Assembly (NCBI RefSeq): GCF_000223905.1
Contig: NC_015948.1
Coordinates: 992,001 to 1,056,000, forward strand
Direction of reading: 5' to 3'
DNA length: 64,000 nt
From: Haloarcula hispanica ATCC 33960
GTDB lineage: Archaea > Halobacteriota > Halobacteria > Halobacteriales > Haloarculaceae
Part shown: positions 1-64,000 of the stretch, one piece after another
How positions within the stretch are numbered: position 1 is the stretch's first letter
Layout: the number at the start of each line of letters is the position of its first letter
Translations under genes and position numbers: made by a program
Notes under the pieces: model-generated
Told to the model about the DNA's origin: nothing
The model's input: only the letters and a program-made list of their open reading frames with translations
Databases searched by the model: none

Positions 1-1246
1 AAGCCTGCTCCCGCGCCCCCTGCATCGTATCGCCTTTGCCCGTGACGACCAGCGGCATCCCGCTCTCGCCAGCCACGCGCCACTGCCCGTCGACCGCCGC
101 TCCTGACTCGCTTCTCTCGCCGGTCGCGCGGTCCGTGCCCTCGACGGGCACGCGCTTCGCGTCCTCGATGTGGATGCCCTCGCGGCTGTCGGATCCGAAG
201 ACGACCGCGGCGTTGCGGGAGTTCTCGTCGTACGTCTTCTGGTCGTCGAACGGGAACGGCGGGAGGACGACCCGAACCGCGACCTGATACCCGCGGTGGA
301 CCTCCAGTTCGGGGTCGCGCCCGTTCGCCAGATCGAGGAAGAACTGGCCTGTTTCTGATTCGAACGACTCCTCTTGGAGCGTGATTGTGGGGTACCCGAA
401 CCGCGGCGTGAACTCCAGCGGATAGATACCGTCCTCGTTGACGATGCAGTTGATGTCGATGCTGCCGACGTACCCCTCGTCGGCGAGCCAGCCTTCCACC
501 TTGCCGAGTGTCTCCGCGAACAGTTCGTTCCGGCCGGCCCAGAACATCGAAGTACCCATCTCGCCGGTCGAGGGACCGATGTTGCCCGGAAACAGCTTCT
601 TGTGCTCGAAGTTGAAGTTGATCGGTTCGACGAACGACTCGCCGTTGAAGAAACCACAGACGGCGATTTCGACGCCCTCGACCTTCCGCTGGAGCTGGAA
701 CCCTTTCATCCGGTGACCCCACGCCTTCTTGTACGCTCGAAGCACATCGACGATGTCGCTGCCGTCATCCTCGTTCCCGACGTAGAGCAGTCGCTTGACG
801 TTCTGGACTTCCCCGAGCGGTTTGATGACGTACGGCGCAGGGTTCTCCTGGACGTGCTTGATGCCGGCGTCGAAGTCCTCGAAGACGTGATGCTCGATAG
901 TGTTGACACCGTGGTCTTCGAGGACCTCCATCGCGTAGCCGCGGTCCTCTTCGAGCGCATCTGTGTTGGGTGTCCCGCCAACGACGGCGTGGCCTTCGGC
1001 CCGGAGTTCCTGTGCGAGTTCGCCGGTGCCGATGTCGCCGCCGACCCAGATGTCGTCGAAGACGACGACATCGGCCCAGCCGAGGTCGCCCCGCCAGTCG
1101 TCGGTCTTCGGTACGAACCCGTCGGCGATCTCCTGATCGCTGTCGGCTTCGATGTAGTACCGGACGTCGTGTCCCTCCCGGCTGACCTGCCAGGCGATGT
1201 CACCGATGAGCGCCGCGTCTAACGAACAAAAGAGGAAATTCGCCAT
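1..1246 (-). CDS. PurD-like ATP-grasp ligase, C-terminus cut by window edge
   Basis: The frame is open from the ATG at 1246 to the left edge, giving about 415 residues with the C-terminus missing. The protein starts MANFLFCSLDAALIGDIAWQ, contains an ATP-grasp lysine segment (YVIKPLG) and a substrate/metal loop (YPLEFTPRFGYPT), and resembles phosphoribosylamine-glycine ligase. A true PurD usually begins with a GGGGREHA-type nucleotide loop. That loop is absent, so this is probably a PurD-related paralogue whose substrate I cannot name. A TATA-like GTTTAC on the minus strand (1271-1276) lies about 25 bases upstream of the ATG, fitting a leaderless message. Confidence 0.8.
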   Translation of the reverse strand, partial: MANFLFCSLDAALIGDIAWQVSREGHDVRYYIEADSDQEIADGFVPKTDDWRGDLGWADVVVFDDIWVGGDIGTGELAQELRAEGHAVVGGTPNTDALEEDRGYAMEVLEDHGVNTIEHHVFEDFDAGIKHVQENPAPYVIKPLGEVQNVKRLLYVGNEDDGSDIVDVLRAYKKAWGHRMKGFQLQRKVEGVEIAVCGFFNGESFVEPINFNFEHKKLFPGNIGPSTGEMGTSMFWAGRNELFAETLGKVEGWLADEGYVGSIDINCIVNEDGIYPLEFTPRFGYPTITLQEESFESETGQFFLDLANGRDPELEVHRGYQVAVRVVLPPFPFDDQKTYDENSRNAAVVFGSDSREGIHIEDAKRVPVEGTDRATGERSESGAAVDGQWRVAGESGMPLVVTGKGDTMQGAREQA

Positions 1247-1396
1247 GGCGCGTCTGCGGGCGGGTGCGGGGTAAACGTTTCCTGTCCTGTCGACCACAGG
1301 TCATCGCTATCGCGATGGCAGCGAACCGGCCAGTCATGCCCGGTTGCTCGATGCCCACTGATCTATTTAAATAAACCCACTTCCGTAAGCCGAACC

Positions 1397-1403
1397 GTTT
1401 TAG
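1397..1403 (+). promoter_or_regulatory. TATA-like box for the small acidic protein
   Basis: GTTTTAG is centred about 27 bases before the ATG at 1427, the archaeal TATA-to-start distance of a leaderless gene. A second AT-rich element (ATTTAAATAAAC, about 1365-1376) lies further upstream and could be an additional promoter. Confidence 0.45.
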
Positions 1404-1426
1404 TCCCCATCTGTAAATCCCCACGT

Positions 1427-1699
1427 ATGACACGCGACGAACTCGCGTCCGCGAGTGAACTGCTCGAATCAGCGGCCGAAGACACTGACAGCGACGAGGC
1501 GAGCGAGCGCCTCGCCGAACTCGCTGCCCAGCTCGACTCCCTCGCGACCGACGAACGCGGCCCGGACCACGGCCGACTCGCCCGCATCCAGTCGGCGCTC
1601 AACGACCTCAGCAGTGGCGACGCGGAAGACGTGACCGAAGCCATCGACGACGCCGACGACCAGATCAACGAGTACCGGTCCGACCTCGAAGGGGTCTGA
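1427..1699 (+). CDS. Small acidic helical protein, haloarchaeal conserved type
   Basis: A 90-residue protein, very rich in Asp, Glu, Ala and Ser and with no Cys or membrane segment. The heptad-like spacing of Leu suggests two or three helices that may pair. Codon third positions are almost all G or C, as expected for a real haloarchaeal gene. I recognise it only as a widespread small haloarchaeal family without assigned function. It stands alone, convergent with the lipoprotein gene. A short hairpin (GGCGC TCCT GCGCC, about 1702-1715) follows its stop. Confidence 0.75.
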   Translation: MTRDELASASELLESAAEDTDSDEASERLAELAAQLDSLATDERGPDHGRLARIQSALNDLSSGDAEDVTEAIDDADDQINEYRSDLEGV

Positions 1700-1776
1700 G
1701 GCGGCGCTCCTGCGCCAACACACGGCTGTCCGGTGACTTTCTGCGACGGAAAGACGGCTTTCGAACCGATGAGTCG

Positions 1777-2604
1777 CTACGACTCGGTCGCGGTTTCCTC
1801 GTCGACCGGCTTGATCCGGTGTGTCGCGTCGTTGTTATCGTCCGGGGCCCGCAGATGATACGTGACTTCACGCGGCTCCGTATCGTCGACGTACGGTGTC
1901 TTAGCGTCGTGCGTGATACCCGCTGTTTCTCCTGGCTCCAGTACCCTATCAAATCGGCCGACAGGCGCGTAGGCGACGCGTGGGCCGGTTCGGTTGAGTG
2001 CGAGGACGTACCGACCTGCGGTGTCGCCCGTGTTCGTGACTGTTATCTCAAGCGTCGGCATGGCTGGCTCAGTGACACGCTCCGGTCCGTCGAGAGTAAC
2101 GTCGAACGACGGCAACGGTGCTTCGAGTCTGTTCTGAACTGTCTTCGGCATCGTCCACTCCCCGCCGGGCCAAGACAGTCGGGCGTCGCTAGCTGAGCCG
2201 GTTTCGGGCAGGTCGAAGACCAGCGGCCCACCGGCCTCGGTGAACTGTCGGCCCCACTCGCCGTCGCGATACAGACCGTTCCTGAACGTCTCGGGGCTGT
2301 ACGTCGACCCATCGAATCTGAGCGAGAACGCGCCCCGGTCCACTCCCGAGCCCTCGATGGTCGTCGTGAGCACGAGAAACTGGCCGCCTGTCGGTTCAAC
2401 GCTGATAGAGTCAGTGCGAGGAATCACGACGCCTGGCGCCACCACGGCGTCCGTGACGGTCACACTGGGCGGCGACCCAATGTCGGTTTCGCTACCGCTT
2501 GGTGACGGCATCGGCGTCACTGTCCCGGTGTCCTCGGTTTCACCCTGACATCCTGCACCGGTGATAGCCAGTCCGCAGAGTGCCAGAACGCGACGGCGGT
2601 ACAT
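1777..2604 (-). CDS. Secreted lipoprotein of unknown function
   Basis: The 275-residue protein begins MYRRRVLALCGLAITGAGCQ: basic residues, a hydrophobic stretch and a lipobox-like GAGC with the anchoring Cys at residue 19. An acidic Thr/Ser/Pro linker follows, as in haloarchaeal lipoproteins. The remainder is beta-rich, with phrases such as LEITVTNTGDTAGRYVLALN that suggest an Ig-like or CARDB-like extracellular fold. It should sit on the outside of the cytoplasmic membrane. No catalytic motif is visible. It is divergent from the winged-helix gene at 2870 across a 265-base AT-rich spacer. Confidence 0.75.
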   Translation of the reverse strand: MYRRRVLALCGLAITGAGCQGETEDTGTVTPMPSPSGSETDIGSPPSVTVTDAVVAPGVVIPRTDSISVEPTGGQFLVLTTTIEGSGVDRGAFSLRFDGSTYSPETFRNGLYRDGEWGRQFTEAGGPLVFDLPETGSASDARLSWPGGEWTMPKTVQNRLEAPLPSFDVTLDGPERVTEPAMPTLEITVTNTGDTAGRYVLALNRTGPRVAYAPVGRFDRVLEPGETAGITHDAKTPYVDDTEPREVTYHLRAPDDNNDATHRIKPVDEETATES

Positions 2605-2767
2605 GGCTCTGCGTTGCCCTGCCCCGGATAAATGCTTTCAGAAGGTACGGGTTCAGTTTTGACCGACTGATTCCAGTTCGGCCGGAATAGACCTGTCTCC
2701 TCGATCTGGGTAGTCTGTGTCGCTGATGAGGCAGGTGATGTCAGATTAAATAACATCTTAATTAATG

Positions 2768-2816
2768 TTTGTGACTAACCAAAAGCTTTTGACAATTCCA
2801 TTGGTTTCAGTCAAAT
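2768..2816. promoter_or_regulatory. AT-rich dyad, candidate operator
   Basis: In the divergent spacer, AACCAA (2777-2782) is matched by TTGGTT (2801-2806). The arms extend imperfectly outwards (TTTG..ACT on the left, AGT.CAAA on the right). AAAAGCTTTT (2781-2790) is itself a perfect 10-bp palindrome. The position just upstream of a winged-helix gene suggests an autoregulatory site, but no binding protein is known. Confidence 0.35.
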
Positions 2817-2869
2817 GTGTATCAGGTTGGGGGATCGGGTGGCGGTACCATCCCTACGTGGTGATATCA

Positions 2870-3688
2870 ATGAGCAAATCAACGAATGGCCGAACGGCCC
2901 CTAAATCGATGCGTCACAAGCAAATACTCGATGTAGCGGCTGAGAACCCCGAGGCATCCATCGCAGAGCTTGCGGCCGAAGTACCGAGTGCAACAGCGGA
3001 ACTGGTCGAGCGAGTTCTTGAGGAACACGGCGACCCGGCTGAGGCCGACGAGACGGAAACGGCCGCCCAGTCAGAGAGTGAACCGTCGACGGAGTCACAG
3101 TCATATCCAGCCCCTGCGGACCTCTCGTCGACAGAACGTGAGACGATCCGCGCAATCCAGAAACACCCCACCGCGTCCCAGCGGGACCTCGCGGAGAAGC
3201 TCGGCGTCACTGCCTCGACGGTGAGCAACCGCGTCAACGGGATCGACGGGTTCGACTGGGCGAACCGAGAAGCGTTCGCAAACGCCGTGTTCAGCGACGG
3301 AGAAGCCGAATCAGCGACGATCTCGGACGAGGCAGAAACCCAGACACCCGATACCCAATCGCCGGAGTCAACAGACAACCCCGACGGAGCCGACAGTCAA
3401 GCGTCAGGCCCTGATACTGCGCCCGACGACGGCGACCGCTCGCCAACGGAAGTCGAGACAGCGGCCGGCGAGGTGAACACCACGCTGACTACGTTCCAGT
3501 CAACCGTCGAGGACCTCTCCGCACAGTTGGCTGAACTCGAAGGACAGGTCGAAACCGTCACGGACGGCGGCGGCTCGCCAGAGCCGTTTCAGGAGCCCGA
3601 ACTCGTTCACAAGGTCGTCCACGCGTGTATGGACTCCGACAAGATATCCGAGGAGGAAGAGCTCCGGATTCTGGATTCGCTGCTCTAG
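2870..3688 (+). CDS. Winged helix-turn-helix DNA-binding protein
   Basis: I place the start at the ATG at 2870 because GGTGAT lies five to six bases upstream as a Shine-Dalgarno; the 35 codons before it are basic and aromatic, unlike the rest. The 272-residue protein has a short HTH-like N-terminus, an acidic linker, then a clear winged helix near residues 85-135 (AIQKHPTASQRDLAEKLGVT, then STVSNRVNGIDGF) of the Lrp/MarR kind. A low-complexity acidic region and a C-terminal coiled coil (about 205-240) follow, which may dimerise it. Probably a transcriptional regulator; target unknown. Its stop overlaps that of tfs by four bases. Confidence 0.75.
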   Translation: MSKSTNGRTAPKSMRHKQILDVAAENPEASIAELAAEVPSATAELVERVLEEHGDPAEADETETAAQSESEPSTESQSYPAPADLSSTERETIRAIQKHPTASQRDLAEKLGVTASTVSNRVNGIDGFDWANREAFANAVFSDGEAESATISDEAETQTPDTQSPESTDNPDGADSQASGPDTAPDDGDRSPTEVETAAGEVNTTLTTFQSTVEDLSAQLAELEGQVETVTDGGGSPEPFQEPELVHKVVHACMDSDKISEEEELRILDSLL

Positions 3689-4008
3689 TTGTACTCCCGC
3701 CACCGGTGGCCACACTCCTGGCACTTGAAAAAGCGCGTCGGCGGTTCGTCGGCCGACCCGGTCTGTTTGATGGTGTACCACGCTTTCCCGTGTCCGCATT
3801 CCTCACAGGTCACGTCGTCAGCCGTGGGCTTCCCTTCGAAGTTCGAGCCCTCCTCGGTCTCTATCAGTTCGTCGCCGCTCTGTTCGTCCGTGCTGACGAA
3901 CTCGGCCGCGCGGTCCTCGTCTTTGGTAACTCGCGCACCACAGGACTGACAGACCATCTCGTCACCGTCGGCGTGCATCATCGAACCACAGTCGTCGCAG
4001 AACTGCAT
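3685..4008 (-). CDS. tfs: Transcription factor S (TFS, TFIIS/RPB9-like)
   Basis: The 107-residue protein has two zinc ribbons: CDDCGSMM...CQSCG at the N-terminus and CEECGH...CQECGH at the C-terminus, a standard length and layout for archaeal TFS. The family stimulates RNA cleavage by backtracked RNA polymerase. The cleavage-active acidic pair expected in the C-terminal ribbon hairpin (Asp-Glu) is represented by the segment around SADEPP, so cleavage activity is plausible. Haloarchaea often encode several TFS paralogues, and I cannot say which this is. It is convergent with the winged-helix gene. Confidence 0.9.
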   Translation of the reverse strand: MQFCDDCGSMMHADGDEMVCQSCGARVTKDEDRAAEFVSTDEQSGDELIETEEGSNFEGKPTADDVTCEECGHGKAWYTIKQTGSADEPPTRFFKCQECGHRWREYN

Positions 4009-4040
4009 ACACGCCCGTCGGACACCGAGGCAAAAAGCCG

Positions 4041-4676
4041 TTACTGCTCGTCCTCGATCTCGTGTTGCTCGGCGACGACCGGACAGTCCAGTAGCCGGAC
4101 CGTCTCCATGTCGAGGAACTCCATGATCTCGGTCCCCTCGTTCGTGCAGTGCGCGTTCGGCGGTGCGGAGAAGTGTTCACACTGCTCACAGTAGCGGTGT
4201 TTCGATACCTCCGCGTAGCGGCTCTCGGGTGAAGTCTTGTCGTCGCCGTCCTCGGCGATTTCCGCCCACACCTTGTCCGCGTCGATGTGATCGACGTCGA
4301 CCCGCTCGAACGCGCTCTCGCCGCTCCCGAAGGGGTCCTCGCCGCGCTCGTCCATTCCCGAGAAGGGGTCGTCCGGGTCGGGTGATGACCCCGAAAGGTG
4401 ACTGTCCGATTCAGGTGCCGAATCTGAACGGAACTCTTCCGTGTCGACAGCCGAGAGCAGGTCGTCAGCATCGGTTGCATCGGGTTCCGCCTCGGACGCA
4501 CCGTCGGCCGGTTCGTCGCTCGATTCGCTGCCCGGCCAACCGTCGTCGGGTGGCTGGCGTGCGTTTGCCGAGCCGTCCGCGTCGTCAGGCCCCGCACCGA
4601 GGCGCTCGAACGGGTCGCCCTCGCGGTCGTCATCCGGGTCGAGCTCTTCGAAGGGGTCTCGCTCGTCGTCACTCAT
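4041..4676 (-). CDS. Acidic haloarchaeal protein with C-terminal Cys motif
   Basis: The ATG at 4676 overlaps the stop of the upstream gene by eight bases, so translation is probably coupled; an alternative start at 4694 lies deeper inside that gene. The 211-residue protein has a long, very acidic disordered N-terminus with repeats of DPFE/DPFG. A compact C-terminal domain (about 140-211) contains HRYCEQCEHF and a later Cys pair (C in AHCTNEG, C in LLDCPVV), probably a metal site. No function is recognised. The operon partner is the coiled-coil zinc-ribbon protein. Confidence 0.7.
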   Translation of the reverse strand: MSDDERDPFEELDPDDDREGDPFERLGAGPDDADGSANARQPPDDGWPGSESSDEPADGASEAEPDATDADDLLSAVDTEEFRSDSAPESDSHLSGSSPDPDDPFSGMDERGEDPFGSGESAFERVDVDHIDADKVWAEIAEDGDDKTSPESRYAEVSKHRYCEQCEHFSAPPNAHCTNEGTEIMEFLDMETVRLLDCPVVAEQHEIEDEQ

Positions 4677-5541
4677 TGGTCTCTCCCGGTTCAAGCTGTG
4701 CTGCGGCCACTAGCCGCGCCTTCGAGCGGATAATGCCGCCCTCAGGCCGGACGTCCGACACCGTCGTGTTGCAGTGTGGACACTGGGGTTCGGTCAACAG
4801 TCCGATCTCGACCTGCTTGTCACAGTTCGAACAGCGTGCCGTCGAGATGTTCTCCTGGGCCGCGGCGCGTTTCAGTCGGTCGACCGCTTTCTGATTCTGG
4901 TCCCGGCCGCCCTGGTCGTCGCGGAGGTCGCTGACGACCCAGGCGACGCGGGTGAGTTTGTCTTCGACATCGTCGAGTCGGCTGTCGATGTCAGCGACTC
5001 GCTCGTTCTCTGTTTCGAGCGACTCGGTCACGTCGCCCCGAAGCGCGGCGAGTTCCGCCTCGATATCTTCGATCTCTTGTGTGAGTGCATCGATGCGGTC
5101 GAACTCTTCGTGGCCGTGGTCGGCCGGCGCTTTCGCGTCGGCCTCCCGTTTGACCTGCACGACGCGCTCGCGGACGTCTTCGATCTTCGTCTGAAAGTCC
5201 GCTTCGAGCGCGTCGAACCGCTCTGCGAGTTGGCGTTCCACCGTGTCGACGATATCGGGGAGCTGGGAACTGACAGCGCTCTCGGTCGCTGCTTCGACTG
5301 AGCCGTTCAGCTTCTCGTCCACGGTTGCGGCGACGACGGCATCCAACTCGTCCGCCGATGGCTGAATGAGGTCGTCCATCCCATCGTCCGAGTCGGCCGC
5401 TGTCATATATGCGGCCAGCAGTTGCTCCATGACGGCGTCGCGAGGCACGCCGAGCGTCTCGGCCTGCTCGGTCAGCCACTCGTCTAGATCTGCAGATAGC
5501 TCGACGTACACTCCTCCGTCATCAGTCGACTCGGAGGACAT
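4669..5541 (-). CDS. Ribbon-helix-helix / coiled-coil / zinc-ribbon protein
   Basis: The start is taken at 5541 (MSSES...) because a TATA-like TTATC on the minus strand (about 5566-5572) sits 25-30 bases upstream, which makes the alternative ATG at 5562 unlikely. The 290-residue protein has an N-terminal stretch resembling a ribbon-helix-helix (VYVELSADLDEWLTEQAETL). A long coiled coil covers roughly residues 75-215. A zinc ribbon (CSNCDK...CPHCNT) lies near residues 235-260. This suggests a DNA-binding or scaffold protein that oligomerises. It forms a two-gene operon with the acidic Cys protein downstream. Confidence 0.7.
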   Translation of the reverse strand: MSSESTDDGGVYVELSADLDEWLTEQAETLGVPRDAVMEQLLAAYMTAADSDDGMDDLIQPSADELDAVVAATVDEKLNGSVEAATESAVSSQLPDIVDTVERQLAERFDALEADFQTKIEDVRERVVQVKREADAKAPADHGHEEFDRIDALTQEIEDIEAELAALRGDVTESLETENERVADIDSRLDDVEDKLTRVAWVVSDLRDDQGGRDQNQKAVDRLKRAAAQENISTARCSNCDKQVEIGLLTEPQCPHCNTTVSDVRPEGGIIRSKARLVAAAQLEPGETNE

Positions 5542-5674
5542 TACGACACCCTTGACGAACAAGACTGATAAGGGTTTGTCGCCGATTTCAGATACCGAGA
5601 GCGGGAGCGAACCGTCAGCACGCGGCTCGTTGTCCTTTTCCGACAGTTACGGGCATCTCTGCTGCCGACTATCG

Positions 5675-6511
5675 CTACCGAATCTTGCGCACGTCGCTGA
5701 TATCGAAGCCGGCATCGCCCAGTTCGGTCTCGAACTGCACGATGTCCTCGTCCTCTATCTGCGAGAGAACGCCGCGGAACTGCTGGACGACGAGGGTCCG
5801 GGCCCGGGTGGAACCGCCGGACTCCCACGCGAACTCCATCGTGCCGTGGGATGCGTCGACGAGCTGCCCGTGTCGGGTCGACGATATCGTCTCCGGATTG
5901 ACGTGCAAGAGGATAAGGCCCCCCCACTGGTGGGCTGCCTTCTGGATTCCCTGGACGAGCGAGCTGACGTCCGACCAGCTGACTTCCTCGTCCGTCGCGC
6001 TAACGAGGTCAGACAGCGAGTCGATGACGACGAGATTGTTCGCCGCCACGTCGTTCAATACCATCCCGAGCGTGCCGAGCAGGTCATCCCGCTCGTGGCG
6101 CGCCCGGAGGTCGGTGATTGACGCGGTCTCCCTGGCGTACCACTCTCGCGGCACCGGACTGATGTGGAAGTACCGCTCCGAGAGGTCGTGAAACTCGACC
6201 GCCTGGCTTCCCTTGTCGACCACGTCGTCGTCCATCGCCAGCCGCATCTCGCTGACCAGTTGCGACTCGCTTGTTGTAAAGGAGATGTAGTGGACTTCGT
6301 CCGGGGCAACAGCGTCGGCCGAGCGGTCGCCGTAGTAGAGGTCGTGCAACTCCCCGTCCACCTGTTCGAGCCCGTTGATGAGTGCGCTCGTATGCATGAA
6401 CTCCCGGGAGCCAGCGCCGGCCTCGCCGGACAGCAGGACGACGCTCCCGGCGGGCGCTCCACCGTTGATGATGGAGTCGAGCTGCCGGATTCCGAACGGG
6501 ATTCGCTCCAT
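5675..6511 (-). CDS. RecA/KaiC/RAD55-like (HTR-like) protein with degenerate P-loop
   Basis: The 278-residue protein has the fold signature of the KaiC/GvpD/RAD55 group: MERIPFGIRQLDSIINGG at the N-terminus and a Walker B-like strand NLVVIDSLSDLV near residue 160. The P-loop position (residues 29-37) reads GEAGAGSRE, so the essential Lys of GxxxxGK[ST] is replaced. The family is common in haloarchaea, often near signalling genes, without a fixed function. Loss of the Lys suggests weak or no ATP hydrolysis. It is transcribed alone, towards the coiled-coil gene. Confidence 0.8.
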   Translation of the reverse strand: MERIPFGIRQLDSIINGGAPAGSVVLLSGEAGAGSREFMHTSALINGLEQVDGELHDLYYGDRSADAVAPDEVHYISFTTSESQLVSEMRLAMDDDVVDKGSQAVEFHDLSERYFHISPVPREWYARETASITDLRARHERDDLLGTLGMVLNDVAANNLVVIDSLSDLVSATDEEVSWSDVSSLVQGIQKAAHQWGGLILLHVNPETISSTRHGQLVDASHGTMEFAWESGGSTRARTLVVQQFRGVLSQIEDEDIVQFETELGDAGFDISDVRKIR

Positions 6512-6592
6512 ACGTCCACCTACCTACGCGGTCGCTTAAACGCTTGGCCTGTCTCACTATCGTGGTCGGGAGAGCGACAGCGAGCCCGGAGG

Positions 6593-7474
6593 TTACCGCC
6601 AGACGGCCCGACCGAGCCGCGTCTCCGAGAGGTCGAAGTCGAAGCGGTCCGTCCACAGCAGGCCGGCCCCCAGCAGCGCGGCCAGGCCGACAGGCACCCA
6701 GTTCGCATAAAAGAGGTTGATACCGCCCCACAGCAGGACGAAGCTCACCAGGTCATCGAGCATGAACGGGCAATCCCGGAGTCGCTGTCGGAGCCCCGCA
6801 CGGTCGAACCCGAGGTCGAACAGCAGGACGGCGACCGATCCAGAGAGGAGCCAGCCGGTGTAGTTCTGCCACGGGACGCCGTAGAACTGGGGCATCTCGT
6901 AGGTCCAGAAACCGATTGCCACGGCACCCGGATCGAGCACGAGGTCGACGAGCATGACCGTCGCCAGCGTCGCCAGCAGCCGAACCGCGGTTGACGCCGC
7001 CCTGTTGCCGAGCAACAGCAGGACGAGCAGGTAGGCGTTCAGGACCAGCGGGAAGAAGAAGACCGGGAGCCCGAACGGCACCTCGCCCAGCAGCATCGGG
7101 CCAAGGTCGACGCCGTACGTGAACTCGCCGTAGGGCCAGCCGGTCCGGACACCGACGAGTTCGATGCCGTAGGAGTAGAGCGTCAGCGCGACCAGCGCCA
7201 GCCCGGCCCGGCGGTCCACGAGCGGAAAGACACCGGCCACGAGAGGCAACCGCATCACGAACGTTCCGAACAGGACGAAGTAGGGGTTGAACGCGAGCGG
7301 GTCGGGCAACAGTCCCTCGGCGCTGGCAAGCAGGGTGACAGCGCCGACGAGCGGGAAAACGACGGCGATGGTAAAGCGGTTCTCGGTGACGAACTGGTCG
7401 AACTGCGCGGTCGCGTCGGTCCTTGTCTCGGGGAGCGTCCAGCCCGCTATGGTCCGGTCCTCGCCGCTACCCAT
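6593..7474 (-). CDS. cruF: Bisanhydrobacterioruberin hydratase CruF
   Basis: A 293-residue membrane protein with about seven to eight hydrophobic helices and the CruF/carotenoid-hydratase signature (FNPYFVLFGTFVMRLPLV, GIELVGVRTGWPYGEFTY). CruF adds water to bisanhydrobacterioruberin in the last step to bacterioruberin, the C50 pigment of haloarchaeal membranes. It is the last gene of crtD-lyeJ-cruF, its start overlapping the lyeJ stop by eight bases. The same three genes define bacterioruberin synthesis in Haloarcula japonica, so the assignment rests on both sequence and context. Confidence 0.9.
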   Translation of the reverse strand: MGSGEDRTIAGWTLPETRTDATAQFDQFVTENRFTIAVVFPLVGAVTLLASAEGLLPDPLAFNPYFVLFGTFVMRLPLVAGVFPLVDRRAGLALVALTLYSYGIELVGVRTGWPYGEFTYGVDLGPMLLGEVPFGLPVFFFPLVLNAYLLVLLLLGNRAASTAVRLLATLATVMLVDLVLDPGAVAIGFWTYEMPQFYGVPWQNYTGWLLSGSVAVLLFDLGFDRAGLRQRLRDCPFMLDDLVSFVLLWGGINLFYANWVPVGLAALLGAGLLWTDRFDFDLSETRLGRAVWR

Positions 7475-8351
7475 ACAGCATCACCCACAGCGCGATGAGT
7501 GTGAACACCATGCCGACGACGGTGTTGATCGCAGGATACCACCAGTACGCCTCGTCGATGTCGACGCCGATGCCGAGAATCCCGAAGACGAGGCCGGGGT
7601 AGACGAGCAGTAGCAGGCCGAATACCCAGTGCGTGTAGGTGAATACGAACGCGGCCGTGAGCCAGCACATCACGCAGTAGTAGTAGGTGTTTGACTCCCC
7701 GAGGAACGTCGCCGTCGTCTGGATACCGGCCTCACGGTCGGGTTCGATGTCCGGAATCGCCGAGAAGGTGTGCATCCCCATCGCCCAGAGCCACGCGCCG
7801 GCGACGGCGGTCGCTGGCGGGGCCGCTCCTTCGATAGCGGCGTAGCCGATGACGCCCGGCAGGATGTACAGCCCGTTCGAGATGGAATCAAGGAACGGCG
7901 TCGTCTTGAACCGCAGCGGCGGGGCCGAGTACTCGACAGAGAGCGCAACCCAGGCGAGCAGGGCCACGACCCCGAGCATCGGCAGCCCGAGGACGAACAC
8001 CAACGCGAGCGCGCCGCTTGCGACGACGATGGCTGTGACGGCGCTGTCACCGCGGTAGCTGACCTCTCGGCCCTCGTCTTTCTTGGGATTGTGTTCGTCG
8101 ATGTCGGCATCGAAGATGTCGTTGACCCCGTAGAGAAACACGTTCCCGGGAATGGTGAAGTACAGAAACAGCGCGATAGCCAGCGGCGAGAACAGTTCGC
8201 CCGGGCCGTCGGCCGCGTAGCTGACGCCGACGATGACCGGGCCGCCGAGGTACAGCCAGAACCGCGGCCGGGAGAGCCGCAACAGGTACCCCACCAGCGT
8301 CTCCTCCGGCGGAATGACGGCGGTGATGCGGTCGGTCGGGAGTTCGGGCAT
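7467..8351 (-). CDS. lyeJ: Lycopene elongase / 1,2-hydratase LyeJ (UbiA family)
   Basis: The 294-residue integral membrane prenyltransferase carries the first Asp-rich UbiA motif as NDIFDADIDEHNPKK (about residues 78-92) and a second Asp-containing motif in IPDIEPDREAGIQTT. LyeJ adds C5 units to both ends of lycopene and hydrates C1, giving C45 and C50 precursors of bacterioruberin. It begins three bases after the crtD stop and overlaps cruF by eight bases, so the three genes are one operon with coupled translation. Confidence 0.92.
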   Translation of the reverse strand: MPELPTDRITAVIPPEETLVGYLLRLSRPRFWLYLGGPVIVGVSYAADGPGELFSPLAIALFLYFTIPGNVFLYGVNDIFDADIDEHNPKKDEGREVSYRGDSAVTAIVVASGALALVFVLGLPMLGVVALLAWVALSVEYSAPPLRFKTTPFLDSISNGLYILPGVIGYAAIEGAAPPATAVAGAWLWAMGMHTFSAIPDIEPDREAGIQTTATFLGESNTYYYCVMCWLTAAFVFTYTHWVFGLLLLVYPGLVFGILGIGVDIDEAYWWYPAINTVVGMVFTLIALWVMLYG

Positions 8352-8354
8352 TAC

Positions 8355-9842
8355 TCAGGCGATATCCTCGATGAGCGCCTCTGCGGTGTGTTCGCCGCTG
8401 ATGAGACACATCGGCACGCCGATGCCGGGCGTCGTGAACGACCCCGTGAAGTAGAGGCCGTCGACGGCCGACGAGCGGTTGTTGGGTCGCAGCAGGGCGG
8501 TCTGGCGGAGTGTGTGTGCCAGCCCGAGAGCTGTGCCCTCCGTGGCGTTGTACCGCTCGCCGAAGTCGGAGACGGCGAACTGCTTCTCGTAGACGATGCG
8601 GTCGCGCAGGTCGACGCCGGTGTTGTCAGCGATGTCGGCAAGCACCTTCTCGCGGTACTCCTCGCGGATCTCGTCGCCGTCGTGCAGGCCCGGCGCGATT
8701 GGGACCAGAACGAACAGGTTCGAGTGCCCGTCTGGGGCGACGGTGTCGTCGGTTTTCGAGGGCACACAGAGGTAGTACGCCGGGTCATCGGGCCACGCGG
8801 GCTCGTCGAAGATGTCGTCGAAGTGGGGGTCCCAGTCCGTCGGCAGGACGAGCGTGTGGTGCTTCAGGGGCTCCACGTCGCCCTCGACACCCATGTACAT
8901 GAGGAAAGCGGACGGTGCGTACGTTTTGTCGTCCCAGTAATCGTCGTCGTACTGGCGCTCGTGGTCGGGCAGGAGTTCCCGTTCGGCGTGGCCGTAGTCG
9001 GCGTTGACGACCACTTCGTCGGGGTGGGTCGTGTCGCCGTGGACTGTCTCCACGAGGAATCCATCCTTCCGCCGGGAAATCTCGTCGACTTCGGCGTCGG
9101 TCTCGTAGGTGACGCCGAGTTCCTCGCCGAGTTCGACGAGGCCGTCGACGACCGCGCCGACGCCGCCGTCGGGGTAGTAGACGCCGAGGTTGAAATCGAC
9201 GTGGCTCATCATGTTGTACAGCGCTGGCGTCGTCCGGGGCGAACCGCCGAGGAAGACGAGCGTGTACTGCATTATTTGCTGGAGCTTCGGGTGCTCGAAG
9301 TAGTCCTCGACGTGGCTCTGCATCGTGCCGATGAGCTGGAGGCCGACCGGCGCGGCAGTCATCACATCGAGGTCAATCCAGTCGCGCAGCTCCGAGCGGT
9401 CCTCGTAGACGAACTTGTTCATCGCCGTCTCGTAGTGACGTTCGCTCGTCGCGAGGTAGTCTTCGAACGCCTCGCCCGCGCCGGGCTCGTACTCCTCGAA
9501 CTTCCGGGCCATCTCGGCGTTGTCGCCGGTCACGTCGATCCGGTCGCCGTCCTTGAAGAAGATGCGGTAGTGCGGGTCGAGCCGCTGGAGGTCGTAGTAA
9601 TCGCGTGGCTCTTTCCCGAAGTACGCGAAGAACCGCTCGAACACGTCGGGCATCAGATACCACGACGGACCCATGTCGAACCGGAACCCGTCCACCTCCA
9701 GCCGGGAGGCGCGGCCCCCGAGTTGCTCGTTTTTCTCCAGTAGCGAGACGTCCGCGCCTGCGTCCGCCAGATAGCACGCGGCGGAGAGGCCACCGATGCC
9801 GCCACCGACGACAGTTACGTCTTCACCGGACAAGTCACTCAT
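8355..9842 (-). CDS. crtD: Carotenoid 3,4-desaturase CrtD (CrtI family)
   Basis: The 495-residue flavoprotein has an N-terminal dinucleotide-binding motif (VTVVGGGIGGLSAACYLADA) and a C-terminal phytoene-desaturase signature (LYFTGSFTTPGIGVPM). Length and motifs fit the CrtI/CrtD family. A separate CrtI could be meant, but its position as first gene of crtD-lyeJ-cruF matches the Haloarcula 3,4-desaturase that acts on the elongated lycopene derivatives. The minus-strand TATA-like box at 9866-9874 is placed for a nearly leaderless message. Confidence 0.9.
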   Translation of the reverse strand: MSDLSGEDVTVVGGGIGGLSAACYLADAGADVSLLEKNEQLGGRASRLEVDGFRFDMGPSWYLMPDVFERFFAYFGKEPRDYYDLQRLDPHYRIFFKDGDRIDVTGDNAEMARKFEEYEPGAGEAFEDYLATSERHYETAMNKFVYEDRSELRDWIDLDVMTAAPVGLQLIGTMQSHVEDYFEHPKLQQIMQYTLVFLGGSPRTTPALYNMMSHVDFNLGVYYPDGGVGAVVDGLVELGEELGVTYETDAEVDEISRRKDGFLVETVHGDTTHPDEVVVNADYGHAERELLPDHERQYDDDYWDDKTYAPSAFLMYMGVEGDVEPLKHHTLVLPTDWDPHFDDIFDEPAWPDDPAYYLCVPSKTDDTVAPDGHSNLFVLVPIAPGLHDGDEIREEYREKVLADIADNTGVDLRDRIVYEKQFAVSDFGERYNATEGTALGLAHTLRQTALLRPNNRSSAVDGLYFTGSFTTPGIGVPMCLISGEHTAEALIEDIA

Positions 9843-9865
9843 TACTAGTATTGAGGGGCTGGACC

Positions 9866-9874
9866 GTCAATAAA
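9866..9874 (-). promoter_or_regulatory. crtD: TATA-like box of the carotenoid operon
   Basis: On the minus strand TTTATTGAC is centred about 28 bases upstream of the crtD ATG at 9842, predicting a leader of only a few bases. Confidence 0.5.
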
Positions 9875-9976
9875 TGAGCGGCCAAACTGCATCGGTATGC
9901 CATTCGTGGCCATATGTCGGGCCGCCGAGCGGCTCAGTGGGAGACGTATATGGGGATGGGGGCCAGACTGACACGT

Positions 9977-11152
9977 ATGGAACCTGACCTCGCAGCACTG
10001 GACGCATATCTCGATGACGCCGGCGTCGACGGCTACCTCCTCGATGCGGATTCCGAGGTGTCAGACCAGTACTACCTCTCTGGCTTCGACGCGCCGGACC
10101 CGTTCATCACGCTGTACGACGGCGACACACATCTCCTCTTCCCGCGGAGTCTGGAGTTCGGTCGCGCCAAGCGTGAATCGCGAGCCGAGACCGTCGAACG
10201 GTACGTGGACTTCGACCACCAGAAGAAGGTCGAGGAGTACGGTCCCGAGGAGGCAGTCTCGCACGTCCTCGCGGATTTCCTCGCGTCCTACGATGTGGAC
10301 AGCGTGGCCGTACCCCCGCGGTTCCCGCTCCGGACTGCGGACGGCCTGCGCGAACGTGGTGTCGACGTGACGGCCGACACCGACGGCATCGTCACGGAGA
10401 TCCGCGCGACGAAGACCGAGACCGAAGTCGACTACGTCCGGACGGCACAGCGGGCCAACGAGGCGGCGATGCAGGCGGCCGAATCGCTGCTTGAGGCGTC
10501 AGAGATTGCCGAGGACGACACGCTCGAAATTGACGGCGAGACGCTGACGAGCGAGCGGGTGAAAGAGGAGATCGAGGTGACGCTGCTCCGGCACGGCTGT
10601 TCACTGGACGAGACTATCGTCGCCTGCGGGGCGGACGCTGCGGACCCTCACGACTCTGGGAGCGGGCCGCTCGTCGCCCACGAGCCGGTTATCATCGACA
10701 TCTTCCCGAAGGACAAGGCGACGAAGTACCACGCCGACATGACGCGGACGTTCGTCAAAGGCGAGCCAAGCGAGACGGTGCGGGAGTGGTACGACCTCAC
10801 CGAGCGGGCGATGGAAGCGGCGTTCGATGCGCTGGAACCCGGTGCGACCGGCAAAGACGTACACGACGCTGTCTGTGACGTGTACGAGGACGCCGGCGAG
10901 CCGACGTTGCGTGACGACGACCGAACGGAGACAGGGTTCATCCACAGCACGGGCCACGGCGTCGGGCTGGACGTCCACGAGCTTCCACGGCTGGCACCGA
11001 ATGGCGGCGAACTCGAACCGGGACACATCGTCACTATCGAGCCCGGCCTCTATGACCCCGATGTCGGCGGGGTCAGAATCGAAGATATCGCCGTCGTCAC
11101 TGCCGATGGCTACGAGAACCTGACTGAGTACGAGATTCAGTTCGTCGTCTGA
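9977..11152 (+). CDS. M24 family metallopeptidase (Xaa-Pro dipeptidase/aminopeptidase)
   Basis: The start at 9977 is preferred over one 63 bases upstream because a TATA-like GTATATG (about 9945-9951) lies 25-30 bases before it. The 391-residue protein has a creatinase-like N-domain and a C-terminal pita-bread domain. Candidate metal ligands are an Asp in IIDIFP, an Asp in HADMTRTF, a His in HSTGHGVGLDVHE, and Glu residues in TIEPGLY and RIEDIAVV. All five are in place, so it should be active, trimming peptides next to proline in the cytoplasm. Monocistronic, divergent from crtD. Confidence 0.88.
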   Translation: MEPDLAALDAYLDDAGVDGYLLDADSEVSDQYYLSGFDAPDPFITLYDGDTHLLFPRSLEFGRAKRESRAETVERYVDFDHQKKVEEYGPEEAVSHVLADFLASYDVDSVAVPPRFPLRTADGLRERGVDVTADTDGIVTEIRATKTETEVDYVRTAQRANEAAMQAAESLLEASEIAEDDTLEIDGETLTSERVKEEIEVTLLRHGCSLDETIVACGADAADPHDSGSGPLVAHEPVIIDIFPKDKATKYHADMTRTFVKGEPSETVREWYDLTERAMEAAFDALEPGATGKDVHDAVCDVYEDAGEPTLRDDDRTETGFIHSTGHGVGLDVHELPRLAPNGGELEPGHIVTIEPGLYDPDVGGVRIEDIAVVTADGYENLTEYEIQFVV

Positions 11153-11162
11153 GCCGGTCGTT

Positions 11163-11288
11163 TCAGCGCCGTTCCATCTGGCCGCCACAGGACAGACAGG
11201 CCATGTTAGCGTCTCCAGTCTGGGAAGCAGTTTTATCCTGGCCTCCGTTGGTGACTGCGTTATCTTCTATCAAGATGTTCGTTACCAT
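11163..11288 (-). CDS. Micro-protein (41 aa) with CxxC motif
   Basis: An ATG at 11288 opens 41 codons ending in TGA at 11165-11163. The peptide starts MVTNILIEDNAVTNGG and ends MACLSCGGQMERR, with a CLSC zinc-knuckle-like pair. A minus-strand TATA-like CATAATAAAT (11321-11330) is placed for a start about 12 bases before the ATG. Codon usage is less G/C-biased than in the large genes, so it may be a real small protein or a chance frame. One Cys pair could bind metal only as a dimer or with a partner. Confidence 0.45.
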   Translation of the reverse strand: MVTNILIEDNAVTNGGQDKTASQTGDANMACLSCGGQMERR

Positions 11289-11291
11289 GAC

Positions 11292-11301
11292 ACATTATAT
11301 T
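11292..11301 (+). promoter_or_regulatory. TATA-like box for the micro-gene pair
   Basis: ACATTATATT is centred about 60 bases before the ATG at 11357. A start near 11322 would leave a 35-base leader that includes the strong GGTGGTGA at 11343-11350. Confidence 0.4.
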
Positions 11302-11320
11302 CCGCGGCTCCATCATGAAC

Positions 11321-11330
11321 ATTTATTATG
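11321..11330 (-). promoter_or_regulatory. Divergent TATA-like box for the 41-aa gene
   Basis: CATAATAAAT on the minus strand predicts initiation near 11300, about 12 bases before the ATG at 11288. It interleaves with the plus-strand box at 11292-11301, so the two promoters face away from each other within 40 bases. Confidence 0.35.
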
Positions 11331-11356
11331 GATGGGGCAAAAGGTGGTGATACTCA

Positions 11357-11446
11357 ATGCTTGTATCCGATGTACGCCCCTCACGCGACCCTCACACTGC
11401 ACTGCCCACAAACCACAGACGCCGGCCGACACGACCCCCAGGATGA
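11357..11446 (+). CDS. Leader-like micro-ORF, 29 aa
   Basis: An ATG at 11357 follows an unusually good Shine-Dalgarno (GGTGGTGAT, 11343-11351, spacing five). Twenty-nine codons encode a basic peptide beginning MLVSDVRPSRDPHTALP. Its TGA stop (11444-11446) overlaps the ATG of the next ORF as ATGA. A strong ribosome site in front of such a short frame suggests it is translated, either as a peptide or to deliver ribosomes to the next start. Confidence 0.5.
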   Translation: MLVSDVRPSRDPHTALPTNHRRRPTRPPG

Positions 11447-11607
11447 CAACACGAATCACGACCCCCCGAAACGACGACTCGTACCCGACAACCACGCTGC
11501 CCTTCGACGACGCGGAGAGCAAGTCCCGCCGCGCGCCGAAGATGTTCTCGCCGACCAATCACGCCACGATGGGCCAGTTCGACACTGAGGCCACGGACCC
11601 GCGGTAA
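11443..11607 (+). CDS. Small protein, 54 aa, translationally coupled
   Basis: The ATG at 11443 overlaps the stop of the 29-codon ORF as ATGA and has no convincing Shine-Dalgarno of its own. The 54-residue product (start MTTRITTPRNDDSYP, end MGQFDTEATDPR) uses G/C-ending codons almost throughout, as expected for real haloarchaeal coding sequence. It has no Cys or membrane segment and looks hydrophilic and disordered. No family is recognised. A ribbon-helix-helix gene follows 44 bases later and may share the message. Confidence 0.5.
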   Translation: MTTRITTPRNDDSYPTTTLPFDDAESKSRRAPKMFSPTNHATMGQFDTEATDPR

Positions 11608-11651
11608 GCTGGGACACAACGCATATCCCGCCGGCACGCTTCCGTGCCGAT

Positions 11652-11861
11652 ATGTCCGATTACACCACAGTATCGATTCCGAAGGACCTCGCGGAGCGCG
11701 TCGAAGAGACAATCGAAGGGACGAGTTTCTCCAGCACCTCTGACCTCGTTCGGTTCCTGCTCCGGAGTATCGTCGTCCAGCACCAGCGGGAAGGCGAACT
11801 GACCGAAGCGCAGTTCCAGGATATCACCGACCAGTTGCGGGACCTGGGCTACTTGGAGTAA
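11652..11861 (+). CDS. Ribbon-helix-helix (CopG/Arc-like) protein
   Basis: A 69-residue protein with an N-terminal beta strand YTTVSIPKDLAERVEETIEG followed by two helices containing SDLVRFLLRSI, the ribbon-helix-helix layout of small dimeric DNA-binding proteins. It is a likely transcriptional regulator, perhaps of itself and the small genes upstream. No toxin partner lies next to it, so an antitoxin role is not supported. Confidence 0.75.
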   Translation: MSDYTTVSIPKDLAERVEETIEGTSFSSTSDLVRFLLRSIVVQHQREGELTEAQFQDITDQLRDLGYLE

Positions 11862-11880
11862 CCGCTCCGGAGACGGAACG

Positions 11881-12291
11881 CTACTGCGGATACTTTTCCG
11901 GAGGCTCGACGTCGAGAACCGTGACCTCCTGTTCCTGCCCGGATCTGTCGAAGGCTCCGAAGGCGTCGATATCCCACGGCGGGATGCCGACGAAGATCAC
12001 CTCGTGCAGGTCGTCGGTCTTGCTGACGCCCATGTACCCGTCGGGGTGGGAAACGAATCGGCCCTGTGTCTGGCCGGCCGGCGTTCCAAGGTCGACGCCG
12101 AACACCGCCTTCACCGAGGCCCCGGCTGAGGGGAGATAGAAGTCAGTGAACACCGGTGTCTCGTCCGGTAAGTCAGCATCCGGGAGTTCTCCGGCCGGCG
12201 TGACGGCCAGCGAAATCGTCACGTCGTCAGGTTCGGCCTCGCTGGCGAGCCGTAACAGCGTCTCGACGAGTCCGCGTGTGACGTAGACCAC
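11881..12291 (-). CDS. Conserved protein, possibly a degenerate JAMM/MPN-like domain
   Basis: I choose the GTG at 12291 (MVYVTRGLVETLL) because a TATA-like TTTTAC (about 12319-12324) places the transcript start near 12297; a GTG at 12306 is the alternative. The 136-residue protein contains SHPDGYMGVSKTD, which matches the HP-x6-S-x2-D part of a JAMM metalloprotease motif, but the first His of HxH is replaced by Val. Either an inactive MPN-like protein or a chance match; no partner gene helps. Convergent with the ribbon-helix-helix gene. Confidence 0.6.
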   Translation of the reverse strand: MVYVTRGLVETLLRLASEAEPDDVTISLAVTPAGELPDADLPDETPVFTDFYLPSAGASVKAVFGVDLGTPAGQTQGRFVSHPDGYMGVSKTDDLHEVIFVGIPPWDIDAFGAFDRSGQEQEVTVLDVEPPEKYPQ

Positions 12292-12338
12292 GCCACACCT
12301 TCGCACGGGCCGGGTAAAACAGCGTCGCTTCCGTCGGT

Positions 12339-13019
12339 TTAGCCGAGCACGAGCGACTTGAGGTTCTTCGCGTACAGGCCCGGCGTCCGGCCTCGCGACC
12401 CGCGGAGCGCGTACGCGATGTCCTCGGCGGCACCTTCCATCACGCCCTCCCCGTGTCCGACCAGGACCCGCTCGGGGTCCAGCCGAGAGAGCTTCTTCGG
12501 GGGGAACAGGCGCAACATTGGGTGGACACCGAGTCGCTCGTCACCGGCGAGGAAGTAGTCCGCCGCCCCGACCGCTTCTGGAACGACCAGCGTATCGTCC
12601 TCGTCGCCATACAGCGCGGCCTCTTGCCAGAACGTGTTCTTGATAATCTTGTGGACGCCGTAGTCCGTGCCCGGCAGTTGTCGGTGCATGCGTTCGACCG
12701 GCGCGTCGATGTCTTCCTCGACACCCGACATCCACTCGGGGATGTACACCGACACGTCGTGTCGGTTCGCAACGGCGGCGCTGTCGCGTTTGTGCCGGTC
12801 TAACAGGATGACGACGCCGGCCACGTCGCCGAACTCGGCGAACAGGTCGTCGATACCGTCGACGTCTATCGGGTCGACGACGAACACGCCGGCATCCGTC
12901 TTGAGGACGTGACTCGCCCGGACCATCATTTCGTCGGGATACGGAATGTAGCTCACGCCGCGCTCCCAGCGGTTCGTCTCCAGCCACGCCGCCGTTTCGT
13001 CCTGCGTGTTGGTTGGCAT
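12339..13019 (-). CDS. MBL-fold-like protein lacking the metal site
   Basis: The start at 13019 (MPTNTQDETAAWLE) avoids a basic Ser/Arg-rich extension. The 226-residue protein follows the order of metallo-beta-lactamase-fold enzymes: a Val-rich strand pair (GVFVVDPIDVDGI), then VVILLDRHKRDSAAV where THxHxDH is expected, and ERVLVGHGEGV near the end where the family has a PGHG loop. The canonical His cluster is missing, so metal-dependent hydrolysis is doubtful. Divergent from the VOC gene; role unknown. Confidence 0.65.
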   Translation of the reverse strand: MPTNTQDETAAWLETNRWERGVSYIPYPDEMMVRASHVLKTDAGVFVVDPIDVDGIDDLFAEFGDVAGVVILLDRHKRDSAAVANRHDVSVYIPEWMSGVEEDIDAPVERMHRQLPGTDYGVHKIIKNTFWQEAALYGDEDDTLVVPEAVGAADYFLAGDERLGVHPMLRLFPPKKLSRLDPERVLVGHGEGVMEGAAEDIAYALRGSRGRTPGLYAKNLKSLVLG

Positions 13020-13140
13020 ACGCCTCAGTACGGGCCTGACGTGAATAAATGGTCGAGAACGGGAAACTCGCGTGCTGGGGTTGTTTCGCCTCCGAAACGT
13101 CGTCCACAGCGGCTTTGTCGGTGGCGACCGAAGTGCCGAT

Positions 13141-13827
13141 ATGCTCTCCTCGCCCGCCTGGCTCACACTGGAGGTGAAGTATCCGGACCGTGCAACGGCG
13201 TTCTACGAGGCCTTTCTGGAACTCGACGTACTCTCAGAGAGCCCAGACGAGGCCGTGCTCGCGGCCGGCGACACCGAACTCAGGCTCCGCGCGCCGGGGA
13301 CGGTTCCGCGCGGCGGGCTCCACACCCACTACGCACTGACCATTCCCGAGCGGGAGTACGACGACTGGTACGGCCGGCTGGACGAGCGCTTCGACCTGGT
13401 CGAACACACCTTCGGGGACGCGCGCTCGCTGTACTTCTACGACCCGCAGGGCAACTGCGTGGAACTCGGCGAGCGGGCGGTCGACGGCGATGGCGTCACC
13501 GGCCTGTTCGAACTCGTCCTCGAAGTCGAGGACCTGTCCTCGGCCGTGGCGTTCTACACCTCGCTGGGGTTCGACATGGTCGACGACGGCCGCGACGAAG
13601 GCCGCGTTCGGCTCTCGACCGGCGACCTCGACCTGGAACTGTGGTCACCGCGGCTCGGCATCGCTGACGCCCGCGGCGGCGTTCACGTCGACTTCGGCGT
13701 CGTCGCCGAAGACCCGAAATCGACGGCCAGGGAAGTCGCTGACGACGCGCTTTCGGTCACCTCGGTCGAGGACGGCGTCCGAATCAGAGACCGGGACGGC
13801 CACTACCTGACGCTGGTGTCGGCGTAG
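13141..13827 (+). CDS. Two-module VOC (glyoxalase/dioxygenase fold) protein
   Basis: The start at 13141 (MLSSPAWLTLEVKYPDRA) removes an implausible basic N-terminal extension. The 228-residue protein holds two VOC modules, each with the pattern of strand, helix (AFYEAFLELDV; AFYTSLGFDMV) and C-terminal YDPQGNCVELGE or RDRDGHYLTLV. The tandem modules form one metal-binding cup in this superfamily. Substrates range from methylglyoxal adducts to catechols, and none can be chosen from the sequence. Monocistronic. Confidence 0.8.
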   Translation: MLSSPAWLTLEVKYPDRATAFYEAFLELDVLSESPDEAVLAAGDTELRLRAPGTVPRGGLHTHYALTIPEREYDDWYGRLDERFDLVEHTFGDARSLYFYDPQGNCVELGERAVDGDGVTGLFELVLEVEDLSSAVAFYTSLGFDMVDDGRDEGRVRLSTGDLDLELWSPRLGIADARGGVHVDFGVVAEDPKSTAREVADDALSVTSVEDGVRIRDRDGHYLTLVSA

Positions 13828-13973
13828 ACAACCGCCGGTGTCGGCGTAGCGGGCCAGTGGTACCGGGGGTGAATCCGCCGGAAGCGAATATAATGACCAC
13901 CCCCGTATTAGTAGCTGTATAGACACCTCATAGGCAGGTTCTTTTCGTGTCGGCGGCCACGTTTCACCCGAGG

Positions 13974-14252
13974 ATGTCCCCGACTGACTCCCGGGCCGAA
14001 CAGGAAGCCCCTGCGAAGGCGACGCTGTTCTGTCCGGACTGTGGGCACCGGAGCAGGTACGACGGCGACTGGATGGTGGTCGAGCACCACGGCGGCACGC
14101 ACTACCGCTGTCCGGACTGCCACGCCCAGATCACGACCCGACCGAGCCACACTGACAGGGGTTCGCCCCGGTTCTTCGACACCTACTGGCAAGCGTGGGA
14201 CCGGGGTATCCGCGTGTGGCATGGACTGCTGCAGCGATTTCTCCCTCCGTGA
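13974..14252 (+). CDS. Small zinc-ribbon protein
   Basis: The start at 13974 gives a 92-residue protein with a central zinc ribbon, LFCPDCGHRS and YRCPDCHAQI, separated by about 26 residues, and a Trp/Arg-rich C-terminal helix (FFDTYWQAWDRGIRVW). Two CPxC knuckles make it a probable structural zinc protein binding nucleic acid or protein. I know it only as a haloarchaeal hypothetical. No operon partner is close on the same strand. Confidence 0.65.
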   Translation: MSPTDSRAEQEAPAKATLFCPDCGHRSRYDGDWMVVEHHGGTHYRCPDCHAQITTRPSHTDRGSPRFFDTYWQAWDRGIRVWHGLLQRFLPP

Positions 14253-14362
14253 GCGGCCTGGCCAGATATTGCGGCGTCAGGAAAACCGTTCCTCCCGCTA
14301 TTTCCCATAGAACCGTATCGCCCAGAATAGGGCTGTCCAGAGGCCACAGCGCGTTCTGCGGC

Positions 14363-14665
14363 TCAATCCAGCCGCTCGGAGTCGATACTGACGCCCGGCG
14401 GCGTCACAACCAGAAAGCCGCGGAAGTGCATCAGTTCGCCGCCGGCCTCCCGGACCGGCCGGGCGAACCCGGCGGCGAGTTCGTTCAGGTCGCCTTCGAC
14501 GTTGAGAACCAGGACCGACCCGTTTTCGATGGTGTTGATCCACTGCTCGGGCGGTTCCGACCCGTCGAGGACGCCCAGCACGACGCGGTTGCTGCCGGCC
14601 CCGTCACGGTCCTCGTCCATCTGGTCCTCCACGGCCTGCAGGTCCAGCCCCTCGAAATCGCTCAT
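14363..14665 (-). CDS. Conserved haloarchaeal protein, DUF5779-like
   Basis: A 100-residue protein starting MSDFEGLDLQAVEDQM with conserved segments RVVLGVLDGSEPPEQW, GSVLVLNVEGDLNELAAGFA and HFRGFLVVTPPGVSID. The arrangement of two beta-alpha units resembles the DUF5779 family of haloarchaea, for which no function is known to me. The start at 14665 is preferred to an upstream frame that is Arg/Ala-rich. It is divergent from leuA with the leuA TATA box in between. Confidence 0.7.
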   Translation of the reverse strand: MSDFEGLDLQAVEDQMDEDRDGAGSNRVVLGVLDGSEPPEQWINTIENGSVLVLNVEGDLNELAAGFARPVREAGGELMHFRGFLVVTPPGVSIDSERLD

Positions 14666-14784
14666 AGCCACATCCATGCGCGGACGGAGCAAAAATCCTC
14701 CCCAAACCGTCTGACGCGCGGCAGTCGCACCGGCGGCGGCCGTGACCGTGTGTCGTGTGCACATATCACCGCCCTATGGACAAG

Positions 14785-14792
14785 TATAAATA
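14785..14792 (+). promoter_or_regulatory. leuA: TATA box of leuA
   Basis: TATAAATA is a near-perfect archaeal TATA box centred 30 bases before the ATG at 14819. It rules out the in-frame GTG at 14793 as leuA start, because that codon lies upstream of the predicted transcription start. Confidence 0.6.
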
Positions 14793-14818
14793 GTGGAAGC
14801 ATCCAGTTACGGGTGCTT

Positions 14819-14893
14819 ATGTCCAACAACGAGGGCACGTCGGAATCTCCGGCGGATCGAGTTCTTCCAGGGCACACTGGATTCCACGTCTGA
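14819..14893 (+). CDS. Leaderless ORF at the leuA start, out of frame with leuA
   Basis: The ATG at 14819 is the first codon after the predicted start site. It opens 24 codons beginning MSNNEGTSESPADRV and stopping at TGA 14891-14893. The first 14 residues look like a haloarchaeal N-terminus; the last ten do not. The leuA frame begins exactly after residue 14 but one base out of register. I read this as the original N-terminus of leuA separated by a small deletion, although a leader peptide is possible. Confidence 0.5.
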   Translation: MSNNEGTSESPADRVLPGHTGFHV

Positions 14894-16037
14894 GATAACA
14901 GACGCACGGATTTTCGACACCACGCTGCGCGATGGTGAGCAGTCACCACGTACGTCGTTCAACTACGAGGACAAACGCGAGATAGCTGCGCTGCTCGACG
15001 AGATGGGCACCCACGTCATCGAGGCCGGGTTCCCCGTCAACTCCGATGCAGAGTTCGAGGCAGTGCGCGACATCGCCGAGTCCACGCGAGTGACGACCTG
15101 CGGACTGGCGCGTGTGGTCGAGAAAGACATCGAGGCGGCTCTGGATTCTGGTGTGGACATGGTCCACACCTTCGTCTCGACGTCGGACGTACAGTTGCAG
15201 GATTCCATGCATGCGACCCGTCAGGAGGCACTCGACACTGCAGTCGACTGTGTCGAGATGATCAAAGACGCGGGCGTCGAGTGCATGTTCTCCCCGATGG
15301 ACGCGACTCGGACTGACGAGGACTTCCTCGTCGAAGTCATCGAGGCTACGTCCGCGGCGGGGGCGGACTGGATCAACATTCCGGACACTTGTGGGGTCGC
15401 CACGCCGCGGCGGTTCTACGACCTCATCGAGATCGTCGACGACTGCACCGACGCCTACATCGACGTGCACACGCACGACGACTTCGGGCTGGCGTCGGCC
15501 AACGCCATCTCCGGCTTCGAGGCCGGAGCCAGCCAGGCGCAGGTGTCGGTCAACGGGATCGGCGAACGCGCCGGCAACGCGGCCTACGAAGAGGTCGTGA
15601 TGGCGCTGGAGTCGCTCTACGACGTCGACACCGGAATTGACACCACCCGCATCACGGAGCTATCGCGGATCGTCGAGGAGAAATCCGACATCGGGGTGCC
15701 GGCGAACAAGCCCGTCGTCGGGCGCAACGCCTTCTCCCACGAGAGCGGTATCCACGCCGCCGGTGTCATCGAGAACTCCGACACGTTCGAGCCGGGCGTC
15801 ATGACCCCCGAGATGGTCGGGGCCACCCGCGAACTCGTGCTCGGCAAGCACACCGGGGCCCACTCGGTCCGGGAACGGCTCGTCGACGCGGGCTACGACC
15901 CGACCGAGGCGGAGGTCAGAGAAGTGACCCGCCGCGTCAAGGAGTACGGCGCGGAGGAACAGGTCACCATGTCGGTGCTCGAACGGTTCGCCGAGGAGAT
16001 CGGCGTGACCGAGGAAAGCGAGGAGGTCCGGGCGTAG
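14819..16037 (+). CDS. leuA: 2-isopropylmalate synthase LeuA, N-terminal frame interrupted
   Basis: From 14862 the frame encodes FFQGTLDSTSEITDARIF then DTTLRDGEQSPRTSF, the HMGL-like TIM barrel of LeuA, with the metal-binding HTHDDFG and GIGERAGNAAYEEV and a HESGIHAAG segment. The protein ends near residue 400 without the long C-terminal leucine-sensing domain of bacterial LeuA, so feedback control may be weak or absent. It condenses acetyl-CoA with 2-oxoisovalerate in leucine synthesis; the (R)-citramalate variant of the family is an alternative. There is no usable in-frame start downstream of the TATA box, so a +1 shift near 14858-14862 is needed. Confidence 0.85.
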
Positions 16038-16132
16038 GCCGATGACCTCGCTTCCGGCCGTCACTACGAGTGAGCAGCTACCGGTGAGTACCCGGTTCCG
16101 AGTGGCTGTCCGCCAACAGCTATCACAGAACG

Positions 16133-16140
16133 TTTATTAT
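16133..16140 (+). promoter_or_regulatory. ilvB: TATA-like box of the ilv-leu operon
   Basis: TTTATTAT lies between leuA and ilvB, predicting initiation near 16161-16163, directly before a 28-codon leader ORF and about 220 bases before ilvB. The leader of the operon is therefore long, which is unusual where most messages are leaderless. Confidence 0.5.
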
Positions 16141-16165
16141 TCGGGACGAACTGCATTTGGATGTG

Positions 16166-16252
16166 ATGACCGCGGCTGCTGGGCGTCAGGTTCGACCACC
16201 CGCCAGCACCGCGACCGCTATTCTCGGCGTGCGTATTGTAGGGGCACTATAG
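16166..16252 (+). CDS. Candidate branched-chain leader peptide, 28 aa
   Basis: The ATG at 16166 (a GTG at 16163 is in frame) opens 28 codons ending in TAG at 16250-16252. The peptide is MTAAAGRQVRPPASTATA followed by ILGVRIVGAL, so six of the last ten residues are Ile, Leu or Val. Several of these codons (ATT, ATT, GTA, CTA) are of the kind avoided in the large genes here. The reading frame ends inside a GC hairpin. This is the design of ribosome-mediated attenuation leaders of bacterial ilv operons; in an archaeon it is inference. Confidence 0.5.
   Translation: MTAAAGRQVRPPASTATAILGVRIVGAL
16178..16207 (+). other. Possible upstream stem-loop in the ilvB leader
   Basis: GCTGG(G)CG at 16178-16185 can pair with CGCCAGC at 16201-16207 with one bulged G. 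A short GGT/ACC stem lies inside. It sits within the leader ORF and could be disrupted by a translating ribosome. Confidence 0.3.
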
Positions 16253-16271
16253 CCCCTCATTTCACATTTTC
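16240..16271 (+). terminator. Candidate attenuator hairpin before ilvB
   Basis: AGGGGC (16240-16245) pairs perfectly with GCCCCT (16252-16257) around a six-base loop ACTATA. CATTTCACATTTTC follows, a modest T-rich tract. The 5' arm overlaps the last codons of the leader ORF and the TAG lies at the loop edge. The T tract is weaker than in a typical archaeal terminator, so partial termination is more likely than complete stop. Confidence 0.45.
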
Positions 16272-16317
16272 ACCCCCGTCCGAATCGATTCGCCTGAACA
16301 CCACAGAGTCACCAGTC

Positions 16318-16386
16318 ATGCACGCAGCATACACATCACCGCGGTATCGACCCCGAACACGAACAGACGGAGGGATGACACGATGA
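16318..16386 (+). CDS. Second upstream ORF, 22 aa, overlapping the ilvB start
   Basis: ATG at 16318 opens 22 codons encoding a basic peptide (MHAAYTSPRYRPRTRTD then GGMTR). Its TGA (16384-16386) overlaps the ilvB ATG as ATGA. The Shine-Dalgarno of ilvB (GGAGGGAT, 16369-16376) lies inside it. The overlap suggests coupled translation of ilvB; the peptide itself may be unimportant. Confidence 0.35.
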   Translation: MHAAYTSPRYRPRTRTDGGMTR

Positions 16387-18140
16387 GCGAACGTGCATCC
16401 GTCCCCAAGGAAGCGGAAGAAACGGAGTCAGAAACAGAACAGGAGCCGGTCACGACGGGCGCGCAATCGGTCATCCGTGCGCTTGAAAACGCCGGGACAG
16501 ACTACGTCTTCGGCGTCCAGGGCGGCGCGATCATGCCCGTCTACGACGCGCTGTACGACTCCGACATCAACCACGTCACGATGGCCCACGAACAGGGGGC
16601 CTCACACGCGGCGGACGCGTACGGAATCGTCACCGGCGACCCCGGCGTCTGTTTCGCCACCTCCGGCCCCGGTGCGACGAACCTCGTGACCGGCATCGCC
16701 GACGCCAACATGGACTCGGACCCCGTCATCGCACTAACCGGCCAGGTCCCGACGGAGTTCGTCGGCAACGACGCCTTCCAGGAGACGGACACGGTCGGCA
16801 TCACCCAGCCGATCACGAAGGAGAGCTACTTCGCCGCCGACTCCGACACCGTCGGCGACGACGTCAGCGAAGCGTTCGCGCTCGCCGACGCCGGCCGGCA
16901 GGGGCCGACGCTGGTCGACCTCCCGAAGGACGTGACCCAGGGCGAAACCGAGGTCGAACCCGGCAGGCCGGAGACGCCGGAGACCTACGAGGTGCCCGAG
17001 GAAGCCGACGACGAGGACGTCCAGGAGGCCGTCGAGGCGCTGGCCGAGGCCGACCGTCCGGTCATCCTCTCGGGCGGCGGCGTCATCAAGGCGAACGCGT
17101 CGAGCGCGCTCCGGGAGTTCGCCAAGGAGTACGAGATCCCGGTTATCACGACGATGCCCGGCATCGGGAGCTTCCCCGAGGACCACGAACTCTCGCTTGA
17201 GTGGGCCGGGATGCACGGCACCGGCTACGCCAACATGGCGATTAGCAACACCGACTGCATGCTGGCCATCGGGACGCGCTTCGACGACCGCCTGACCGGC
17301 GGCGTCGACTCCTTCGCCCCCGACGCGGAGGTCATCCACGTCGACATCGACCCGGCCGAAATCAGCAAGAACGTCTACGCTGACTACCCACTCATCGGAG
17401 ACGCCCGGAACGTGCTCCGGCAGCTGTTCGACGCGATGCCGCGTGCGCCGGACGCCGACGAGTGGCGCGACCAGTGCCAGACCTGGAAAGATGAGTACCC
17501 GATGGACTACGACACGCCCGACGACGAGCCGCTGAAGCCGCAGTACGTCGTCGAGCAGTTCTCGGAGATGACGCCGGACGACACTATTGTCTGTACCGGC
17601 GTCGGCCAGCACCAGATGTGGGCCTCCCAGTTCTGGGAGTACACCGAGCCCCGGACGTGGGTGTCGTCCCACGGTCTCGGGACGATGGGGTACGGCGTGC
17701 CAGCCGCCATCGGTGCCAAACTCGCCGCGCCGGACCAGGAGGTCGTCTGCTTCGACGGCGACGGCTCGTTCCTGATGACCGTTCAGGGCCTCTCGGTCGC
17801 CGTTCGGGAGCAACTCGATATCACCTACGTCGTCCTGAACAACGAGGCGGTCGGGATGGTCCGCCAGTGGCAGGACGGCTTCTACGAGGGCCGCCGGATG
17901 GCCTCCGAGTACCCGTGGATCCCGCAGTTCGACAAGCTCGCCGAGGCCTTCGGCGCGCGCGGGTTCACGCTCGAATCCTACGACAACGTCGAGGAAACGA
18001 TACAGGAAGCACGCGACTACGACGGCCCGAGCGTCATCGACGCCCACATCGACCCCGGGGAGAACGTCTTCCCGATGGTCCCCAGCGGCGGTGACAACGG
18101 CCTGTTCGCGCTCAACGAAGACCAGCTGGACATGATCTAA
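16383..18140 (+). CDS. ilvB: Acetolactate synthase, large (catalytic) subunit
   Basis: The 585-residue protein has the three domains of the thiamine diphosphate family. The catalytic Glu lies in the segment MAHEQGASHAADAYG, and the cofactor motif begins GDGSFLMTVQGLSV and ends near VVLNNEAVGMV. It makes 2-acetolactate or 2-aceto-2-hydroxybutyrate, the first committed step to valine/leucine and isoleucine. The acidic N-terminal 30 residues are a halophilic extension. ilvN follows after two bases. The long 5' leader with uORFs and hairpin suggests regulated expression. Confidence 0.96.
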   Translation: MSERASVPKEAEETESETEQEPVTTGAQSVIRALENAGTDYVFGVQGGAIMPVYDALYDSDINHVTMAHEQGASHAADAYGIVTGDPGVCFATSGPGATNLVTGIADANMDSDPVIALTGQVPTEFVGNDAFQETDTVGITQPITKESYFAADSDTVGDDVSEAFALADAGRQGPTLVDLPKDVTQGETEVEPGRPETPETYEVPEEADDEDVQEAVEALAEADRPVILSGGGVIKANASSALREFAKEYEIPVITTMPGIGSFPEDHELSLEWAGMHGTGYANMAISNTDCMLAIGTRFDDRLTGGVDSFAPDAEVIHVDIDPAEISKNVYADYPLIGDARNVLRQLFDAMPRAPDADEWRDQCQTWKDEYPMDYDTPDDEPLKPQYVVEQFSEMTPDDTIVCTGVGQHQMWASQFWEYTEPRTWVSSHGLGTMGYGVPAAIGAKLAAPDQEVVCFDGDGSFLMTVQGLSVAVREQLDITYVVLNNEAVGMVRQWQDGFYEGRRMASEYPWIPQFDKLAEAFGARGFTLESYDNVEETIQEARDYDGPSVIDAHIDPGENVFPMVPSGGDNGLFALNEDQLDMI

Positions 18141-18142
18141 CA

Positions 18143-18742
18143 ATGACTGGAGGAATGCCAGGCCCCGCGCCGGACGAACGGATGCGCCCGAAGGGCCGAC
18201 GCAACACGCAGGGAATCCGCGTCGATCCCGAGGCCGAAGTGACCCACGAACCGCGCCAGGCGGTGCTGTCCGCGCTGGTCAAGCACCGACCGGGCGTGCT
18301 GTCGGAAGTGTCAGCGCTGTTCAGCCGACGGCAGTTCAACATCGAAAGCCTCACCGTCGGGCCAACGGTCGACGACGACACAGCCCGGATGACGATTCTC
18401 ATCGAGGAACCGGAACCGGGAATCGATCAGGCGAAAAAGCAACTGCGGAAGCTCGTGCCCGTCGTCTCGGTCAGGGAACTCGAAGGCGAGGCCGTCCGTC
18501 GGGAGCTCGCACTGGTGAAAGTCAGCGGCGAGAAGCCAGACGACGTCAACGCCGTTGCCGACATGTACGACGGCCAGGCCGTCGACGCGTCGACCGACTC
18601 GGTCACCGTCGAGATCACGGGCAGCAAGCAGAAGATCGACGCCGCCATCGAGGCGTTCAAGCAGTTCGATGTGCAGGAGATCGTGCGAACCGGGGCCGCC
18701 GCACTGGAACGCGGCCCGAAAACACTAGAGAAAGATGTCTGA
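18143..18742 (+). CDS. ilvN: Acetolactate synthase, small (regulatory) subunit
   Basis: The 199-residue protein carries an ACT domain at about residues 36-110 ([20 protein letters not shown], then [10 protein letters not shown]) and the IlvN C-terminal domain. It activates IlvB and usually confers valine feedback inhibition. The first 35 residues are a Pro/Gly/Arg-containing extension. It lies two bases after ilvB and overlaps ilvC by eight bases, so ilvB, ilvN and ilvC are a tightly coupled unit. Confidence 0.93.
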
Positions 18743-19766
18743 CGAACTTACCACAACAGTCTACTACGACGAGGACGCTGACGTATCGACTATCGACAAT
18801 GAGACCGTAGCCGTGCTGGGCTACGGCTCACAGGGCCATGCCCACGCGCTGAACCTCCACGAGTCCGGCGTCGACGTAATTGTCGGCCTCCGCGAGGACT
18901 CGTCGTCTTGGGCGGACGCCGAGGACGCGGGTCTCCGCGTCGAGACGCCCGACGTGGCCGCTGCCGAGGCGGACCGCGTCGTGATGCTCGTCCCGGACAC
19001 GATTCAGCCGGCCGTCTACGAGGCCATCGAGGACGAACTGGACGCCGGAGACACGCTCCAGTTCGCACACGGCTTCAACATCCACTACGGCCAGATCGAA
19101 CCGCCGGAGGATGTCGACGTGACGATGGTCGCGCCGAAGTCGCCCGGCCACCTCGTGCGCCGGACCTACGAGCGCGGCGAGGGGACGCCCGGTCTCATCG
19201 CGGTCTATCAGGACGCGACCGGCAACGCCAAGCAAGAGTCGCTGGCCTACGCGAAGGGCATCGGCTGTACCCGCGCTGGCGTCATCGAGACCTCCTTCCA
19301 GGAAGAGGTCGAGACGGACCTCTTCGGCGAGCAGGCTGTCCTCTGTGGCGGCGTCACCGAGATGGTCAAGGCCGGCTTCGAGACGCTGGTCGACGCCGGC
19401 TACGCGCCGGAGATGGCCTACTTCGAGTGTCTGAACGAGCTGAAGCTCATTGTCGACCTCATGTACGAGGGCGGCCACATGGGCATGTGGAACTCCGTCT
19501 CCGATACCGCCGAGTACGGCGGTCTCACCCGCGGTGAAGAGGTCATCGACCGCGAAGGGATGGAGAAAATCCTCGAAGAGATCCAGAACGGCGAGTTCGC
19601 TCGCGAGTGGATCAACGAGAACCAGGCCAACCGGCCCGCCTACAAGCAGTACCGCGACGCAGAACAGAACCACCAGATCGAAGCCGTCGGCGAGAACCTG
19701 CGCGACCTGTTCGCGTGGGGAGAGGACGCCGACGCAGAGAAGACAGAAGCCCCAGCAGATGACTAA
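18735..19766 (+). CDS. ilvC: Ketol-acid reductoisomerase
   Basis: The 343-residue class I enzyme has the NADP(H)-binding motif [15 protein letters not shown] and the C-terminal knotted domain with conserved Asp/Glu ligands ([17 protein letters not shown]). It isomerises and reduces acetolactate to dihydroxyisovalerate using Mg2+. A short acidic tail ([14 protein letters not shown]) is lineage-typical. Start and stop both overlap neighbours, which fits co-translation within the operon. Confidence 0.95.
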
Positions 19767-20025
19767 GGAACACACGGATACGATGGACGGCGAACAGAGC
19801 GAATCGCGTACGACGATGGGCAGCATCGAGCACACCCACCCCGAGACGAACGGGACCTTCGGCGCGGTGTTTCGCCGCGGCCCGGTCGTGGCCGCCGACG
19901 GCGGCGAACGCGACGCGGAGGAGGAGACTGACGAGACGATGGAAGACATCGACCACGAAGCACCCGACGAGGGTGTCACCCGGGCGTACGAGCGCGGAAC
20001 GGAAGGACGGGACGAGACAGTATGA
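19759..20025 (+). CDS. 88-aa acidic protein between ilvC and leuC
   Basis: The ATG at 19759 overlaps the ilvC stop by eight bases, and the TGA overlaps the leuC ATG as ATGA, so it is embedded in the operon. The protein (start [16 protein letters not shown]) is hydrophilic and acidic. It has a short conserved-looking core [20 protein letters not shown] and no Cys or membrane segment. A small ORF in the same place occurs in other haloarchaeal ilv-leu operons as far as I recall. Function unknown: it may be a spacer for coupling, a small subunit or a stabiliser. Confidence 0.7.
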
Positions 20026-21443
20026 GCCAGGGAACGCTGTACGACAAGGTATGGGACCAGCACAAGGTCACGACCCTGCCGAACGGCCAGGACCAGCTGT
20101 TCGTCGGCCTGCACCTCATCCACGAGGTCACCAGCCCGCAGGCCTTCGGGATGCTCAAAGAGCGCGGGCTTGAGGTCGCGCGCCCGGACCTGACTCACGC
20201 GACGGTCGACCACATCGTGCCGACCGCCAATCAGGACCGGCCCTACAGCGACGACGCGGCCGAGACGATGATGGCCGAACTCGAAGAGAACGTCCGGGAC
20301 GCCGGTATCCAGTTCTCTGACCCAACGACGGGCGACCAGGGTATCGTCCACGTCATCGGCCCGGAGCAGGGTATCACCCAGCCCGGCAAGACCATCGTCT
20401 GTGGCGACAGCCACACCTCCACCCACGGGGCCTTCGGCGCGCTCGCGTTCGGTATCGGGACCAGCCAGATTCGGGACGTGCTGGCGACCCAGACCATCGC
20501 GATGGAGAAACAGAAGGTCCGCAAGATCGAGGTCACCGGCGAACTCGACGAGGGCGTCGAGGCCAAGGACATCATCCTCGAGATCATCCGTCGGCTCGGG
20601 ACCGAGGGCGGCGTCGGCTACGTCTACGAGTACGCCGGCGAGACCATCGAGAACCTCGACATGGAAGGCCGGATGTCCATCTGTAACATGTCCATCGAGG
20701 GCGGCGCTCGCGCGGGCTACGTCAACCCCGACGAGACCACCTACGAGTGGCTCGAAGGCACGGACTACTTCCAGGAGCACCCCGAGAAGTTCGAGGAACT
20801 CAAGCCGTACTGGGAGTCTATCCGCTCGGACGACGACGCCGAATACGACGACGTCGTCGAGATCGACGCGAGCGAACTGGACCCCGTCGTCACATGGGGA
20901 ACCACGCCCGGTCAGGGCATCGGTATCGACGATCCGATCCCGGAACCCGAGTCGCTGGCCGACGACAAGGTCGACACCGCCCGTCGCGCTCAGGAACACA
21001 TGCGCGTCGAGCCCGGCGAGACGATGGAGGGCTACGACATCGACGTTGCCTTCCTTGGCTCCTGTACCAACGCTCGGCTGCCTGACCTGCGACGGGCGGC
21101 CCGCATCGTCAAGGGCCGCGAGGTCGCCGACGACGTGCGAGCGTTCGTCGTCCCCGGCAGCCAGCGCGTCCAGCGCGCCGCCGAGGAAGAAGGCCTGAAG
21201 GACATCTTCGAGGAAGCCGGCTTCGAGTGGCGAAACGCCGGCTGTTCGATGTGTCTGGGCATGAACGAGGACCAACTGGAGGGCGACGAGGCCTGTGCCT
21301 CCTCCTCCAACCGGAACTTCGTCGGCCGACAGGGCAGCAAGGACGGCCGGACCGTCCTGATGAACCCACGGATGGTGGCCGCTGCGGCCATCACCGGCGA
21401 AGTGTCTGACGTGCGCGACCTAGAGGAGGTGGCTCTGGCATGA
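20022..21443 (+). CDS. leuC: 3-isopropylmalate dehydratase, large subunit
   Basis: The 473-residue aconitase-family protein has iron-sulfur cluster Cys residues in GSCTNAR and CSMCLGMN and the early motif [19 protein letters not shown]. With LeuD it isomerises 2- to 3-isopropylmalate. An acidic insert at about residues 245-290 is lineage-typical. It overlaps the 88-aa ORF and leuD by four bases each. Confidence 0.95.
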
Positions 21444-22084
21444 GCGACCCCACTGAAGACATCCCGTCGGTCGACTACGTCGAGGGGTCTGGCATCCCGA
21501 TTCGCGGGAACGACATCGACACGGACCAGATCATCCCGGCGCGGTTCATGAAGGTCGTCACCTTCGACGGGCTGGGCGAGTTCGCCTTCTTCGACCTGCG
21601 GTTCGACGACGAGGACAACGAGAAGGACCACCCGTTCAACGAGGAGCGGTTCCAGGACTCGAACGTGATGGTCGTCAACAACAACTTCGGCTGTGGCTCC
21701 TCGCGCGAACACGCGCCCCAGGCCCTGATGCGCTGGGGCATCGACGCGATCATCGGTGAGGGCTTCGCCGAGATTTTCGCCGGGAACTGTCTGGCGCTTG
21801 GCATCCCGACGGTCACTGCCGACCACGAGACGATCAACGCGCTCCAGCAATGGGTTGATGACAACCCCGACGGCGAGATTGAGGTCGACGTGCGGGCGGA
21901 GACAGTCACCTACGGCGACAACGAGATCAACGTCAGCGTCGACCGCGCCCAGCGCGAAGCCCTCGTCGAGGGCAACTGGGACACGACGGCGCTGATGAAG
22001 GCCAACCGGAACGCTATCGAGGAGACGGCCTCGCAGTTGCCGTACCTCGACCAGACGCGGTCAGATATCGAAGCGGACGATTAA
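21440..22084 (+). CDS. leuD: 3-isopropylmalate dehydratase, small subunit
   Basis: The 214-residue protein is the swivelling domain that completes the LeuCD active site, with motifs [15 protein letters not shown] and [16 protein letters not shown]. Its ATG overlaps the leuC stop as ATGA. It is the last gene of the continuous operon: a perfect hairpin follows three bases after the stop and leuB is 1.4 kb further on. Confidence 0.94.
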
Positions 22085-22086
22085 CG

Positions 22087-22107
22087 CGAGGTCGCCCCGC
22101 GACCTCG
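22087..22107 (+). terminator. Perfect 9-bp hairpin after leuD
   Basis: CGAGGTCGC and GCGACCTCG pair perfectly around CCC, three bases after the leuD stop. A second hairpin of the GCGC-GA type follows, then a short T-rich piece (ATCATTTTCC). This marks the probable end of the ilv-leu message, though the T tract is not immediately adjacent. Confidence 0.45.
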
Positions 22108-22110
22108 GTA

Positions 22111-22137
22111 TGCGCGAACGGCAGTGCCGTGAGCGCA
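22111..22137 (+). repeat. Haloarchaeal-type GCGC-GA hairpin
   Basis: TGCGC-GA-ACGGC-AGT-GCCGT-GA-GCGCA: two stems separated by symmetric GA/GA mismatches. The same design recurs near 40199-40224 and, in weaker form, near 49393-49415 of this window. Confidence 0.5.
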
Positions 22138-22249
22138 GCGCGATCATTTTCCGTTCACGGCCAGGTCGGTAATCCGACGGTCGTGCCACAGGAGAGGTCT
22201 GTCCCGGAGATGGCAAGACCAATAGCTGTGCGGGGCGCGTTCTTCCTGC

Positions 22250-22990
22250 ATGGACCAGATTCGGGAGATACACATCGCGCCGCTGGGGCACGAACGCGAC
22301 CGGATCGCCGAACCGATTCACCAGCACAACGCTGACGACGTGTACCTCCTCACAGCGACGACGGAGCCGTCACGGCTGACGCCGTACCAGCAGGCACTCG
22401 TCGAAGAACTGGACGCCAACGGCGTCAGTGTCGACCTGCACTGCGCGGATCTACACGACCTCTACGACGTGCTGGCGGTCGTGACGACGCTGACCGCCGA
22501 CCATCCGGAAGATATCGTGCGCGTCAACGTCTCCAGCGGGCCGAAAGTGGCGGCTATCGGAAGCGCTATCGCGTGTATGGCGACGGCGGCGACGGCCTAC
22601 TACGTCCATCCCGAGGAACACGTCCCGCCGATTTCAGCAGAGCCACTCACTCGCGGCATGGAGCGCGCGGAGGTCCTCCCGTCGTACCCCATCGAAGCGA
22701 TCTCCCGTGACCAGGTTGCAGTACTGGACTATCTCAAGCGGACCAACACGGACACCTACACCGCCAAGAAATCGGACCTCATCGGGTTCGCCGAGGACGC
22801 CGGGCTTTCGTTCATCGACGACGCGGACCCGGCAAACGAGAAGGCGAAGTTCGCGTTGCTGAACGCCAACATCGTCGACCCACTGGTCGAGGACGGCTAC
22901 ATCGAAGTCAACGATGTCGGCCGGACGAAACAGGTGGAACTGACCGAGACTGGCGAGAACGTCCTCCACGCCTTCCGACACAAACTCTGA
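22250..22990 (+). CDS. CARF-like sensor with winged helix (DUF6293 / HFX_2341 type)
   Basis: The 246-residue protein joins an N-terminal Rossmann-like domain with a C-terminal winged helix (about 150-246). The segment VNVSSGPKVAAIGSAIACMA (near residues 90-110) resembles the ligand loop of CARF domains in Csa3-like regulators. Such proteins sense cyclic oligonucleotides or related nucleotides. No CRISPR genes are in the window, so this is a stand-alone regulator. It lies between leuD and leuB, which are usually adjacent in haloarchaeal operons, so it may control, or have inserted into, the leucine block. Confidence 0.75.
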   Translation: MDQIREIHIAPLGHERDRIAEPIHQHNADDVYLLTATTEPSRLTPYQQALVEELDANGVSVDLHCADLHDLYDVLAVVTTLTADHPEDIVRVNVSSGPKVAAIGSAIACMATAATAYYVHPEEHVPPISAEPLTRGMERAEVLPSYPIEAISRDQVAVLDYLKRTNTDTYTAKKSDLIGFAEDAGLSFIDDADPANEKAKFALLNANIVDPLVEDGYIEVNDVGRTKQVELTETGENVLHAFRHKL

Positions 22991-23459
22991 GCTAAGCCAC
23001 CCTCTGCCGTGACCGGCGCTTGGTATCGTTGTTTCGACAGTAGTGGTCCCTGCTGGACCGATAGTATCGATAGTATACTTTGTATCTGTAGTATCTACGG
23101 TATCAGTAGTTTCCATAGTGTTGTGGTAGTAAATACATATTAACCACCACAATACTCGGGTGCGCACGGTCCCTGGCGACGCGCTGTTCCCGTCGCTTCG
23201 GCCCTCCAGCAGTTCGATGCGCTCGCTGGGGAGCCGTGCCACCGCGCTGCCATCCCTGTCTCGGCCCCGAGCCATCGTCCGGCTCGCCGGGTCGAGACGG
23301 TCCACCGCTGACGCGTTCCACGAGTATGGCGGACCCCGGAGTCAACCGCTTCGGATCCGCTCCGGAAACTCCCGCTCGACGGACGCTGCCACCGCCCGAG
23401 CGCTACGTGTGAGACGGCGAACCGAACCACTTTCACCGGCCGACTACGTGCCTCCTGCT
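22991..23459. other. 469-base gene-free stretch before leuB
   Basis: No convincing gene is found. Frames on both strands are Arg/Ser/Pro-rich and lack haloarchaeal acidity. The left part holds a 9-bp tandem repeat and an AT-rich segment with a TATA-like TAAATACATATTAA (23130-23143). The right 300 bases are GC-rich without clear signals. leuB must be transcribed either from the AT-rich element with a long leader or from an unrecognised promoter close to its ATG. Confidence 0.5.
23063..23131 (+). repeat. 9-bp tandem repeat, about 5 good and 2-3 decayed units
   Basis: Hexamers AGTATC, AGTATA, TGTATC, AGTATC, GGTATC, AGTTTC and AGTGTT start at 23063, 23072, 23081, 23090, 23099, 23108 and 23117, exactly nine bases apart, ending in a TGGTAGTA segment. 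The three bases between hexamers vary. Confidence 0.65.
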
Positions 23460-24443
23460 ATGACACACGAGATAGCCGTTATTCCCGGCGACGGGATCGG
23501 ACAGGAGGTCACACCCGCCGCGGTCGAAGTGCTTGAGGCCATCGACGCCGTCGACTTCGACTTCGTCGAAGGTGCGGCCGGCGACGCAGTGAAGGCAGAA
23601 ACCGGCGAGGCGCTGCCCGAAGAAACGCGCGATCTGGCGGCCGACGCCGACGCGACGCTGTTCGGCGCGGCCGGCGAGACGGCGGCCGACGTCATCTTGC
23701 CCCTCCGGCAGGTCGTCGGCTCCTTTGCCAACGTCCGCCCGGCCCGCTCGTATCCGGGGCTTGACGCCGTCCAGCCCGACACCGATATCGTGTTCATCCG
23801 GGAGAACACCGAGGGCGTCTACAAGGGCATCGAGAGCGAAATCTCCGAGGGCGTCACCACCTGCACCCGGGTCATCACCGAGGACGCTTCCGAGAAAATC
23901 GCCGAGTACGGCTTCAGCTACGCGAAGGGGAACGGGTACGACGACGTGACGATTGCCCACAAAGCCAACGTCATGCGCACCACGGACGGCCTGTTCCTCG
24001 ATACGGCCTCGGCGGTCGGCGAGGACCGGGACGCGTCCTACGACACCGCGCTGATGGACGCGCTCGCGATGCACCTCGTGATGAACCCGCAGGACTACGG
24101 CGTCGTCATCTGTCCGAACCTCGCCGGCGACATGCTGTCGGACCTCGCCGCGGGCCTCGTCGGTGGCCTCGGCCTGCTGCCCTCGGCCAACATCGGCGAG
24201 GAGAACGCGCTGTTCGAGCCAGTTCACGGCTCCGCGCCGGACATCGCCGGCGAGGGTATCGCAAACCCCTCGGCGATGATTCTCTCCGCCGCGATGCTGC
24301 TCGACCACCTCGGATACGACGAGCAGGGCGATGCTGTCCGGTCGGCCGTCGAGTCCGTGCTCGACTCGGGTCCCCGAACGCCGGATCTGGGCGGCGACGC
24401 ATCCACTGAGGACGTGACCGCCGCGGTAATCGACGAGCTGTAG
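23460..24443 (+). CDS. leuB: 3-isopropylmalate dehydrogenase
   Basis: Start at the ATG at 23460 ([19 protein letters not shown]), the classical beginning of the isocitrate/isopropylmalate dehydrogenase family. The 327-residue protein has the substrate segment [14 protein letters not shown], the metal-binding [13 protein letters not shown] and the nucleotide loop [20 protein letters not shown]. It oxidatively decarboxylates 3-isopropylmalate. Family members acting on isocitrate or tartrate are similar, but the leucine genes next door support LeuB. An in-frame extension upstream is basic and not credible. Confidence 0.92.
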
Positions 24444-24531
24444 GCAGTTTTCTCGCGTTCTATCCGGGCAGAAACAAGCACGGTCCGATAGAAAGAGGTA
24501 AAACCGAAGCGAAACAATCACAGCAGAGAGA

Positions 24532-25293
24532 ATGCTCCCGGCCGAGCGAAAGCGCACTATCGTCCAGTTGGTGACAGAGCGAGACGGCTGTTCAGTGTCG
24601 GAACTGGCCGCGGAACTCGAGTTTTCGAAGGCGACGATCCGCCGTGACCTCCGGGACCTGGAGTCGCAAGGCCGCATCAAGCGGTCCCACGGCGGCGCAG
24701 TACCGGCGTCCTCCGCCGGGACCGAACGACCGTACGGCCAGCGCGAGGTTGACCACTACGCGGAGAAACAGGCCATCGGCGAGCGAGCCGCACAGGAAGT
24801 CCGTGAGGGCCATGTGGTCTGTTTCGATGCGGGCTCGACGACGATGGAAGTCGCTCGTGCGATTCCGGACACCGACTACGTCGCGGCGACGAATATGCCG
24901 GAACTCGCCACCGAGGTGGCCGAGCGAGACGTCGATGCGAAACTCACCGGTGGAAGTCTCCGACCGCGGACCCGGGCGCTCGTCGGCCCGATGGCCGAGC
25001 GAGCCATCGGGCGAATGAACTTCGACCTGTTGTTTCTGGGGACGAACGCCCTCGACAGCGCCGCCGGGCTGTCGACGCCAAATGAAGACGAGGCGGCCGT
25101 CAAGGAAATCATGGTCGAGCGCGCCCGCCGGGTCGTGCTGGTCGCCGACGCGTCGAAGTTCGGCGACCGGAGCTTCGTCAGCTTCGCCGATCTGGACCAG
25201 GTCGACCTGCTGGTCACTGACGCCAGCCCGTCAGGGGCGCTCGCCACGGCACTCGCGGACGCCGACGTGACCGTCGAGGAGGTCAGCACATGA
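24532..25293 (+). CDS. glpR: DeoR-family transcriptional regulator GlpR
   Basis: The 253-residue protein has a DeoR helix-turn-helix at residues 1-55 (ERKRTIVQLVTERDGCSVSE, then FSKATIRRDLRDLESQGRI) and the DeoRC sugar-phosphate sensor with MVERARRVVLVADASKFG. In Haloferax the orthologue represses fructose and glucose metabolic genes including pfkB. Here it overlaps pfkB by four bases (ATGA), so it is co-transcribed with its likely target. The order leuB-glpR-pfkB is shared with Haloferax. Confidence 0.9.
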   Translation: MLPAERKRTIVQLVTERDGCSVSELAAELEFSKATIRRDLRDLESQGRIKRSHGGAVPASSAGTERPYGQREVDHYAEKQAIGERAAQEVREGHVVCFDAGSTTMEVARAIPDTDYVAATNMPELATEVAERDVDAKLTGGSLRPRTRALVGPMAERAIGRMNFDLLFLGTNALDSAAGLSTPNEDEAAVKEIMVERARRVVLVADASKFGDRSFVSFADLDQVDLLVTDASPSGALATALADADVTVEEVST

Positions 25294-26198
25294 TCGTCAC
25301 CGTCACCTACAACCCCGCCGTCGACCAGACGATTCAGTTCGACGAGCAGATGGCTCCCGACCGTGTGATGCGGGCCGACGAGGCGCAGTTCGACGCGGGC
25401 GGGAAGGGCATCAACGCCGCGCAGTTCCTCACCGCGATGGACCGGCCCTGCGTTGCGACGGGACTGCTAGGTGGGTTCACGGGGTCGTTCATCAGAGAGA
25501 CGCTGCAAGACGACGGCGTCGAGACAGCCTTCGTCGACGTGGACGGGACAACGCGGCTCAACACCACCGCTATCGCAGCCGCGGGGGAGTACAAGCTAAA
25601 TCAGGCCGGACCGACTGTCGGCGAGTCGGTTGTCGACGCGCTGCTCGAACAGGTGCGAGCGCAGTCCCCCGACCGCGTACTCATCGGTGGGAGCCTGCCG
25701 CCGGGGCTGTCCCCCAACGCTATCGACCGCATTGCGGCCGGTGGCGACTGGGAGACCATCGTCGACACCGGCGGCGATGTCCTTCGAGAGCTCGACGCGC
25801 AGTATGGACTTTGCAAGCCGAACCGCGCCGAACTCGGGGACGCGACCGGGGCCGACGTCTCTACCGTCGAGGGGTGTGCGGACGCGGCGGACGCGTTCCG
25901 GGACCGGGGCTTCGACCGGGTGCTGGCCTCCCTCGGCGCGGACGGCGCGGTCCTTGTCGGCGACACAGGCCGACTGTACGCGGAGGCGCTCGACATCAAT
26001 GTTGTCGACACCGTCGGGGCCGGCGACGCGCTCCTCTCTGGCGTCCTGAGCGCCTGGGAAGCCGGCGCGGACGACGAGACGGCGCTCCGGACCGGCGTGG
26101 CCGTCTCATCGCAGGTCGTCCAGCGGGCCGGCACGGCCGTTCCGGACCTGAACGATATCGGCTCACTCCGGGATGGCGTGACGGTCCGACAGCTGTAG
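25290..26198 (+). CDS. pfkB: 1-phosphofructokinase
   Basis: The 302-residue PfkB-family kinase has the N-terminal glycine motif AGGKGINAAQFL and the C-terminal active-site motif DTVGAGDALLSGVLSAW with the catalytic Asp in GAGD. FruK-type 1-phosphofructokinases start MIVTVTYNPAVDQTIQ as seen here. It converts fructose-1-phosphate to fructose-1,6-bisphosphate. Coupling to glpR and the nearby aldolase and sugar-kinase genes support a fructose route. Confidence 0.9.
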   Translation: MIVTVTYNPAVDQTIQFDEQMAPDRVMRADEAQFDAGGKGINAAQFLTAMDRPCVATGLLGGFTGSFIRETLQDDGVETAFVDVDGTTRLNTTAIAAAGEYKLNQAGPTVGESVVDALLEQVRAQSPDRVLIGGSLPPGLSPNAIDRIAAGGDWETIVDTGGDVLRELDAQYGLCKPNRAELGDATGADVSTVEGCADAADAFRDRGFDRVLASLGADGAVLVGDTGRLYAEALDINVVDTVGAGDALLSGVLSAWEAGADDETALRTGVAVSSQVVQRAGTAVPDLNDIGSLRDGVTVRQL

Positions 26199-26252
26199 CA
26201 GGCGGAAACTGGTTTTGGCGGCAGTCGAAAAATCAGAAACGGTGCGGACCGC

Positions 26253-27380
26253 TCAGAACTTCTCCAGATACTCGTCGACGAACGCGCGCACGTCGGCCAG
26301 CGACGGCTGGTCCGCGGTCCGGACGAAGTAGCCGGCGACGGCGTTGCCGACGACGACGGCGGCCGCAGGCGAGAGGTCGGCGATGCGGGCCAGCCCCAGT
26401 CCGGCGTTGAAGTGGTCGCCGGAGCTGGTCGTCAGCTCCGGGTCCGAGACCGAAGGCACGGCCACGCTGTCGGTGCCCGCGGCGGTGACGACGACCGACT
26501 GCTCGACACCGTGGCCGACGAACCAGGTCGGTTCCAGCGCCTCGAACACTGCCTCGGCGTCGTCGGCGAACGACCGCTCGGCGTCGCCGGCGTAGGCGTC
26601 CGCGAGGACACCCGTTTCGGCACGGTTCGACGTGACCACCACGTCGGTCACTTCGTCCAGCCGGCCGATGGCCTCCCGACCGGCGCGCAGCCGGTCGGCG
26701 TCGAGTTTTCGTACGTCACCGGGGTCGACCAGCACGGTCTTGGGCGGGTCGTCAATACCATCCCACAGGGTACGGAGGCCGTCGAAGACCGTCGGCAGGT
26801 CTGGCGTCTCTGACCAGTAGCCAGTTCCTAACAGGCTCGCGCCGTCGAGTTTCTCGGCCAATCGGTCGTGGCCGAAGGCCGCGTCGAGTTCGGCCCAGTC
26901 AAGCGACATCGTGTCGCCGATTTCCGTGAGCATGAGCTTCCCGTCGTCGAACTCGACAGCGTCGGTGACGCCGGGTTCACCCAGCGAATGGAGTTCGTAC
27001 TCGCCGAACTCCGTCTCGAATGCGTCGTGGACCGGGTCGCCGTACATCCCGACCATCACGGGGTCGAACGACCAGCCGCCGAAGGCCCGCGCGAGGTGGC
27101 TGGTGTGGCCGCCGGTTCGGCTGCCCTGCTGGAGCCACTCGAAGGAGAGCGAACTGTCGGCGGCAACGGAGCGGTCGATACGGTCGCCGAAACTCTCCAG
27201 TGTAGCGAGGCGCTCGTGGCTCTCGGGGTCGATGCGGTCAGCGACGACCTCTCGGACGCGGTCGAGGTAGCCGTCGAAACCGAAGACGACCCGCCCGGTA
27301 TCGATAGCGTCGGGGAGCGCGTCGCTGGTGGGCAACGCCTCATCCGCTGTGGCGACGGCTCGGCGCGTCTCCTCGTCCAT
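26253..27380 (-). CDS. PfkB-family sugar kinase, probable ketohexokinase
   Basis: The 375-residue protein is a divergent member of the PfkB/ribokinase group: GFDGYLDRVREVV at the N-terminus and SSGDHFNAGLGLARIADL at the C-terminus, where the catalytic Asp is in SGDHFNAG rather than GAGD. Haloarcula is known for a ketohexokinase that makes fructose-1-phosphate from free fructose, and this gene, three bases after a class I aldolase gene, fits it well. Exact substrate is inferred from context. It is longer than FruK-type kinases by about 70 residues. Confidence 0.75.
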   Translation of the reverse strand: MDEETRRAVATADEALPTSDALPDAIDTGRVVFGFDGYLDRVREVVADRIDPESHERLATLESFGDRIDRSVAADSSLSFEWLQQGSRTGGHTSHLARAFGGWSFDPVMVGMYGDPVHDAFETEFGEYELHSLGEPGVTDAVEFDDGKLMLTEIGDTMSLDWAELDAAFGHDRLAEKLDGASLLGTGYWSETPDLPTVFDGLRTLWDGIDDPPKTVLVDPGDVRKLDADRLRAGREAIGRLDEVTDVVVTSNRAETGVLADAYAGDAERSFADDAEAVFEALEPTWFVGHGVEQSVVVTAAGTDSVAVPSVSDPELTTSSGDHFNAGLGLARIADLSPAAAVVVGNAVAGYFVRTADQPSLADVRAFVDEYLEKF

Positions 27381-27383
27381 GGC

Positions 27384-28166
27384 CTACAGGACGTCGTCGG
27401 CTGTCGCGTCCTCGAAGATGACGCCTTCGAGTTTGTCCAGAATGTCGTAGGGGTCGTCGCGCTGCCAGACGTTGCGGCCGACCGCGAGGCCGGCGACGCC
27501 GACGTCCATGCAGTCCTCGACGAGTTCGAGGAAGTCGCGGTCCGAGGTCTTCGACCCGCCGGAGAGCAGGACGCGGTTGTCTGCGGCCGAGCGGACGGCG
27601 TGGGCCATCGCTTCCTTGTCGCGCGGGTACTTGACCTTCGTGAAGTCAGCCCCGAGTTCGAGCCCGATTCGGGCCGCGTAGGCGATGGTCGACGGACTGC
27701 GGTGCTCCTTGATGGCCTGTCCGCGCGGGTACGACCACATCGCAATCGGCAGGTCGTGGTCGCGGGCGTTCTCCTGCACCGGGCGGAAGTCCTCGAACAT
27801 ATCGGTCTCGCGGTTGACACCCGGGTAGACGGTGTAGCCGATGGCGTCAGCACCGAGTTCGGCCGCGTAGTCGACCGACCAGTTCTGGGGCGAGTACGGG
27901 TCGCCCATCCAGAGGTCCGAACCGCCGTTGAGCTTCGCCAGCAGGTTCACGTCGTCTTCGTAGCTCGGGTAGTACGTTTCGGCGAGGCCCTTCCCGACAG
28001 CTAGCGCCGTCACGGCGTCGTGGGTCGCCATCTCGAACACCTCACGCGGGTCGAGGCGCTCCTCGACGCCGCTGAACTGCTTGGGACCGTGTTCCAGCCC
28101 GTGGTCGTGTGCTAGCACCAGCGTCTTGTCGTTCCGTACGAGCGGTGAGTCACCCAGTGGTCGCAT
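27384..28166 (-). CDS. fba: Class I fructose-1,6-bisphosphate aldolase (DhnA type)
   Basis: The 260-residue barrel starts with LVLAHDHGLEHGPKQF, has the probable Schiff-base Lys in GADFTKVKYPRD and a phosphate-binding end VLLSGGSKTSDRDFLE. The family also contains the aromatic-pathway enzyme that uses 6-deoxy-5-ketofructose phosphate. The kinase gene following at three bases favours the glycolytic aldolase. A minus-strand TTAATG (about 28190-28196) gives a leaderless promoter, and ACCGTTTTCGGT (28197-28208) next to it is a small palindrome that could be an operator. Confidence 0.87.
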   Translation of the reverse strand: MRPLGDSPLVRNDKTLVLAHDHGLEHGPKQFSGVEERLDPREVFEMATHDAVTALAVGKGLAETYYPSYEDDVNLLAKLNGGSDLWMGDPYSPQNWSVDYAAELGADAIGYTVYPGVNRETDMFEDFRPVQENARDHDLPIAMWSYPRGQAIKEHRSPSTIAYAARIGLELGADFTKVKYPRDKEAMAHAVRSAADNRVLLSGGSKTSDRDFLELVEDCMDVGVAGLAVGRNVWQRDDPYDILDKLEGVIFEDATADDVL

Positions 28167-28285
28167 GTGTCATGTTTCTACCCAGAACGACCATTAACCG
28201 TTTTCGGTTCTGATTTGTTACTACTGTTCGCGTTTGTTTTTGACCGAGGGCGGGAATTAAGTGTGTTCCAGTGAAAGGTTCAGGT

Positions 28286-28429
28286 ATGCCATCCGTGGAA
28301 CTGGACGCCGAAACAGTGGCGCGCCTTGACGACCTCCGTGTCGAGGACGAGTCGTACGACGAAATCGTGACGGAACTCATCAACATCTACGAGGCCGAGG
28401 AGCTAACACTGTTTCACAGCGGCGACTAA
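28286..28429 (+). CDS. Small antitoxin-like acidic protein, 47 aa
   Basis: ATG at 28286 opens 47 codons: MPSVELDAETVARLDDLRVE, then DESYDEIVTELINIYEAEEL and a short tail. The pattern of one strand and two helices resembles a ribbon-helix-helix or antitoxin-like domain (VELDAETVARLDDLR). Codon use is typical. It overlaps the next, convergent gene by four bases at the stop codons. No toxin gene is adjacent, so regulation of the aldolase promoter across the divergent spacer is a possible role. Confidence 0.7.
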   Translation: MPSVELDAETVARLDDLRVEDESYDEIVTELINIYEAEELTLFHSGD

Positions 28430-28875
28430 CCCTGGGCCTGCTCACAGACGGACTTCCAGCGCCCGTTCGACTCCAGTTTCTCCTGCAGTTGCTCAGCGTA
28501 CGCCTGTGCGAGCCGTGCCGCCTCTTCCTCCTGTTGTTTGTTCCCGCCACTGGACCCACCTATTCCAAGCGCGTCCTTGACACCTGAGAGGAGACCGCCG
28601 CCTGAGCCTCCGGACTTGTCACCGCCGGGACCGCCCATCGGCCCTTGATTGGCGACCCGTTCCATCTCGGGCATGACGCTAGAGAGCTTCGACGTATCGG
28701 CGACGATTCGAGCGGCGTCTGGGTCACCCGGGTTCTCGATCTCGAACTCAACGGCAGTCATCACCAGCCCCCACTGCTGGCTTGAGAACGACGACGCTTT
28801 GACCTGTTCGTTGAACCGCTGGTCGACCGCCATCCGTTCGCCGGCGATGCGGTCGGTCCAGTTTGAATCGCTCAT
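28426..28875 (-). CDS. Conserved haloarchaeal protein, DUF5799-like
   Basis: The start at 28875 (MSDSNWTDRIAGERMAVDQR) gives 149 residues; a longer version from 28920 is less typical. There is a helical N-domain with SQQWGLVMTAVEFEIENPGD, a Gly/Ser-rich linker (GGPGGDKSGGSGGG) and a C-terminal amphipathic helix rich in Glu and Gln. It matches a family found only in haloarchaea, without known function. The middle linker suggests two independently folding parts. Confidence 0.7.
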   Translation of the reverse strand: MSDSNWTDRIAGERMAVDQRFNEQVKASSFSSQQWGLVMTAVEFEIENPGDPDAARIVADTSKLSSVMPEMERVANQGPMGGPGGDKSGGSGGGLLSGVKDALGIGGSSGGNKQQEEEAARLAQAYAEQLQEKLESNGRWKSVCEQAQG

Positions 28876-29051
28876 AAACTGGTGTTTGCGGGCCGGCGGT
28901 ATGAGCGTTTCCTGCTCCATGCGGTGTTCTACGGTAAAAAGTATCGTGTCCGGGCCGACTGTTACGGCGCTGACTGCCGCGACCGCTACGTATTATTGTC
29001 TCCAAAACGGTTCCAATATGTTAAGTTAGCTCACGATATACTTGTATCTCA

Positions 29052-30335
29052 ATGACTACTGAGTTTGGGACAGGGCAGGCGACGGGGGACTCGGGAGATG
29101 CAGCAGCGATGGACGCCATACGGGAAGCTATGGCCGACATCTCGGCCAGCGAACCGGACTTCTGTCAGATTTTCTGCTCCCCGGCATATGATTACGATGC
29201 GGTACTGTGGGGTGCGCGAAGTGTTGTCGGTTCAGATACCGAAATCGTTGGCTGTTCGTCTTCCGGGGAGTTCACTGAAACCGGCTCGGGGAACGGAACT
29301 GTTACAGTCGGCGTCGTTTCGTCGGACTCGATGCGGTTCTTCTCCAGCATTTCGACTGAACTCAGTGCTGATCCCGAACGCTGTCTGTTCGAAGCCGTTC
29401 ATGACCTCCCCGCGAGCGGCGACCCTGCTGTCGATGGGTATCCGCATCGGACGATCATCAACCTCCACGACGGCATGGCCGGAATCGGAAACAAGGTCAC
29501 GCGACTCACCGAGCAGTACCTCGACGACGAGGAGACGCCGGTCGTCGGCGGGTCTGCGGGTGACGACCTCCAGTTACAGCAGACCCACGTCTTCCGGAAC
29601 GACCGCGTCGAGACGGACGCCGTCGTCCTCACGCTCATCGCCGCAGAGGACGCGCTCCCGGTGACCGTCAATCACGGCCACGAACCGATCTCCGAGGCGA
29701 TGACGGTAACCCGTGCAGAGGGAAGCACTGTGTACGAACTCGACGGCAGACCTGCCTTCGAAGCCTGGCGGGACGCGATTCGGGAGGACGCGATGGAGAC
29801 ATACGATATCGATGTCGACGAGCTGGAGGCGGGGTCGGAAGACCTTGTCATGTTGCTCGGTCGCTACGAGCTCGGTATCGAGTCGGAGCCAGAATCTGAC
29901 GCGGACGGACTCGCTTCCCGAATCAAGACCTTCATCGAGAGTAAACTCATCTCGACGACGGGATACAACATCCGATGGCCGGGCCATACAACCGACACCG
30001 AGGGGCCGCTGGACTTCGCTGTCACTGTCTCCGAAGGAACGGAAGTGGTGGTGACACATAGCAATAAATCCGACCAGGTGTATGCGGTCCGGAACGCCGC
30101 CAACAACGCTGTCAATGAACTCCGCGGCGGAAGCGTCGCGGGTGGGTTCGTCTACGACTGTGCCTGCCGTGCGATGATTCTCGGCGAGGATTTCGATGAC
30201 GCCGTCGACACGATTCACAGCGCTATCGACGCGCCCTTCGCCGGCTTCGAAACCTACGGTGAAGTCTGCTCGGCCGACGAGGATTACACTGGCTATCACA
30301 ACACTTCCTCAGTCATCCTGCTGTTCCCGGAGTGA
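29052..30335 (+). CDS. FIST domain sensory protein
   Basis: The 427-residue soluble protein has the FIST N domain (VVGCSSSGEFTE-like segment IVGCSSSGEFTETGSGNG, with HDGMAGIGNKVTR later) followed by a FIST C domain ending FETYGEVCSADEDYTGYHNT. FIST proteins are thought to bind small ligands such as amino acids and usually sit beside chemotaxis or two-component genes. None is adjacent here. An extra segment near residues 270-305 (acidic, then ASRIKTFIESKLISTTG) separates the two halves. It stands alone behind an AT-rich promoter region. Confidence 0.85.
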   Translation: MTTEFGTGQATGDSGDAAAMDAIREAMADISASEPDFCQIFCSPAYDYDAVLWGARSVVGSDTEIVGCSSSGEFTETGSGNGTVTVGVVSSDSMRFFSSISTELSADPERCLFEAVHDLPASGDPAVDGYPHRTIINLHDGMAGIGNKVTRLTEQYLDDEETPVVGGSAGDDLQLQQTHVFRNDRVETDAVVLTLIAAEDALPVTVNHGHEPISEAMTVTRAEGSTVYELDGRPAFEAWRDAIREDAMETYDIDVDELEAGSEDLVMLLGRYELGIESEPESDADGLASRIKTFIESKLISTTGYNIRWPGHTTDTEGPLDFAVTVSEGTEVVVTHSNKSDQVYAVRNAANNAVNELRGGSVAGGFVYDCACRAMILGEDFDDAVDTIHSAIDAPFAGFETYGEVCSADEDYTGYHNTSSVILLFPE

Positions 30336-30388
30336 CGACTACGGGACTGCGACCAGCGAAGAATAAACGCCACTCTTGTTCCTGTCCC

Positions 30389-30784
30389 TCAGACGCCGGA
30401 CTCGATGGTGATTTCGGCGTGTAGCTCATCCTGCAGCGCCGAGTGGACGTGACAGATGTCCTCGGCGAGTTCCACGATATCCTGCTCTTCGTCGGCGAGT
30501 GACGCCTCGACCTCGACGTGGAAGTCAATGTATTCCAAGTCGTCGTCCTCATCGAGACCCGCAGCGACCTCGACATCGACGCTGCCGATGTCCTCGTGGC
30601 CGTACTTGTCGGCGGCGACGCGCAGTGCCGGGATATAACAGGAGGCGTAGTCGGCGGCCAGAATCTCGTTCGGCGACGGGCCGTTCTCGCTCAGCGCATC
30701 GACGATAAGCTCCCACTCGCCGTTGATAATACTCTCTACTGTGTATCCTTCCTCGCAGGTGCTCTCGACTTCGATATCTGCCAT
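30389..30784 (-). CDS. OsmC family peroxiredoxin-like protein
   Basis: The 131-residue protein has the OsmC layout with the reactive Cys in ADYASCYIPALR and a second Cys about 60 residues later in EDICHVHSAL. These two form the thiol pair that reduces organic hydroperoxides in OsmC/Ohr enzymes. The size is standard. It is likely a cytoplasmic detoxification enzyme, monocistronic. Confidence 0.85.
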   Translation of the reverse strand: MADIEVESTCEEGYTVESIINGEWELIVDALSENGPSPNEILAADYASCYIPALRVAADKYGHEDIGSVDVEVAAGLDEDDDLEYIDFHVEVEASLADEEQDIVELAEDICHVHSALQDELHAEITIESGV

Positions 30785-30888
30785 AGCAATCCTGTGGACA
30801 CGGCCCTCCCCCTAAACGTTTCCTGCATGGCATTTCTGTGCGGGGCACTGCCGAAGGATAATACACTTCCAGCCCGTACAAAGAGGCA

Positions 30889-31260
30889 ATGGAACACCTC
30901 GCACCGTCGAACGTGCCGGTGTACGCGACGCGGGAACACCAGCGCGAGATCTGGGAGCGCTGTCGGGACCGTGGACACCCGGTCCTCGCCGTCAGAGAGG
31001 CGACGCGGGGATTCATCGTCCGGTACGACCTCCAGCACCTGTCCTATGAGCTCTCTGACGCCACCGTTCAGGCGCTTCGGGACCGTGTGCGGTCCCGCCG
31101 ACCGTACCCGACGACGACGGACCCGATCTCGGAGACGGAGGGCGTCGGCGGCGAGGCCGGCCCGGTGTCCGGCGAACTCCACGCGGGTACCGAACGGGCT
31201 GCCAGAGAATTGGCCTCGCACATCTCGGGGTTCGTGCTGGACCGGTCGAACTGGCGGTAG
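30889..31260 (+). CDS. Conserved haloarchaeal protein of unknown function
   Basis: The 123-residue protein begins MEHLAPSNVPVYATREHQRE and has an Arg/His-rich first half and a C-terminal helix ending SGFVLDRSNWR. It has fewer acidic residues than its neighbours, which may reflect nucleic-acid or membrane contact. No family is recognised. The gene lies 52 bases before the UbiA-like gene on the same strand and may be co-transcribed. Confidence 0.65.
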   Translation: MEHLAPSNVPVYATREHQREIWERCRDRGHPVLAVREATRGFIVRYDLQHLSYELSDATVQALRDRVRSRRPYPTTTDPISETEGVGGEAGPVSGELHAGTERAARELASHISGFVLDRSNWR

Positions 31261-31312
31261 TACCGAAACAACGCGGATGGGGATTTTTCCCACAGCCGTG
31301 CCTTGAGTTCGT

Positions 31313-32167
31313 ATGGCAGTCGCCCGACACGAAACCGGTCCGTTCGCGGCCGTGAGTGCCCTTGCTTCGCAGGTCCATCCGGTGTTTATGCTGCCACCAC
31401 TCGCGACCTCGCTGTTCGGTGGGTTGCTCTCCGGTGGGTTCTGGCCGCCGGTGGCCGCGCTCCACGCGGGTGCGATGTTCTTCGCCGTCTACACGGCTCA
31501 CGTCAAGGACGGTTACGTCGATTTCCACGTCCGCGGCGAGGACGACGACCACCCGCTCACTGGTTCGGGCTGTCGCATGGCGCTGATCGGCGCAGCCCTC
31601 GGCTTCGCGCTCTGTACGGCGGCCATCTGGCTGCTGGTCGGTCCCGGCGCGGCGCTGTTGACGCTTCCGACCTGGGTCATCGGGTACACCCACGCGCCGC
31701 AGTTGGACATGAACCCCGTCGGCGCGACGATGGGCTACCCGACGGGCATCGCGCTGGCGTTGCTAGGCGGCTACTACGCTCAGGTGACGACGCTGACACC
31801 GCGAGCACTCGGTCTCGCGGCCGTGTTCCTCCTGCTGTTGACCGGCATCAAGATTATCGACGACGAGCAGGACTACGACTACGACCGGTCGATACAGAAA
31901 CGGACCGTCGCCGTTGTCCTGGGCCACCAACGCGCCCGGCGGCTCGCGTTCGGCCTGTTCGGCGCGGGCCTCCTTGGAATTGTCGGGCTGTCCGTGGCAT
32001 TGCCCGGGGTTCCGCCGAGCGCCGCGGCGGCTGCGCTCGTCTTCGGGACGGTTGCGGCTATCGCCCAACGAGGCGACCCCGAAACCGCGACGATGCTGCT
32101 GATTCGCGGGTCGTATCTCCTGTTGGCCGTCCTCGTCACTGCTGTCTGGTTCCGACCGCTAGCGTGA
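31313..32167 (+). CDS. UbiA-superfamily membrane prenyltransferase
   Basis: The 284-residue protein has seven to nine hydrophobic helices. Two Asp-rich loops, HVKDGYVDFHVRGEDDDHP after helix two and DDEQDYDYDRSIQKRTVAV in the middle, correspond to the two polyprenyl-diphosphate/Mg2+ motifs of UbiA enzymes, the first being divergent from NDxxDxxxD. It should transfer an isoprenoid chain to an aromatic or polar acceptor. Substrate unknown; it is distinct from LyeJ. Confidence 0.75.
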   Translation: MAVARHETGPFAAVSALASQVHPVFMLPPLATSLFGGLLSGGFWPPVAALHAGAMFFAVYTAHVKDGYVDFHVRGEDDDHPLTGSGCRMALIGAALGFALCTAAIWLLVGPGAALLTLPTWVIGYTHAPQLDMNPVGATMGYPTGIALALLGGYYAQVTTLTPRALGLAAVFLLLLTGIKIIDDEQDYDYDRSIQKRTVAVVLGHQRARRLAFGLFGAGLLGIVGLSVALPGVPPSAAAAALVFGTVAAIAQRGDPETATMLLIRGSYLLLAVLVTAVWFRPLA

Positions 32168-32239
32168 GTGTGGCTGTTCTGCAAGTCGCTCGCCTCGCAG
32201 CTAGCCGCAACTGCACTCGCTCGAACCACACCTCGTCGG

Positions 32240-32899
32240 TCAGCCTGAAATGTGTGTGAGCATGTGGGTCGCTGAGACGACCAGCGATATCGTCACCATC
32301 GAGACGGCCATGACGCTGGCGACAACCGGCGAGAGGTCCCCGGTGAGGCCACCGACTGCGAGCAGCACGGCGGCAATGATCGTACAGACCAGCAGGGCCA
32401 GATGGACGAATAGCCACGGACCGATACGTCGCAGTGAATCGAGCAGCGTCTCGACTCCCGACGGCTGTGTCGGCCGGACTCGCTGGCCGGGCTTGTAGTA
32501 CTCTGTGGCAGTCCCGTAGCCCGTGCTTCCGCCACGAGTCTGGGTGGGCCGCTGTGTCGCTTTCGCCGTTGCCCCGCCCGTCGTCCCTGTGTCGACCCGC
32601 TGGTCGACGTACTGCTGTGCGATGTCACTGACACCGCCCGTGGCTGTTCCGCCGTCCGCGCCGCTGTCGACGTGCCTGTTGACGTATGCGTCGTGACCGA
32701 GCCGGTCGTATCGCGCTCGCTCGGCCTCGTCCGTGAGCACGTTCTTCGCCTGCGTGAGTCGCTTGAACCGTTCTCCCGCGGCGGGGTCGTCACTCACGTC
32801 CGGGTGATGCGCTTTCGTCTGTTCCCGGTAGGCGCGGACTATCGTCTCCTCGGTGGCATCTGGGTCCACCCCCAGAATACCGTAGAACGTCGCTTCCAT
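32240..32899 (-). CDS. DnaJ-domain protein with two C-terminal membrane helices
   Basis: The ATG at 32899 is preferred to a GTG six bases upstream. The first 65 residues are a J domain (FYGILGVDPDATEETIVRAY) with HPD in KAHHPDVSDD. A Gly/Thr-rich linker follows, and two hydrophobic helices near residues 155-215. There is no Gly/Phe or zinc-finger region, so it is not DnaJ itself but a membrane-anchored J protein that could recruit DnaK to the membrane. It is convergent with the UbiA-like gene. Confidence 0.8.
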   Translation of the reverse strand: MEATFYGILGVDPDATEETIVRAYREQTKAHHPDVSDDPAAGERFKRLTQAKNVLTDEAERARYDRLGHDAYVNRHVDSGADGGTATGGVSDIAQQYVDQRVDTGTTGGATAKATQRPTQTRGGSTGYGTATEYYKPGQRVRPTQPSGVETLLDSLRRIGPWLFVHLALLVCTIIAAVLLAVGGLTGDLSPVVASVMAVSMVTISLVVSATHMLTHISG

Positions 32900-33026
32900 A
32901 CACACCCCTGTGTATTTATCCAGTTGGACTAGGCGTATAATAAGGTACCCACTCCCTCACGCTGCGATATCGCTCGTCTGTCGCCGAGTCGCCGGACTGA
33001 AACTGCGTGGCCGCCACCGTCTCTGT

Positions 33027-33575
33027 ATGGACGAAGACACCAAAGACTGGGAGACACAGTTGCAAGCGAATCGGGACGAGAAAGACCGGTTCTTCGCGGA
33101 GCACCGCCAATCCCCGATTCCGCCGGAAGACCGCGACGACTTCGACGGACTCAGCTACTTCGACCCGGACCACGACTATCGGGTCGAGGCGACGGTTACG
33201 GTCCACGAGACGCCGGAGTCAGTCGATCTGGAGACGAGCGACGACCGAACGGTGCGCTATCTCCACGTCGCGACGCTGTCGTTCGACCTCGACGGCGAGT
33301 CCCGCGAACTCCACGCGTTCCGGCAGGCCGCCGACGAGTCCCGGACGCTCTTTGTTCCGTTCCGGGACAAGACCACCGGACAGCAGAGCTACGACGGCGG
33401 CCGATACATGGAACTGGAACCCGACCGCGACCTGAGCGACGGCGACGAGATTACGCTGGATTTCAACCTCGCGTACTCGCCGTTCTGTGCCTATAGCGAC
33501 ACCTTCTCCTGTCCGCTCCCGCCGGAGTCGAACTGGCTCGACACCGCGGTGACGGCCGGAGAGCGGATCGACTGA
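33027..33575 (+). CDS. DUF1684 family protein
   Basis: The start at 33027 (MDEDTKDWETQLQANRDEKD) gives 182 residues, the usual length of DUF1684 proteins. Conserved features are FFAEHRQSPIP, the beta-rich core, FRDKTTGQQSYDGGRYMELE and the ending NLAYSPFCAYSDTFSCPLPP with two Cys. The family is widespread, possibly enzymatic, but its reaction is not known to me. Monocistronic. Confidence 0.8.
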   Translation: MDEDTKDWETQLQANRDEKDRFFAEHRQSPIPPEDRDDFDGLSYFDPDHDYRVEATVTVHETPESVDLETSDDRTVRYLHVATLSFDLDGESRELHAFRQAADESRTLFVPFRDKTTGQQSYDGGRYMELEPDRDLSDGDEITLDFNLAYSPFCAYSDTFSCPLPPESNWLDTAVTAGERID

Positions 33576-33645
33576 GGCATCTCCGCCGGCAGTCACGACC
33601 AACACCAAACGAATTGTTTACACATCGCCACGACCAAAGCAGTGT

Positions 33646-34506
33646 ATGGCAACCGCGACCCGCGACAGTCCGATTCTGCAGGCCTTCCAGTACGGGTTTA
33701 CGCTCTTCTCTGCGCTCTCGCTGGGGGTGATTGGCCTGGGATTCGGATCGATCCTGCTTCTCACCATCGCATTTTCGCTGTCACTCGGTGCAGGAGTACA
33801 GATAACGCAAGTACAGACGCTGGTTCTCGGGCTGATAACGGTCCAGGGAATCGGCTGCCCGGTCATCGCGTACACGTACATCAAGCTCAGACCGGTGATC
33901 AGAACGAAGCTCCGCGAGGTGTTCTCTTACTCTGCGGACAGCGGCGAGTTCGATATCGGTGTTTCTGTGCCGAGTTTCCGCGAGGCCGCCATCGTCGTGC
34001 TGGGCTACGCCAGCGCGATGGTCGGACTCGTGGTAGTAGCCGTCATCATCACGACGCTCGTCTCGATGTTCGGAATCGAAACGGCAACCAATCAGGCCGC
34101 GGAGATCGGCATGGAGAACCCCGATGTCCTCCTCCTGTTGATTCCCGCCTCGTTCCTCCTCATCGGTCCGGGCGAGGAACTGCTGTTCCGCGGGGTCGTT
34201 CAGGGCCGCATTCGGGACTACTTCGGCCCGATTTCGGGCGTCACCATCGCGAGCGTCATCTTCGCCGGCATTCACTACCCCGCCCTCAGCGGCGGATCGG
34301 TCACGGGCAAACTTGTCGGGGTGTGTGCCCTCCTCATTCCGTCGCTCATCCTCGGTGCAACCTACGAGTACACAGACAACATCGTCGTTCCGTCACTCAT
34401 CCACGGCGCGTACAACGCCACGCTGTTTACTGGCCTCTACGTCACCGTGAAGTTCAGTGGTGAACTCTCGTCCGCCGCGGGTGTCCTCAGTAACAGCGGG
34501 TTCTGA
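33646..34506 (+). CDS. CPBP (CAAX/Abi) intramembrane metalloprotease
   Basis: The 286-residue protein has about eight membrane helices and the three family motifs: EELLFRG, FAGIHYP and HGAYNAT. Together these hold the Glu, His and Asn active-site residues of Rce1/Abi-type proteases. Archaeal members may process prenylated proteins or act in peptide immunity. The target is unknown. A hairpin with a T7 tract follows about 65 bases after the stop. Confidence 0.85.
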   Translation: MATATRDSPILQAFQYGFTLFSALSLGVIGLGFGSILLLTIAFSLSLGAGVQITQVQTLVLGLITVQGIGCPVIAYTYIKLRPVIRTKLREVFSYSADSGEFDIGVSVPSFREAAIVVLGYASAMVGLVVVAVIITTLVSMFGIETATNQAAEIGMENPDVLLLLIPASFLLIGPGEELLFRGVVQGRIRDYFGPISGVTIASVIFAGIHYPALSGGSVTGKLVGVCALLIPSLILGATYEYTDNIVVPSLIHGAYNATLFTGLYVTVKFSGELSSAAGVLSNSGF

Positions 34507-34570
34507 CCGGCCCCTGCCCCAGCAGGCCCATACTATAGTACGTTTGTAAATCATGTGATTGGTTGCCTGG

Positions 34571-34601
34571 CTTGCACACGCAAGGGAGCTGGTGTTTTTT
34601 T
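34571..34601 (+). terminator. Hairpin plus T7 tract
   Basis: CTTGC and GCAAG pair around ACAC (34571-34584), and seven T residues follow at 34595-34601. This is the clearest intrinsic-type terminator in the window and probably ends the CPBP protease message. A 10-bp palindrome TACTATAGTA (34531-34540) lies just upstream. Confidence 0.5.
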
Positions 34602-34739
34602 ATGATCGTGTGAACTCTAAAGCAGTGCTAACGGGGCTTACAGTGGCGTTATGTCCGAACTACCACTTTATCACGCTCTCGACTTTTTACCCAGTAGCAG
34701 AACCTGAATCGGAGATATTACTTTGAAATGACAAACGTC

Positions 34740-34746
34740 TTATTAG
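34740..34746 (+). promoter_or_regulatory. TATA-like box of the receiver-PAS gene
   Basis: TTATTAG is centred 28 bases before the ATG at 34771, predicting an almost leaderless transcript. Confidence 0.4.
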
Positions 34747-34770
34747 CGTTTTTGTACAACATTCAAACAG

Positions 34771-36420
34771 ATGGTTGGTTCAGTGCGCGTCTTACATATC
34801 GATGACGAACCGGACTTTGCCGATCTAACTGCGGCATATCTCGAGCGGGCCATGGATTCATTCAGCGTCGACACCGCGATGCGGGTCGACGAGGTCATCA
34901 CGGACCGCCCGCAGGACACGTATGACTGTATTATCAGCGACTACGATATGCCTGGCATGAACGGGCTGGAGTTCCTCGAACGGATTCGCGAGGACGCACC
35001 GAAGCTTCCGTTCATCCTCTACACTGGGAAGGGCAGCGAAGAGATCGCGGCCGAGGCAATCTCCGCAGGTGTCACGGACTATATCCAGAAGGAACCGGGA
35101 ACGTCCCAGTACACGGTGCTAGCGAACAGGGTGCAAAACGCGGTCGAAGCCCGCAGAGACGAACTGCAAGTCACGCGTGGTCACCGCGCAATGAACGCGG
35201 CCTGGGACGGCATCAGCACACTGGACGACGAGGGTCGGTTCACCTATTTGAACGACGCCTACGCAGCCACGTTCGGCTACGAGCGCGACGAGCTTCTGGG
35301 CGAACACTGGCAGAAAATCCACTCGGCAGAGAGCCTCAAAACGGTCGATGATGAAATACTCCCGGCTGTCAACGAGAACGGGACGTGGACGGGTGAGACA
35401 CTGCTCGAACGCGCCGACGGGACACAGTTCATCGGCGAGCACACCGTCGCGAGTATCGCAAATGACGGCTCCGTCTGCGTAGTCCGTGACCGGACTGACC
35501 GCGAAGAACTCGACAAACAACTGCGACACGAGCGCGAGCGGTTCCGGCTACTCGTCGATGCGGTCGAGAATTACGCGATGTTTCTGCTCGACCCCGACGG
35601 CCTCATCCAGTCGTGGAACGCCGGTGCGAAACAGCTCATGCAGTACGAGGAATCTGATATCCTCGGCGAGCACTTCTCGACGTTTCACACAGAGAAACAG
35701 GTGGCCGACGGCATTCCCGACCAACTGCTGCGAGAAGCCGGGGAATGCGGCAAGGCCACCGACCGCGGGCTCCGCGTTCGGAAGGACGGGAGCACATTCT
35801 GGGCAGATGTGGCCATCACTGAACTCCGGGAAAACGGCGACTCCCGTGGCTTTGCGAAAGTGGTCAAGGACATCACGGAGGAGATCGAACGGGAGCGGCT
35901 ACAGGCGACGGCCGAACGCTACCGAGAGAAACTCTACGAGGTCACGAACGATACAGACCGCCGGTTCGAACAGCGGTTAGTCGACGTACTGGAACTCGGT
36001 GTCGAGTATCTTGCCGTCGATCAGGGCCATCTCGTCGCAATCGATCCCAAGGCGGGCACGCATGAAATAATCGCTACCAGCGGCGAACCGTCTCTCACCG
36101 CCCCCGGCGACATCACATCGCTTTCCGAGACCTACTGCCGACGAACCGTCGAATCCGACGGGATTCTCTCAGTCTACAACGCCGAGCAGCAGGGTCTGGG
36201 TGACGACCCCGCATACCAGCGGTACGGTATCGGCTGTTACCTCGGTGCGAAAATCGAAGTCGACGGTGAGCTGTTCGGGACGGTCTGTTTCGTTGCTCGT
36301 GACTCCCGGTCGGGCCAGTTCAGACAGGACGAACAGGCCTTCGTCGAACTACTCACCCGCTGGCTCAAGTACGAACTGAGCCGACGCGACGGACAGATTC
36401 AGTGGCCGCTAAAACCCTAG
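34771..36420 (+). CDS. Receiver-PAS-PAS-GAF signalling protein without kinase domain
   Basis: The 549-residue protein has an N-terminal receiver (VRVLHIDDEPDF, phospho-acceptor Asp near residue 57 in IISDYDMPG, Lys in DYIQKEPG). Two PAS domains follow at about 140-255 and 260-375 (FGYERDELLGEHW; MQYEESDILGEHF). A C-terminal GAF-like domain occupies about 395-535. It stops before any histidine-kinase or bacterio-opsin-activator output domain, although most haloarchaeal proteins of this layout continue into one. It may act through protein contact or be naturally shortened. Confidence 0.85.
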   Translation: MVGSVRVLHIDDEPDFADLTAAYLERAMDSFSVDTAMRVDEVITDRPQDTYDCIISDYDMPGMNGLEFLERIREDAPKLPFILYTGKGSEEIAAEAISAGVTDYIQKEPGTSQYTVLANRVQNAVEARRDELQVTRGHRAMNAAWDGISTLDDEGRFTYLNDAYAATFGYERDELLGEHWQKIHSAESLKTVDDEILPAVNENGTWTGETLLERADGTQFIGEHTVASIANDGSVCVVRDRTDREELDKQLRHERERFRLLVDAVENYAMFLLDPDGLIQSWNAGAKQLMQYEESDILGEHFSTFHTEKQVADGIPDQLLREAGECGKATDRGLRVRKDGSTFWADVAITELRENGDSRGFAKVVKDITEEIERERLQATAERYREKLYEVTNDTDRRFEQRLVDVLELGVEYLAVDQGHLVAIDPKAGTHEIIATSGEPSLTAPGDITSLSETYCRRTVESDGILSVYNAEQQGLGDDPAYQRYGIGCYLGAKIEVDGELFGTVCFVARDSRSGQFRQDEQAFVELLTRWLKYELSRRDGQIQWPLKP

Positions 36421-36488
36421 AATCTGGGAACGATACCGTGTCGGTCAGCGTCTCGGGCTGACCTAAGACCTGACCTATGGCGGGCAGG

Positions 36489-38549
36489 TCAGTCGTCGAC
36501 TGAGGCCTGTTCGGACTGTCCGGTTTCGGATCCGGAATCGTATCTCACCTCCATGTACAGCAACGCGAAGATGGTGAGTGTTGCGACGGTCTGTACGGCA
36601 GCGGTCATCGGCGCCAGCGGAGCGAACATCGCTGCTCCCGCAGCCACCAGTAGCCCGGCGCGACTCGGAATCCTGAGTTGGCCAGAGAAGTAGTTGACAA
36701 TGGCTGCCACGGCGGCGACGAGACCGATTCCCACGACGACGAACGTAATCGGTGTCGCCGGAACCGACCAGAACAACAGGCTATCGTTGACGACGAAGAT
36801 GTACGGAAGAACAAACAGCGGCGCCCCGAGCACGAGCGACTTTCCGGCAGTCCGCCAGAAATTCCCGCCTGCGACCCTGGCTGTGACGAGGCAGGCGATG
36901 GCAACCGGCGGCGTCAGCGCCGAGAGAATCGCGAAGTAGAACACGAAGAAGTGCGCGGCGAGCAGGTCGACACCGGCCTCGGTCAGTGCCGGTGCGATCA
37001 GCAGCACGGCCGTGATGTAGGCCGCGACGGTCGGCATCCCGAGACCAAAGAGAAGCGCCGCGATCATCGCGAACATGAGCAACAGCGCGAGCACGCCTCC
37101 CGAGAGTTCAACGAGGCTGGAGGCGAACACCTGCGTGAACCCGGTGAGGTTCAACACACCGACGAAGATGTTCATGACGCCCAGCGACACCGCAATCGGG
37201 GCTGCGTTTTCCATCCCGCGGCCCAGGCCGTCCATAGTGTCCACGAAGAAGTCGCGGATTCCGTAGCCATCGCGAAAAAAGATCCCCTGGACGAACGCGG
37301 CCGGGAACGCGGACATTATCGAGAGGAACCCTGCGTACAGCGGATCGTACAGGAGAACGACCAGTGCGTACAGGAGAACGGCCAGCGGGACCCACAGCGC
37401 GAGCCCCTCGACGAGCAGGTTACGAACCGATATCTGACCGAAGGAAACAGCGGTTGTCGTTCGGCCGAAGATCCTATCGAGTGCGTTTTTCCGATCCCTG
37501 TCGACCGTCTCTACGTCGGTCAGTTCTTCCTCGTCAATCTCGCTCGTGAGCCCTTCTTTGACGGTTGTCAGATGAACACCGATAGCGACCGTTCCGTAGA
37601 ACAGGAGTGCCGGCAGGAACCCGATGACGATGATCTTCAGGTAGCTCGTCCCGGTGATCTCGGCCATTATGAATGCCGCTGCACCCATGATCGGTGGCAT
37701 AATCTGGCCGCCGCTGGAGGCCACCGCCTCGTAGGCCGCTGCGGTATCTCTATCGAGCCCGTGACGCTTGAGCAACGGGATGGTAAACGCGCCCGTCGTC
37801 GCCGCGTTGGCGGCCGCGCTGCCGTTGACCGACCCCATACCCATGCTCGCGACCGTCGTCATCTGCGCCAATCCGGACCGGACCCGTTTGCCGATCAGCG
37901 TTCCGACCTGGACGAAATACTCCAGCGCGCCGTACGCTTCCAACAGCCCCGCGAGGATCATGAAGATAATAATAAACGTCCCCGAAACCTCGACAATGAC
38001 GCCGAAGACGCCGCTGCCGAACTCAACTGTCAGACCCTGCACCAGTCGTTCGGCCTGAACTCCATTGTGGTTCAAAATACCCGGGAAATACGGGCCATAC
38101 AGCGCATAGACAAGGCCAGCTACGCCGACCAGCGACAGCATCGGACCGTAAACCCGCCTGCAGACATCCAACAACAGCAGGATGATCAACAGCCCCATGA
38201 ACAAGTCGAGGTCGGTGTATATCCCGAGTTGCTCGTAGACGATGCGGTTGAAGGCCGTAAAGAGGTAGACGGCGACGACGGCCGAGAGAGCGGCCTCAAA
38301 TAGCGTCGCGTAGTTTCCGAACCGCTCCCGGCGCGTCTCGGGTTCGGGGGTATACGCGAGGACAGCCGCCCCGACGAGCATGAATCCGAGGTGGGCGATC
38401 TTGTGTTGGTCCTGTTCGAACGGGAACAGCTGGGTGAACCAGAGGTGATAGACCGTCGAGGCGACTCCCAAGGCTATCAGGAACCCGTACTTGGCCATGC
38501 GTACCCGGGACGGGTCGACCCAGCTCCCGGTTGTGTGTTCCCCCGTCAT
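36489..38549 (-). CDS. TRAP transporter, fused DctQM permease (TAXI type)
   Basis: The 686-residue protein has around 16-18 membrane helices. An N-terminal small-permease part is fused to a DctM-like large permease with segments such as GAFTIPLLKRHGLDRDTAAA and GLGMPTVAAYITAVLLIAPA. Fused QM permeases belong to the TAXI branch of Na+-coupled TRAP systems. The gene for the matching binding protein lies 45 bases upstream on the same strand. Acidic C-terminal tail in the cytoplasm. Substrate not predictable, although TAXI systems often carry dicarboxylates or amino acids. Confidence 0.9.
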   Translation of the reverse strand: MTGEHTTGSWVDPSRVRMAKYGFLIALGVASTVYHLWFTQLFPFEQDQHKIAHLGFMLVGAAVLAYTPEPETRRERFGNYATLFEAALSAVVAVYLFTAFNRIVYEQLGIYTDLDLFMGLLIILLLLDVCRRVYGPMLSLVGVAGLVYALYGPYFPGILNHNGVQAERLVQGLTVEFGSGVFGVIVEVSGTFIIIFMILAGLLEAYGALEYFVQVGTLIGKRVRSGLAQMTTVASMGMGSVNGSAAANAATTGAFTIPLLKRHGLDRDTAAAYEAVASSGGQIMPPIMGAAAFIMAEITGTSYLKIIVIGFLPALLFYGTVAIGVHLTTVKEGLTSEIDEEELTDVETVDRDRKNALDRIFGRTTTAVSFGQISVRNLLVEGLALWVPLAVLLYALVVLLYDPLYAGFLSIMSAFPAAFVQGIFFRDGYGIRDFFVDTMDGLGRGMENAAPIAVSLGVMNIFVGVLNLTGFTQVFASSLVELSGGVLALLLMFAMIAALLFGLGMPTVAAYITAVLLIAPALTEAGVDLLAAHFFVFYFAILSALTPPVAIACLVTARVAGGNFWRTAGKSLVLGAPLFVLPYIFVVNDSLLFWSVPATPITFVVVGIGLVAAVAAIVNYFSGQLRIPSRAGLLVAAGAAMFAPLAPMTAAVQTVATLTIFALLYMEVRYDSGSETGQSEQASVDD

Positions 38550-38594
38550 GGCTGGCGTTGATGGGGTGGGCGGACGAGAGACGGGTCGCTCGCG

Positions 38595-39761
38595 TTACCC
38601 CTCATACTCCTCAAGTGTGGTCAGTCCGTCCTTCCAGAGGTCCTGCTCCTTGTAATACTTCTCAGCGCCGGGATGGACGGGTGCGTTCGGCGAGGGGAGT
38701 ATGAATTCCTGCGCGAAGTCCGGACCGGCGCGAGAGAGCACTGAACTCGCCTCACGGACCGCGTCGATGTCCTCCATGACGGTACGGACGAACTCATAGC
38801 CCAACTCCTCAGATACCTCGGCCGGGAAGATAGTTTCATAGCCGACGCCAACTGCCGGAATGGAGTCCATTCGAATGTCCTGCCCGTCCCAGAGGCCGGC
38901 CGGCGTTTCGATGTACGTGTAGGGCAGATCGGAGTTGGCTAAATCTGACTCGTCGAACTCCCAGTTGACGACCGCGACGTCGGCCTGTGCGCCGGCCTCC
39001 TGCGCCCACCCGGTCAGTACTTCACGGCTGACTCCGTAGACCATCATCATATCGAGACGGCCGTCAGCGAACTGTGCCCCCTGGTCTCCCCAGCTCATCG
39101 ACTGGAGGTCGTACTTGTCCTCGACGTTGTCGATCCCGGACAGTCGGAACCCGTCAAGGCCCGCGAAGTAGTTCGTCCCGCCGCGCTGACCGAACGCCAT
39201 CGAGACCGACCCGTCTTGGGGAATGTCCGACACCGACTCGATGCCTTCGAGTGCATCGTCAGTCCGCCTGACGAGGTAGTACTCCAGAGTCATGAACGGT
39301 AACACCTGCGTCATCGTCTTCCCGACCGGTTCCCCGTACGGGTCTCCGCCGCTGTTTGAGCGCGCGACTGCCCAGTCGGTACTCTGGGCGATATCGATGT
39401 CTCCCTGAGCGATCAACCGAGGGTTTGCGGCGGTCCCGCCGGTCGTCTGGGCGCTCATGCTGATGTCGTCGGACTTTTCCGAGAGCAGCTGTGCCATCGC
39501 TACCCCCGACGCGTGAGTCGCCGTCTCCGGCCCTGACGTTCCAACTGTCCAATTTGTACTGCCGCCACTGCCGTCGCTGCCGCCGCTGTCTCCACCACTG
39601 CCGTCGCTGCCACTGCCGTCGCTGCCACTATCCCCGTCACCACCAGCGCCGCTACCGCCGTCTCCACTACAGCCAGCGAGACATGCGAGGCCAGCGGCAC
39701 TGACCGTTTTCAAGAAGCTACGCCGCTCGGAAATCGAACCATCCTGATCGTTTCTGAACAT
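38595..39761 (-). CDS. TAXI family TRAP solute-binding lipoprotein
   Basis: The 388-residue protein starts with a twin-arginine signal (SERRSFLKTVSAAGLACLAGC) whose lipobox LAGC supplies the anchoring Cys. A long Gly/Ser/Asp linker follows, and then the TAXI binding domain (NWTVGTSGPETATHASGVAM through the C-terminal YKEQDLWKDG). It captures the substrate outside the cell and hands it to the permease encoded downstream. A minus-strand TATA-like element (AATATAGA region, about 39795-39805) lies upstream. Confidence 0.92.
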   Translation of the reverse strand: MFRNDQDGSISERRSFLKTVSAAGLACLAGCSGDGGSGAGGDGDSGSDGSGSDGSGGDSGGSDGSGGSTNWTVGTSGPETATHASGVAMAQLLSEKSDDISMSAQTTGGTAANPRLIAQGDIDIAQSTDWAVARSNSGGDPYGEPVGKTMTQVLPFMTLEYYLVRRTDDALEGIESVSDIPQDGSVSMAFGQRGGTNYFAGLDGFRLSGIDNVEDKYDLQSMSWGDQGAQFADGRLDMMMVYGVSREVLTGWAQEAGAQADVAVVNWEFDESDLANSDLPYTYIETPAGLWDGQDIRMDSIPAVGVGYETIFPAEVSEELGYEFVRTVMEDIDAVREASSVLSRAGPDFAQEFILPSPNAPVHPGAEKYYKEQDLWKDGLTTLEEYEG

Positions 39762-40424
39762 TATCTAAGCTACAACTATGCTGTCAACCAATCTATATTT
39801 AAATGTTACTGCAAATATCTTTATCATACAGACATCGGCTGCGGAAACAGACAACGCACCCCGAGCAAATTTTCAAATCTCGGGCAATAGTGGCCACTCA
39901 GCCGCATTATCGAGACTGTGAAAATCTGAGAGATGTGACTCAACTCGACAGCCCTACTGTTGGGAATACCACTATCAACGGTTCCCGAAGATCCGGCTAA
40001 CAGGGTACCATCACGGAGAAATTCGTCTCAGTGACACAGCAGAGCCACTGTGGCTCTGTCCGTATCATGTCAAATATTGCCACTAGTAGACTCGAAATGT
40101 ACGCCCGGAACACTAACGTCCGGCATCATCCTCGGCGGTGTGCCACGTCAGCCGGCAAACCCTCGTGCCGGGCGGGTCGCCGGATACGGCGACCGATTGC
40201 GCGAGCGGTGGTAGCCGCGAGCGCGGGTGATTATGGCGTAATCACCGAACGCCCAGACGGTGCAACCGTCTGGCGGGTCGTCGATAGACGACCAAGTGCG
40301 GTATGAACCGCGGTCATGTCGCGTGCCCGGGTTCTCCGGGTCGTCATCGTCCCGGTGACGGGTCTCTGTCGGGGATTGAAGGCACGCACTAGCAGTTCGC
40401 CGGTCGCACACCTAAGGGTGACGT
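39762..40424. other. 663-base gene-free stretch before the reductase gene
   Basis: The left 280 bases are AT-rich and carry the promoter of the TAXI operon (minus strand); nothing else is evident there apart from scattered T-rich runs. From 40040 to about 40365 the sequence is a string of hairpins described separately. Open frames on both strands in the right half are Arg/Pro-rich and broken by the inverted repeats, so I do not accept them as genes. Confidence 0.6.
40040..40365 (+). ncRNA. Candidate structured RNA: string of about ten hairpins
   Basis: Perfect or near-perfect hairpins follow each other at 40040-40058, 40105-40123, 40152-40171, 40175-40194, 40199-40224, 40226-40246, 40253-40273, 40276-40293, 40298-40311, 40326-40340 and 40351-40362, mostly three to seven bases apart. 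Two have GATA loops, one a GTGA (GNRA) loop. The one at 40199-40224 has tandem G-A mismatches that are stabilising only in plus-strand RNA. A weak TATA-like CAAATATTG lies at 40070-40078. It does not show the conserved cores of RNase P or SRP RNA. Transcription is not proven. Confidence 0.4.
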
Positions 40425-41783
40425 TCAGACGGCGTAGTCGTCCTCGCGCAGTTGGACGTACTTGCCGTTGCGGTAGGAGAACTTCCCCCACTTGTACCCG
40501 AGGACCATCTTAATGCCGTTGAGGCCGCCACGGAGCGCCGCGTCGGCCTTGATGCCACGGGCGTCCATCAGGTCGTTGGCGGTGGTAAAGGCCCGGTCCC
40601 AGTCGCCGGGCCGCCAGTCCCGGACCATGTCCGCGAAGGTAACGTTCCGGAGGATTTCGTCGCCGATGGCGTCGTGCCAGGCGTCGTTGTACCGTTCGAG
40701 GCGGTCGTTCGCGGCGAGGCGACCGGCTATCTTCCCGGTGCGAACGGCGACGTGGTCGCCGCCCTCGTGGAACGCCGAGGTGGTCCCCATTGCCCCGCCG
40801 GCCACAGCGATGCCGGCACCCACCGGGGACTCTATCGGTCGGGTCGAGGAGATCGGGTACGTCTCCGTCCCTTTCGATTTCCCGCGGTCCTCGACGAGCG
40901 GGAAGTCCTCGAGATCGTACGCCTGGAACTCCTGTTCGAGCAGTCGCTCGATGTACTGCCGGCCCTGCGGGATGCTCTCGTCGCTCTCTCTGAGCAGGTC
41001 CCACTCGCTGCGGTCGTAGGCGTCGATGTCCAACCCGATGGGCATCGTGAGGCCGATGCGGGCGACGGGGGCGTCGTTCGGGAAAATCCACGGATACGCC
41101 GTGTGGCCGGGCATGATGCCCCACCAGAACTCGATGAACTCCGGCGTGAACAGTTCCTCGGGCATCCGTCGGTGCTCCTGATAGGCGATGTGGTTGGCCT
41201 TGTTCGAGGGCATGATGTCGGCCATCGTCTGTCCGGCCGGGAGGACCTGGTCGAGCGTCCCGCCAGTGACGGTCCGCTGTGGGCCATCCGCGAGGATCAC
41301 GTACTCAGCGGCGATATCTTCACCGTTGGCCAGCCGAACGGTGTGTCGTGGCGAACTCCCCAGGTCGGTCTCGACGCCGGTGACGCTGACGCCGACGCGG
41401 TAGTCCGCGCCCGCTTCCGTCGCCCGTTCGCGGAGCCAGTCGTCGAACCGCGCCCGGTGGAACGTGATGCCGAAGCCGTCGGCGCTGGCGCTGATACCGG
41501 TCTCCGTGAGCGTCATCTCCGTCGAGGGGCCGTAGAACTTCGCCCCGTCGAGTTCGCTCAGCACAACATCCTCGGGGAACTCCGACCGTGGAATGTCCAT
41601 GATGTCGAACCAGTAATCGAGCAGCCCGGCGGCATCAGTCGAGTCCGGCCCCGCCCCCTCGCGGTCGGCTCTGGGGACCCCCTTTTCGAGAAGGACGGCG
41701 TCGGCCCCGTGGTCGGCTGCAGCCTCGGCCGCCGACGACCCGGCCGGGCCACCACCCACAATGGCGACGTCTACGTGTTCCAT
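40425..41783 (-). CDS. Geranylgeranyl reductase family flavoprotein
   Basis: The 452-residue protein begins VDVAIVGGGPAGSSAAEAA, the FAD-binding fold. It contains the family segments WGIMPGHTAYPWIFP and, near the end, VAGGAMGTTSAFHEGGDHVA. The family saturates isoprenoid chains, including those of archaeal lipids. Haloarchaea carry several paralogues. This one is longer than the lipid-specific enzyme and differs in its N-terminal substrate region, so the substrate could be a lipid, menaquinone or retinoid precursor. Monocistronic; its 3' end abuts the hairpin string. Confidence 0.8.
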   Translation of the reverse strand: MEHVDVAIVGGGPAGSSAAEAAADHGADAVLLEKGVPRADREGAGPDSTDAAGLLDYWFDIMDIPRSEFPEDVVLSELDGAKFYGPSTEMTLTETGISASADGFGITFHRARFDDWLRERATEAGADYRVGVSVTGVETDLGSSPRHTVRLANGEDIAAEYVILADGPQRTVTGGTLDQVLPAGQTMADIMPSNKANHIAYQEHRRMPEELFTPEFIEFWWGIMPGHTAYPWIFPNDAPVARIGLTMPIGLDIDAYDRSEWDLLRESDESIPQGRQYIERLLEQEFQAYDLEDFPLVEDRGKSKGTETYPISSTRPIESPVGAGIAVAGGAMGTTSAFHEGGDHVAVRTGKIAGRLAANDRLERYNDAWHDAIGDEILRNVTFADMVRDWRPGDWDRAFTTANDLMDARGIKADAALRGGLNGIKMVLGYKWGKFSYRNGKYVQLREDDYAV

Positions 41784-41879
41784 ACCCGCTACGGTGTCCC
41801 GCGCCCGCTAAAACCTATTGTCTTGCATCGAATCCGCGGTCTGACGACCCTCTGTGTCTGAACTGGAATGCACTGCGCG

Positions 41880-42401
41880 CTACGGTTCGGACGCTGCGTC
41901 GGCGAGTGACACGTCGTGTTGTTCCAGCCGTTCGACGGCCCGCTTGTACGCGTCGCTCTCCGCGAGCGCTGTCGCTCGGACAGCGTCAGCGACTGTGTCT
42001 CGTCGGTCGGCAAGTCCCAGGAGTTCCCGACGCTCCGTCTCGTATTCGCACCGGCGCTGAACTGCCGAGAGTACCGACACCAGGGTATCCCGGTCGGCAG
42101 GCTTTCTGAGATACGAATCGACGGGAATGTCCAGAATATCCACGTCCGGCTTGACGCTACTGATCATTACGACCGCAGGGGTAACTGACCGCTGTCGGAG
42201 CTTTTCGGCGACCGTTTCGCCGCTCAGTTTCGGCATCTGCCGGTCCAGCAGTACCGCATCGATTGAGTCGTCAATCCGCTGTAACCCTGTACGGCCGTCA
42301 CCGGCCTCTATAACCTCGTATTCTTCCGGAAGCCAAAGTTTGTAGAGCTGTCTATAGTCCGTATCGTCATCGATCACCGCAACGCTCGTCGGTCTCCCCA
42401 T
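41880..42401 (-). CDS. Response regulator with HalX C-terminal domain
   Basis: The 173-residue protein has a receiver domain (VAVIDDDTDYR, phospho-acceptor Asp in AVLLDRQMP, Lys in SYLRKPADRD). A HalX domain of about 55 residues follows, starting VLSAVQRRCEYETERRELLG. HalX is a short helical output module specific to haloarchaea. No kinase gene is adjacent. The sister protein at 55767 has the same layout. Divergent from the dehydrogenase gene over an AT-rich 216-base spacer. Confidence 0.88.
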   Translation of the reverse strand: MGRPTSVAVIDDDTDYRQLYKLWLPEEYEVIEAGDGRTGLQRIDDSIDAVLLDRQMPKLSGETVAEKLRQRSVTPAVVMISSVKPDVDILDIPVDSYLRKPADRDTLVSVLSAVQRRCEYETERRELLGLADRRDTVADAVRATALAESDAYKRAVERLEQHDVSLADAASEP

Positions 42402-42588
42402 TCCTTCGAAGTTCTACGTTGGTCATCCTACAAATATGCTAAGATATCGGCGTACTATTACTACAAATTTTACTAATTCAGGATGGTATTTCTCCTGTTC
42501 TCTAACTATTGTTAAACCAATACTATTCTCGGCATGCGATCGACGGACTGCCGGCACCGTTTTGAGGCCCCCGCGTGGAACAGCCGGT

Positions 42589-42636
42589 ATGACTCCGCAC
42601 GTCACAGGAGGGGTTCAATGGCCGACATCGTCGTGA
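42589..42636 (+). other. Short uORF overlapping the dehydrogenase start
   Basis: ATG at 42589 opens 15 codons (MTPHVTGGVQWPTSS) ending in TGA inside the downstream gene. A TATA-like TTTTGA (about 42562-42567) predicts transcription starting right at this ATG, so it would be the leaderless start of the message, while the true gene uses GGAGGGG as Shine-Dalgarno within the uORF. Possibly regulatory; could be chance. Confidence 0.3.
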
Positions 42637-43571
42637 CCCGATACGACGTTCACGGAATGCCGGTCGACCAGTACGCGGCAGCGCTCCGGGAGCGACTGCC
42701 GGAGTGGGACATCGCCATCGCGGAGACGCCCGAAGCCGAGCGCGACCTGATTGCGAACGCAACGGTTCTGACCGGCAACGATGTCTCGCCGGACCTGGTC
42801 GATACTGCCGACTCGCTGAAGCTGTTTGCAGGGACATACGCTGGATACGACCACCTCCCGCTCTCGGAACTGGCCGACCGCGACATCGCGCTTACCACGG
42901 CCTCCGGCGTCCACGGTCCGAACGTCGCTGAGAACGTCGTCGGGTCGTGGCTCGCCTTCGCTAGGGGCTTTTTCACCGCTCGCCGCCACCAGCGCGACCA
43001 CGTCTGGCAGTCGTTCCAGACCGACGATTTCGCCGGCAGCCGCGCCTGTGTCGTCGGCCTCGGCGAGATCGGGGAGGCCATCGTCGACCGGCTTTCCGGG
43101 TTCGACGTGGAGACCGTCGGTGTCCGCTACTCGCCCGAAAAGGGTGGGCCGACCGACGAGGTGTACGGCTTCGACGAAATTCACGAGGCGGTCGCCGACG
43201 CGGAGTACATCGGGCTCGCCTGCCCGCTCACGGACGAGACGCGCCACCTCATCGACGAGGAGGCGTTCCAGACGATGCCTCCCGACGCGGTGCTCACCAA
43301 CGTCGCTCGCGGCCCGGTGGTCGACACCGACGCGCTGGTCAGTGCGCTCCAGCGAAACCACATCGACGGCGCGGCGCTGGACGTGACCGACCCCGAACCG
43401 CTGCCCAGCGGCCATCCGCTGTGGGACTTCGAGAACGTCCTCATCACGCCCCACAACGCCGGCCACACGCCGAGCTACTACGAGCGGCTGGCCGATATCG
43501 TCGCCGAGAACGTCCAGCGGGCCGAGCGAACCGGCGAGTGGGACGGGCTCAGGAACCAGATTGCGCTGTGA
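42618..43571 (+). CDS. D-2-hydroxyacid dehydrogenase family protein
   Basis: The start at 42618 is set by the Shine-Dalgarno GGAGGGG eight bases upstream. The 317-residue NAD-dependent enzyme has the Rossmann motif VVGLGEIGEAIVDRL. Catalytic residues are an Arg in NVARGPVVD, a Glu in TDPEPLPSG and a His in TPHNAGHTP. Substrates in the family include phosphoglycerate, glyoxylate and branched hydroxyacids. Without the ACT domain of SerA it is not a typical phosphoglycerate dehydrogenase. Convergent with asd. Confidence 0.85.
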   Translation: MADIVVTRYDVHGMPVDQYAAALRERLPEWDIAIAETPEAERDLIANATVLTGNDVSPDLVDTADSLKLFAGTYAGYDHLPLSELADRDIALTTASGVHGPNVAENVVGSWLAFARGFFTARRHQRDHVWQSFQTDDFAGSRACVVGLGEIGEAIVDRLSGFDVETVGVRYSPEKGGPTDEVYGFDEIHEAVADAEYIGLACPLTDETRHLIDEEAFQTMPPDAVLTNVARGPVVDTDALVSALQRNHIDGAALDVTDPEPLPSGHPLWDFENVLITPHNAGHTPSYYERLADIVAENVQRAERTGEWDGLRNQIAL

Positions 43572-43601
43572 GGGCTATCGCTGAACCGAACGCGATAGCC
43601 C

Positions 43602-44639
43602 TTACAGATAGCCGCGCTTGTTCAGCAGTTCGCCGTTCAGCACGCTCGCACCGGCAGCACCGCGCATCGTGTTGTGCGCGAGGCAGTTGAACTGGACGCC
43701 GTCGGTCGTCTCGCGGAACCCACCGACTGCGACGCCCATGCCGTCCTCGACGTTGCGGTCCAGTCGCGGCTGTGGGCGGTCGGGTTCCTCGAACACCGTG
43801 ATGAGTTTCTCCGGCGAGGACGGCAGGTCGATACCGGTAGCCGACTCCATCGCGGCCTCGGCATCAGCCGTGGAGATGTCCTCCGTGGTGTCGGCCCAAA
43901 CGTTTTCGAGGTGGCCGTCGAGCGTCGGGATGCGGTTACAGGAGGCTGCCACGTCCATCTCGTTGAGATGGACTTCCGCGCCGTCGAACGAACCCAGGAG
44001 CTTGCGCGATTCGGTCTCCATCTTCTGCTCTTCGCCACCGATGTGCGGGATGGCGTTGTCGATGATCTCCATCGACGAGACGCCGGAGTAGCCCGCGCCG
44101 GAGACGGCCTGAAGCGTCGAGACACGTACGTCGGTCAGGTCGAACTCTCGGTCGAGGGTGGCCAGCGGCGGGACCATCGTAATCGTCGAGCAGTTCGGGT
44201 TCTTCAGGAGCGCGCCGTCCCAGCCACGTTCGTCGCGCTGGACTTCGAGGAGGTCGACGTGGTCGGCGTTGACCTCGGGGATGATGAGCGGCACGTCCTC
44301 GTCCATCCGGCCGTTCGAGGAGTTCGAGGAGACAGTGTAGCCGGCCTCGCAGAACTCCGGTTCGACCTCCGCGCCGACGCTCGACGGGAGCGAAGAAAAG
44401 ATGAGATCGACGTCGTCGGGTACCGAATCAGGGTCGGTGGCGCGGACCTCTAACCCGGCCACGTCCTCGGGAATCGGGGAGTCGACGCGCCACTTGGCGG
44501 CGTCCTTGTATGTCTCGCCAACGCTTGCGTCGCTGGCCGTCAGTGCTGCAATCTCGAACTCGGAGTGGGGGTCGAGCAGTTGGATCAGTCGCTGCCCGAC
44601 TGCGCCAGTCGCACCGAGCACACCTACGCGTACAGTCAT
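43602..44639 (-). CDS. asd: Aspartate-semialdehyde dehydrogenase
   Basis: The start is taken at 44639 (MTVRVGVLGATGAVGQRLIQ). The 345-residue archaeal/fungal-type enzyme has the NADP loop GATGAVGQ, the catalytic Cys in LLKNPNCSTITMV and the His in DGHLENVWADT-neighbouring segment. It reduces aspartyl phosphate to the semialdehyde, feeding lysine, methionine, threonine and thus isoleucine. The gene follows the Cys-cluster protein after 68 bases on the same strand. Confidence 0.92.
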   Translation of the reverse strand: MTVRVGVLGATGAVGQRLIQLLDPHSEFEIAALTASDASVGETYKDAAKWRVDSPIPEDVAGLEVRATDPDSVPDDVDLIFSSLPSSVGAEVEPEFCEAGYTVSSNSSNGRMDEDVPLIIPEVNADHVDLLEVQRDERGWDGALLKNPNCSTITMVPPLATLDREFDLTDVRVSTLQAVSGAGYSGVSSMEIIDNAIPHIGGEEQKMETESRKLLGSFDGAEVHLNEMDVAASCNRIPTLDGHLENVWADTTEDISTADAEAAMESATGIDLPSSPEKLITVFEEPDRPQPRLDRNVEDGMGVAVGGFRETTDGVQFNCLAHNTMRGAAGASVLNGELLNKRGYL

Positions 44640-44707
44640 CGCTTGACACACGGCTGTGGGTGGTCAAAACAGTTTGGATACGGAGCGATACCGCTGCCTT
44701 CGTAGGA

Positions 44708-45142
44708 TTACTCACCCTCGGTGTCCTCGAAGACCCACTCGATGACGCGAGCCTCCACGAGGTCCCGCTCTTCGACGTAGGGGTCGTCGCGGTTCGCCAG
44801 CGTCTCCTCGGCTTCGGCGCGCATCTCCGATTCGATCTCCGTGTGGTCCGGCTCGTCCCGGATGTCGTTCAGCAGCGCTTCGAAGTCTTCCCGGAGGTCG
44901 AAGGAAGCGCGAGCGGCGTTACACCGGGACAGCGGGCTCATCCCGGTCTCTAACACGAGGTCACGTACCGTCTCCCAATCGGAGTCACAGAAGTAGATGG
45001 ACACCTCGCCGACGATGTCCTGCCAGGCGATGGGGTCGGCGTGCTTGAGCAGTGGGACCGCCCGCGGCGGCAGGTCCAGACGGGTCGCGGTGTCGGGATT
45101 CCCGCACAGACAGCAGGCCTTCTCCGTCTTCCCCGTGTACAT
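44708..45142 (-). CDS. Cys-containing protein of unknown function, 144 aa
   Basis: The ATG at 45142 starts MYTGKTEKACCLCGNPDTAT; a longer frame upstream is Arg/Pro-rich and is rejected. CCLCG near the N-terminus, a Cys in IYFCDSDWETV and one in LSRCNAARASF suggest a zinc site. The C-terminal half is an acidic helical region (EIESEMRAEAEETLANRDDP). Located between a helicase gene and asd on the same strand. I do not recognise a family. Confidence 0.65.
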   Translation of the reverse strand: MYTGKTEKACCLCGNPDTATRLDLPPRAVPLLKHADPIAWQDIVGEVSIYFCDSDWETVRDLVLETGMSPLSRCNAARASFDLREDFEALLNDIRDEPDHTEIESEMRAEAEETLANRDDPYVEERDLVEARVIEWVFEDTEGE

Positions 45143-45200
45143 GTGAGACAGTTGGGCCGGACGTATTTGGACCCATCGCAGTCGGACCGTAGCTGGCCGG

Positions 45201-47426
45201 CTATACCGGGATGAACTCGGGGTCAACGTCGTTCAGGCGGTCGGTGTTCGAGACGAACTGATACAGGTCGCTGTAGAGGTCCGTGCACTTCCCGTCGGCG
45301 TCGTAGCGGAGCGTGTGCCAGTCGGCGACAACGGCGCAGTAGCGCTTCGCCCGCGTGAGCGCGACGTTCAACCGCCGGGGGCCGTCGACCGGTCGCCCGA
45401 GGAACCCGACGTTCCCGTCTGCGTTGCTCCGGACGAGCGACAGCACGATGGCCGTCCGTTCGCCGCCCTGAAACGAGTCGATGGTGTCGACGGTGACGCC
45501 GTCAGCGGCGTCAGTACGCTCGGTAAGTATTTCACGGATCTTCGACACCTGCGCGCTGTAGGGCGTGATGACGCCGATCTCCTCGGCGGGCACGTCCGAC
45601 AACAGATCCTGAACGAGATGCGCGACGAGGCGGGCTTCGGTGGGATTCGTCCTGGAGTGCCCGACGGTCTCGACCCGGCCGCCGACGTTGTACCCCTCTA
45701 TCGCTGGTCGGTCGGAGAGCGGGTTGACGGCCCGCCCGTTCCGCAGCGTTCGGTCGTAGAACCGCCGGTTCGGGAAGTACGCGATGTCCCGGTGCATCCG
45801 GTACTGGGTCTGGAGCTGGAGGCCGACACCATCGTAGACGCCGCCGTCAGCGTAGAGATGCTCGAACAGCGAGTGGCCGTAGCTCGACGCCGGCGGTTCG
45901 TCGCTCGCGCTGTAGGGCGGGAGCTGTCGGTGGTCGCCGGCGAGCACGGCGCGGTCGGCCCGGACCAGCGGGATACACGACGCCGCACAGGTCGACTGCG
46001 TCGCCTCGTCGAGCACGACCAGATCGAACTCCCGGGCGAGCGTGGCGGCGCTGTTGTTCGTCACCGCTACCACGTCGGCCCGCCCGGGTACGTCGCCGTA
46101 GGCCCGCCGGACGACGCCGTTCGACGACTGGCCCGCGTTCACGCGGTCGAGGGTGTAGTCGCCGTCGCCGTGCTGGCCGTACGCGTGCAGCGACTGCGGG
46201 TCCGCCGCCTCGCGCGTCGACGCCCCCGCAACGAGGTTGTCGACGGCCTGGTTCGAGTCGGCACACACTAGCACGTCCTCACCAGCCTGTGCGGCCCGTC
46301 GGACGATTTCGACCAGCGTCCGCGTCTTTCCGGTCCCCGGCGGGCCGTGAATACAGAACAGGTCGTCGGCAAGGAGCGCGTGCTCGACGGCCAGTTGCTG
46401 CTCCTGATTCAGTTCCGCGTCGAACTGGTCGCTCCGGGCGGCCGCCCCGTTCGAGAAAGTTATCGGCCGGTCGCCGGCGAGCACGTCCCGGAAGCGGTGG
46501 TCAGACAAGGCCTCGACCGCCTCCCGTTCGCGGTCGAACGGAACGGGGTTGAGCAATGCTGTGAGTCCGTAGGTGGCGTCACCGTCGGTGAGCGCGCTTT
46601 CCAGTGTCGTCGCCCCGTCGACCTCGGCCCAGTTCACCGCGAGCCAGACCGACCGCCCGCGGATACGCTCGACCGTCGCCGCGACCGGGAACGGGCCGGT
46701 CGCTCGGGACCCGTCCACGTCGTGGACCAGCACCTCGTTCCCCTGGTGGATGCCGAAGACGGATTCCACGACGAAGGCCCAGTCGCCGCTCCATTCGGCG
46801 GCAACGTCGGCGGGCGGGTCGACGCGGAACCGGTACGTTCCGTCGTCCCTCCCCCGTGCGTGGAGTTCGGGGACCGCGTCGCCACCGGCCTCGTACACCT
46901 CGCCCGGCGAGCGCCGCTCGGCCCGTTCTCGGTTGTGCTGGCGAGTCGCTTCGCGTTCGCGTTCGACGTGTGCGTGAAGGCCCGCAATCAGGTCATCTCG
47001 CGGTATCGGGTTCCGCGGCGGCTCACTGTCGTCTATCGGTGAGTCGTAGGAGGGCGGGTACGTCTCCGGGACGTAGTCGGAGTGCCAGAAGCGGATCCGG
47101 TCGGCGAGTCCCGTGGCCCCGAAGTCGTCCGCGTCGACGAAGTCACGTTCGCCGTCGCGCTCGAAAACGAATATTCCGCCGTGAAGGGAGTGGTCGGTGA
47201 AGGCGACGAACTCGCCGGTGAGCCGCGCCGAACCCGGTTCGTGCAGCGGGATGCACACCCAGTCCTCCTCGGGGTGGGCGAGTCCGTCGTGGTGGCTCGC
47301 GAACTCGGCGACGGGCCGTGCGGGGATGACATCGCCGCGGTCGTCGAGGGCGTCGTCATCGGGGACACACAGCGTGGCGTCGTCGAGGTCGAAGGACCCG
47401 ATGACGTGGTCGAACAGGAGCGACAT
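45201..47426 (-). CDS. SF1 helicase of the Upf1/Dna2-like group
   Basis: The 741-residue protein has all expected SF1B motifs in the C-terminal 420 residues: Walker A GPPGTGKTRT, motif II DEATQST, motif III GDHRQLPP, motif IV LQTQYRMH, motif V DSFQGGE and motif VI NVALTRAKR. The N-terminal 310 residues are a beta-rich, acidic region that may bind nucleic acid or a partner. It should translocate 5' to 3' on DNA or RNA. No nuclease domain is visible. It stands upstream of the Cys protein and asd. Confidence 0.9.
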   Translation of the reverse strand: MSLLFDHVIGSFDLDDATLCVPDDDALDDRGDVIPARPVAEFASHHDGLAHPEEDWVCIPLHEPGSARLTGEFVAFTDHSLHGGIFVFERDGERDFVDADDFGATGLADRIRFWHSDYVPETYPPSYDSPIDDSEPPRNPIPRDDLIAGLHAHVEREREATRQHNRERAERRSPGEVYEAGGDAVPELHARGRDDGTYRFRVDPPADVAAEWSGDWAFVVESVFGIHQGNEVLVHDVDGSRATGPFPVAATVERIRGRSVWLAVNWAEVDGATTLESALTDGDATYGLTALLNPVPFDREREAVEALSDHRFRDVLAGDRPITFSNGAAARSDQFDAELNQEQQLAVEHALLADDLFCIHGPPGTGKTRTLVEIVRRAAQAGEDVLVCADSNQAVDNLVAGASTREAADPQSLHAYGQHGDGDYTLDRVNAGQSSNGVVRRAYGDVPGRADVVAVTNNSAATLAREFDLVVLDEATQSTCAASCIPLVRADRAVLAGDHRQLPPYSASDEPPASSYGHSLFEHLYADGGVYDGVGLQLQTQYRMHRDIAYFPNRRFYDRTLRNGRAVNPLSDRPAIEGYNVGGRVETVGHSRTNPTEARLVAHLVQDLLSDVPAEEIGVITPYSAQVSKIREILTERTDAADGVTVDTIDSFQGGERTAIVLSLVRSNADGNVGFLGRPVDGPRRLNVALTRAKRYCAVVADWHTLRYDADGKCTDLYSDLYQFVSNTDRLNDVDPEFIPV

Positions 47427-47530
47427 CTACCCCCGATTGTGCCCCGCTGTCGTAAAACAGTACGGCCCACCCCGACAGCCCGTCACACCGGACAGGAACG
47501 TTTTAATCGCCGGACCGGCCACACATCGGT

Positions 47531-48571
47531 ATGGATACCGCCGAGCGACTCGATCTGGTGACGCAACACACCACAGAGGTCGTCACCGAGGACGAACTGC
47601 GAACGCTGTTCGAGGAGAGCGACCCGTCGGCGTACATCGGCTACGCGCCGACCGGCGAGATGCACATCGGCCACTTCACGACGATGCGAAAGCTCGCGGA
47701 CTTCCTGCGGGCCGGCGTCGACGTGACGGTCCTCATCGCGGACCTGCACGCCCATCTTGACGACAACAAATCGCCGTTCGACCTACTTGACGCCCGCTCG
47801 GCCTACTACGAGACGGCCATCGAGGGCATGATTGAAGCGGCCGGCGCGGACCCCGAGGACGTGACCTTCGTCCGCGGGACCGACTTCCAGCTCGACGAAG
47901 AGTACACGCTGGAGATGTACCGGATGGCCGCCGAGACGACCATCTCTCGTACGCAGCGCGCGGCCAGCGAGGTCGTCCGCGAATCTGAGAGCCCGAACCT
48001 CGGCGGACTCATCTACCCGCTGATGCAGACGCTTGACGTGAAGGCGCTGGACGCCGACATCGCCTACGGCGGCGTCGACCAGCGCGGCATCTACATGCTC
48101 TCGCGCGAAATCCTCCCGGACCACGGCGGCGAGTCGCCGATCTGTCTGTTCGCGCCGCTGCTGTCGGGCCTGTCCGGCGGCAAGATGAGCGCCTCGGACG
48201 AAGCGTCGAAGGTCAACCTCACCGACAGCCCCGATGAGGTCGACGAGAAAATCAATCAGGCGTACTGCCCAGCCGGCGAGGTCGAGGAGAACGGCGTGCT
48301 GGAGTACCTCAACCACCTCGTCTTCCCGATTCTGGACGTTCGCGGTGAGTCCTTCGTCGTCGAGCGCCCCGAGGAGTACGGCGGGGACCTCACCTACGAG
48401 AGCTACGACGAGGTCGAGGCAGACTTCGTCAGCGGCGAACTCCACCCTGCCGACCTGAAGCCGTCCGCCGCAAGCGCGATCTCGGACGTTATCGACCCGG
48501 TCCGGGAGCGACTGGCCGACGAGGACGAGCTACTCGCCGAGGCCTACCCCGAAAAGTACGGCGCGGAGTAA
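47531..48571 (+). CDS. tyrS: Tyrosyl-tRNA synthetase
   Basis: The 346-residue class I synthetase has the HIGH motif in GEMHIGHF, the KMSKS-type loop as GGKMSASD, and the tyrosine-binding region IAYGGVDQRGIYML. Archaeal/eukaryotic TyrRS lacks the bacterial C-terminal S4 domain, and this protein is the right length for that type. TrpRS is the closest relative, but motifs favour Tyr. The methyltransferase gene follows after 12 bases, probably in one operon. Confidence 0.93.
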   Translation: MDTAERLDLVTQHTTEVVTEDELRTLFEESDPSAYIGYAPTGEMHIGHFTTMRKLADFLRAGVDVTVLIADLHAHLDDNKSPFDLLDARSAYYETAIEGMIEAAGADPEDVTFVRGTDFQLDEEYTLEMYRMAAETTISRTQRAASEVVRESESPNLGGLIYPLMQTLDVKALDADIAYGGVDQRGIYMLSREILPDHGGESPICLFAPLLSGLSGGKMSASDEASKVNLTDSPDEVDEKINQAYCPAGEVEENGVLEYLNHLVFPILDVRGESFVVERPEEYGGDLTYESYDEVEADFVSGELHPADLKPSAASAISDVIDPVRERLADEDELLAEAYPEKYGAE

Positions 48572-48583
48572 CGCGGTCGACCG

Positions 48584-49273
48584 ATGCCACCCGCCGACCC
48601 AAGCGCCGACAGTGACGAACCGGCGCGCTCGCGGGCCGCCGTCCGCCGGACCTACGAGGACATCGGCGACCACTTCTCGAAGACCCGCGAGTACGCCTGG
48701 CCGGAGGTCGAATCGTTCGTCGACGAGTGCGGCAGTGTCGGGACGGCGCTCGATGTCGGCTGTGGCAACGGCCGCCACGCGGAACTGCTCGCTGGGGTCG
48801 CTGACCGCGTCGTCGGCCTCGACGCCAGCCGCGCGCTCCTGCGGGCGGCGACCGACCGCGTCGGCGACAGCGTTGCGCTGCTGCAGGGCGATGCGACCCG
48901 GCTCCCGCTCACAGCCGGGTCCGTTGACCTCGCGGTGTACGTCGCGACGCTGCATCACCTCCCGTCGCAGGCCGCCCGCCGCGCCAGTCTGGACGAACTG
49001 GCCCGCGTCCTCGCGCCGGGCGCTCGGGCGCTCGTCAGCGCGTGGAGCACGGCCCACGACCGCTTCGACGCCGACCCCGACGCGGACGAGGGCTTTGACA
49101 CGACCGTCGACTGGACGCTCCCCGGCGGCGAGACGGTCCCGCGGTTCTACCACATCTACGCGCCGGCCGAGTTCGAGCGCGATGTCGCCGACAGCGACCT
49201 CCGGCTCGTCTCGATGGAGCTGTCAAGCGGCAACTGTTACGGGGTCGTCGAGCCAGAAGGGAAACGCACTTAA
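48584..49273 (+). CDS. Class I SAM methyltransferase, Trm9/ABH8-like
   Basis: The 229-residue protein has the SAM motif ALDVGCGNGRHAELL, an acidic loop (VVGLDASRALL), DLAVYVATLHHLPS and the Trm9-like late segment RFYHIYAPAEFERDV. Trm9 methylates the wobble uridine side chain of tRNA. The neighbours tyrS and a tRNA-Gly(UCC), which has a wobble U, are in harmony with that role, but this is inference. Confidence 0.8.
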   Translation: MPPADPSADSDEPARSRAAVRRTYEDIGDHFSKTREYAWPEVESFVDECGSVGTALDVGCGNGRHAELLAGVADRVVGLDASRALLRAATDRVGDSVALLQGDATRLPLTAGSVDLAVYVATLHHLPSQAARRASLDELARVLAPGARALVSAWSTAHDRFDADPDADEGFDTTVDWTLPGGETVPRFYHIYAPAEFERDVADSDLRLVSMELSSGNCYGVVEPEGKRT

Positions 49274-49352
49274 TTGCCTTCCATCTATGGATGTGTACGT
49301 TCGCACTCGGGCGAAACACAGTCCATCTGGTCTGTGTCCGCACGAGTGAGTG

Positions 49353-49474
49353 GCGGTGGTGAGCAAATCCAACGGATTTGCGAACGACGCCGCGCGCGAA
49401 CGCAGTGAGAGCGCGACGGTGGCGAGCGATTCCAGCGGAATCGCGAGGCACGCCGCGAAGACGCGAAGCGATGC
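49353..49474 (+). repeat. Two tandem hairpin units upstream of tRNA-Gly
   Basis: Unit A carries GCAAATCC-AAC-GGATTTGC (49363-49381), unit B GCGATTCC-AGC-GGAATCGC (49426-49444). Both stems are flanked by GA on each side and followed by ACGCCGCG. The units are diverged but the base changes in the stems compensate each other. A GCGC-GA hairpin (about 49393-49415) lies between. The last CGCCGCG (about 49451-49457) can also pair with the tRNA acceptor 5' strand. Confidence 0.55.
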
Positions 49475-49545
49475 GCGGCGGTGGTCTAGTGGTAGGACCT
49501 GAGCCTTCCAAGCTCATGGCCCGGGTTCAAATCCCGGTCGCCGCA
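49475..49545 (+). tRNA. tRNA-Gly, anticodon UCC
   Basis: The 71-base cloverleaf folds fully: acceptor GCGGCGG with TCGCCGC, D arm GTCT/GGAC, anticodon stem TGAGC/GCTCA with loop CTTCCAA (anticodon TCC, reading GGA), and T arm CCGGG/CCCGG with loop TTCAAAT. Discriminator A; CCA is not encoded. There is no intron. It follows the Trm9-like gene by about 200 bases and may be processed from a longer transcript. Confidence 0.95.
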
Positions 49546-49638
49546 TTCTACAGCAACAAAAACGACCAGCCGAGGCGTTATCAGACGTTTTGGACGTCGC
49601 CGAGGTCTCTCAGCCGCCTTTGAAGCCAACTGACGCCG

Positions 49639-49953
49639 TCACTCCGGTTCGACCGCAGCCTGCTCGAACTCTTGCCAGTCGTCGCCCATCCATTCCTGCA
49701 GGCGGTCGGTGACGCCAGCGAAGTCCTCGCCGTCCTCGAAGGACTCGACGACGACCCAGCCGTCGCCGTCGCGGTCGTAGCCGAGGCTGTAGCCGCGGTC
49801 GCCGTCGATGATGACGACGAACGCGGCCACCACGTCGAGGTCGGGGAAGAACCCGACTGGCGCGAACCCGTAGTCGTCGTGCTGGGCTTCGAGGGCAGAG
49901 ATTTCGCTCGTCGAGAGCGGTCTGTCCGGCAGTGAGTCAGTCAGTTCGGTCAT
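49639..49953 (-). CDS. Conserved haloarchaeal protein, 104 aa
   Basis: The 104-residue acidic protein begins MTELTDSLPDRPLSTSEISA, has a beta-rich core (GFFPDLDVVAAFVVIIDGDR, then YSLGYDRDGDGWVVVE) and ends in a helix QEWMGDDWQEFEQ. There is no catalytic motif. The fold looks like a small alpha-beta domain. No family function is known to me. Convergent with the tRNA gene. Confidence 0.7.
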   Translation of the reverse strand: MTELTDSLPDRPLSTSEISALEAQHDDYGFAPVGFFPDLDVVAAFVVIIDGDRGYSLGYDRDGDGWVVVESFEDGEDFAGVTDRLQEWMGDDWQEFEQAAVEPE

Positions 49954-50347
49954 TACGTCGCAGTCGTGGGGAGAGGACTGAAAGCGTTTCGAGCGGGGCG
50001 CGGCCGGGGGACCTCAAAGTGTGAGGCAGACATAACTTCGGCCAACATTGAAGTATTATCATGACTTTTGTTAACATGGAGCTTCCTACGCTCCCGGCGG
50101 GAACGACCGTCGTACCATCCGGGATTGGCATCGGCGGACGATCATCGCCGGTGGAGACTGGCCACTCCACCGGCCACGTATCGCTTTGAAACTAACGGCA
50201 GACGGAGCAGCTGACACCTCACCCCCACCCCCACCACTTTCCCTGCTCCCGTTTTTCGAGGTGGTTTCGATACAGTAGTCCAAACGTTGACCTGATAGGG
50301 CCGGCGAGGGCCGGTGGGGTTTTCTGCCAGTACGTGTAGCGTCGGAT
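49954..50347. other. 394-base stretch between a small gene and dinB
   Basis: I see no secure gene. A frame from ATG 50061 (or 50076) to TGA 50189 would encode about 40 residues (MELPTLPAGTTVVPSGIGIG...). A TATA-like GTATTATC (50052-50060) lies upstream, but codon use is mixed and no family is recognised. CCCACCCCCACCCCCACC (about 50221-50232 and neighbours) is a C-rich run. The dinB promoter is not obvious. Confidence 0.4.
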
Positions 50348-51697
50348 ATGGACGCCGCGCGGCTCCCTGGAACCAGCGGACCCGAGCAAATAGTCGCGCA
50401 CGTCGACATGGACTGTTTCTACGCCGCCTGCGAACAGCGGCGGGAGCCGGCACTCAGAGGCGAGCCGCTCGTCGTGGGGATGGGCTACGAGAACGGCGCG
50501 ACCCACGGGGCCGTCGCGACAGCGAGCTACGAGGCCCGGGCGTACGGTGTCGAGTCGGCGATGGCGATCTCTGAGGCGCTGGAACGGCTCCCACGGAAGG
50601 TCGACGCTGTCGACGACCCGGCCCTCGATGTCGAGGATGCTGGGTTCTACCGCCCGGTCGAGATGGACTTCTACGAGTCCGTCGCCGCGGATGTCCGGGA
50701 CATCCTCCATGCAGAAGCGGCCGTCGTCCGCGAGGTGAGCATCGACGAGGCGTATCTGGATGTGACCGAACAGGTCTCCTGGGAGACCGTCGAGTCGTGG
50801 GCACAAGACCTGAAAGACACCATCGAATCGGAGGTGGGCGTGGCGGCGAGCGTCGGCGTCGCGCCGACGATGAGCGCCGCGAAGGTGGCCAGCGACCGCG
50901 ACAAGCCGGACGGCCTAATCGTCGTCGAACCCGGGGCTGTCCGAGAGTTCTTCGATGACCTCCCCGTCGAGGACGTCCACGGCGTCGGCCCGGTCACCGC
51001 CAGGGAACTCGCCTCGCTCGATATCGAAACCGCGGGCGATCTGGCGGCCGCTGACCCGGAACTGCTTGCCGAGCGCTTCGGCGAGCGCGGCCGCGAGATA
51101 CGCCGCTACGCCCGCGGCGAGGACGAGCGGTCGGTGACACCGAAAGGCGACCCCAAGAGCCTCTCGCGGGAGTCCGCGTTCACCGAAGCGACGGCCGAGA
51201 TGGAGGCCAAGTGTCGGCAGGTTCGCACCCTCGCCGACGCTGTCGCCGACCGTGCACAGCGAAAGGGCGCGCGCTACCAGACCATCGGCATCAAGGTCGT
51301 GACGCCGCCGTTCGACGTGAACACGCGTGCCCGGTCGCTCCCCGGCCCGGTCGAGGAGCCCGACCTTGTCAGGCGCGTCGCGCTCGACCTGCTCGGCGAG
51401 TTCGACGACGACCCGGTTCGGAAGGTCGGTGTCCGCGTCTCGAACCTTGATTTCTCGGCCGGCGAGCAGGCCAATCTGGACGGGTTCGGCGGTGGCTCCG
51501 GAACCGAGGAGACGACCGATAGCTCCGTCGCCGACAACAGCTCGGAGACGGCTAAAGAACAGGACGAGGAAGGACAGGTCGGTCTCGGAACGTTCGGTGA
51601 GAGCGAGGCTGCCGGAGATACGATGGACGAAGATGGAGGCCCCGCTGACACTCACATTTCACTCCCGCCCGGCCAGACCACGCTCGCGGATTTCTAG
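50348..51697 (+). CDS. dinB: DNA polymerase IV (Y family)
   Basis: The 449-residue protein has the Y-family signature: HVDMDCFYAACEQRREP with the first metal ligands, SIDEAYLDVTEQV with the catalytic Asp-Glu, and the little-finger domain to about residue 375. A disordered acidic linker of about 60 residues leads to a C-terminal GQTTLADF, which fits a PCNA-interacting QxxLxxF box. It performs translesion synthesis. Standard DinB is 350-370 residues, so the extra length is the halophilic linker plus the PCNA tether. Confidence 0.93.
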   Translation: MDAARLPGTSGPEQIVAHVDMDCFYAACEQRREPALRGEPLVVGMGYENGATHGAVATASYEARAYGVESAMAISEALERLPRKVDAVDDPALDVEDAGFYRPVEMDFYESVAADVRDILHAEAAVVREVSIDEAYLDVTEQVSWETVESWAQDLKDTIESEVGVAASVGVAPTMSAAKVASDRDKPDGLIVVEPGAVREFFDDLPVEDVHGVGPVTARELASLDIETAGDLAAADPELLAERFGERGREIRRYARGEDERSVTPKGDPKSLSRESAFTEATAEMEAKCRQVRTLADAVADRAQRKGARYQTIGIKVVTPPFDVNTRARSLPGPVEEPDLVRRVALDLLGEFDDDPVRKVGVRVSNLDFSAGEQANLDGFGGGSGTEETTDSSVADNSSETAKEQDEEGQVGLGTFGESEAAGDTMDEDGGPADTHISLPPGQTTLADF

Positions 51698-52045
51698 TTA
51701 GGCGACACCGTGTTCCAGATTCTCCAGCAGTTTCCCGACGAACAGACCTGCTCGCGGAGAAATAGTGTCGTCTGCTGGGACTGCTGTCGGATGCGCGGCC
51801 AGCGTGTCGACGAACCGCTGGCTGTGGGTCATCGCGTGTAACATATCGACTACGTCGACCACCAGTCCTTCGTCGCTGGTGTCCATCCCGGCGTAGCGCT
51901 CTTTCTCTGCCTCGGAGTAGGTGATCGTCCAGGCCGGGCCGCCGGCAGCCGCGACGATGTCTTCGAGCGGTGCCACTTCGAGTGGACCGTCGTCACTCCC
52001 GACGTACACCGTTCCGTCCTCGACGAACGTCTCGTACCTGTCCAT
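51698..52045 (-). CDS. Conserved haloarchaeal protein, 115 aa
   Basis: I start it at 52045 (MDRYETFVEDGTVYVGSDDG), because the longer frame upstream is basic and overlaps the bluB promoter region. The protein is acidic with a beta hairpin at the start and a helical C-terminal half (LVVDVVDMLHAMTHSQRFVD). Its stop codon abuts the dinB stop directly. Function unknown. Confidence 0.65.
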   Translation of the reverse strand: MDRYETFVEDGTVYVGSDDGPLEVAPLEDIVAAAGGPAWTITYSEAEKERYAGMDTSDEGLVVDVVDMLHAMTHSQRFVDTLAAHPTAVPADDTISPRAGLFVGKLLENLEHGVA

Positions 52046-52214
52046 GGACAGCCCCAGCCGAACGAGTGTGTCAAGGTGTCCCACCACAATAGCCGTTACC
52101 CCGTCTCGGGCTGACTGGCACCGCTCACGGTCCGTTTCGCGTTCGCATCCCGTCGTACCCGGGACACTGTCGGTCAGCACAACCGGTTTACAACTGTCGT
52201 TTGTCAGGGAAGAT

Positions 52215-52886
52215 ATGGTCGAGTTCGGACCACGCGACCGCGAGGCGGTCTACAAGTCCATCTACTCGCGACGGGACATTAGACGATTTGCCGCGGACTC
52301 CGTTCCCGAGGACGTACTGACACGGGTCCTTGATGCTGCACACAACGCGCCCAGCGTCGGGTTCTCGCAACCGTGGGATTTCGTCGTGATCGAGGACGAG
52401 CAGACGAAATCAGCGGTCGCAGCGATTGCCGAACGGGCGATAGCCGCCGCACGCGAAGGCTACGAGGAGCCGCGCAAATCGGATTTCGGCCAGTTGAAAC
52501 TGGAGGGGATAACCGATGCCCCGGTGAATATCTGTGTTACCTGTGACCCCACTCGCGCTGCGCCACACGTTCTCGGCCGGAACACGATGCGGCGAATGGA
52601 CGTCTATTCGACGTGTCTCGCCGTACAGAACCTCTGGCTCGCTGCCCGTGCCGAGGGCATCGGTGTCGGCTGGGTCTCGTTTCTGTATCCCCACGAACTC
52701 CGTGCGGTGCTGAACATTCCACACCACGTTCAGCCTGTGGCCTACCTCTGTGTCGGCTACCCCGAAGACGGCTTCCCTGCTGAACCGGTACTGCAACGGG
52801 AAGGCTGGCGTAATCGCATCGACAGAACGGAACTGGTCCATTACGACGAGTGGGACCCCAGTCGGACGCCCGAAACGAAGTCATAG
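52215..52886 (+). CDS. bluB: 5,6-dimethylbenzimidazole synthase BluB
   Basis: The 223-residue flavin enzyme of the nitroreductase fold starts MVEFGPRDREAVYKSIYSRR. It has the FMN-binding SRRDIRRFA and the BluB-typical stretch HNAPSVGFSQPWDFVVI, followed by GWVSFLYPHELRAVL. BluB breaks down FMN with oxygen to form the lower ligand of cobalamin. Plain nitroreductases lack the NAPSVGFSQPW loop, which supports this call. Other cobalamin genes are not in the window. Confidence 0.88.
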   Translation: MVEFGPRDREAVYKSIYSRRDIRRFAADSVPEDVLTRVLDAAHNAPSVGFSQPWDFVVIEDEQTKSAVAAIAERAIAAAREGYEEPRKSDFGQLKLEGITDAPVNICVTCDPTRAAPHVLGRNTMRRMDVYSTCLAVQNLWLAARAEGIGVGWVSFLYPHELRAVLNIPHHVQPVAYLCVGYPEDGFPAEPVLQREGWRNRIDRTELVHYDEWDPSRTPETKS

Positions 52887-53055
52887 CGGCGTCGGTAACC
52901 GAAGCCCCGTCGGTAGCACACGAGAATTTGAAGCCCGAGCGAGCGAAACCTCGGACTGGCTTCGAACTGCTTGCTGCGTCCAGACCTGTTCCACAGCTGA
53001 TGGGCGTCTGACGGAGAGTTATGGGGCCTGCGCGTCTCATTCGTGACAGAAACGC

Positions 53056-54993
53056 ATGGCAGAGACCGAACAGATAACTGTCGCGACGACGAGCGCAGGG
53101 CCGGGTGGGACCGGGGAGCCGGGCGAGACCGTCAATCTCCCGGTAGTGGAACTGCTGACCGGCCGGGGATTCATCACCGGCAAGAGCGGGTCAGGGAAAT
53201 CCAACACGGCGAGTGTCATCGCCGAGAAGCTGCTGGACAACGGGTTCGGTCTGCTCATCGTCGATATCGACGGCGAGTACTACGGCCTGAAAGAGGAGTA
53301 CGAGATCCTCCACGTCGGCGGTGACGAGGAGTGCGACATTCAGGTCACGGAAGACCACGCCGGCAAGATCGCCTCGCTGGCGCTGGAACAGAACGTCCCT
53401 ATCATTCTGGATATCTCGTCGTTCCTCGACGAGGAGGAGGCCGAGACGCTACTGACCGAGGTCGCCAAGCAACTGTTCGCGAAGGCGAAAAAGCAGAAAC
53501 AGCCGTTCTTGATGCTCGTCGAGGAGTGCCACGAGTGGATGCCAGAAAAGGGGTCGATGGGCGAGGTCGGGAAGATGCTCATCAAGATCGGGAAGCGTGG
53601 CCGGAAACACGGACTGGGAATCGTCGGCATCAGCCAGCGCCCGGCCGACGTGAAGAAAGACTACATCACCCAGTGTGACTGGCTCGTCTGGCACCGCCTG
53701 ACCTGGAACAACGACACGAAAGTGGTCGGGCGTATCCTCGACAACAAGTACGCTGACGCCGTCGAAGACCTGGACGACGGGGAAGCGTTCATGATGAACG
53801 ACTGGGCCGAGCAGGTCAGCCGGGTCCAGTTCCACCGCAAACAGACGTTCGACGCCGGCGCGACGCCCGGCCTCGACGACTTCGAGCGCCCGGAACTCAA
53901 GTCCGTCAGCGACGACCTCGTCTCCGAACTGGAGACCATCAGCGAGGAACAGCAGGCGACGGAGAACCGCATCAAGGAACTCCGCGAGGAACTGGACAAG
54001 AAGAACTCCCGCATCGCCGAACTGGAGGCGGAACTGCAGGATGCCCGGGACCTCTCGCGGATGGCCGAGCAGTTCACCGAGGCGATGCTGAACCAGGCCG
54101 ACGACTACAACCCCGGCCGGACGGCACAGGAGGAGATGCGCCGCCAGCGCGAACGGTTCGCCGAGCAACCCACGTCGGACGGCGACGCAGACACCAACAG
54201 TGAGGCGGACACTGACAGTCCCGACGAGCAGTCTCCGGAACCGGACGAGACGGCCGACGCCACGTCCGGCGGCGGGTTCGGCGACGCGTTCAGTGCCTTT
54301 GCCGAGGACGGGGCCGCGATGAACGGCGGCAGCGCCAGTGACGGTGCGGAGACGAACGGTAGCAGTGCGGACGCCGGAGCAGCGATGAACGGCAGCACCA
54401 GCGATGACTCAGCGACGAATGCCAGCACTGCGGACGCCGAACCGGTGTCGAACGGTCACGCCGACAACGCTGCTGCGGCGACGAACGGGGCCAGCGCGGA
54501 CACCGGTGCGGTAGCCGTGCCAGCGAACGACCACACCGAATCGGACGGCGCTACTGAGGCTGATGACGAGGACCTGAGAGCAGCCATCGCCGAAGCCGTC
54601 GAAGCCGAGGAGTCGAACGGGGCAACTGGGTCCGCTGAAGACGAGTCCACATCCGACTCCGAGGGGCCCGCCGTCTACGGCGACTTGCGAGCCGACATCG
54701 AGGAGTTAGACCGAAAGACCCGCCGAATGCTCGCGTACTACCGCGAGCAGGGCCCTGGAACGCCGCTGAACGCCCACTTCTCGGCTGGCGGCTCCGGCGA
54801 CCGGACGGCGGCCTACGCGCGAAACAGGGAACTCCGACTCCGCGAACTGGTCGAACACGTCGGCCGCGGGAAGTACGATTCCCGGATTGCGGCGCTGGTT
54901 CGAGAAGAGAGCGACCGCCGACTCGACGACGATGAGGTAGAGTCGGTCGTCTCCCGACTCGAATCGGCGTTTCTGGACGGCAACGGCGACTGA
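53056..54993 (+). CDS. HerA/DUF87-type ATPase with long acidic linker
   Basis: The 645-residue protein has an N-terminal ATPase of the FtsK/HerA kind: Walker A ITGKSGSGKSNT near residues 41-50, Walker B FLMLVEECHEW, and sensor-like GIVGISQRPADV. A coiled coil covers about 295-345. A disordered Asp/Ser/Ala region with loose repeats of MNG-S-ASDGAETNGSS type spans about 375-540. A small helical domain (LDRKTRRMLAYYREQGPGTP) ends it. It may pump or anchor DNA or bind ribosome-like targets; I cannot say. No NurA partner is adjacent. Confidence 0.82.
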   Translation: MAETEQITVATTSAGPGGTGEPGETVNLPVVELLTGRGFITGKSGSGKSNTASVIAEKLLDNGFGLLIVDIDGEYYGLKEEYEILHVGGDEECDIQVTEDHAGKIASLALEQNVPIILDISSFLDEEEAETLLTEVAKQLFAKAKKQKQPFLMLVEECHEWMPEKGSMGEVGKMLIKIGKRGRKHGLGIVGISQRPADVKKDYITQCDWLVWHRLTWNNDTKVVGRILDNKYADAVEDLDDGEAFMMNDWAEQVSRVQFHRKQTFDAGATPGLDDFERPELKSVSDDLVSELETISEEQQATENRIKELREELDKKNSRIAELEAELQDARDLSRMAEQFTEAMLNQADDYNPGRTAQEEMRRQRERFAEQPTSDGDADTNSEADTDSPDEQSPEPDETADATSGGGFGDAFSAFAEDGAAMNGGSASDGAETNGSSADAGAAMNGSTSDDSATNASTADAEPVSNGHADNAAAATNGASADTGAVAVPANDHTESDGATEADDEDLRAAIAEAVEAEESNGATGSAEDESTSDSEGPAVYGDLRADIEELDRKTRRMLAYYREQGPGTPLNAHFSAGGSGDRTAAYARNRELRLRELVEHVGRGKYDSRIAALVREESDRRLDDDEVESVVSRLESAFLDGNGD

Positions 54994-55020
54994 AAAGGTA
55001 GTACCGCGATAACGGCGATT

Positions 55021-55668
55021 TTACAGTAGCGGTTCGACGAGGTCTTCGAGCGCCGCACGCGGGTCGTCGGCCTTCGCGACGCCACTCGCTAGCAGGACGC
55101 CGCTCGCGCCGAGATCGCTCGCTGAGACGAGGTCCTCACCAGTCGAGATGCCGGCCCCACAGAGCACGTCCACGTCGCCGTTGACGCGGGCGGCGGCGTC
55201 GACTGCGCCGGTCACGATGTCCGGATCGGCCTTGCTGACGGGCGTGCCGGTGCCGATGAGTTCCGGCGGTTCGACGGCGACGCCGTCGGGGTCGAGCGCG
55301 GCGGCCGCGCCGATCTGTGCGGGGTTGTTCGCACAGACGATGGTTTCGAGGTCCGCGCGGTCGGCGGCGTCGAGCGCACCGTCGATGTCCGCAAGCTTGA
55401 GTCGGTTCTCGGAGTGGTTCAAGAGGGTCCCGACGGCCCCGGCGTCCGCGGCGGCCTCGGCGAGTGTACTGCCGGTGTGGCTGCCGTGCTCGACGGCGCT
55501 GACGTGCTGGGCCCACGTTTCGACGCCGGTCTCCGCAACAGGGCCGATCTGTGCGGCCTGTGGCGCGACGGCGACGCGAACGCCGGAGTCGTCGCTGACG
55601 TCAGCGGCGGCGGTCGCTACTTCGACTGGGTCACACGGGTACGCCTTCAGATTGACAAGGACGAACAT
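55021..55668 (-). CDS. tpiA: Triosephosphate isomerase, archaeal type
   Basis: The start at 55668 ([20 protein letters not shown]) removes an unrelated upstream extension. The 215-residue barrel has the catalytic Asn-Lys in NLKAYPC, His in LNHSENR and Glu in [10 protein letters not shown]. Archaeal TIM is about 30 residues shorter than bacterial enzymes, as here. It interconverts dihydroxyacetone phosphate and glyceraldehyde-3-phosphate, downstream of the aldolase at 27.4 kb. Convergent with the HerA-like gene. Confidence 0.94.
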
Positions 55669-55766
55669 ACGAAACGCACCGGCTGCTGTCGGGAAATAGG
55701 TTGCGAAGCCGCCGTTTGGCGTGCCTACTACTGCGCCGTCGTTCCATCTCGGTCCACCGCTCGGGG

Positions 55767-56372
55767 ATGACAATTATTACGCTTCGGCCGAGACAAGAAA
55801 CGAGACAAGCCGTGACAGCAGGGGATGACGACACACCGACCGTTCTGATAGTCGAGGACGAACAACACCTGGCCGATCTGTACACCGATTATTTATCCGA
55901 CCAGTATCACGTGCAGACGGCCTACAGCGGCGAGGAAGGACTGGAACTGCTGTCGCCCGACATCGACGTGGTGCTGCTCGACCGCCGGATGCCGGTCGTC
56001 TCCGGCAACGAAGTACTCGCACAGATCGAGGAGAAAGGCCTTCGATGCCGCGTCGCGATGGTCACCGCTATCGACCCCGACTTCGACATCATCGAGATGC
56101 GCGTCGACGACTACCTCGTCAAACCCGTTACTCGCGACGACCTCCAAGAGGTTGTCGACCGACTGTACAAGATCCGGGAGTACAACGACAGACTCCGGAC
56201 ACTCACGTCGAAAAAGCTCAAGCGCAACGTCCTCCGCGTCGAGAAGACCGACCGGGAACTGCAGGACAGCGACCGGTATCAGGAACTTCAGGACGAGATC
56301 GAGCGTATCTCGTCGAACGTCGAGTCGCTCGCGGACGAACTCGACGTCGAGAAAGACGACCTCCAGTTGTAA
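55767..56372 (+). CDS. Response regulator with HalX domain
   Basis: The start at 55767 gives 201 residues. The receiver domain follows a 25-residue tail: [14 protein letters not shown], phospho-acceptor Asp in VVLLDRRMP, Lys in [10 protein letters not shown]. The HalX output module ends the protein, with a heptad-rich region [20 protein letters not shown]. Compared with the paralogue at 41880 it has a longer C-terminal coiled coil. The kinase partner is not in the neighbourhood. Convergent with mbf1. Confidence 0.88.
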
Positions 56373-56373
56373 C

Positions 56374-56904
56374 CTAGTCCTTCCGCTTCACGACGTCGCC
56401 GAGCGTGTACTCGCCGTCGCTGCTGCCGCCGGACCACTCCGTCTCGTCGGCGCTGCCGCCGGCGCTCAGGGAGATCTCGAGCGCGCTTTCGAGTTTCTTC
56501 TGGACGTCGTCGCTGGGCAGGGAGTTACCCTGTTCGAGCTTCCGGATCAGGCTCGCCTTCTCGTTGAGTTGCTTGGCGAGTTCCTCCTGGCTGAGTCCCT
56601 GGGACTCCCGGCCCTTGCGGATCCGGTCGTGGTAATCCTGTGCGATCTCGTCCATCTCGTCGAACATATCTCGACGGCGGCCACCGGACCCGCCACCACC
56701 CGAGGAACTCGACGAGGAGGACGAACTCGACGACGATGACGAGGAGGACGACGTCGAGTACTTCGTCGACGTGGACGACGTCTCCTCCGTCTTGACCTCC
56801 GTGCCGAAGTCGGTACACTCGTCACAGACGTCGAGTTCGGCTCCCTCGATTTTGACGCGGTTCGGAGACGAAACCTCCGTCCCGCACATCTCGCACTGAA
56901 CCAT
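56374..56904 (-). CDS. mbf1: Multiprotein bridging factor 1
   Basis: The start at 56904 (MVQCEMCGTEVSSPNRVKIE) gives 176 residues: an N-terminal zinc ribbon (CEMCG...CDECTDFG), a linker with 17 consecutive Ser and a Gly stretch, and a C-terminal Cro-like helix-turn-helix (RKGRESQGLSQEELAKQLNE). MBF1 links transcription factors to TBP in eukaryotes, and in archaea it associates with ribosomes. The long Ser linker is unusual. The gene lies just downstream of a TnpB element on the same strand. Confidence 0.92.
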   Translation of the reverse strand: MVQCEMCGTEVSSPNRVKIEGAELDVCDECTDFGTEVKTEETSSTSTKYSTSSSSSSSSSSSSSSSSSGGGGSGGRRRDMFDEMDEIAQDYHDRIRKGRESQGLSQEELAKQLNEKASLIRKLEQGNSLPSDDVQKKLESALEISLSAGGSADETEWSGGSSDGEYTLGDVVKRKD

Positions 56905-56959
56905 ACCGACGGCTTGGACGGGGCGCGGTTTGAATGTTGCCCTGCGCACGCTGGCGCGG

Positions 56960-56989
56960 GGAATCCTGTTCTCACGTAGACAGGCTTCC
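56960..56989 (-). other. Right-end hairpin of the TnpB element
   Basis: On the minus strand GGAAGCCTGT and ACAGGATTCC pair over ten positions with one G-A mismatch around a ten-base loop that contains the tnpB stop codon. In related elements this hairpin ends the omega/re RNA scaffold, and the bases after it act as the guide. Confidence 0.55.
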
Positions 56990-58213
56990 TGTTTCGATGA
57001 CGTGACTTGCAGACATTCGCTGAAGATCAGCGGTGTCCGTAGCGGTCACAGTCTCCACAGGCGTTGATTCGGGCCATCCCAGCCCTAGTTCAGAAAACCC
57101 CCTTTGCAAGACGTTCATCGCTGCATTCGCATCCCTATCTGTCTCAAACCCACATGATGGACAGGAGTGTTCCCGGACCCAGATGGACTTCGATGACTCC
57201 ACACCACACACCGCACATTCTTTTGTCGTCCCTGCCGCTTCGACCTGCACAACGTGCGTACCGTACACATCGCCCTTGTATTCAAGCAAAGTGATAAACT
57301 GTCGCCACGCCGCATCCTGCTTGTTCCGACCGCTTCCATCCGCTCGAAGCATACTCTGAACGTTCAAGTCCTCCACAAACACGGCATCGTACTCCTTGAC
57401 GAGCCACGTCGTTATTTTGTGCTGGTAGTCCAGTACTTTCCGGTGGATGTCGCGTTTGGCCTTCGCCACTTCGACTCGCTGATTCTCGTAGTTGTTCGAC
57501 CCATGTTCTTTCCGCGAGAGTTTGCGGTGCGCACGTCGGAGTCGTTCGTATTCGCCTTCGAGGTCGAGCCAATCCACGGTCTTCCCGTCGCTGGTATGGA
57601 TGTAGTTCAAGATGCCGAGGTCAATACCCACGCTGTTGCTCGGGTTGAGTGAGTCCACATCGGGCTTCTCGGGCAAGTTAGCGTCGTCGATTTCCAACCC
57701 AAAGGAAACGAACCACTCACCGGTAGTCTCTTTCTTGAACGTGGCTTCCTTTATTGAGGAATCAGCAGGGATTGGACGGGAGTACCGTATTTTGACCCAT
57801 CCGACTTTGCTGAAGCGAACGTACGCAAACCCGTCTTGGCCCCTCTTTTCATCGAGGTCGAAACCAGACTGGTTGTACGTCACGCTCCGGTAATCGGTAG
57901 GTGCTTGCCGTTTGAGACGACCGACGGTGTGCCCGTTCTCTTTTTGTTTACGAAGGTTCGAGAGGTTGCGGTGGAAGCGGGCAACGGTAGCTTGCGCGGC
58001 TTTCGAATACGTTTCCGCGAACACTGGCCATTTTTGCTTCCACTCAGGGAGTTTGTTGTTCTGGTCGAACTCACTCGGCTTAGCATCCACGGGGCTGTTC
58101 GTGTAGTCCCATCGGACGTGGTTGTATAGTTGGCGATGAATATCTACCTGATGTTCCAGTTCGTCCGCTACCCCTTCTGTCGGATAGGCACGGTAGCGGT
58201 AACTGTGTTCCAT
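56972..58213 (-). CDS. tnpB: TnpB RNA-guided nuclease
   Basis: The 413-residue protein has a complete RuvC triad: Asp198 in SVGIDLGILN, Glu281 in AVFVEDLNV and Asp361 in TDRDANAAMNV. A zinc finger lies between the last two (CAVCG at 333-337, CPSCG at 351-355). Length and the wedge-like N-terminus fit TnpB. These enzymes cut DNA matched by an RNA from the element's right end, next to a short target motif, and help the element persist. Nothing suggests inactivation. A TATA-like TTAAATAAAC lies about 25 bases upstream. Confidence 0.92.
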   Translation of the reverse strand: MEHSYRYRAYPTEGVADELEHQVDIHRQLYNHVRWDYTNSPVDAKPSEFDQNNKLPEWKQKWPVFAETYSKAAQATVARFHRNLSNLRKQKENGHTVGRLKRQAPTDYRSVTYNQSGFDLDEKRGQDGFAYVRFSKVGWVKIRYSRPIPADSSIKEATFKKETTGEWFVSFGLEIDDANLPEKPDVDSLNPSNSVGIDLGILNYIHTSDGKTVDWLDLEGEYERLRRAHRKLSRKEHGSNNYENQRVEVAKAKRDIHRKVLDYQHKITTWLVKEYDAVFVEDLNVQSMLRADGSGRNKQDAAWRQFITLLEYKGDVYGTHVVQVEAAGTTKECAVCGVESSKSIWVREHSCPSCGFETDRDANAAMNVLQRGFSELGLGWPESTPVETVTATDTADLQRMSASHVIETGSLST

Positions 58214-58376
58214 CGCTATCCTTGATTGTCGACATGTTTATTTAATGGTTTGTGACATGGAGTTTCGGCTTCATCCCCGTTCATGGTGTGTCGGGGGATT
58301 CGCCACGCTGATCAGTATAAATAGTGCACTGGTCGTTCTCAGCGGGATGCCGGTCCGTCAATTGCTGAGCCGATGT

Positions 58377-58985
58377 TCAGTCGAGCGCCCGCATCGCGTG
58401 ATAGAACCGCTGAGCGGCGGTGACGTGGCCGACAACGGCGAACACGACCAGCAGCCAACCGACCAGCGACAGGCCGGCCAGTGCGTTCGGGACGAACGCC
58501 GCGACGCCCGTGACCACACCGACAAGTGCAAGCCGGTCAGCGCGACCGAGCAGGCCACCGTACACGCGGTCGAGGCCGACCGCCTGCGCCTGGGTCCCGA
58601 GATAGGAAGTCATCAAAACGCCGGTGACGGCGGCGATGCCCAGTTCCCACTGGCTCACGCCGGCGGCGAGGCCGACGATGATACCGATGTCGGCGTAGCG
58701 GTCGAGCACATGGTCGAGCAGGTCGCCGCCCGAGGACGCGACGTTCAGTTCACGCGCGAGCGCGCCGTCGACGAGGTCGAGCCAGCCGTTCAAAAAGACG
58801 AGAACGGCACCGCCGAGATACAGCAGGGGCTCCCGCGCCGCAACGGCGTACACTCCGCCCGCTCCAAGGGCCAGCAGAAACGCGATGACGCTGACGCCGT
58901 TGGGTGAGAGGCCGGCCACCTTGGCGGCGCTGACGAACGGGCCGAGCGCGCGGTCGGCCAGCGGGCGGAACTTATCGAGCGTCAT
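58377..58985 (-). CDS. CDP-alcohol phosphatidyltransferase family enzyme
   Basis: The start at 58985 (MTLDKFRPLADRALGPFVSA) overlaps the upstream gene by four bases. The 202-residue membrane protein contains the full family motif DGxxAR(x8)Gx3Dx3D as DGALARELNVASSG then GDLLDHVLD. It joins a CDP-archaeol-type lipid with a polar head group such as inositol phosphate or glycerol phosphate. Which one is uncertain. It is the third gene of hisC - kinase - transferase. Confidence 0.82.
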   Translation of the reverse strand: MTLDKFRPLADRALGPFVSAAKVAGLSPNGVSVIAFLLALGAGGVYAVAAREPLLYLGGAVLVFLNGWLDLVDGALARELNVASSGGDLLDHVLDRYADIGIIVGLAAGVSQWELGIAAVTGVLMTSYLGTQAQAVGLDRVYGGLLGRADRLALVGVVTGVAAFVPNALAGLSLVGWLLVVFAVVGHVTAAQRFYHAMRALD

Positions 58986-59488
58986 AGCCAGTCGATGTAG
59001 GAGACGGTGCCCGCACTGGGCTCGCGCTCGCCGTCCACGACGGCCCGGATTTCGCTCGCCACCGCGTCGGGGTCCCGGTCCGTCGTCTCGATTTCGCACA
59101 CCGATTCCATGCCGTGCTCTTCGACGGCTTCCCCGAGGATGACATCGAGCGCTTCCGACTCCGCGTTCTCGTAGGCCTTCGAATCGTCGTCGCCGCGCTC
59201 ACGAAGCCGCTCGACGATGGTTTCAGGATGGGCTCGCAGCACAATCACCCGGTCGGCGGCGAAATGATGCGCGAGGTGGGATTCGAACAGCACGTCGTCG
59301 CGGCCGTCGAGCCACTCGGACAATTTGTCCAGGTCCGCGACGAGGCTCCCGCGGTCCTCGTCGATGCCCGTCGAGAACCCCTCCTCTTTGATGACGTCGT
59401 TGAGGTGTAGAACGTCGAGGTCAGTGTCGAGGCGCTCCGTCGCCGTGGTCTTGCCCGTGCCCGGCGTCCCGGTGACAGCGACTCTCAC
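58982..59488 (-). CDS. Adenylate kinase of the AK6/Fap7 type
   Basis: A GTG start at 59488 overlaps the hisC stop as GTGA. The 168-residue P-loop protein has VAVTGTPGTGKTTATERLDT at the N-terminus and HFAADRVIVLRAHPETIVER in the middle, the layout of Fap7/AK6. These proteins phosphorylate AMP and assist 40S or archaeal small-subunit ribosome maturation with uS11. The arrangement next to hisC and a CDP-alcohol transferase is common in haloarchaea. Confidence 0.85.
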   Translation of the reverse strand: MRVAVTGTPGTGKTTATERLDTDLDVLHLNDVIKEEGFSTGIDEDRGSLVADLDKLSEWLDGRDDVLFESHLAHHFAADRVIVLRAHPETIVERLRERGDDDSKAYENAESEALDVILGEAVEEHGMESVCEIETTDRDPDAVASEIRAVVDGEREPSAGTVSYIDWL

Positions 59489-60567
59489 GCCTCGACCACC
59501 TCGATGACTTCGTTCAGTACCGAGACGGCGCGCTCCGTGTCTTCGCGTGTCCCGCAGGTGATGCGGATACACTCGGGCAGCCCGAACGAGGAGCAATCGC
59601 GGATGATGACGCCCCGCTCCTGGGCGGCGTCCGCGACGGCCGACGCGTCGCCGACCTCCGCGAGAATGAAGTTCCCGGCGCTGTCCCAGGTCGGCGAGTC
59701 GAGTTCCTCGGAGAGGTACTCCCGAGCCCACGCGGCGGTGTCGACGGAGCGCTCGACGTGGTCGTCGTCGTCAAGCGCCGCCAGCCCGGCGCGACAGGCG
59801 AGTTCGCTGGCCGAAAACGGCGTGTTGATACGTGCGTAGGCGTCGGCCCATTCCTCGGGGACCACCGCGTAGCCGAGGCGAACGCCCGCGAGCCCGTAGG
59901 CCTTCGAGAACGTACGCAGGAGCGCGACGTCGTCACGGTCGTCGAGTAACGGCCGCTTGCTCGGCCGGTCGGAGAACTCCCCGTAGGCCTCGTCCACGAC
60001 GACGAGGGTCTGTTCGTCGGTCTCCTCGGCAATCGTCCGGACCGCGTCGGTCGAAAACTCCGCGCCAGTCGGGTTGTGCGGACTGGTGAGGTAGACGATG
60101 CGCTCGCCGTCGTAGTCCTTCAGGACGGTGTCGGCGGTCTGAGCGAAGTCGTCGGCCTTCGAGAGCGTGTACTCGTTGACCTCGCCGTGGTGATAGCGGG
60201 CGCTCATCGCGTAGTACGCGAAGCCCGGCGACGGGACGAGCACGTCCTGGCCGGGGTCGAGCATCGCCCGGGCGAGGCAGTCCAGCGCGCCGTCGCCGCC
60301 GTTGCTCAGCCACACCTGTTCGGGCGTTACGTCCCACATGGCCGCCAGTTCGTCGACGAGGTCGGCGTGGGAGGCCTTCGGATAGGAATGCATCCGTTCG
60401 GCCGACCCGCGAATCGCCTCGACGGCGTCCGGGCTCGGCCCGAACATGTTCTCGTTTGACGCCAGCTTCACCATGTCGTCCGGGTCGAGACCGAGTTCCC
60501 GGGCGACCTCCTCGATACCGCGACCTGCCCGATAGACAGTGTGAGCGGAGAGGTCCCGTGGTTCCAT
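59485..60567 (-). CDS. hisC: Histidinol-phosphate aminotransferase
   Basis: The start at 60567 (MEPRDLSAHTVYRAGRGIEE) is supported by a TTAAG box about 25 bases upstream. The 360-residue fold-type I aminotransferase has VKLASNENMFGPSP at the N-terminus, the PLP-binding Lys in LRTFSKAYGLAGVRLGY, and CIRITCGTREDTE near the end. It acts in histidine biosynthesis. Other aminotransferases share the fold, but the SNEN motif is typical of HisC. Confidence 0.92.
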   Translation of the reverse strand: MEPRDLSAHTVYRAGRGIEEVARELGLDPDDMVKLASNENMFGPSPDAVEAIRGSAERMHSYPKASHADLVDELAAMWDVTPEQVWLSNGGDGALDCLARAMLDPGQDVLVPSPGFAYYAMSARYHHGEVNEYTLSKADDFAQTADTVLKDYDGERIVYLTSPHNPTGAEFSTDAVRTIAEETDEQTLVVVDEAYGEFSDRPSKRPLLDDRDDVALLRTFSKAYGLAGVRLGYAVVPEEWADAYARINTPFSASELACRAGLAALDDDDHVERSVDTAAWAREYLSEELDSPTWDSAGNFILAEVGDASAVADAAQERGVIIRDCSSFGLPECIRITCGTREDTERAVSVLNEVIEVVEA

Positions 60568-60652
60568 GGCTGTGCAAAACGGACGGGGCGGCTTAAGCGT
60601 GCTCACATCGGGCGTGGCCGTGGCTCCCCAGCCAGACCCGTAGAAATACGCT

Positions 60653-60714
60653 GGTGGGCTCCCGTGTGAAACCCGTCGAGGACGGGTAAGGCACGGAATA
60701 GCACGCTCCCCACC
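60653..60714. other. Nested stem structure between hisC and cheC
   Basis: Three nested stems: GGTGGG/CCCACC (60653-60658 with 60709-60714), CCGTG/CACGG (60662-60666 with 60692-60696) and ACCCGTC/GACGGGT (60671-60677 with 60681-60687, loop GAG). The inner stems are perfect. It lies in a gene-free spacer upstream of both divergent genes. It could be a small RNA or a leader element; no known riboswitch pattern is recognised. Confidence 0.4.
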
Positions 60715-60822
60715 GAAGCCCTGTCAGTCAGTGGTAATGAGCGTTACGGTGATCCACCGTGCAGCCCCGGGACGCCGCCCCCACCGAAAACGGTAACACA
60801 CCATAGGCCCTGATAGCGTGCA

Positions 60823-61521
60823 ATGCCGCTTCTCATCGATATTCGGAAACTCACGCTCATCACCAGACTCATTCAGGACGGGGCTGAGCAGGTCGCCGAC
60901 TCGCTGGCGACACTGGCCGGCGTCGACGCCGCCGTCGAGATCAAGAGCCTCTCATTCGTCCAGCCGGAGGACATCGCCACCGAAATGGGCGGCGGGACCA
61001 TCTACAGCGCTCGTGTTCGGCTGACAGAGCCGCCGTACGGCGTCTTCCTGATGACATTCGAGACGGAGACAGCCGCCGAAATCGCGGAGCTGATGACCGG
61101 CTCCAGTGTCGAAGATGGGTTCACACAGCTCCACGAGTCCGCGCTGCAAGAGATGTGTAACATCCTCACCTCGGGCTTCATCGACGGCATCGCGAACACG
61201 CTGAACGCGACCATCAATATGGGGACGCCGACGGTCGTACAGGACGACGCGACCGAGATCGCCGACAAGGCCCTCTCGCACGTCCGGCGGGACTCGCTGA
61301 CCATCGTGCTCGACTCGCTCGTCGACATCAAGGAGAGCGACGTGGCGTTCTCGCTCCGCATCTTCCTCATCCCCGACCCCGGTTCGTTCGTCCACCTCAT
61401 CGACCAACTGGACTACGACACGGACCGCGAGACGCATATCTCGGCCGACACCGACGCGGTCAAAGAACTCGATATGTCCGGTGACGCGGACGCGCTCGAT
61501 GCCTTCGATTCCTCGGAGTAA
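60823..61521 (+). CDS. cheC: CheC-family chemotaxis phosphatase
   Basis: The 232-residue protein begins MPLLIDIRKLTLITRLIQDG. It has the CheC/CheX active-site pattern with Glu and Asn in HESALQEMCNILTSGFIDG, about residues 105-120, and an acidic tail. CheC removes phosphate from CheY-P and, in archaea, also relates to motor adaptation via CheD. No other che gene is adjacent, so it is an outlying copy. Confidence 0.87.
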   Translation: MPLLIDIRKLTLITRLIQDGAEQVADSLATLAGVDAAVEIKSLSFVQPEDIATEMGGGTIYSARVRLTEPPYGVFLMTFETETAAEIAELMTGSSVEDGFTQLHESALQEMCNILTSGFIDGIANTLNATINMGTPTVVQDDATEIADKALSHVRRDSLTIVLDSLVDIKESDVAFSLRIFLIPDPGSFVHLIDQLDYDTDRETHISADTDAVKELDMSGDADALDAFDSSE

Positions 61522-61569
61522 CCACACCGAACCCACGACGTTGAAGAGGGTCGCGTCCAACCGCCGCAT

Positions 61570-62022
61570 ATGAGTGTCGTAAACGCGGCTGTCTTCGGGG
61601 TTCACCTGATATTCGCCGCGCTGTGGGCTGGCACCGTGTTGTTCATGACTTACGCCGTCCTCCCGACGGCGCTGAACGGCGACTCCTCGCCGGGACCGCT
61701 GTTGGCGATTACCGGGAAGCTCAAGACGGTGTCACGGGCGAGCGCACTGCTCCTGTTTCTGACGGGCGGGCATCTGGCAGCGACCCGCTACACCGCCGAG
61801 TCGCTGACGGGGACCGGGCGCGGCCACCTCGTCATCACGATGATCGTCCTGTGGTTCATCCTGGCCGGCCTCGTCGAAGTCGGGGCCTCGAAGCTCAGTG
61901 ACGGCTTCAATCAGCAGAAGGTGCGCGAACCGGCCCGGAACGCACGCCCGTTCCTGCTGGGAGCGTCCGTTGTGTCGATTCTCCTCCTGCTCGACGCCGG
62001 CGCGATTCTCGGCCTGTACTGA
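61570..62022 (+). CDS. Small membrane protein, CopD-like
   Basis: The 150-residue protein has four hydrophobic helices with AVFGVHLIFAALWAGTVLFM at the start and GGHLAATRYTAESLTGTGRG in a loop. The spacing of His residues in helices 1 and 2 resembles the CopD/YetJ-like copper-resistance membrane family. Function remains inferred. It follows cheC by 48 bases. Confidence 0.7.
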   Translation: MSVVNAAVFGVHLIFAALWAGTVLFMTYAVLPTALNGDSSPGPLLAITGKLKTVSRASALLLFLTGGHLAATRYTAESLTGTGRGHLVITMIVLWFILAGLVEVGASKLSDGFNQQKVREPARNARPFLLGASVVSILLLLDAGAILGLY

Positions 62023-62106
62023 ACGGCCGGCATCTCGGTTGCCGATCGCTGTGCAGACAGACCTGTATCAGCAGATACAAATCACCATCCGGCGTACCAG
62101 TACCCA

Positions 62107-62685
62107 ATGTGGCCGTGGGGACATCTCGCCGTCGCCTACCTCGTTTACGTCGTCTACACTCGCCTTGACCCGACCCGTCGCCAGACGGCGGCGACGCTGA
62201 CCGCGCTGGCAGTGGGGTCGCAGTTCCCGGACCTGATCGACAAGCCCCTCGCATGGACGTTCGGTGTCCTGCCGTCAGGGCGGTCGCTCGCCCATTCGGT
62301 GTTTACCCTCCTCATCATCGCTGTGGCCTTGCACCGACTCGCTGTCTGCTATCGCAGAACGGACCTCTCAAAGGCCTTCACGGTCGGTGCGTTCGCACAC
62401 ACGCTGACCGACATGAGTCCGACAGCGGTAGCGGGGCTACTCGGCGGTGACCTGACACAGCTACAGTGGCTTCGCTTTCTGGTCTGGCCGCTCCGGCCAC
62501 CGCCGCCGTACGCCAACGACACCTCCTTCGTCGAGCAGTTCGCCTCGCTCTCCGTCGAGCCGTACGTCCTGTTCCAGTTCGGGCTGTTCGGCCTGGCTGT
62601 CGCCGTGTGGATCGCCCACGGTGTACCCGGGCTCCGGTCGGTCACTCGGCGAAGCAAGGCTGTGTTCACGGACTTCGCCGATTAA
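62107..62685 (+). CDS. Membrane protein of the metal-dependent hydrolase-like (YdjM/LexA-binding) type
   Basis: The 192-residue protein starts MWPWGHLAVAYLVYVVYTRL and has His/Asp patterns in SQFPDLIDKPLAWTFG, SGRSLAHSVFTLL and AFAHTLTDMSPTAV, typical of YdjM-like predicted membrane metal-dependent hydrolases. Four to five hydrophobic helices. The metal and substrate are unknown. It is convergent with the GMC gene; their stop codons overlap in TTAA. Confidence 0.75.
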   Translation: MWPWGHLAVAYLVYVVYTRLDPTRRQTAATLTALAVGSQFPDLIDKPLAWTFGVLPSGRSLAHSVFTLLIIAVALHRLAVCYRRTDLSKAFTVGAFAHTLTDMSPTAVAGLLGGDLTQLQWLRFLVWPLRPPPPYANDTSFVEQFASLSVEPYVLFQFGLFGLAVAVWIAHGVPGLRSVTRRSKAVFTDFAD

Positions 62686-64000
62686 AGCCGTTCGGAAACG
62701 TGGTCAGCACACTTCAGCGCCAGCGCGGCGATAGTCAGCGTCGGGTTCATCGACCCGGCGGTGACGAACACCGACGAGGACGCGATTGAGAGATTCGCCA
62801 CGTCGTGGGTCTGCAACTGTGGGTTGACGACGCTCTTTTCAGGCTCAGTCCCCATCCGCGTCGTGCCCATGTGGTGGTACGCCGGCCCGGTGTCCGCTGG
62901 CCCGACCGTCCACGAGATGTCGACGCCCAGCTCCGACAGCACGGCGCGTTGAATCTCGTTCGCACGACTGAGCGACCGTTCCAGTCGCTCGCCCCACGAC
63001 CACTGGATATCTGGAACCGGATTGCCGTGATCGTCTGTCGTCGACGTGTCCAGCGTCACCCGGTTTTCCTTCCGCGGCGGCTGGCCGACCAGCCCGCCCA
63101 TCGCGATGCTGTTGCCGTAGCTCTCGCGGAGGCTCGACAGCAGCGTATCGCCCCACTCCTCGCCGGAGAGCGCGAGTTCGACCGGCGACGGACCGGCGTA
63201 GTTCAGAAACTCCAGTTTGAGGGGTGACAGCGCCTCGTCGGTGGCCCCGACCACCGTCTCGCCGTCCGCGACGCGCTCGACTGCCTGCCCGGGGTCGTCG
63301 TAGAACTGGTGGCACTCGCTCGTGAGAAAGCCGACGTGGTTCTGGCGTGTCTCCCGGTCGAGGGTGCCGCCAGCGCCGGCAAACAGGTGGTCCATGAAGT
63401 AGTGGCCGACCAGTCCCGAACTGTTCGCCAGTCCGTCCGGGTAGCCGTCGCTCTCCGATAGCAGGAGGAGTCGCGGCGTCTCGACGCCGCCCGCCGCGAT
63501 GACGAACTCGCGGGCCGTCTGTCGGTGTTCGGTCCCGTCCGGTGTCGCGTAGACGGCTGCTTCGACGCGTCCGTCGGTGTCAGTAACGAGGCGCTGGACC
63601 GGCGCGCGGTCGATGACGCGTGCCCCCTCGGCCTCGGCGTCCTCGATGTGGACGCTGGCGTCGTATTTCGCGCCGGACGGACAGACCGGTTGGCAGGTCC
63701 CGTAGCCGACGCATGGCCCCCGGCCATCGTACGGTTCGGAGTTCCGGGCGTTAGGAACGGAGTGCATCGTGATGCCCAGTTGCTCGCAGGCCTCAGCAAA
63801 CAACGAATCGCTGTACGACGGCGGAAAGCCGGGCAACGGGTACGCACCGTCCCGCGGTGGTGCGAAGGGGTTGTCCGCGTCCCCGGCGACCCCCAGCGCC
63901 CGCTCGGCGTCGGCGTAGTACGGCCGCAGGTCGTCGTAGCTGATCGGCCACGCCGGGTCGTCGGTGTCGTGGCTCCCGTCGAAATCCGACGGGTGCAACC
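62682..64000 (-). CDS. GMC family oxidoreductase, N-terminus beyond window
   Basis: The frame is open to the right edge, so the start and the FAD-binding N-terminus are outside; about 440 residues are seen. Visible are GPCVGYGTCQPVCPSGAKYD, a Cys-rich stretch seen in gluconate-dehydrogenase-like GMC enzymes, REFVIAAGGVETPRLLLL, and the C-terminal signature YHHMGTTRMG with its active-site His, followed by FVTAGSMNPTLTIAALAL. It should oxidise a sugar or alcohol. Substrate unknown. Confidence 0.88.
   Translation of the reverse strand, partial: LHPSDFDGSHDTDDPAWPISYDDLRPYYADAERALGVAGDADNPFAPPRDGAYPLPGFPPSYSDSLFAEACEQLGITMHSVPNARNSEPYDGRGPCVGYGTCQPVCPSGAKYDASVHIEDAEAEGARVIDRAPVQRLVTDTDGRVEAAVYATPDGTEHRQTAREFVIAAGGVETPRLLLLSESDGYPDGLANSSGLVGHYFMDHLFAGAGGTLDRETRQNHVGFLTSECHQFYDDPGQAVERVADGETVVGATDEALSPLKLEFLNYAGPSPVELALSGEEWGDTLLSSLRESYGNSIAMGGLVGQPPRKENRVTLDTSTTDDHGNPVPDIQWSWGERLERSLSRANEIQRAVLSELGVDISWTVGPADTGPAYHHMGTTRMGTEPEKSVVNPQLQTHDVANLSIASSSVFVTAGSMNPTLTIAALALKCADHVSERL

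Follow-up and report, generated by a model that had tools for sequence, protein, structure and literature searches.

A hairpin string in Haloarcula hispanica very probably forms the linker of a minus-strand double H/ACA guide RNA

Results

Double H/ACA guide RNA gene on the minus strand

The string of hairpins found in the window, a stretch of 64,000 nucleotides of Haloarcula hispanica ATCC 33960 DNA, very probably belongs to a minus-strand H/ACA pseudouridylation guide RNA of the double-hairpin kind, in which it forms the linker between the two guide units, HP1 and HP2. The haloarchaeal double H/ACA guide RNA goes by the name sR-h45. The gene and its parts are as follows, with all coordinates numbered on the plus strand of the window.

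40411–40420, minus: predicted BRE/TATA box (CCTTAGG on minus), about 24–30 nt upstream of HP1
40098–40387, minus: double H/ACA guide RNA, HP1 lower stem to HP2 ACA box (HP1/HP2 model matches, covariation, promoter)
40317–40387, minus: HP1 (alignment A2, pair counts, single rRNA match, ACA spacing)
40381–40387/40321–40327, minus: HP1 lower stem
40343–40354, minus: contains the HP1 K-turn GAUGA (TCATC on plus; GAG/CGATGA in the alignment)
40329–40333, minus: HP1 3′ guide AACCC
40317–40319, minus: HP1 ACA box
40175–40316, minus: spacer with six hairpins (perfect or near-perfect stems, uninterrupted chain 40175–40311)
40298–40311, minus: spacer hairpin 1, adjoining HP1
40276–40293, minus: spacer hairpin 2, B type (C-G to U-A on both sides)
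40253–40273, minus: spacer hairpin 3, in an A-type position, fully paired
40226–40246, minus: spacer hairpin 4, B type
40199–40224, minus: spacer hairpin 5, A type, with a UC/UC internal loop on minus, which is GA/GA on plus
40175–40194, minus: spacer hairpin 6, B type, adjoining HP2 (C-G to U-A on both sides in Haloarcula-type relatives)
40098–40174, minus: HP2 (alignment A1, pair counts, single rRNA match, R1 model match)
40168–40174/40102–40108, minus: HP2 lower stem
40157–40164, minus: HP2 5′ guide GAGGGU(UU)
40125–40131, minus: HP2 K-turn GAUGA
40111–40117, minus: HP2 3′ guide GUUAGUG
40098–40100, minus: HP2 ACA box
40315–40388, minus: covariance-model match R2, covering HP1
40095–40175, minus: covariance-model match R1, covering HP2

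The true gene probably starts at 40388–40392 and ends at about 40095, its exact ends being inferred. Both HP1 and HP2 have the same anatomy, namely a lower stem, a guide pocket, an upper stem, a K-turn (GAUGA opposite CxGA), which in archaeal H/ACA RNAs is the L7Ae site, and an ACA box, which on the plus strand appears as a TGT preceding each conserved domain.

When 55 diverse sequences were aligned, nine pairs were changed on both sides in each of the two units. The paired cells amounted to 99.4% for HP2 and 82.1% for HP1, the latter figure being lowered because some of the drawn HP1 pairs were mis-specified, and none of 500 shuffles reached as high in either case. In well-defined stems read on the minus strand, the non-Watson-Crick cells were 27 G-U vs. 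7 A-C in HP1 and 14 vs. 3 in HP2. The K-turn pattern CxGA/GATGA of HP2 was found in 126 of 148 sequences, with the GA and TGA columns invariant in the alignment. The ACA box lay 14 nt from the 3′ guide of HP1 in 131/148, and 16–18 nt from that of HP2 in 130/148, with ATA in most of the others; the HP2 distance is slightly long against the 14–16 nt criterion, perhaps through two bulged U residues.

Searching the organism's own 23S rRNA with each guide pattern gave a single match, GGGUU-UA-GAC for HP1 and UAAC-UAUG-ACCCUC for HP2, from which Psi2621 is predicted as the target of HP1, and Psi1956/Psi1958 as those of HP2. The 5′ guide of HP1 in Haloarcula pairs weakly with its target, being AAUC vs. 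AGUC in most genera. Cbf5 and Nop10 were both found to be encoded by the same genome. A pseudoknot between the invariant segments AACCC and GGGTT was considered and rejected, each being explained separately as a guide segment; as both are invariant, they allowed no covariation test of it.

Upstream of HP1 on the minus strand, 55 diverse loci shared an A-rich peak at −32 to −30 and a TATA-like peak at −26 to −23. Peaks of these two kinds at these positions are the layout expected of an archaeal promoter. Taken together, the K-turns, ACA boxes, guide-target matches, G-U vs. A-C counts and promoter all fit the minus strand, and the RNA is therefore assigned to it; a plus-strand reading of the whole element was dropped, as the K-turn, ACA, guide and promoter signals are all on minus.

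The TATA box sits directly past the stop codon of a gene for a geranylgeranyl-reductase-family oxidoreductase (40425–41783, minus). This gene stops about 30–40 bp before the RNA gene begins and commonly neighbors it in Haloarcula relatives.

Conservation across the haloarchaea

In a DNA search the region was present in 35 of 41 relatives, with almost invariant ends and a middle of variable length. At least 120 stretches were matched by a pattern scan of GTDB genomes, and the matches listed were almost all haloarchaeal (Haloarcula, Haloferax, Natrinema, Halorubrum, Halobellus and others). Three matches, in Verrucomicrobiales, Burkholderiales and Lachnospiraceae, were judged to be chance, and the one inspected (L050) was unrelated sequence; two loci with a wrongly placed 3′ domain (L068 and L157) were excluded from the counts.

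In the class-wide search with covariance models, HP1 and HP2 were each detected in 78 of 79 genomes, covering 41/41 genera. They lay on one contig and one strand with HP1 first in all 78 genomes, with −3 to 197 nt (median 38) between them, and in 5 of the 78 the RNA was practically spacer-free. HP1 directly abuts HP2 in a divergent haloarchaeal-order genome (G034:C16:30679-30831), where the model scores were weak (43 and 35 bits); this may be the ancestral spacer-free form.

The covariation and class-wide conservation of HP1 and HP2 bear out the view of the first-pass annotation that a structured RNA is encoded here, and show it to be conserved. That it is neither SRP nor RNase P RNA also held, since the Rfam search of the region returned no covariance-model match at the gathering score; Rfam 15 seems to lack the haloarchaeal double H/ACA RNA.

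Modular hairpin chain of the spacer

The stem-loops exist beyond chance, as both strands of the hairpin region originally noted folded better than all 100 dinucleotide shuffles (z of −6.0 on plus and −5.0 on minus). The annotation had counted about ten consecutive hairpins, six of which are chained in the spacer, while most of the others belong to HP1 or HP2 and the hairpin at 40040–40058 lies outside the RNA. As described, GATA loops top two near-identical stems and a tandem G-A internal loop is present at 40199–40224; the GTGA loop at about 40352–40363 is also real, but forms part of the apical stem of HP1. No protein-coding signal was found, the spacer being 0 to 252 nt long in different relatives and keeping no reading frame over its variable length.

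Of 133 distinct spacers compared, 105 were at least 30 nt long, and for these the median MFE z was −4.2. The number of hairpins, 0 to about 10 depending on species, followed spacer length (r = 0.98), with roughly one for every 23 nt. The chain in several lineages is built from a repeating unit, made up of an A-type hairpin (GCC-UC-stem-loop-stem-UC-GGC), a joint of 4 nt, a B-type hairpin with perfect pairing and a C; L063 holds about five such A+B units and L052 three, and the window carries a three-B chain. The units of the window are present in L009 in a changed order (compared with L001), and L010–L012 retain only two hairpins between almost identical flanking domains, so whole spacer units have been lost, gained and moved.

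Covariation within the spacer was thin, with two pairs changed on both sides among eight close Haloarcula-type relatives, whose single-sided stem changes give G-U on the minus strand. Over all spacers, G-U outnumbered A-C on minus by 20 to 8, some of the A-C being chance cross-pairings. The tetraloops read on minus were UNNC in 52 of 122, including 28 UNAC, as compared with 18 GNRA if read on plus. The strand signals nevertheless conflict in the spacer, where the 2 × 2 internal loop of distinct A-type hairpins is a minus-strand UC/UC in 19 cases vs. GA/GA in 2, while the other features point to minus. Read on plus, the UC/UC loop would be a stable tandem GA. Additional guide units inside the spacer were considered and rejected, as a pocket plus a K-turn would not fit into the A/B hairpins (about 14–26 nt).

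Cassette insertion site at the 3′ end of the gene

In many genomes the 3′ end of the RNA gene (minus ...GUUAGUGUUCCGGGCGUACAUUUCGA) is tandemly duplicated on its downstream side, and the duplicated sequence recurs as a cassette site with the consensus gaaATGTaCgCCCGGAACACTACCGGgCGAgnaTCTACTAGTAGgctcggtggAagTgaAa, about 60 bp being conserved at the boundaries of each cassette. Allowing mismatches, the site was found in 7 of 41 relatives and in 28 of 194 genomes of the class (18/65 genera), and the backward control of this search gave no match. In genomes where both were located, 23 of 24 sites lay on the downstream side of the H/ACA gene, at most 12 kb away, and all had the same relative orientation. 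The sites are spaced about 0.25–3 kb apart, often 0.76–0.86 kb. Cassettes occupy the plus-side flank of loci L023, L024, L036, L053, L058, L060, L074, L082, L095, L098, L109, L120, L125 and L132, and occur in genomes G065, G070, G082, G090 and others.

Many cassettes carry toxin-antitoxin-like pairs, namely a PemK/MazF-like protein with an HTH partner, Fic/DOC, or DUF5615 with DUF433 (examples at L098:2308-4650, L109:270-2898 and L024:2455-2955), and other cargo includes a citrate-type transporter (L023:2666-4612) and an amidohydrolase accompanied by an HTH regulator (L037). Some two dozen cassette proteins were examined, with no integrase among them. Tandem cassettes, of about 0.8 kb and longer, use the 3′ end of the H/ACA gene as a dedicated, integron-like site of insertion. 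The layout is similar to that of a chromosomal integron array, a likeness which is one of sequence layout and implies no attC status.

In the window, a TAXI/TRAP transporter pair (36489–40101) flanks the RNA gene on its insertion side. Positions 40062–40108 weakly resemble the cassette right end (13 substitutions in 47), and no left end was found in the window within 14 substitutions. Because of its location on the insertion side and the weak right-end match, the TAXI/TRAP pair may be old cassette cargo.

Discussion

The RNA described here had been proposed as new by the first-pass annotation, which it is not, as it corresponds to the haloarchaeal double H/ACA guide RNA of PMC2584109 and PMC4652768. 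Grosjean et al. 2008 predicted two H/ACA hairpins for Psi2621, Psi1956 and Psi1958, separated in halobacteria by a long spacer (PMC2584109). Carriers reported in the two papers are H. volcanii, Haloarcula marismortui, Halobacterium and Haloquadratum (PMC2584109, PMC4652768), of which Haloarcula marismortui is named as a carrier and H. volcanii listed as experimentally validated in PMC4652768. The RNA of the window has the same hairpins, order, targets and long spacer as this RNA, named HP1/HP2 or Hvo1/Hvo2 in the literature. The main texts of both papers describe only "a long spacer", whereas the present analysis shows it to be a modular hairpin array; the chain of ~23-nt hairpins as a spacer, and its range from 0 to about 10, are apparently new. 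Stems II and III of the Thermococcales three-hairpin H/ACA RNA (Pf7/Pab40) are stated to be homologs of HP1 and HP2 (PMC2584109). Unlike the haloarchaeal RNA, Pf7/Pab40 has adjacent hairpins, a third guide unit and no hairpin-array spacer according to the literature.

In the proposed mechanism, HP1 and HP2 would each fold as an H/ACA unit, bind Cbf5-Nop10-Gar1-L7Ae and pair with 23S rRNA, so that pseudouridine would form at U2621 via HP1 and at U1956/U1958 via HP2. By the names that the literature gives these sites, the regions proposed to be modified via HP1 and HP2 are the peptidyl-transferase-centre loop and helix 69. The self-folding linker would hold the two protein-loaded units apart and independent, without mispairing with them, while it expands, contracts and reorders in whole hairpin units. 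rRNA expansion segments likewise place fast-changing hairpins between invariant functional parts, an evolutionary analogy between unrelated RNAs.

The linker is probably a passive spacer. The main argument is that five genomes do without it, so it seems dispensable. If it were a mere spacer, however, a conserved UC/UC motif would not be expected. The array could thus be a functional module of its own within the H/ACA transcript, such as a protein-binding scaffold or a stability or processing element. The alternation of A and B units, the UC/UC loop kept although the flanking stems change, the strong folding of the spacer and the enrichment of UNAC among the UNNC loops on minus (28/52) favor such a module, but we regard it as unlikely given hairpin numbers that fall to zero, practically spacer-free RNAs in 5/78 genomes and a unit order that differs between relatives (L009 vs. 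L001). A dedicated module whose UC/UC loop (or GA/GA on plus) is bound by protein or belongs to a separate transcript, as a second, lineage-tuned role of the guide RNA, is a doubtful extension of the same idea, with a somewhat smaller chance.

The plus-strand structured or regulatory RNA favored by the first-pass annotation is very improbable, although the spacer hairpins do carry the tandem G-A signal behind it (19 vs. 2 distinct hairpins) and the spacer often has its lower MFE on plus. HP1 and HP2 read as H/ACA units on minus only, the promoter and the other spacer features, including the excess of G-U over A-C, also support minus, and no conserved promoter-like region was found on the plus side, as that flank is swapped between species. 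Hardly more credible, and if anything less so, is a DNA-level recombination array of attC-like hairpins. Hairpin units are indeed gained, lost and shuffled, and mobile cassettes adjoin the gene, but it is the 3′ end of HP2, outside the spacer, that holds the cassette sites, and not one cassette was found inside the spacer across about 150 loci.

The cassette insertion site may be more novel than the guide-RNA finding itself; the papers searched contained no description of such a site. Site-specific toxin-antitoxin cassettes are anchored at the 3′ end of the gene, and an RNA-modification gene thus also serves as a genomic docking site. For the haloarchaea, a near-universal RNA gene is now assigned a strand, a promoter, its parts and its predicted targets, and the covariance models of HP1 and HP2 detect it in nearly every haloarchaeon. 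As a guide RNA with frozen working parts and a variable hairpin chain between them, it offers a natural test of how much linker variation an RNP tolerates.
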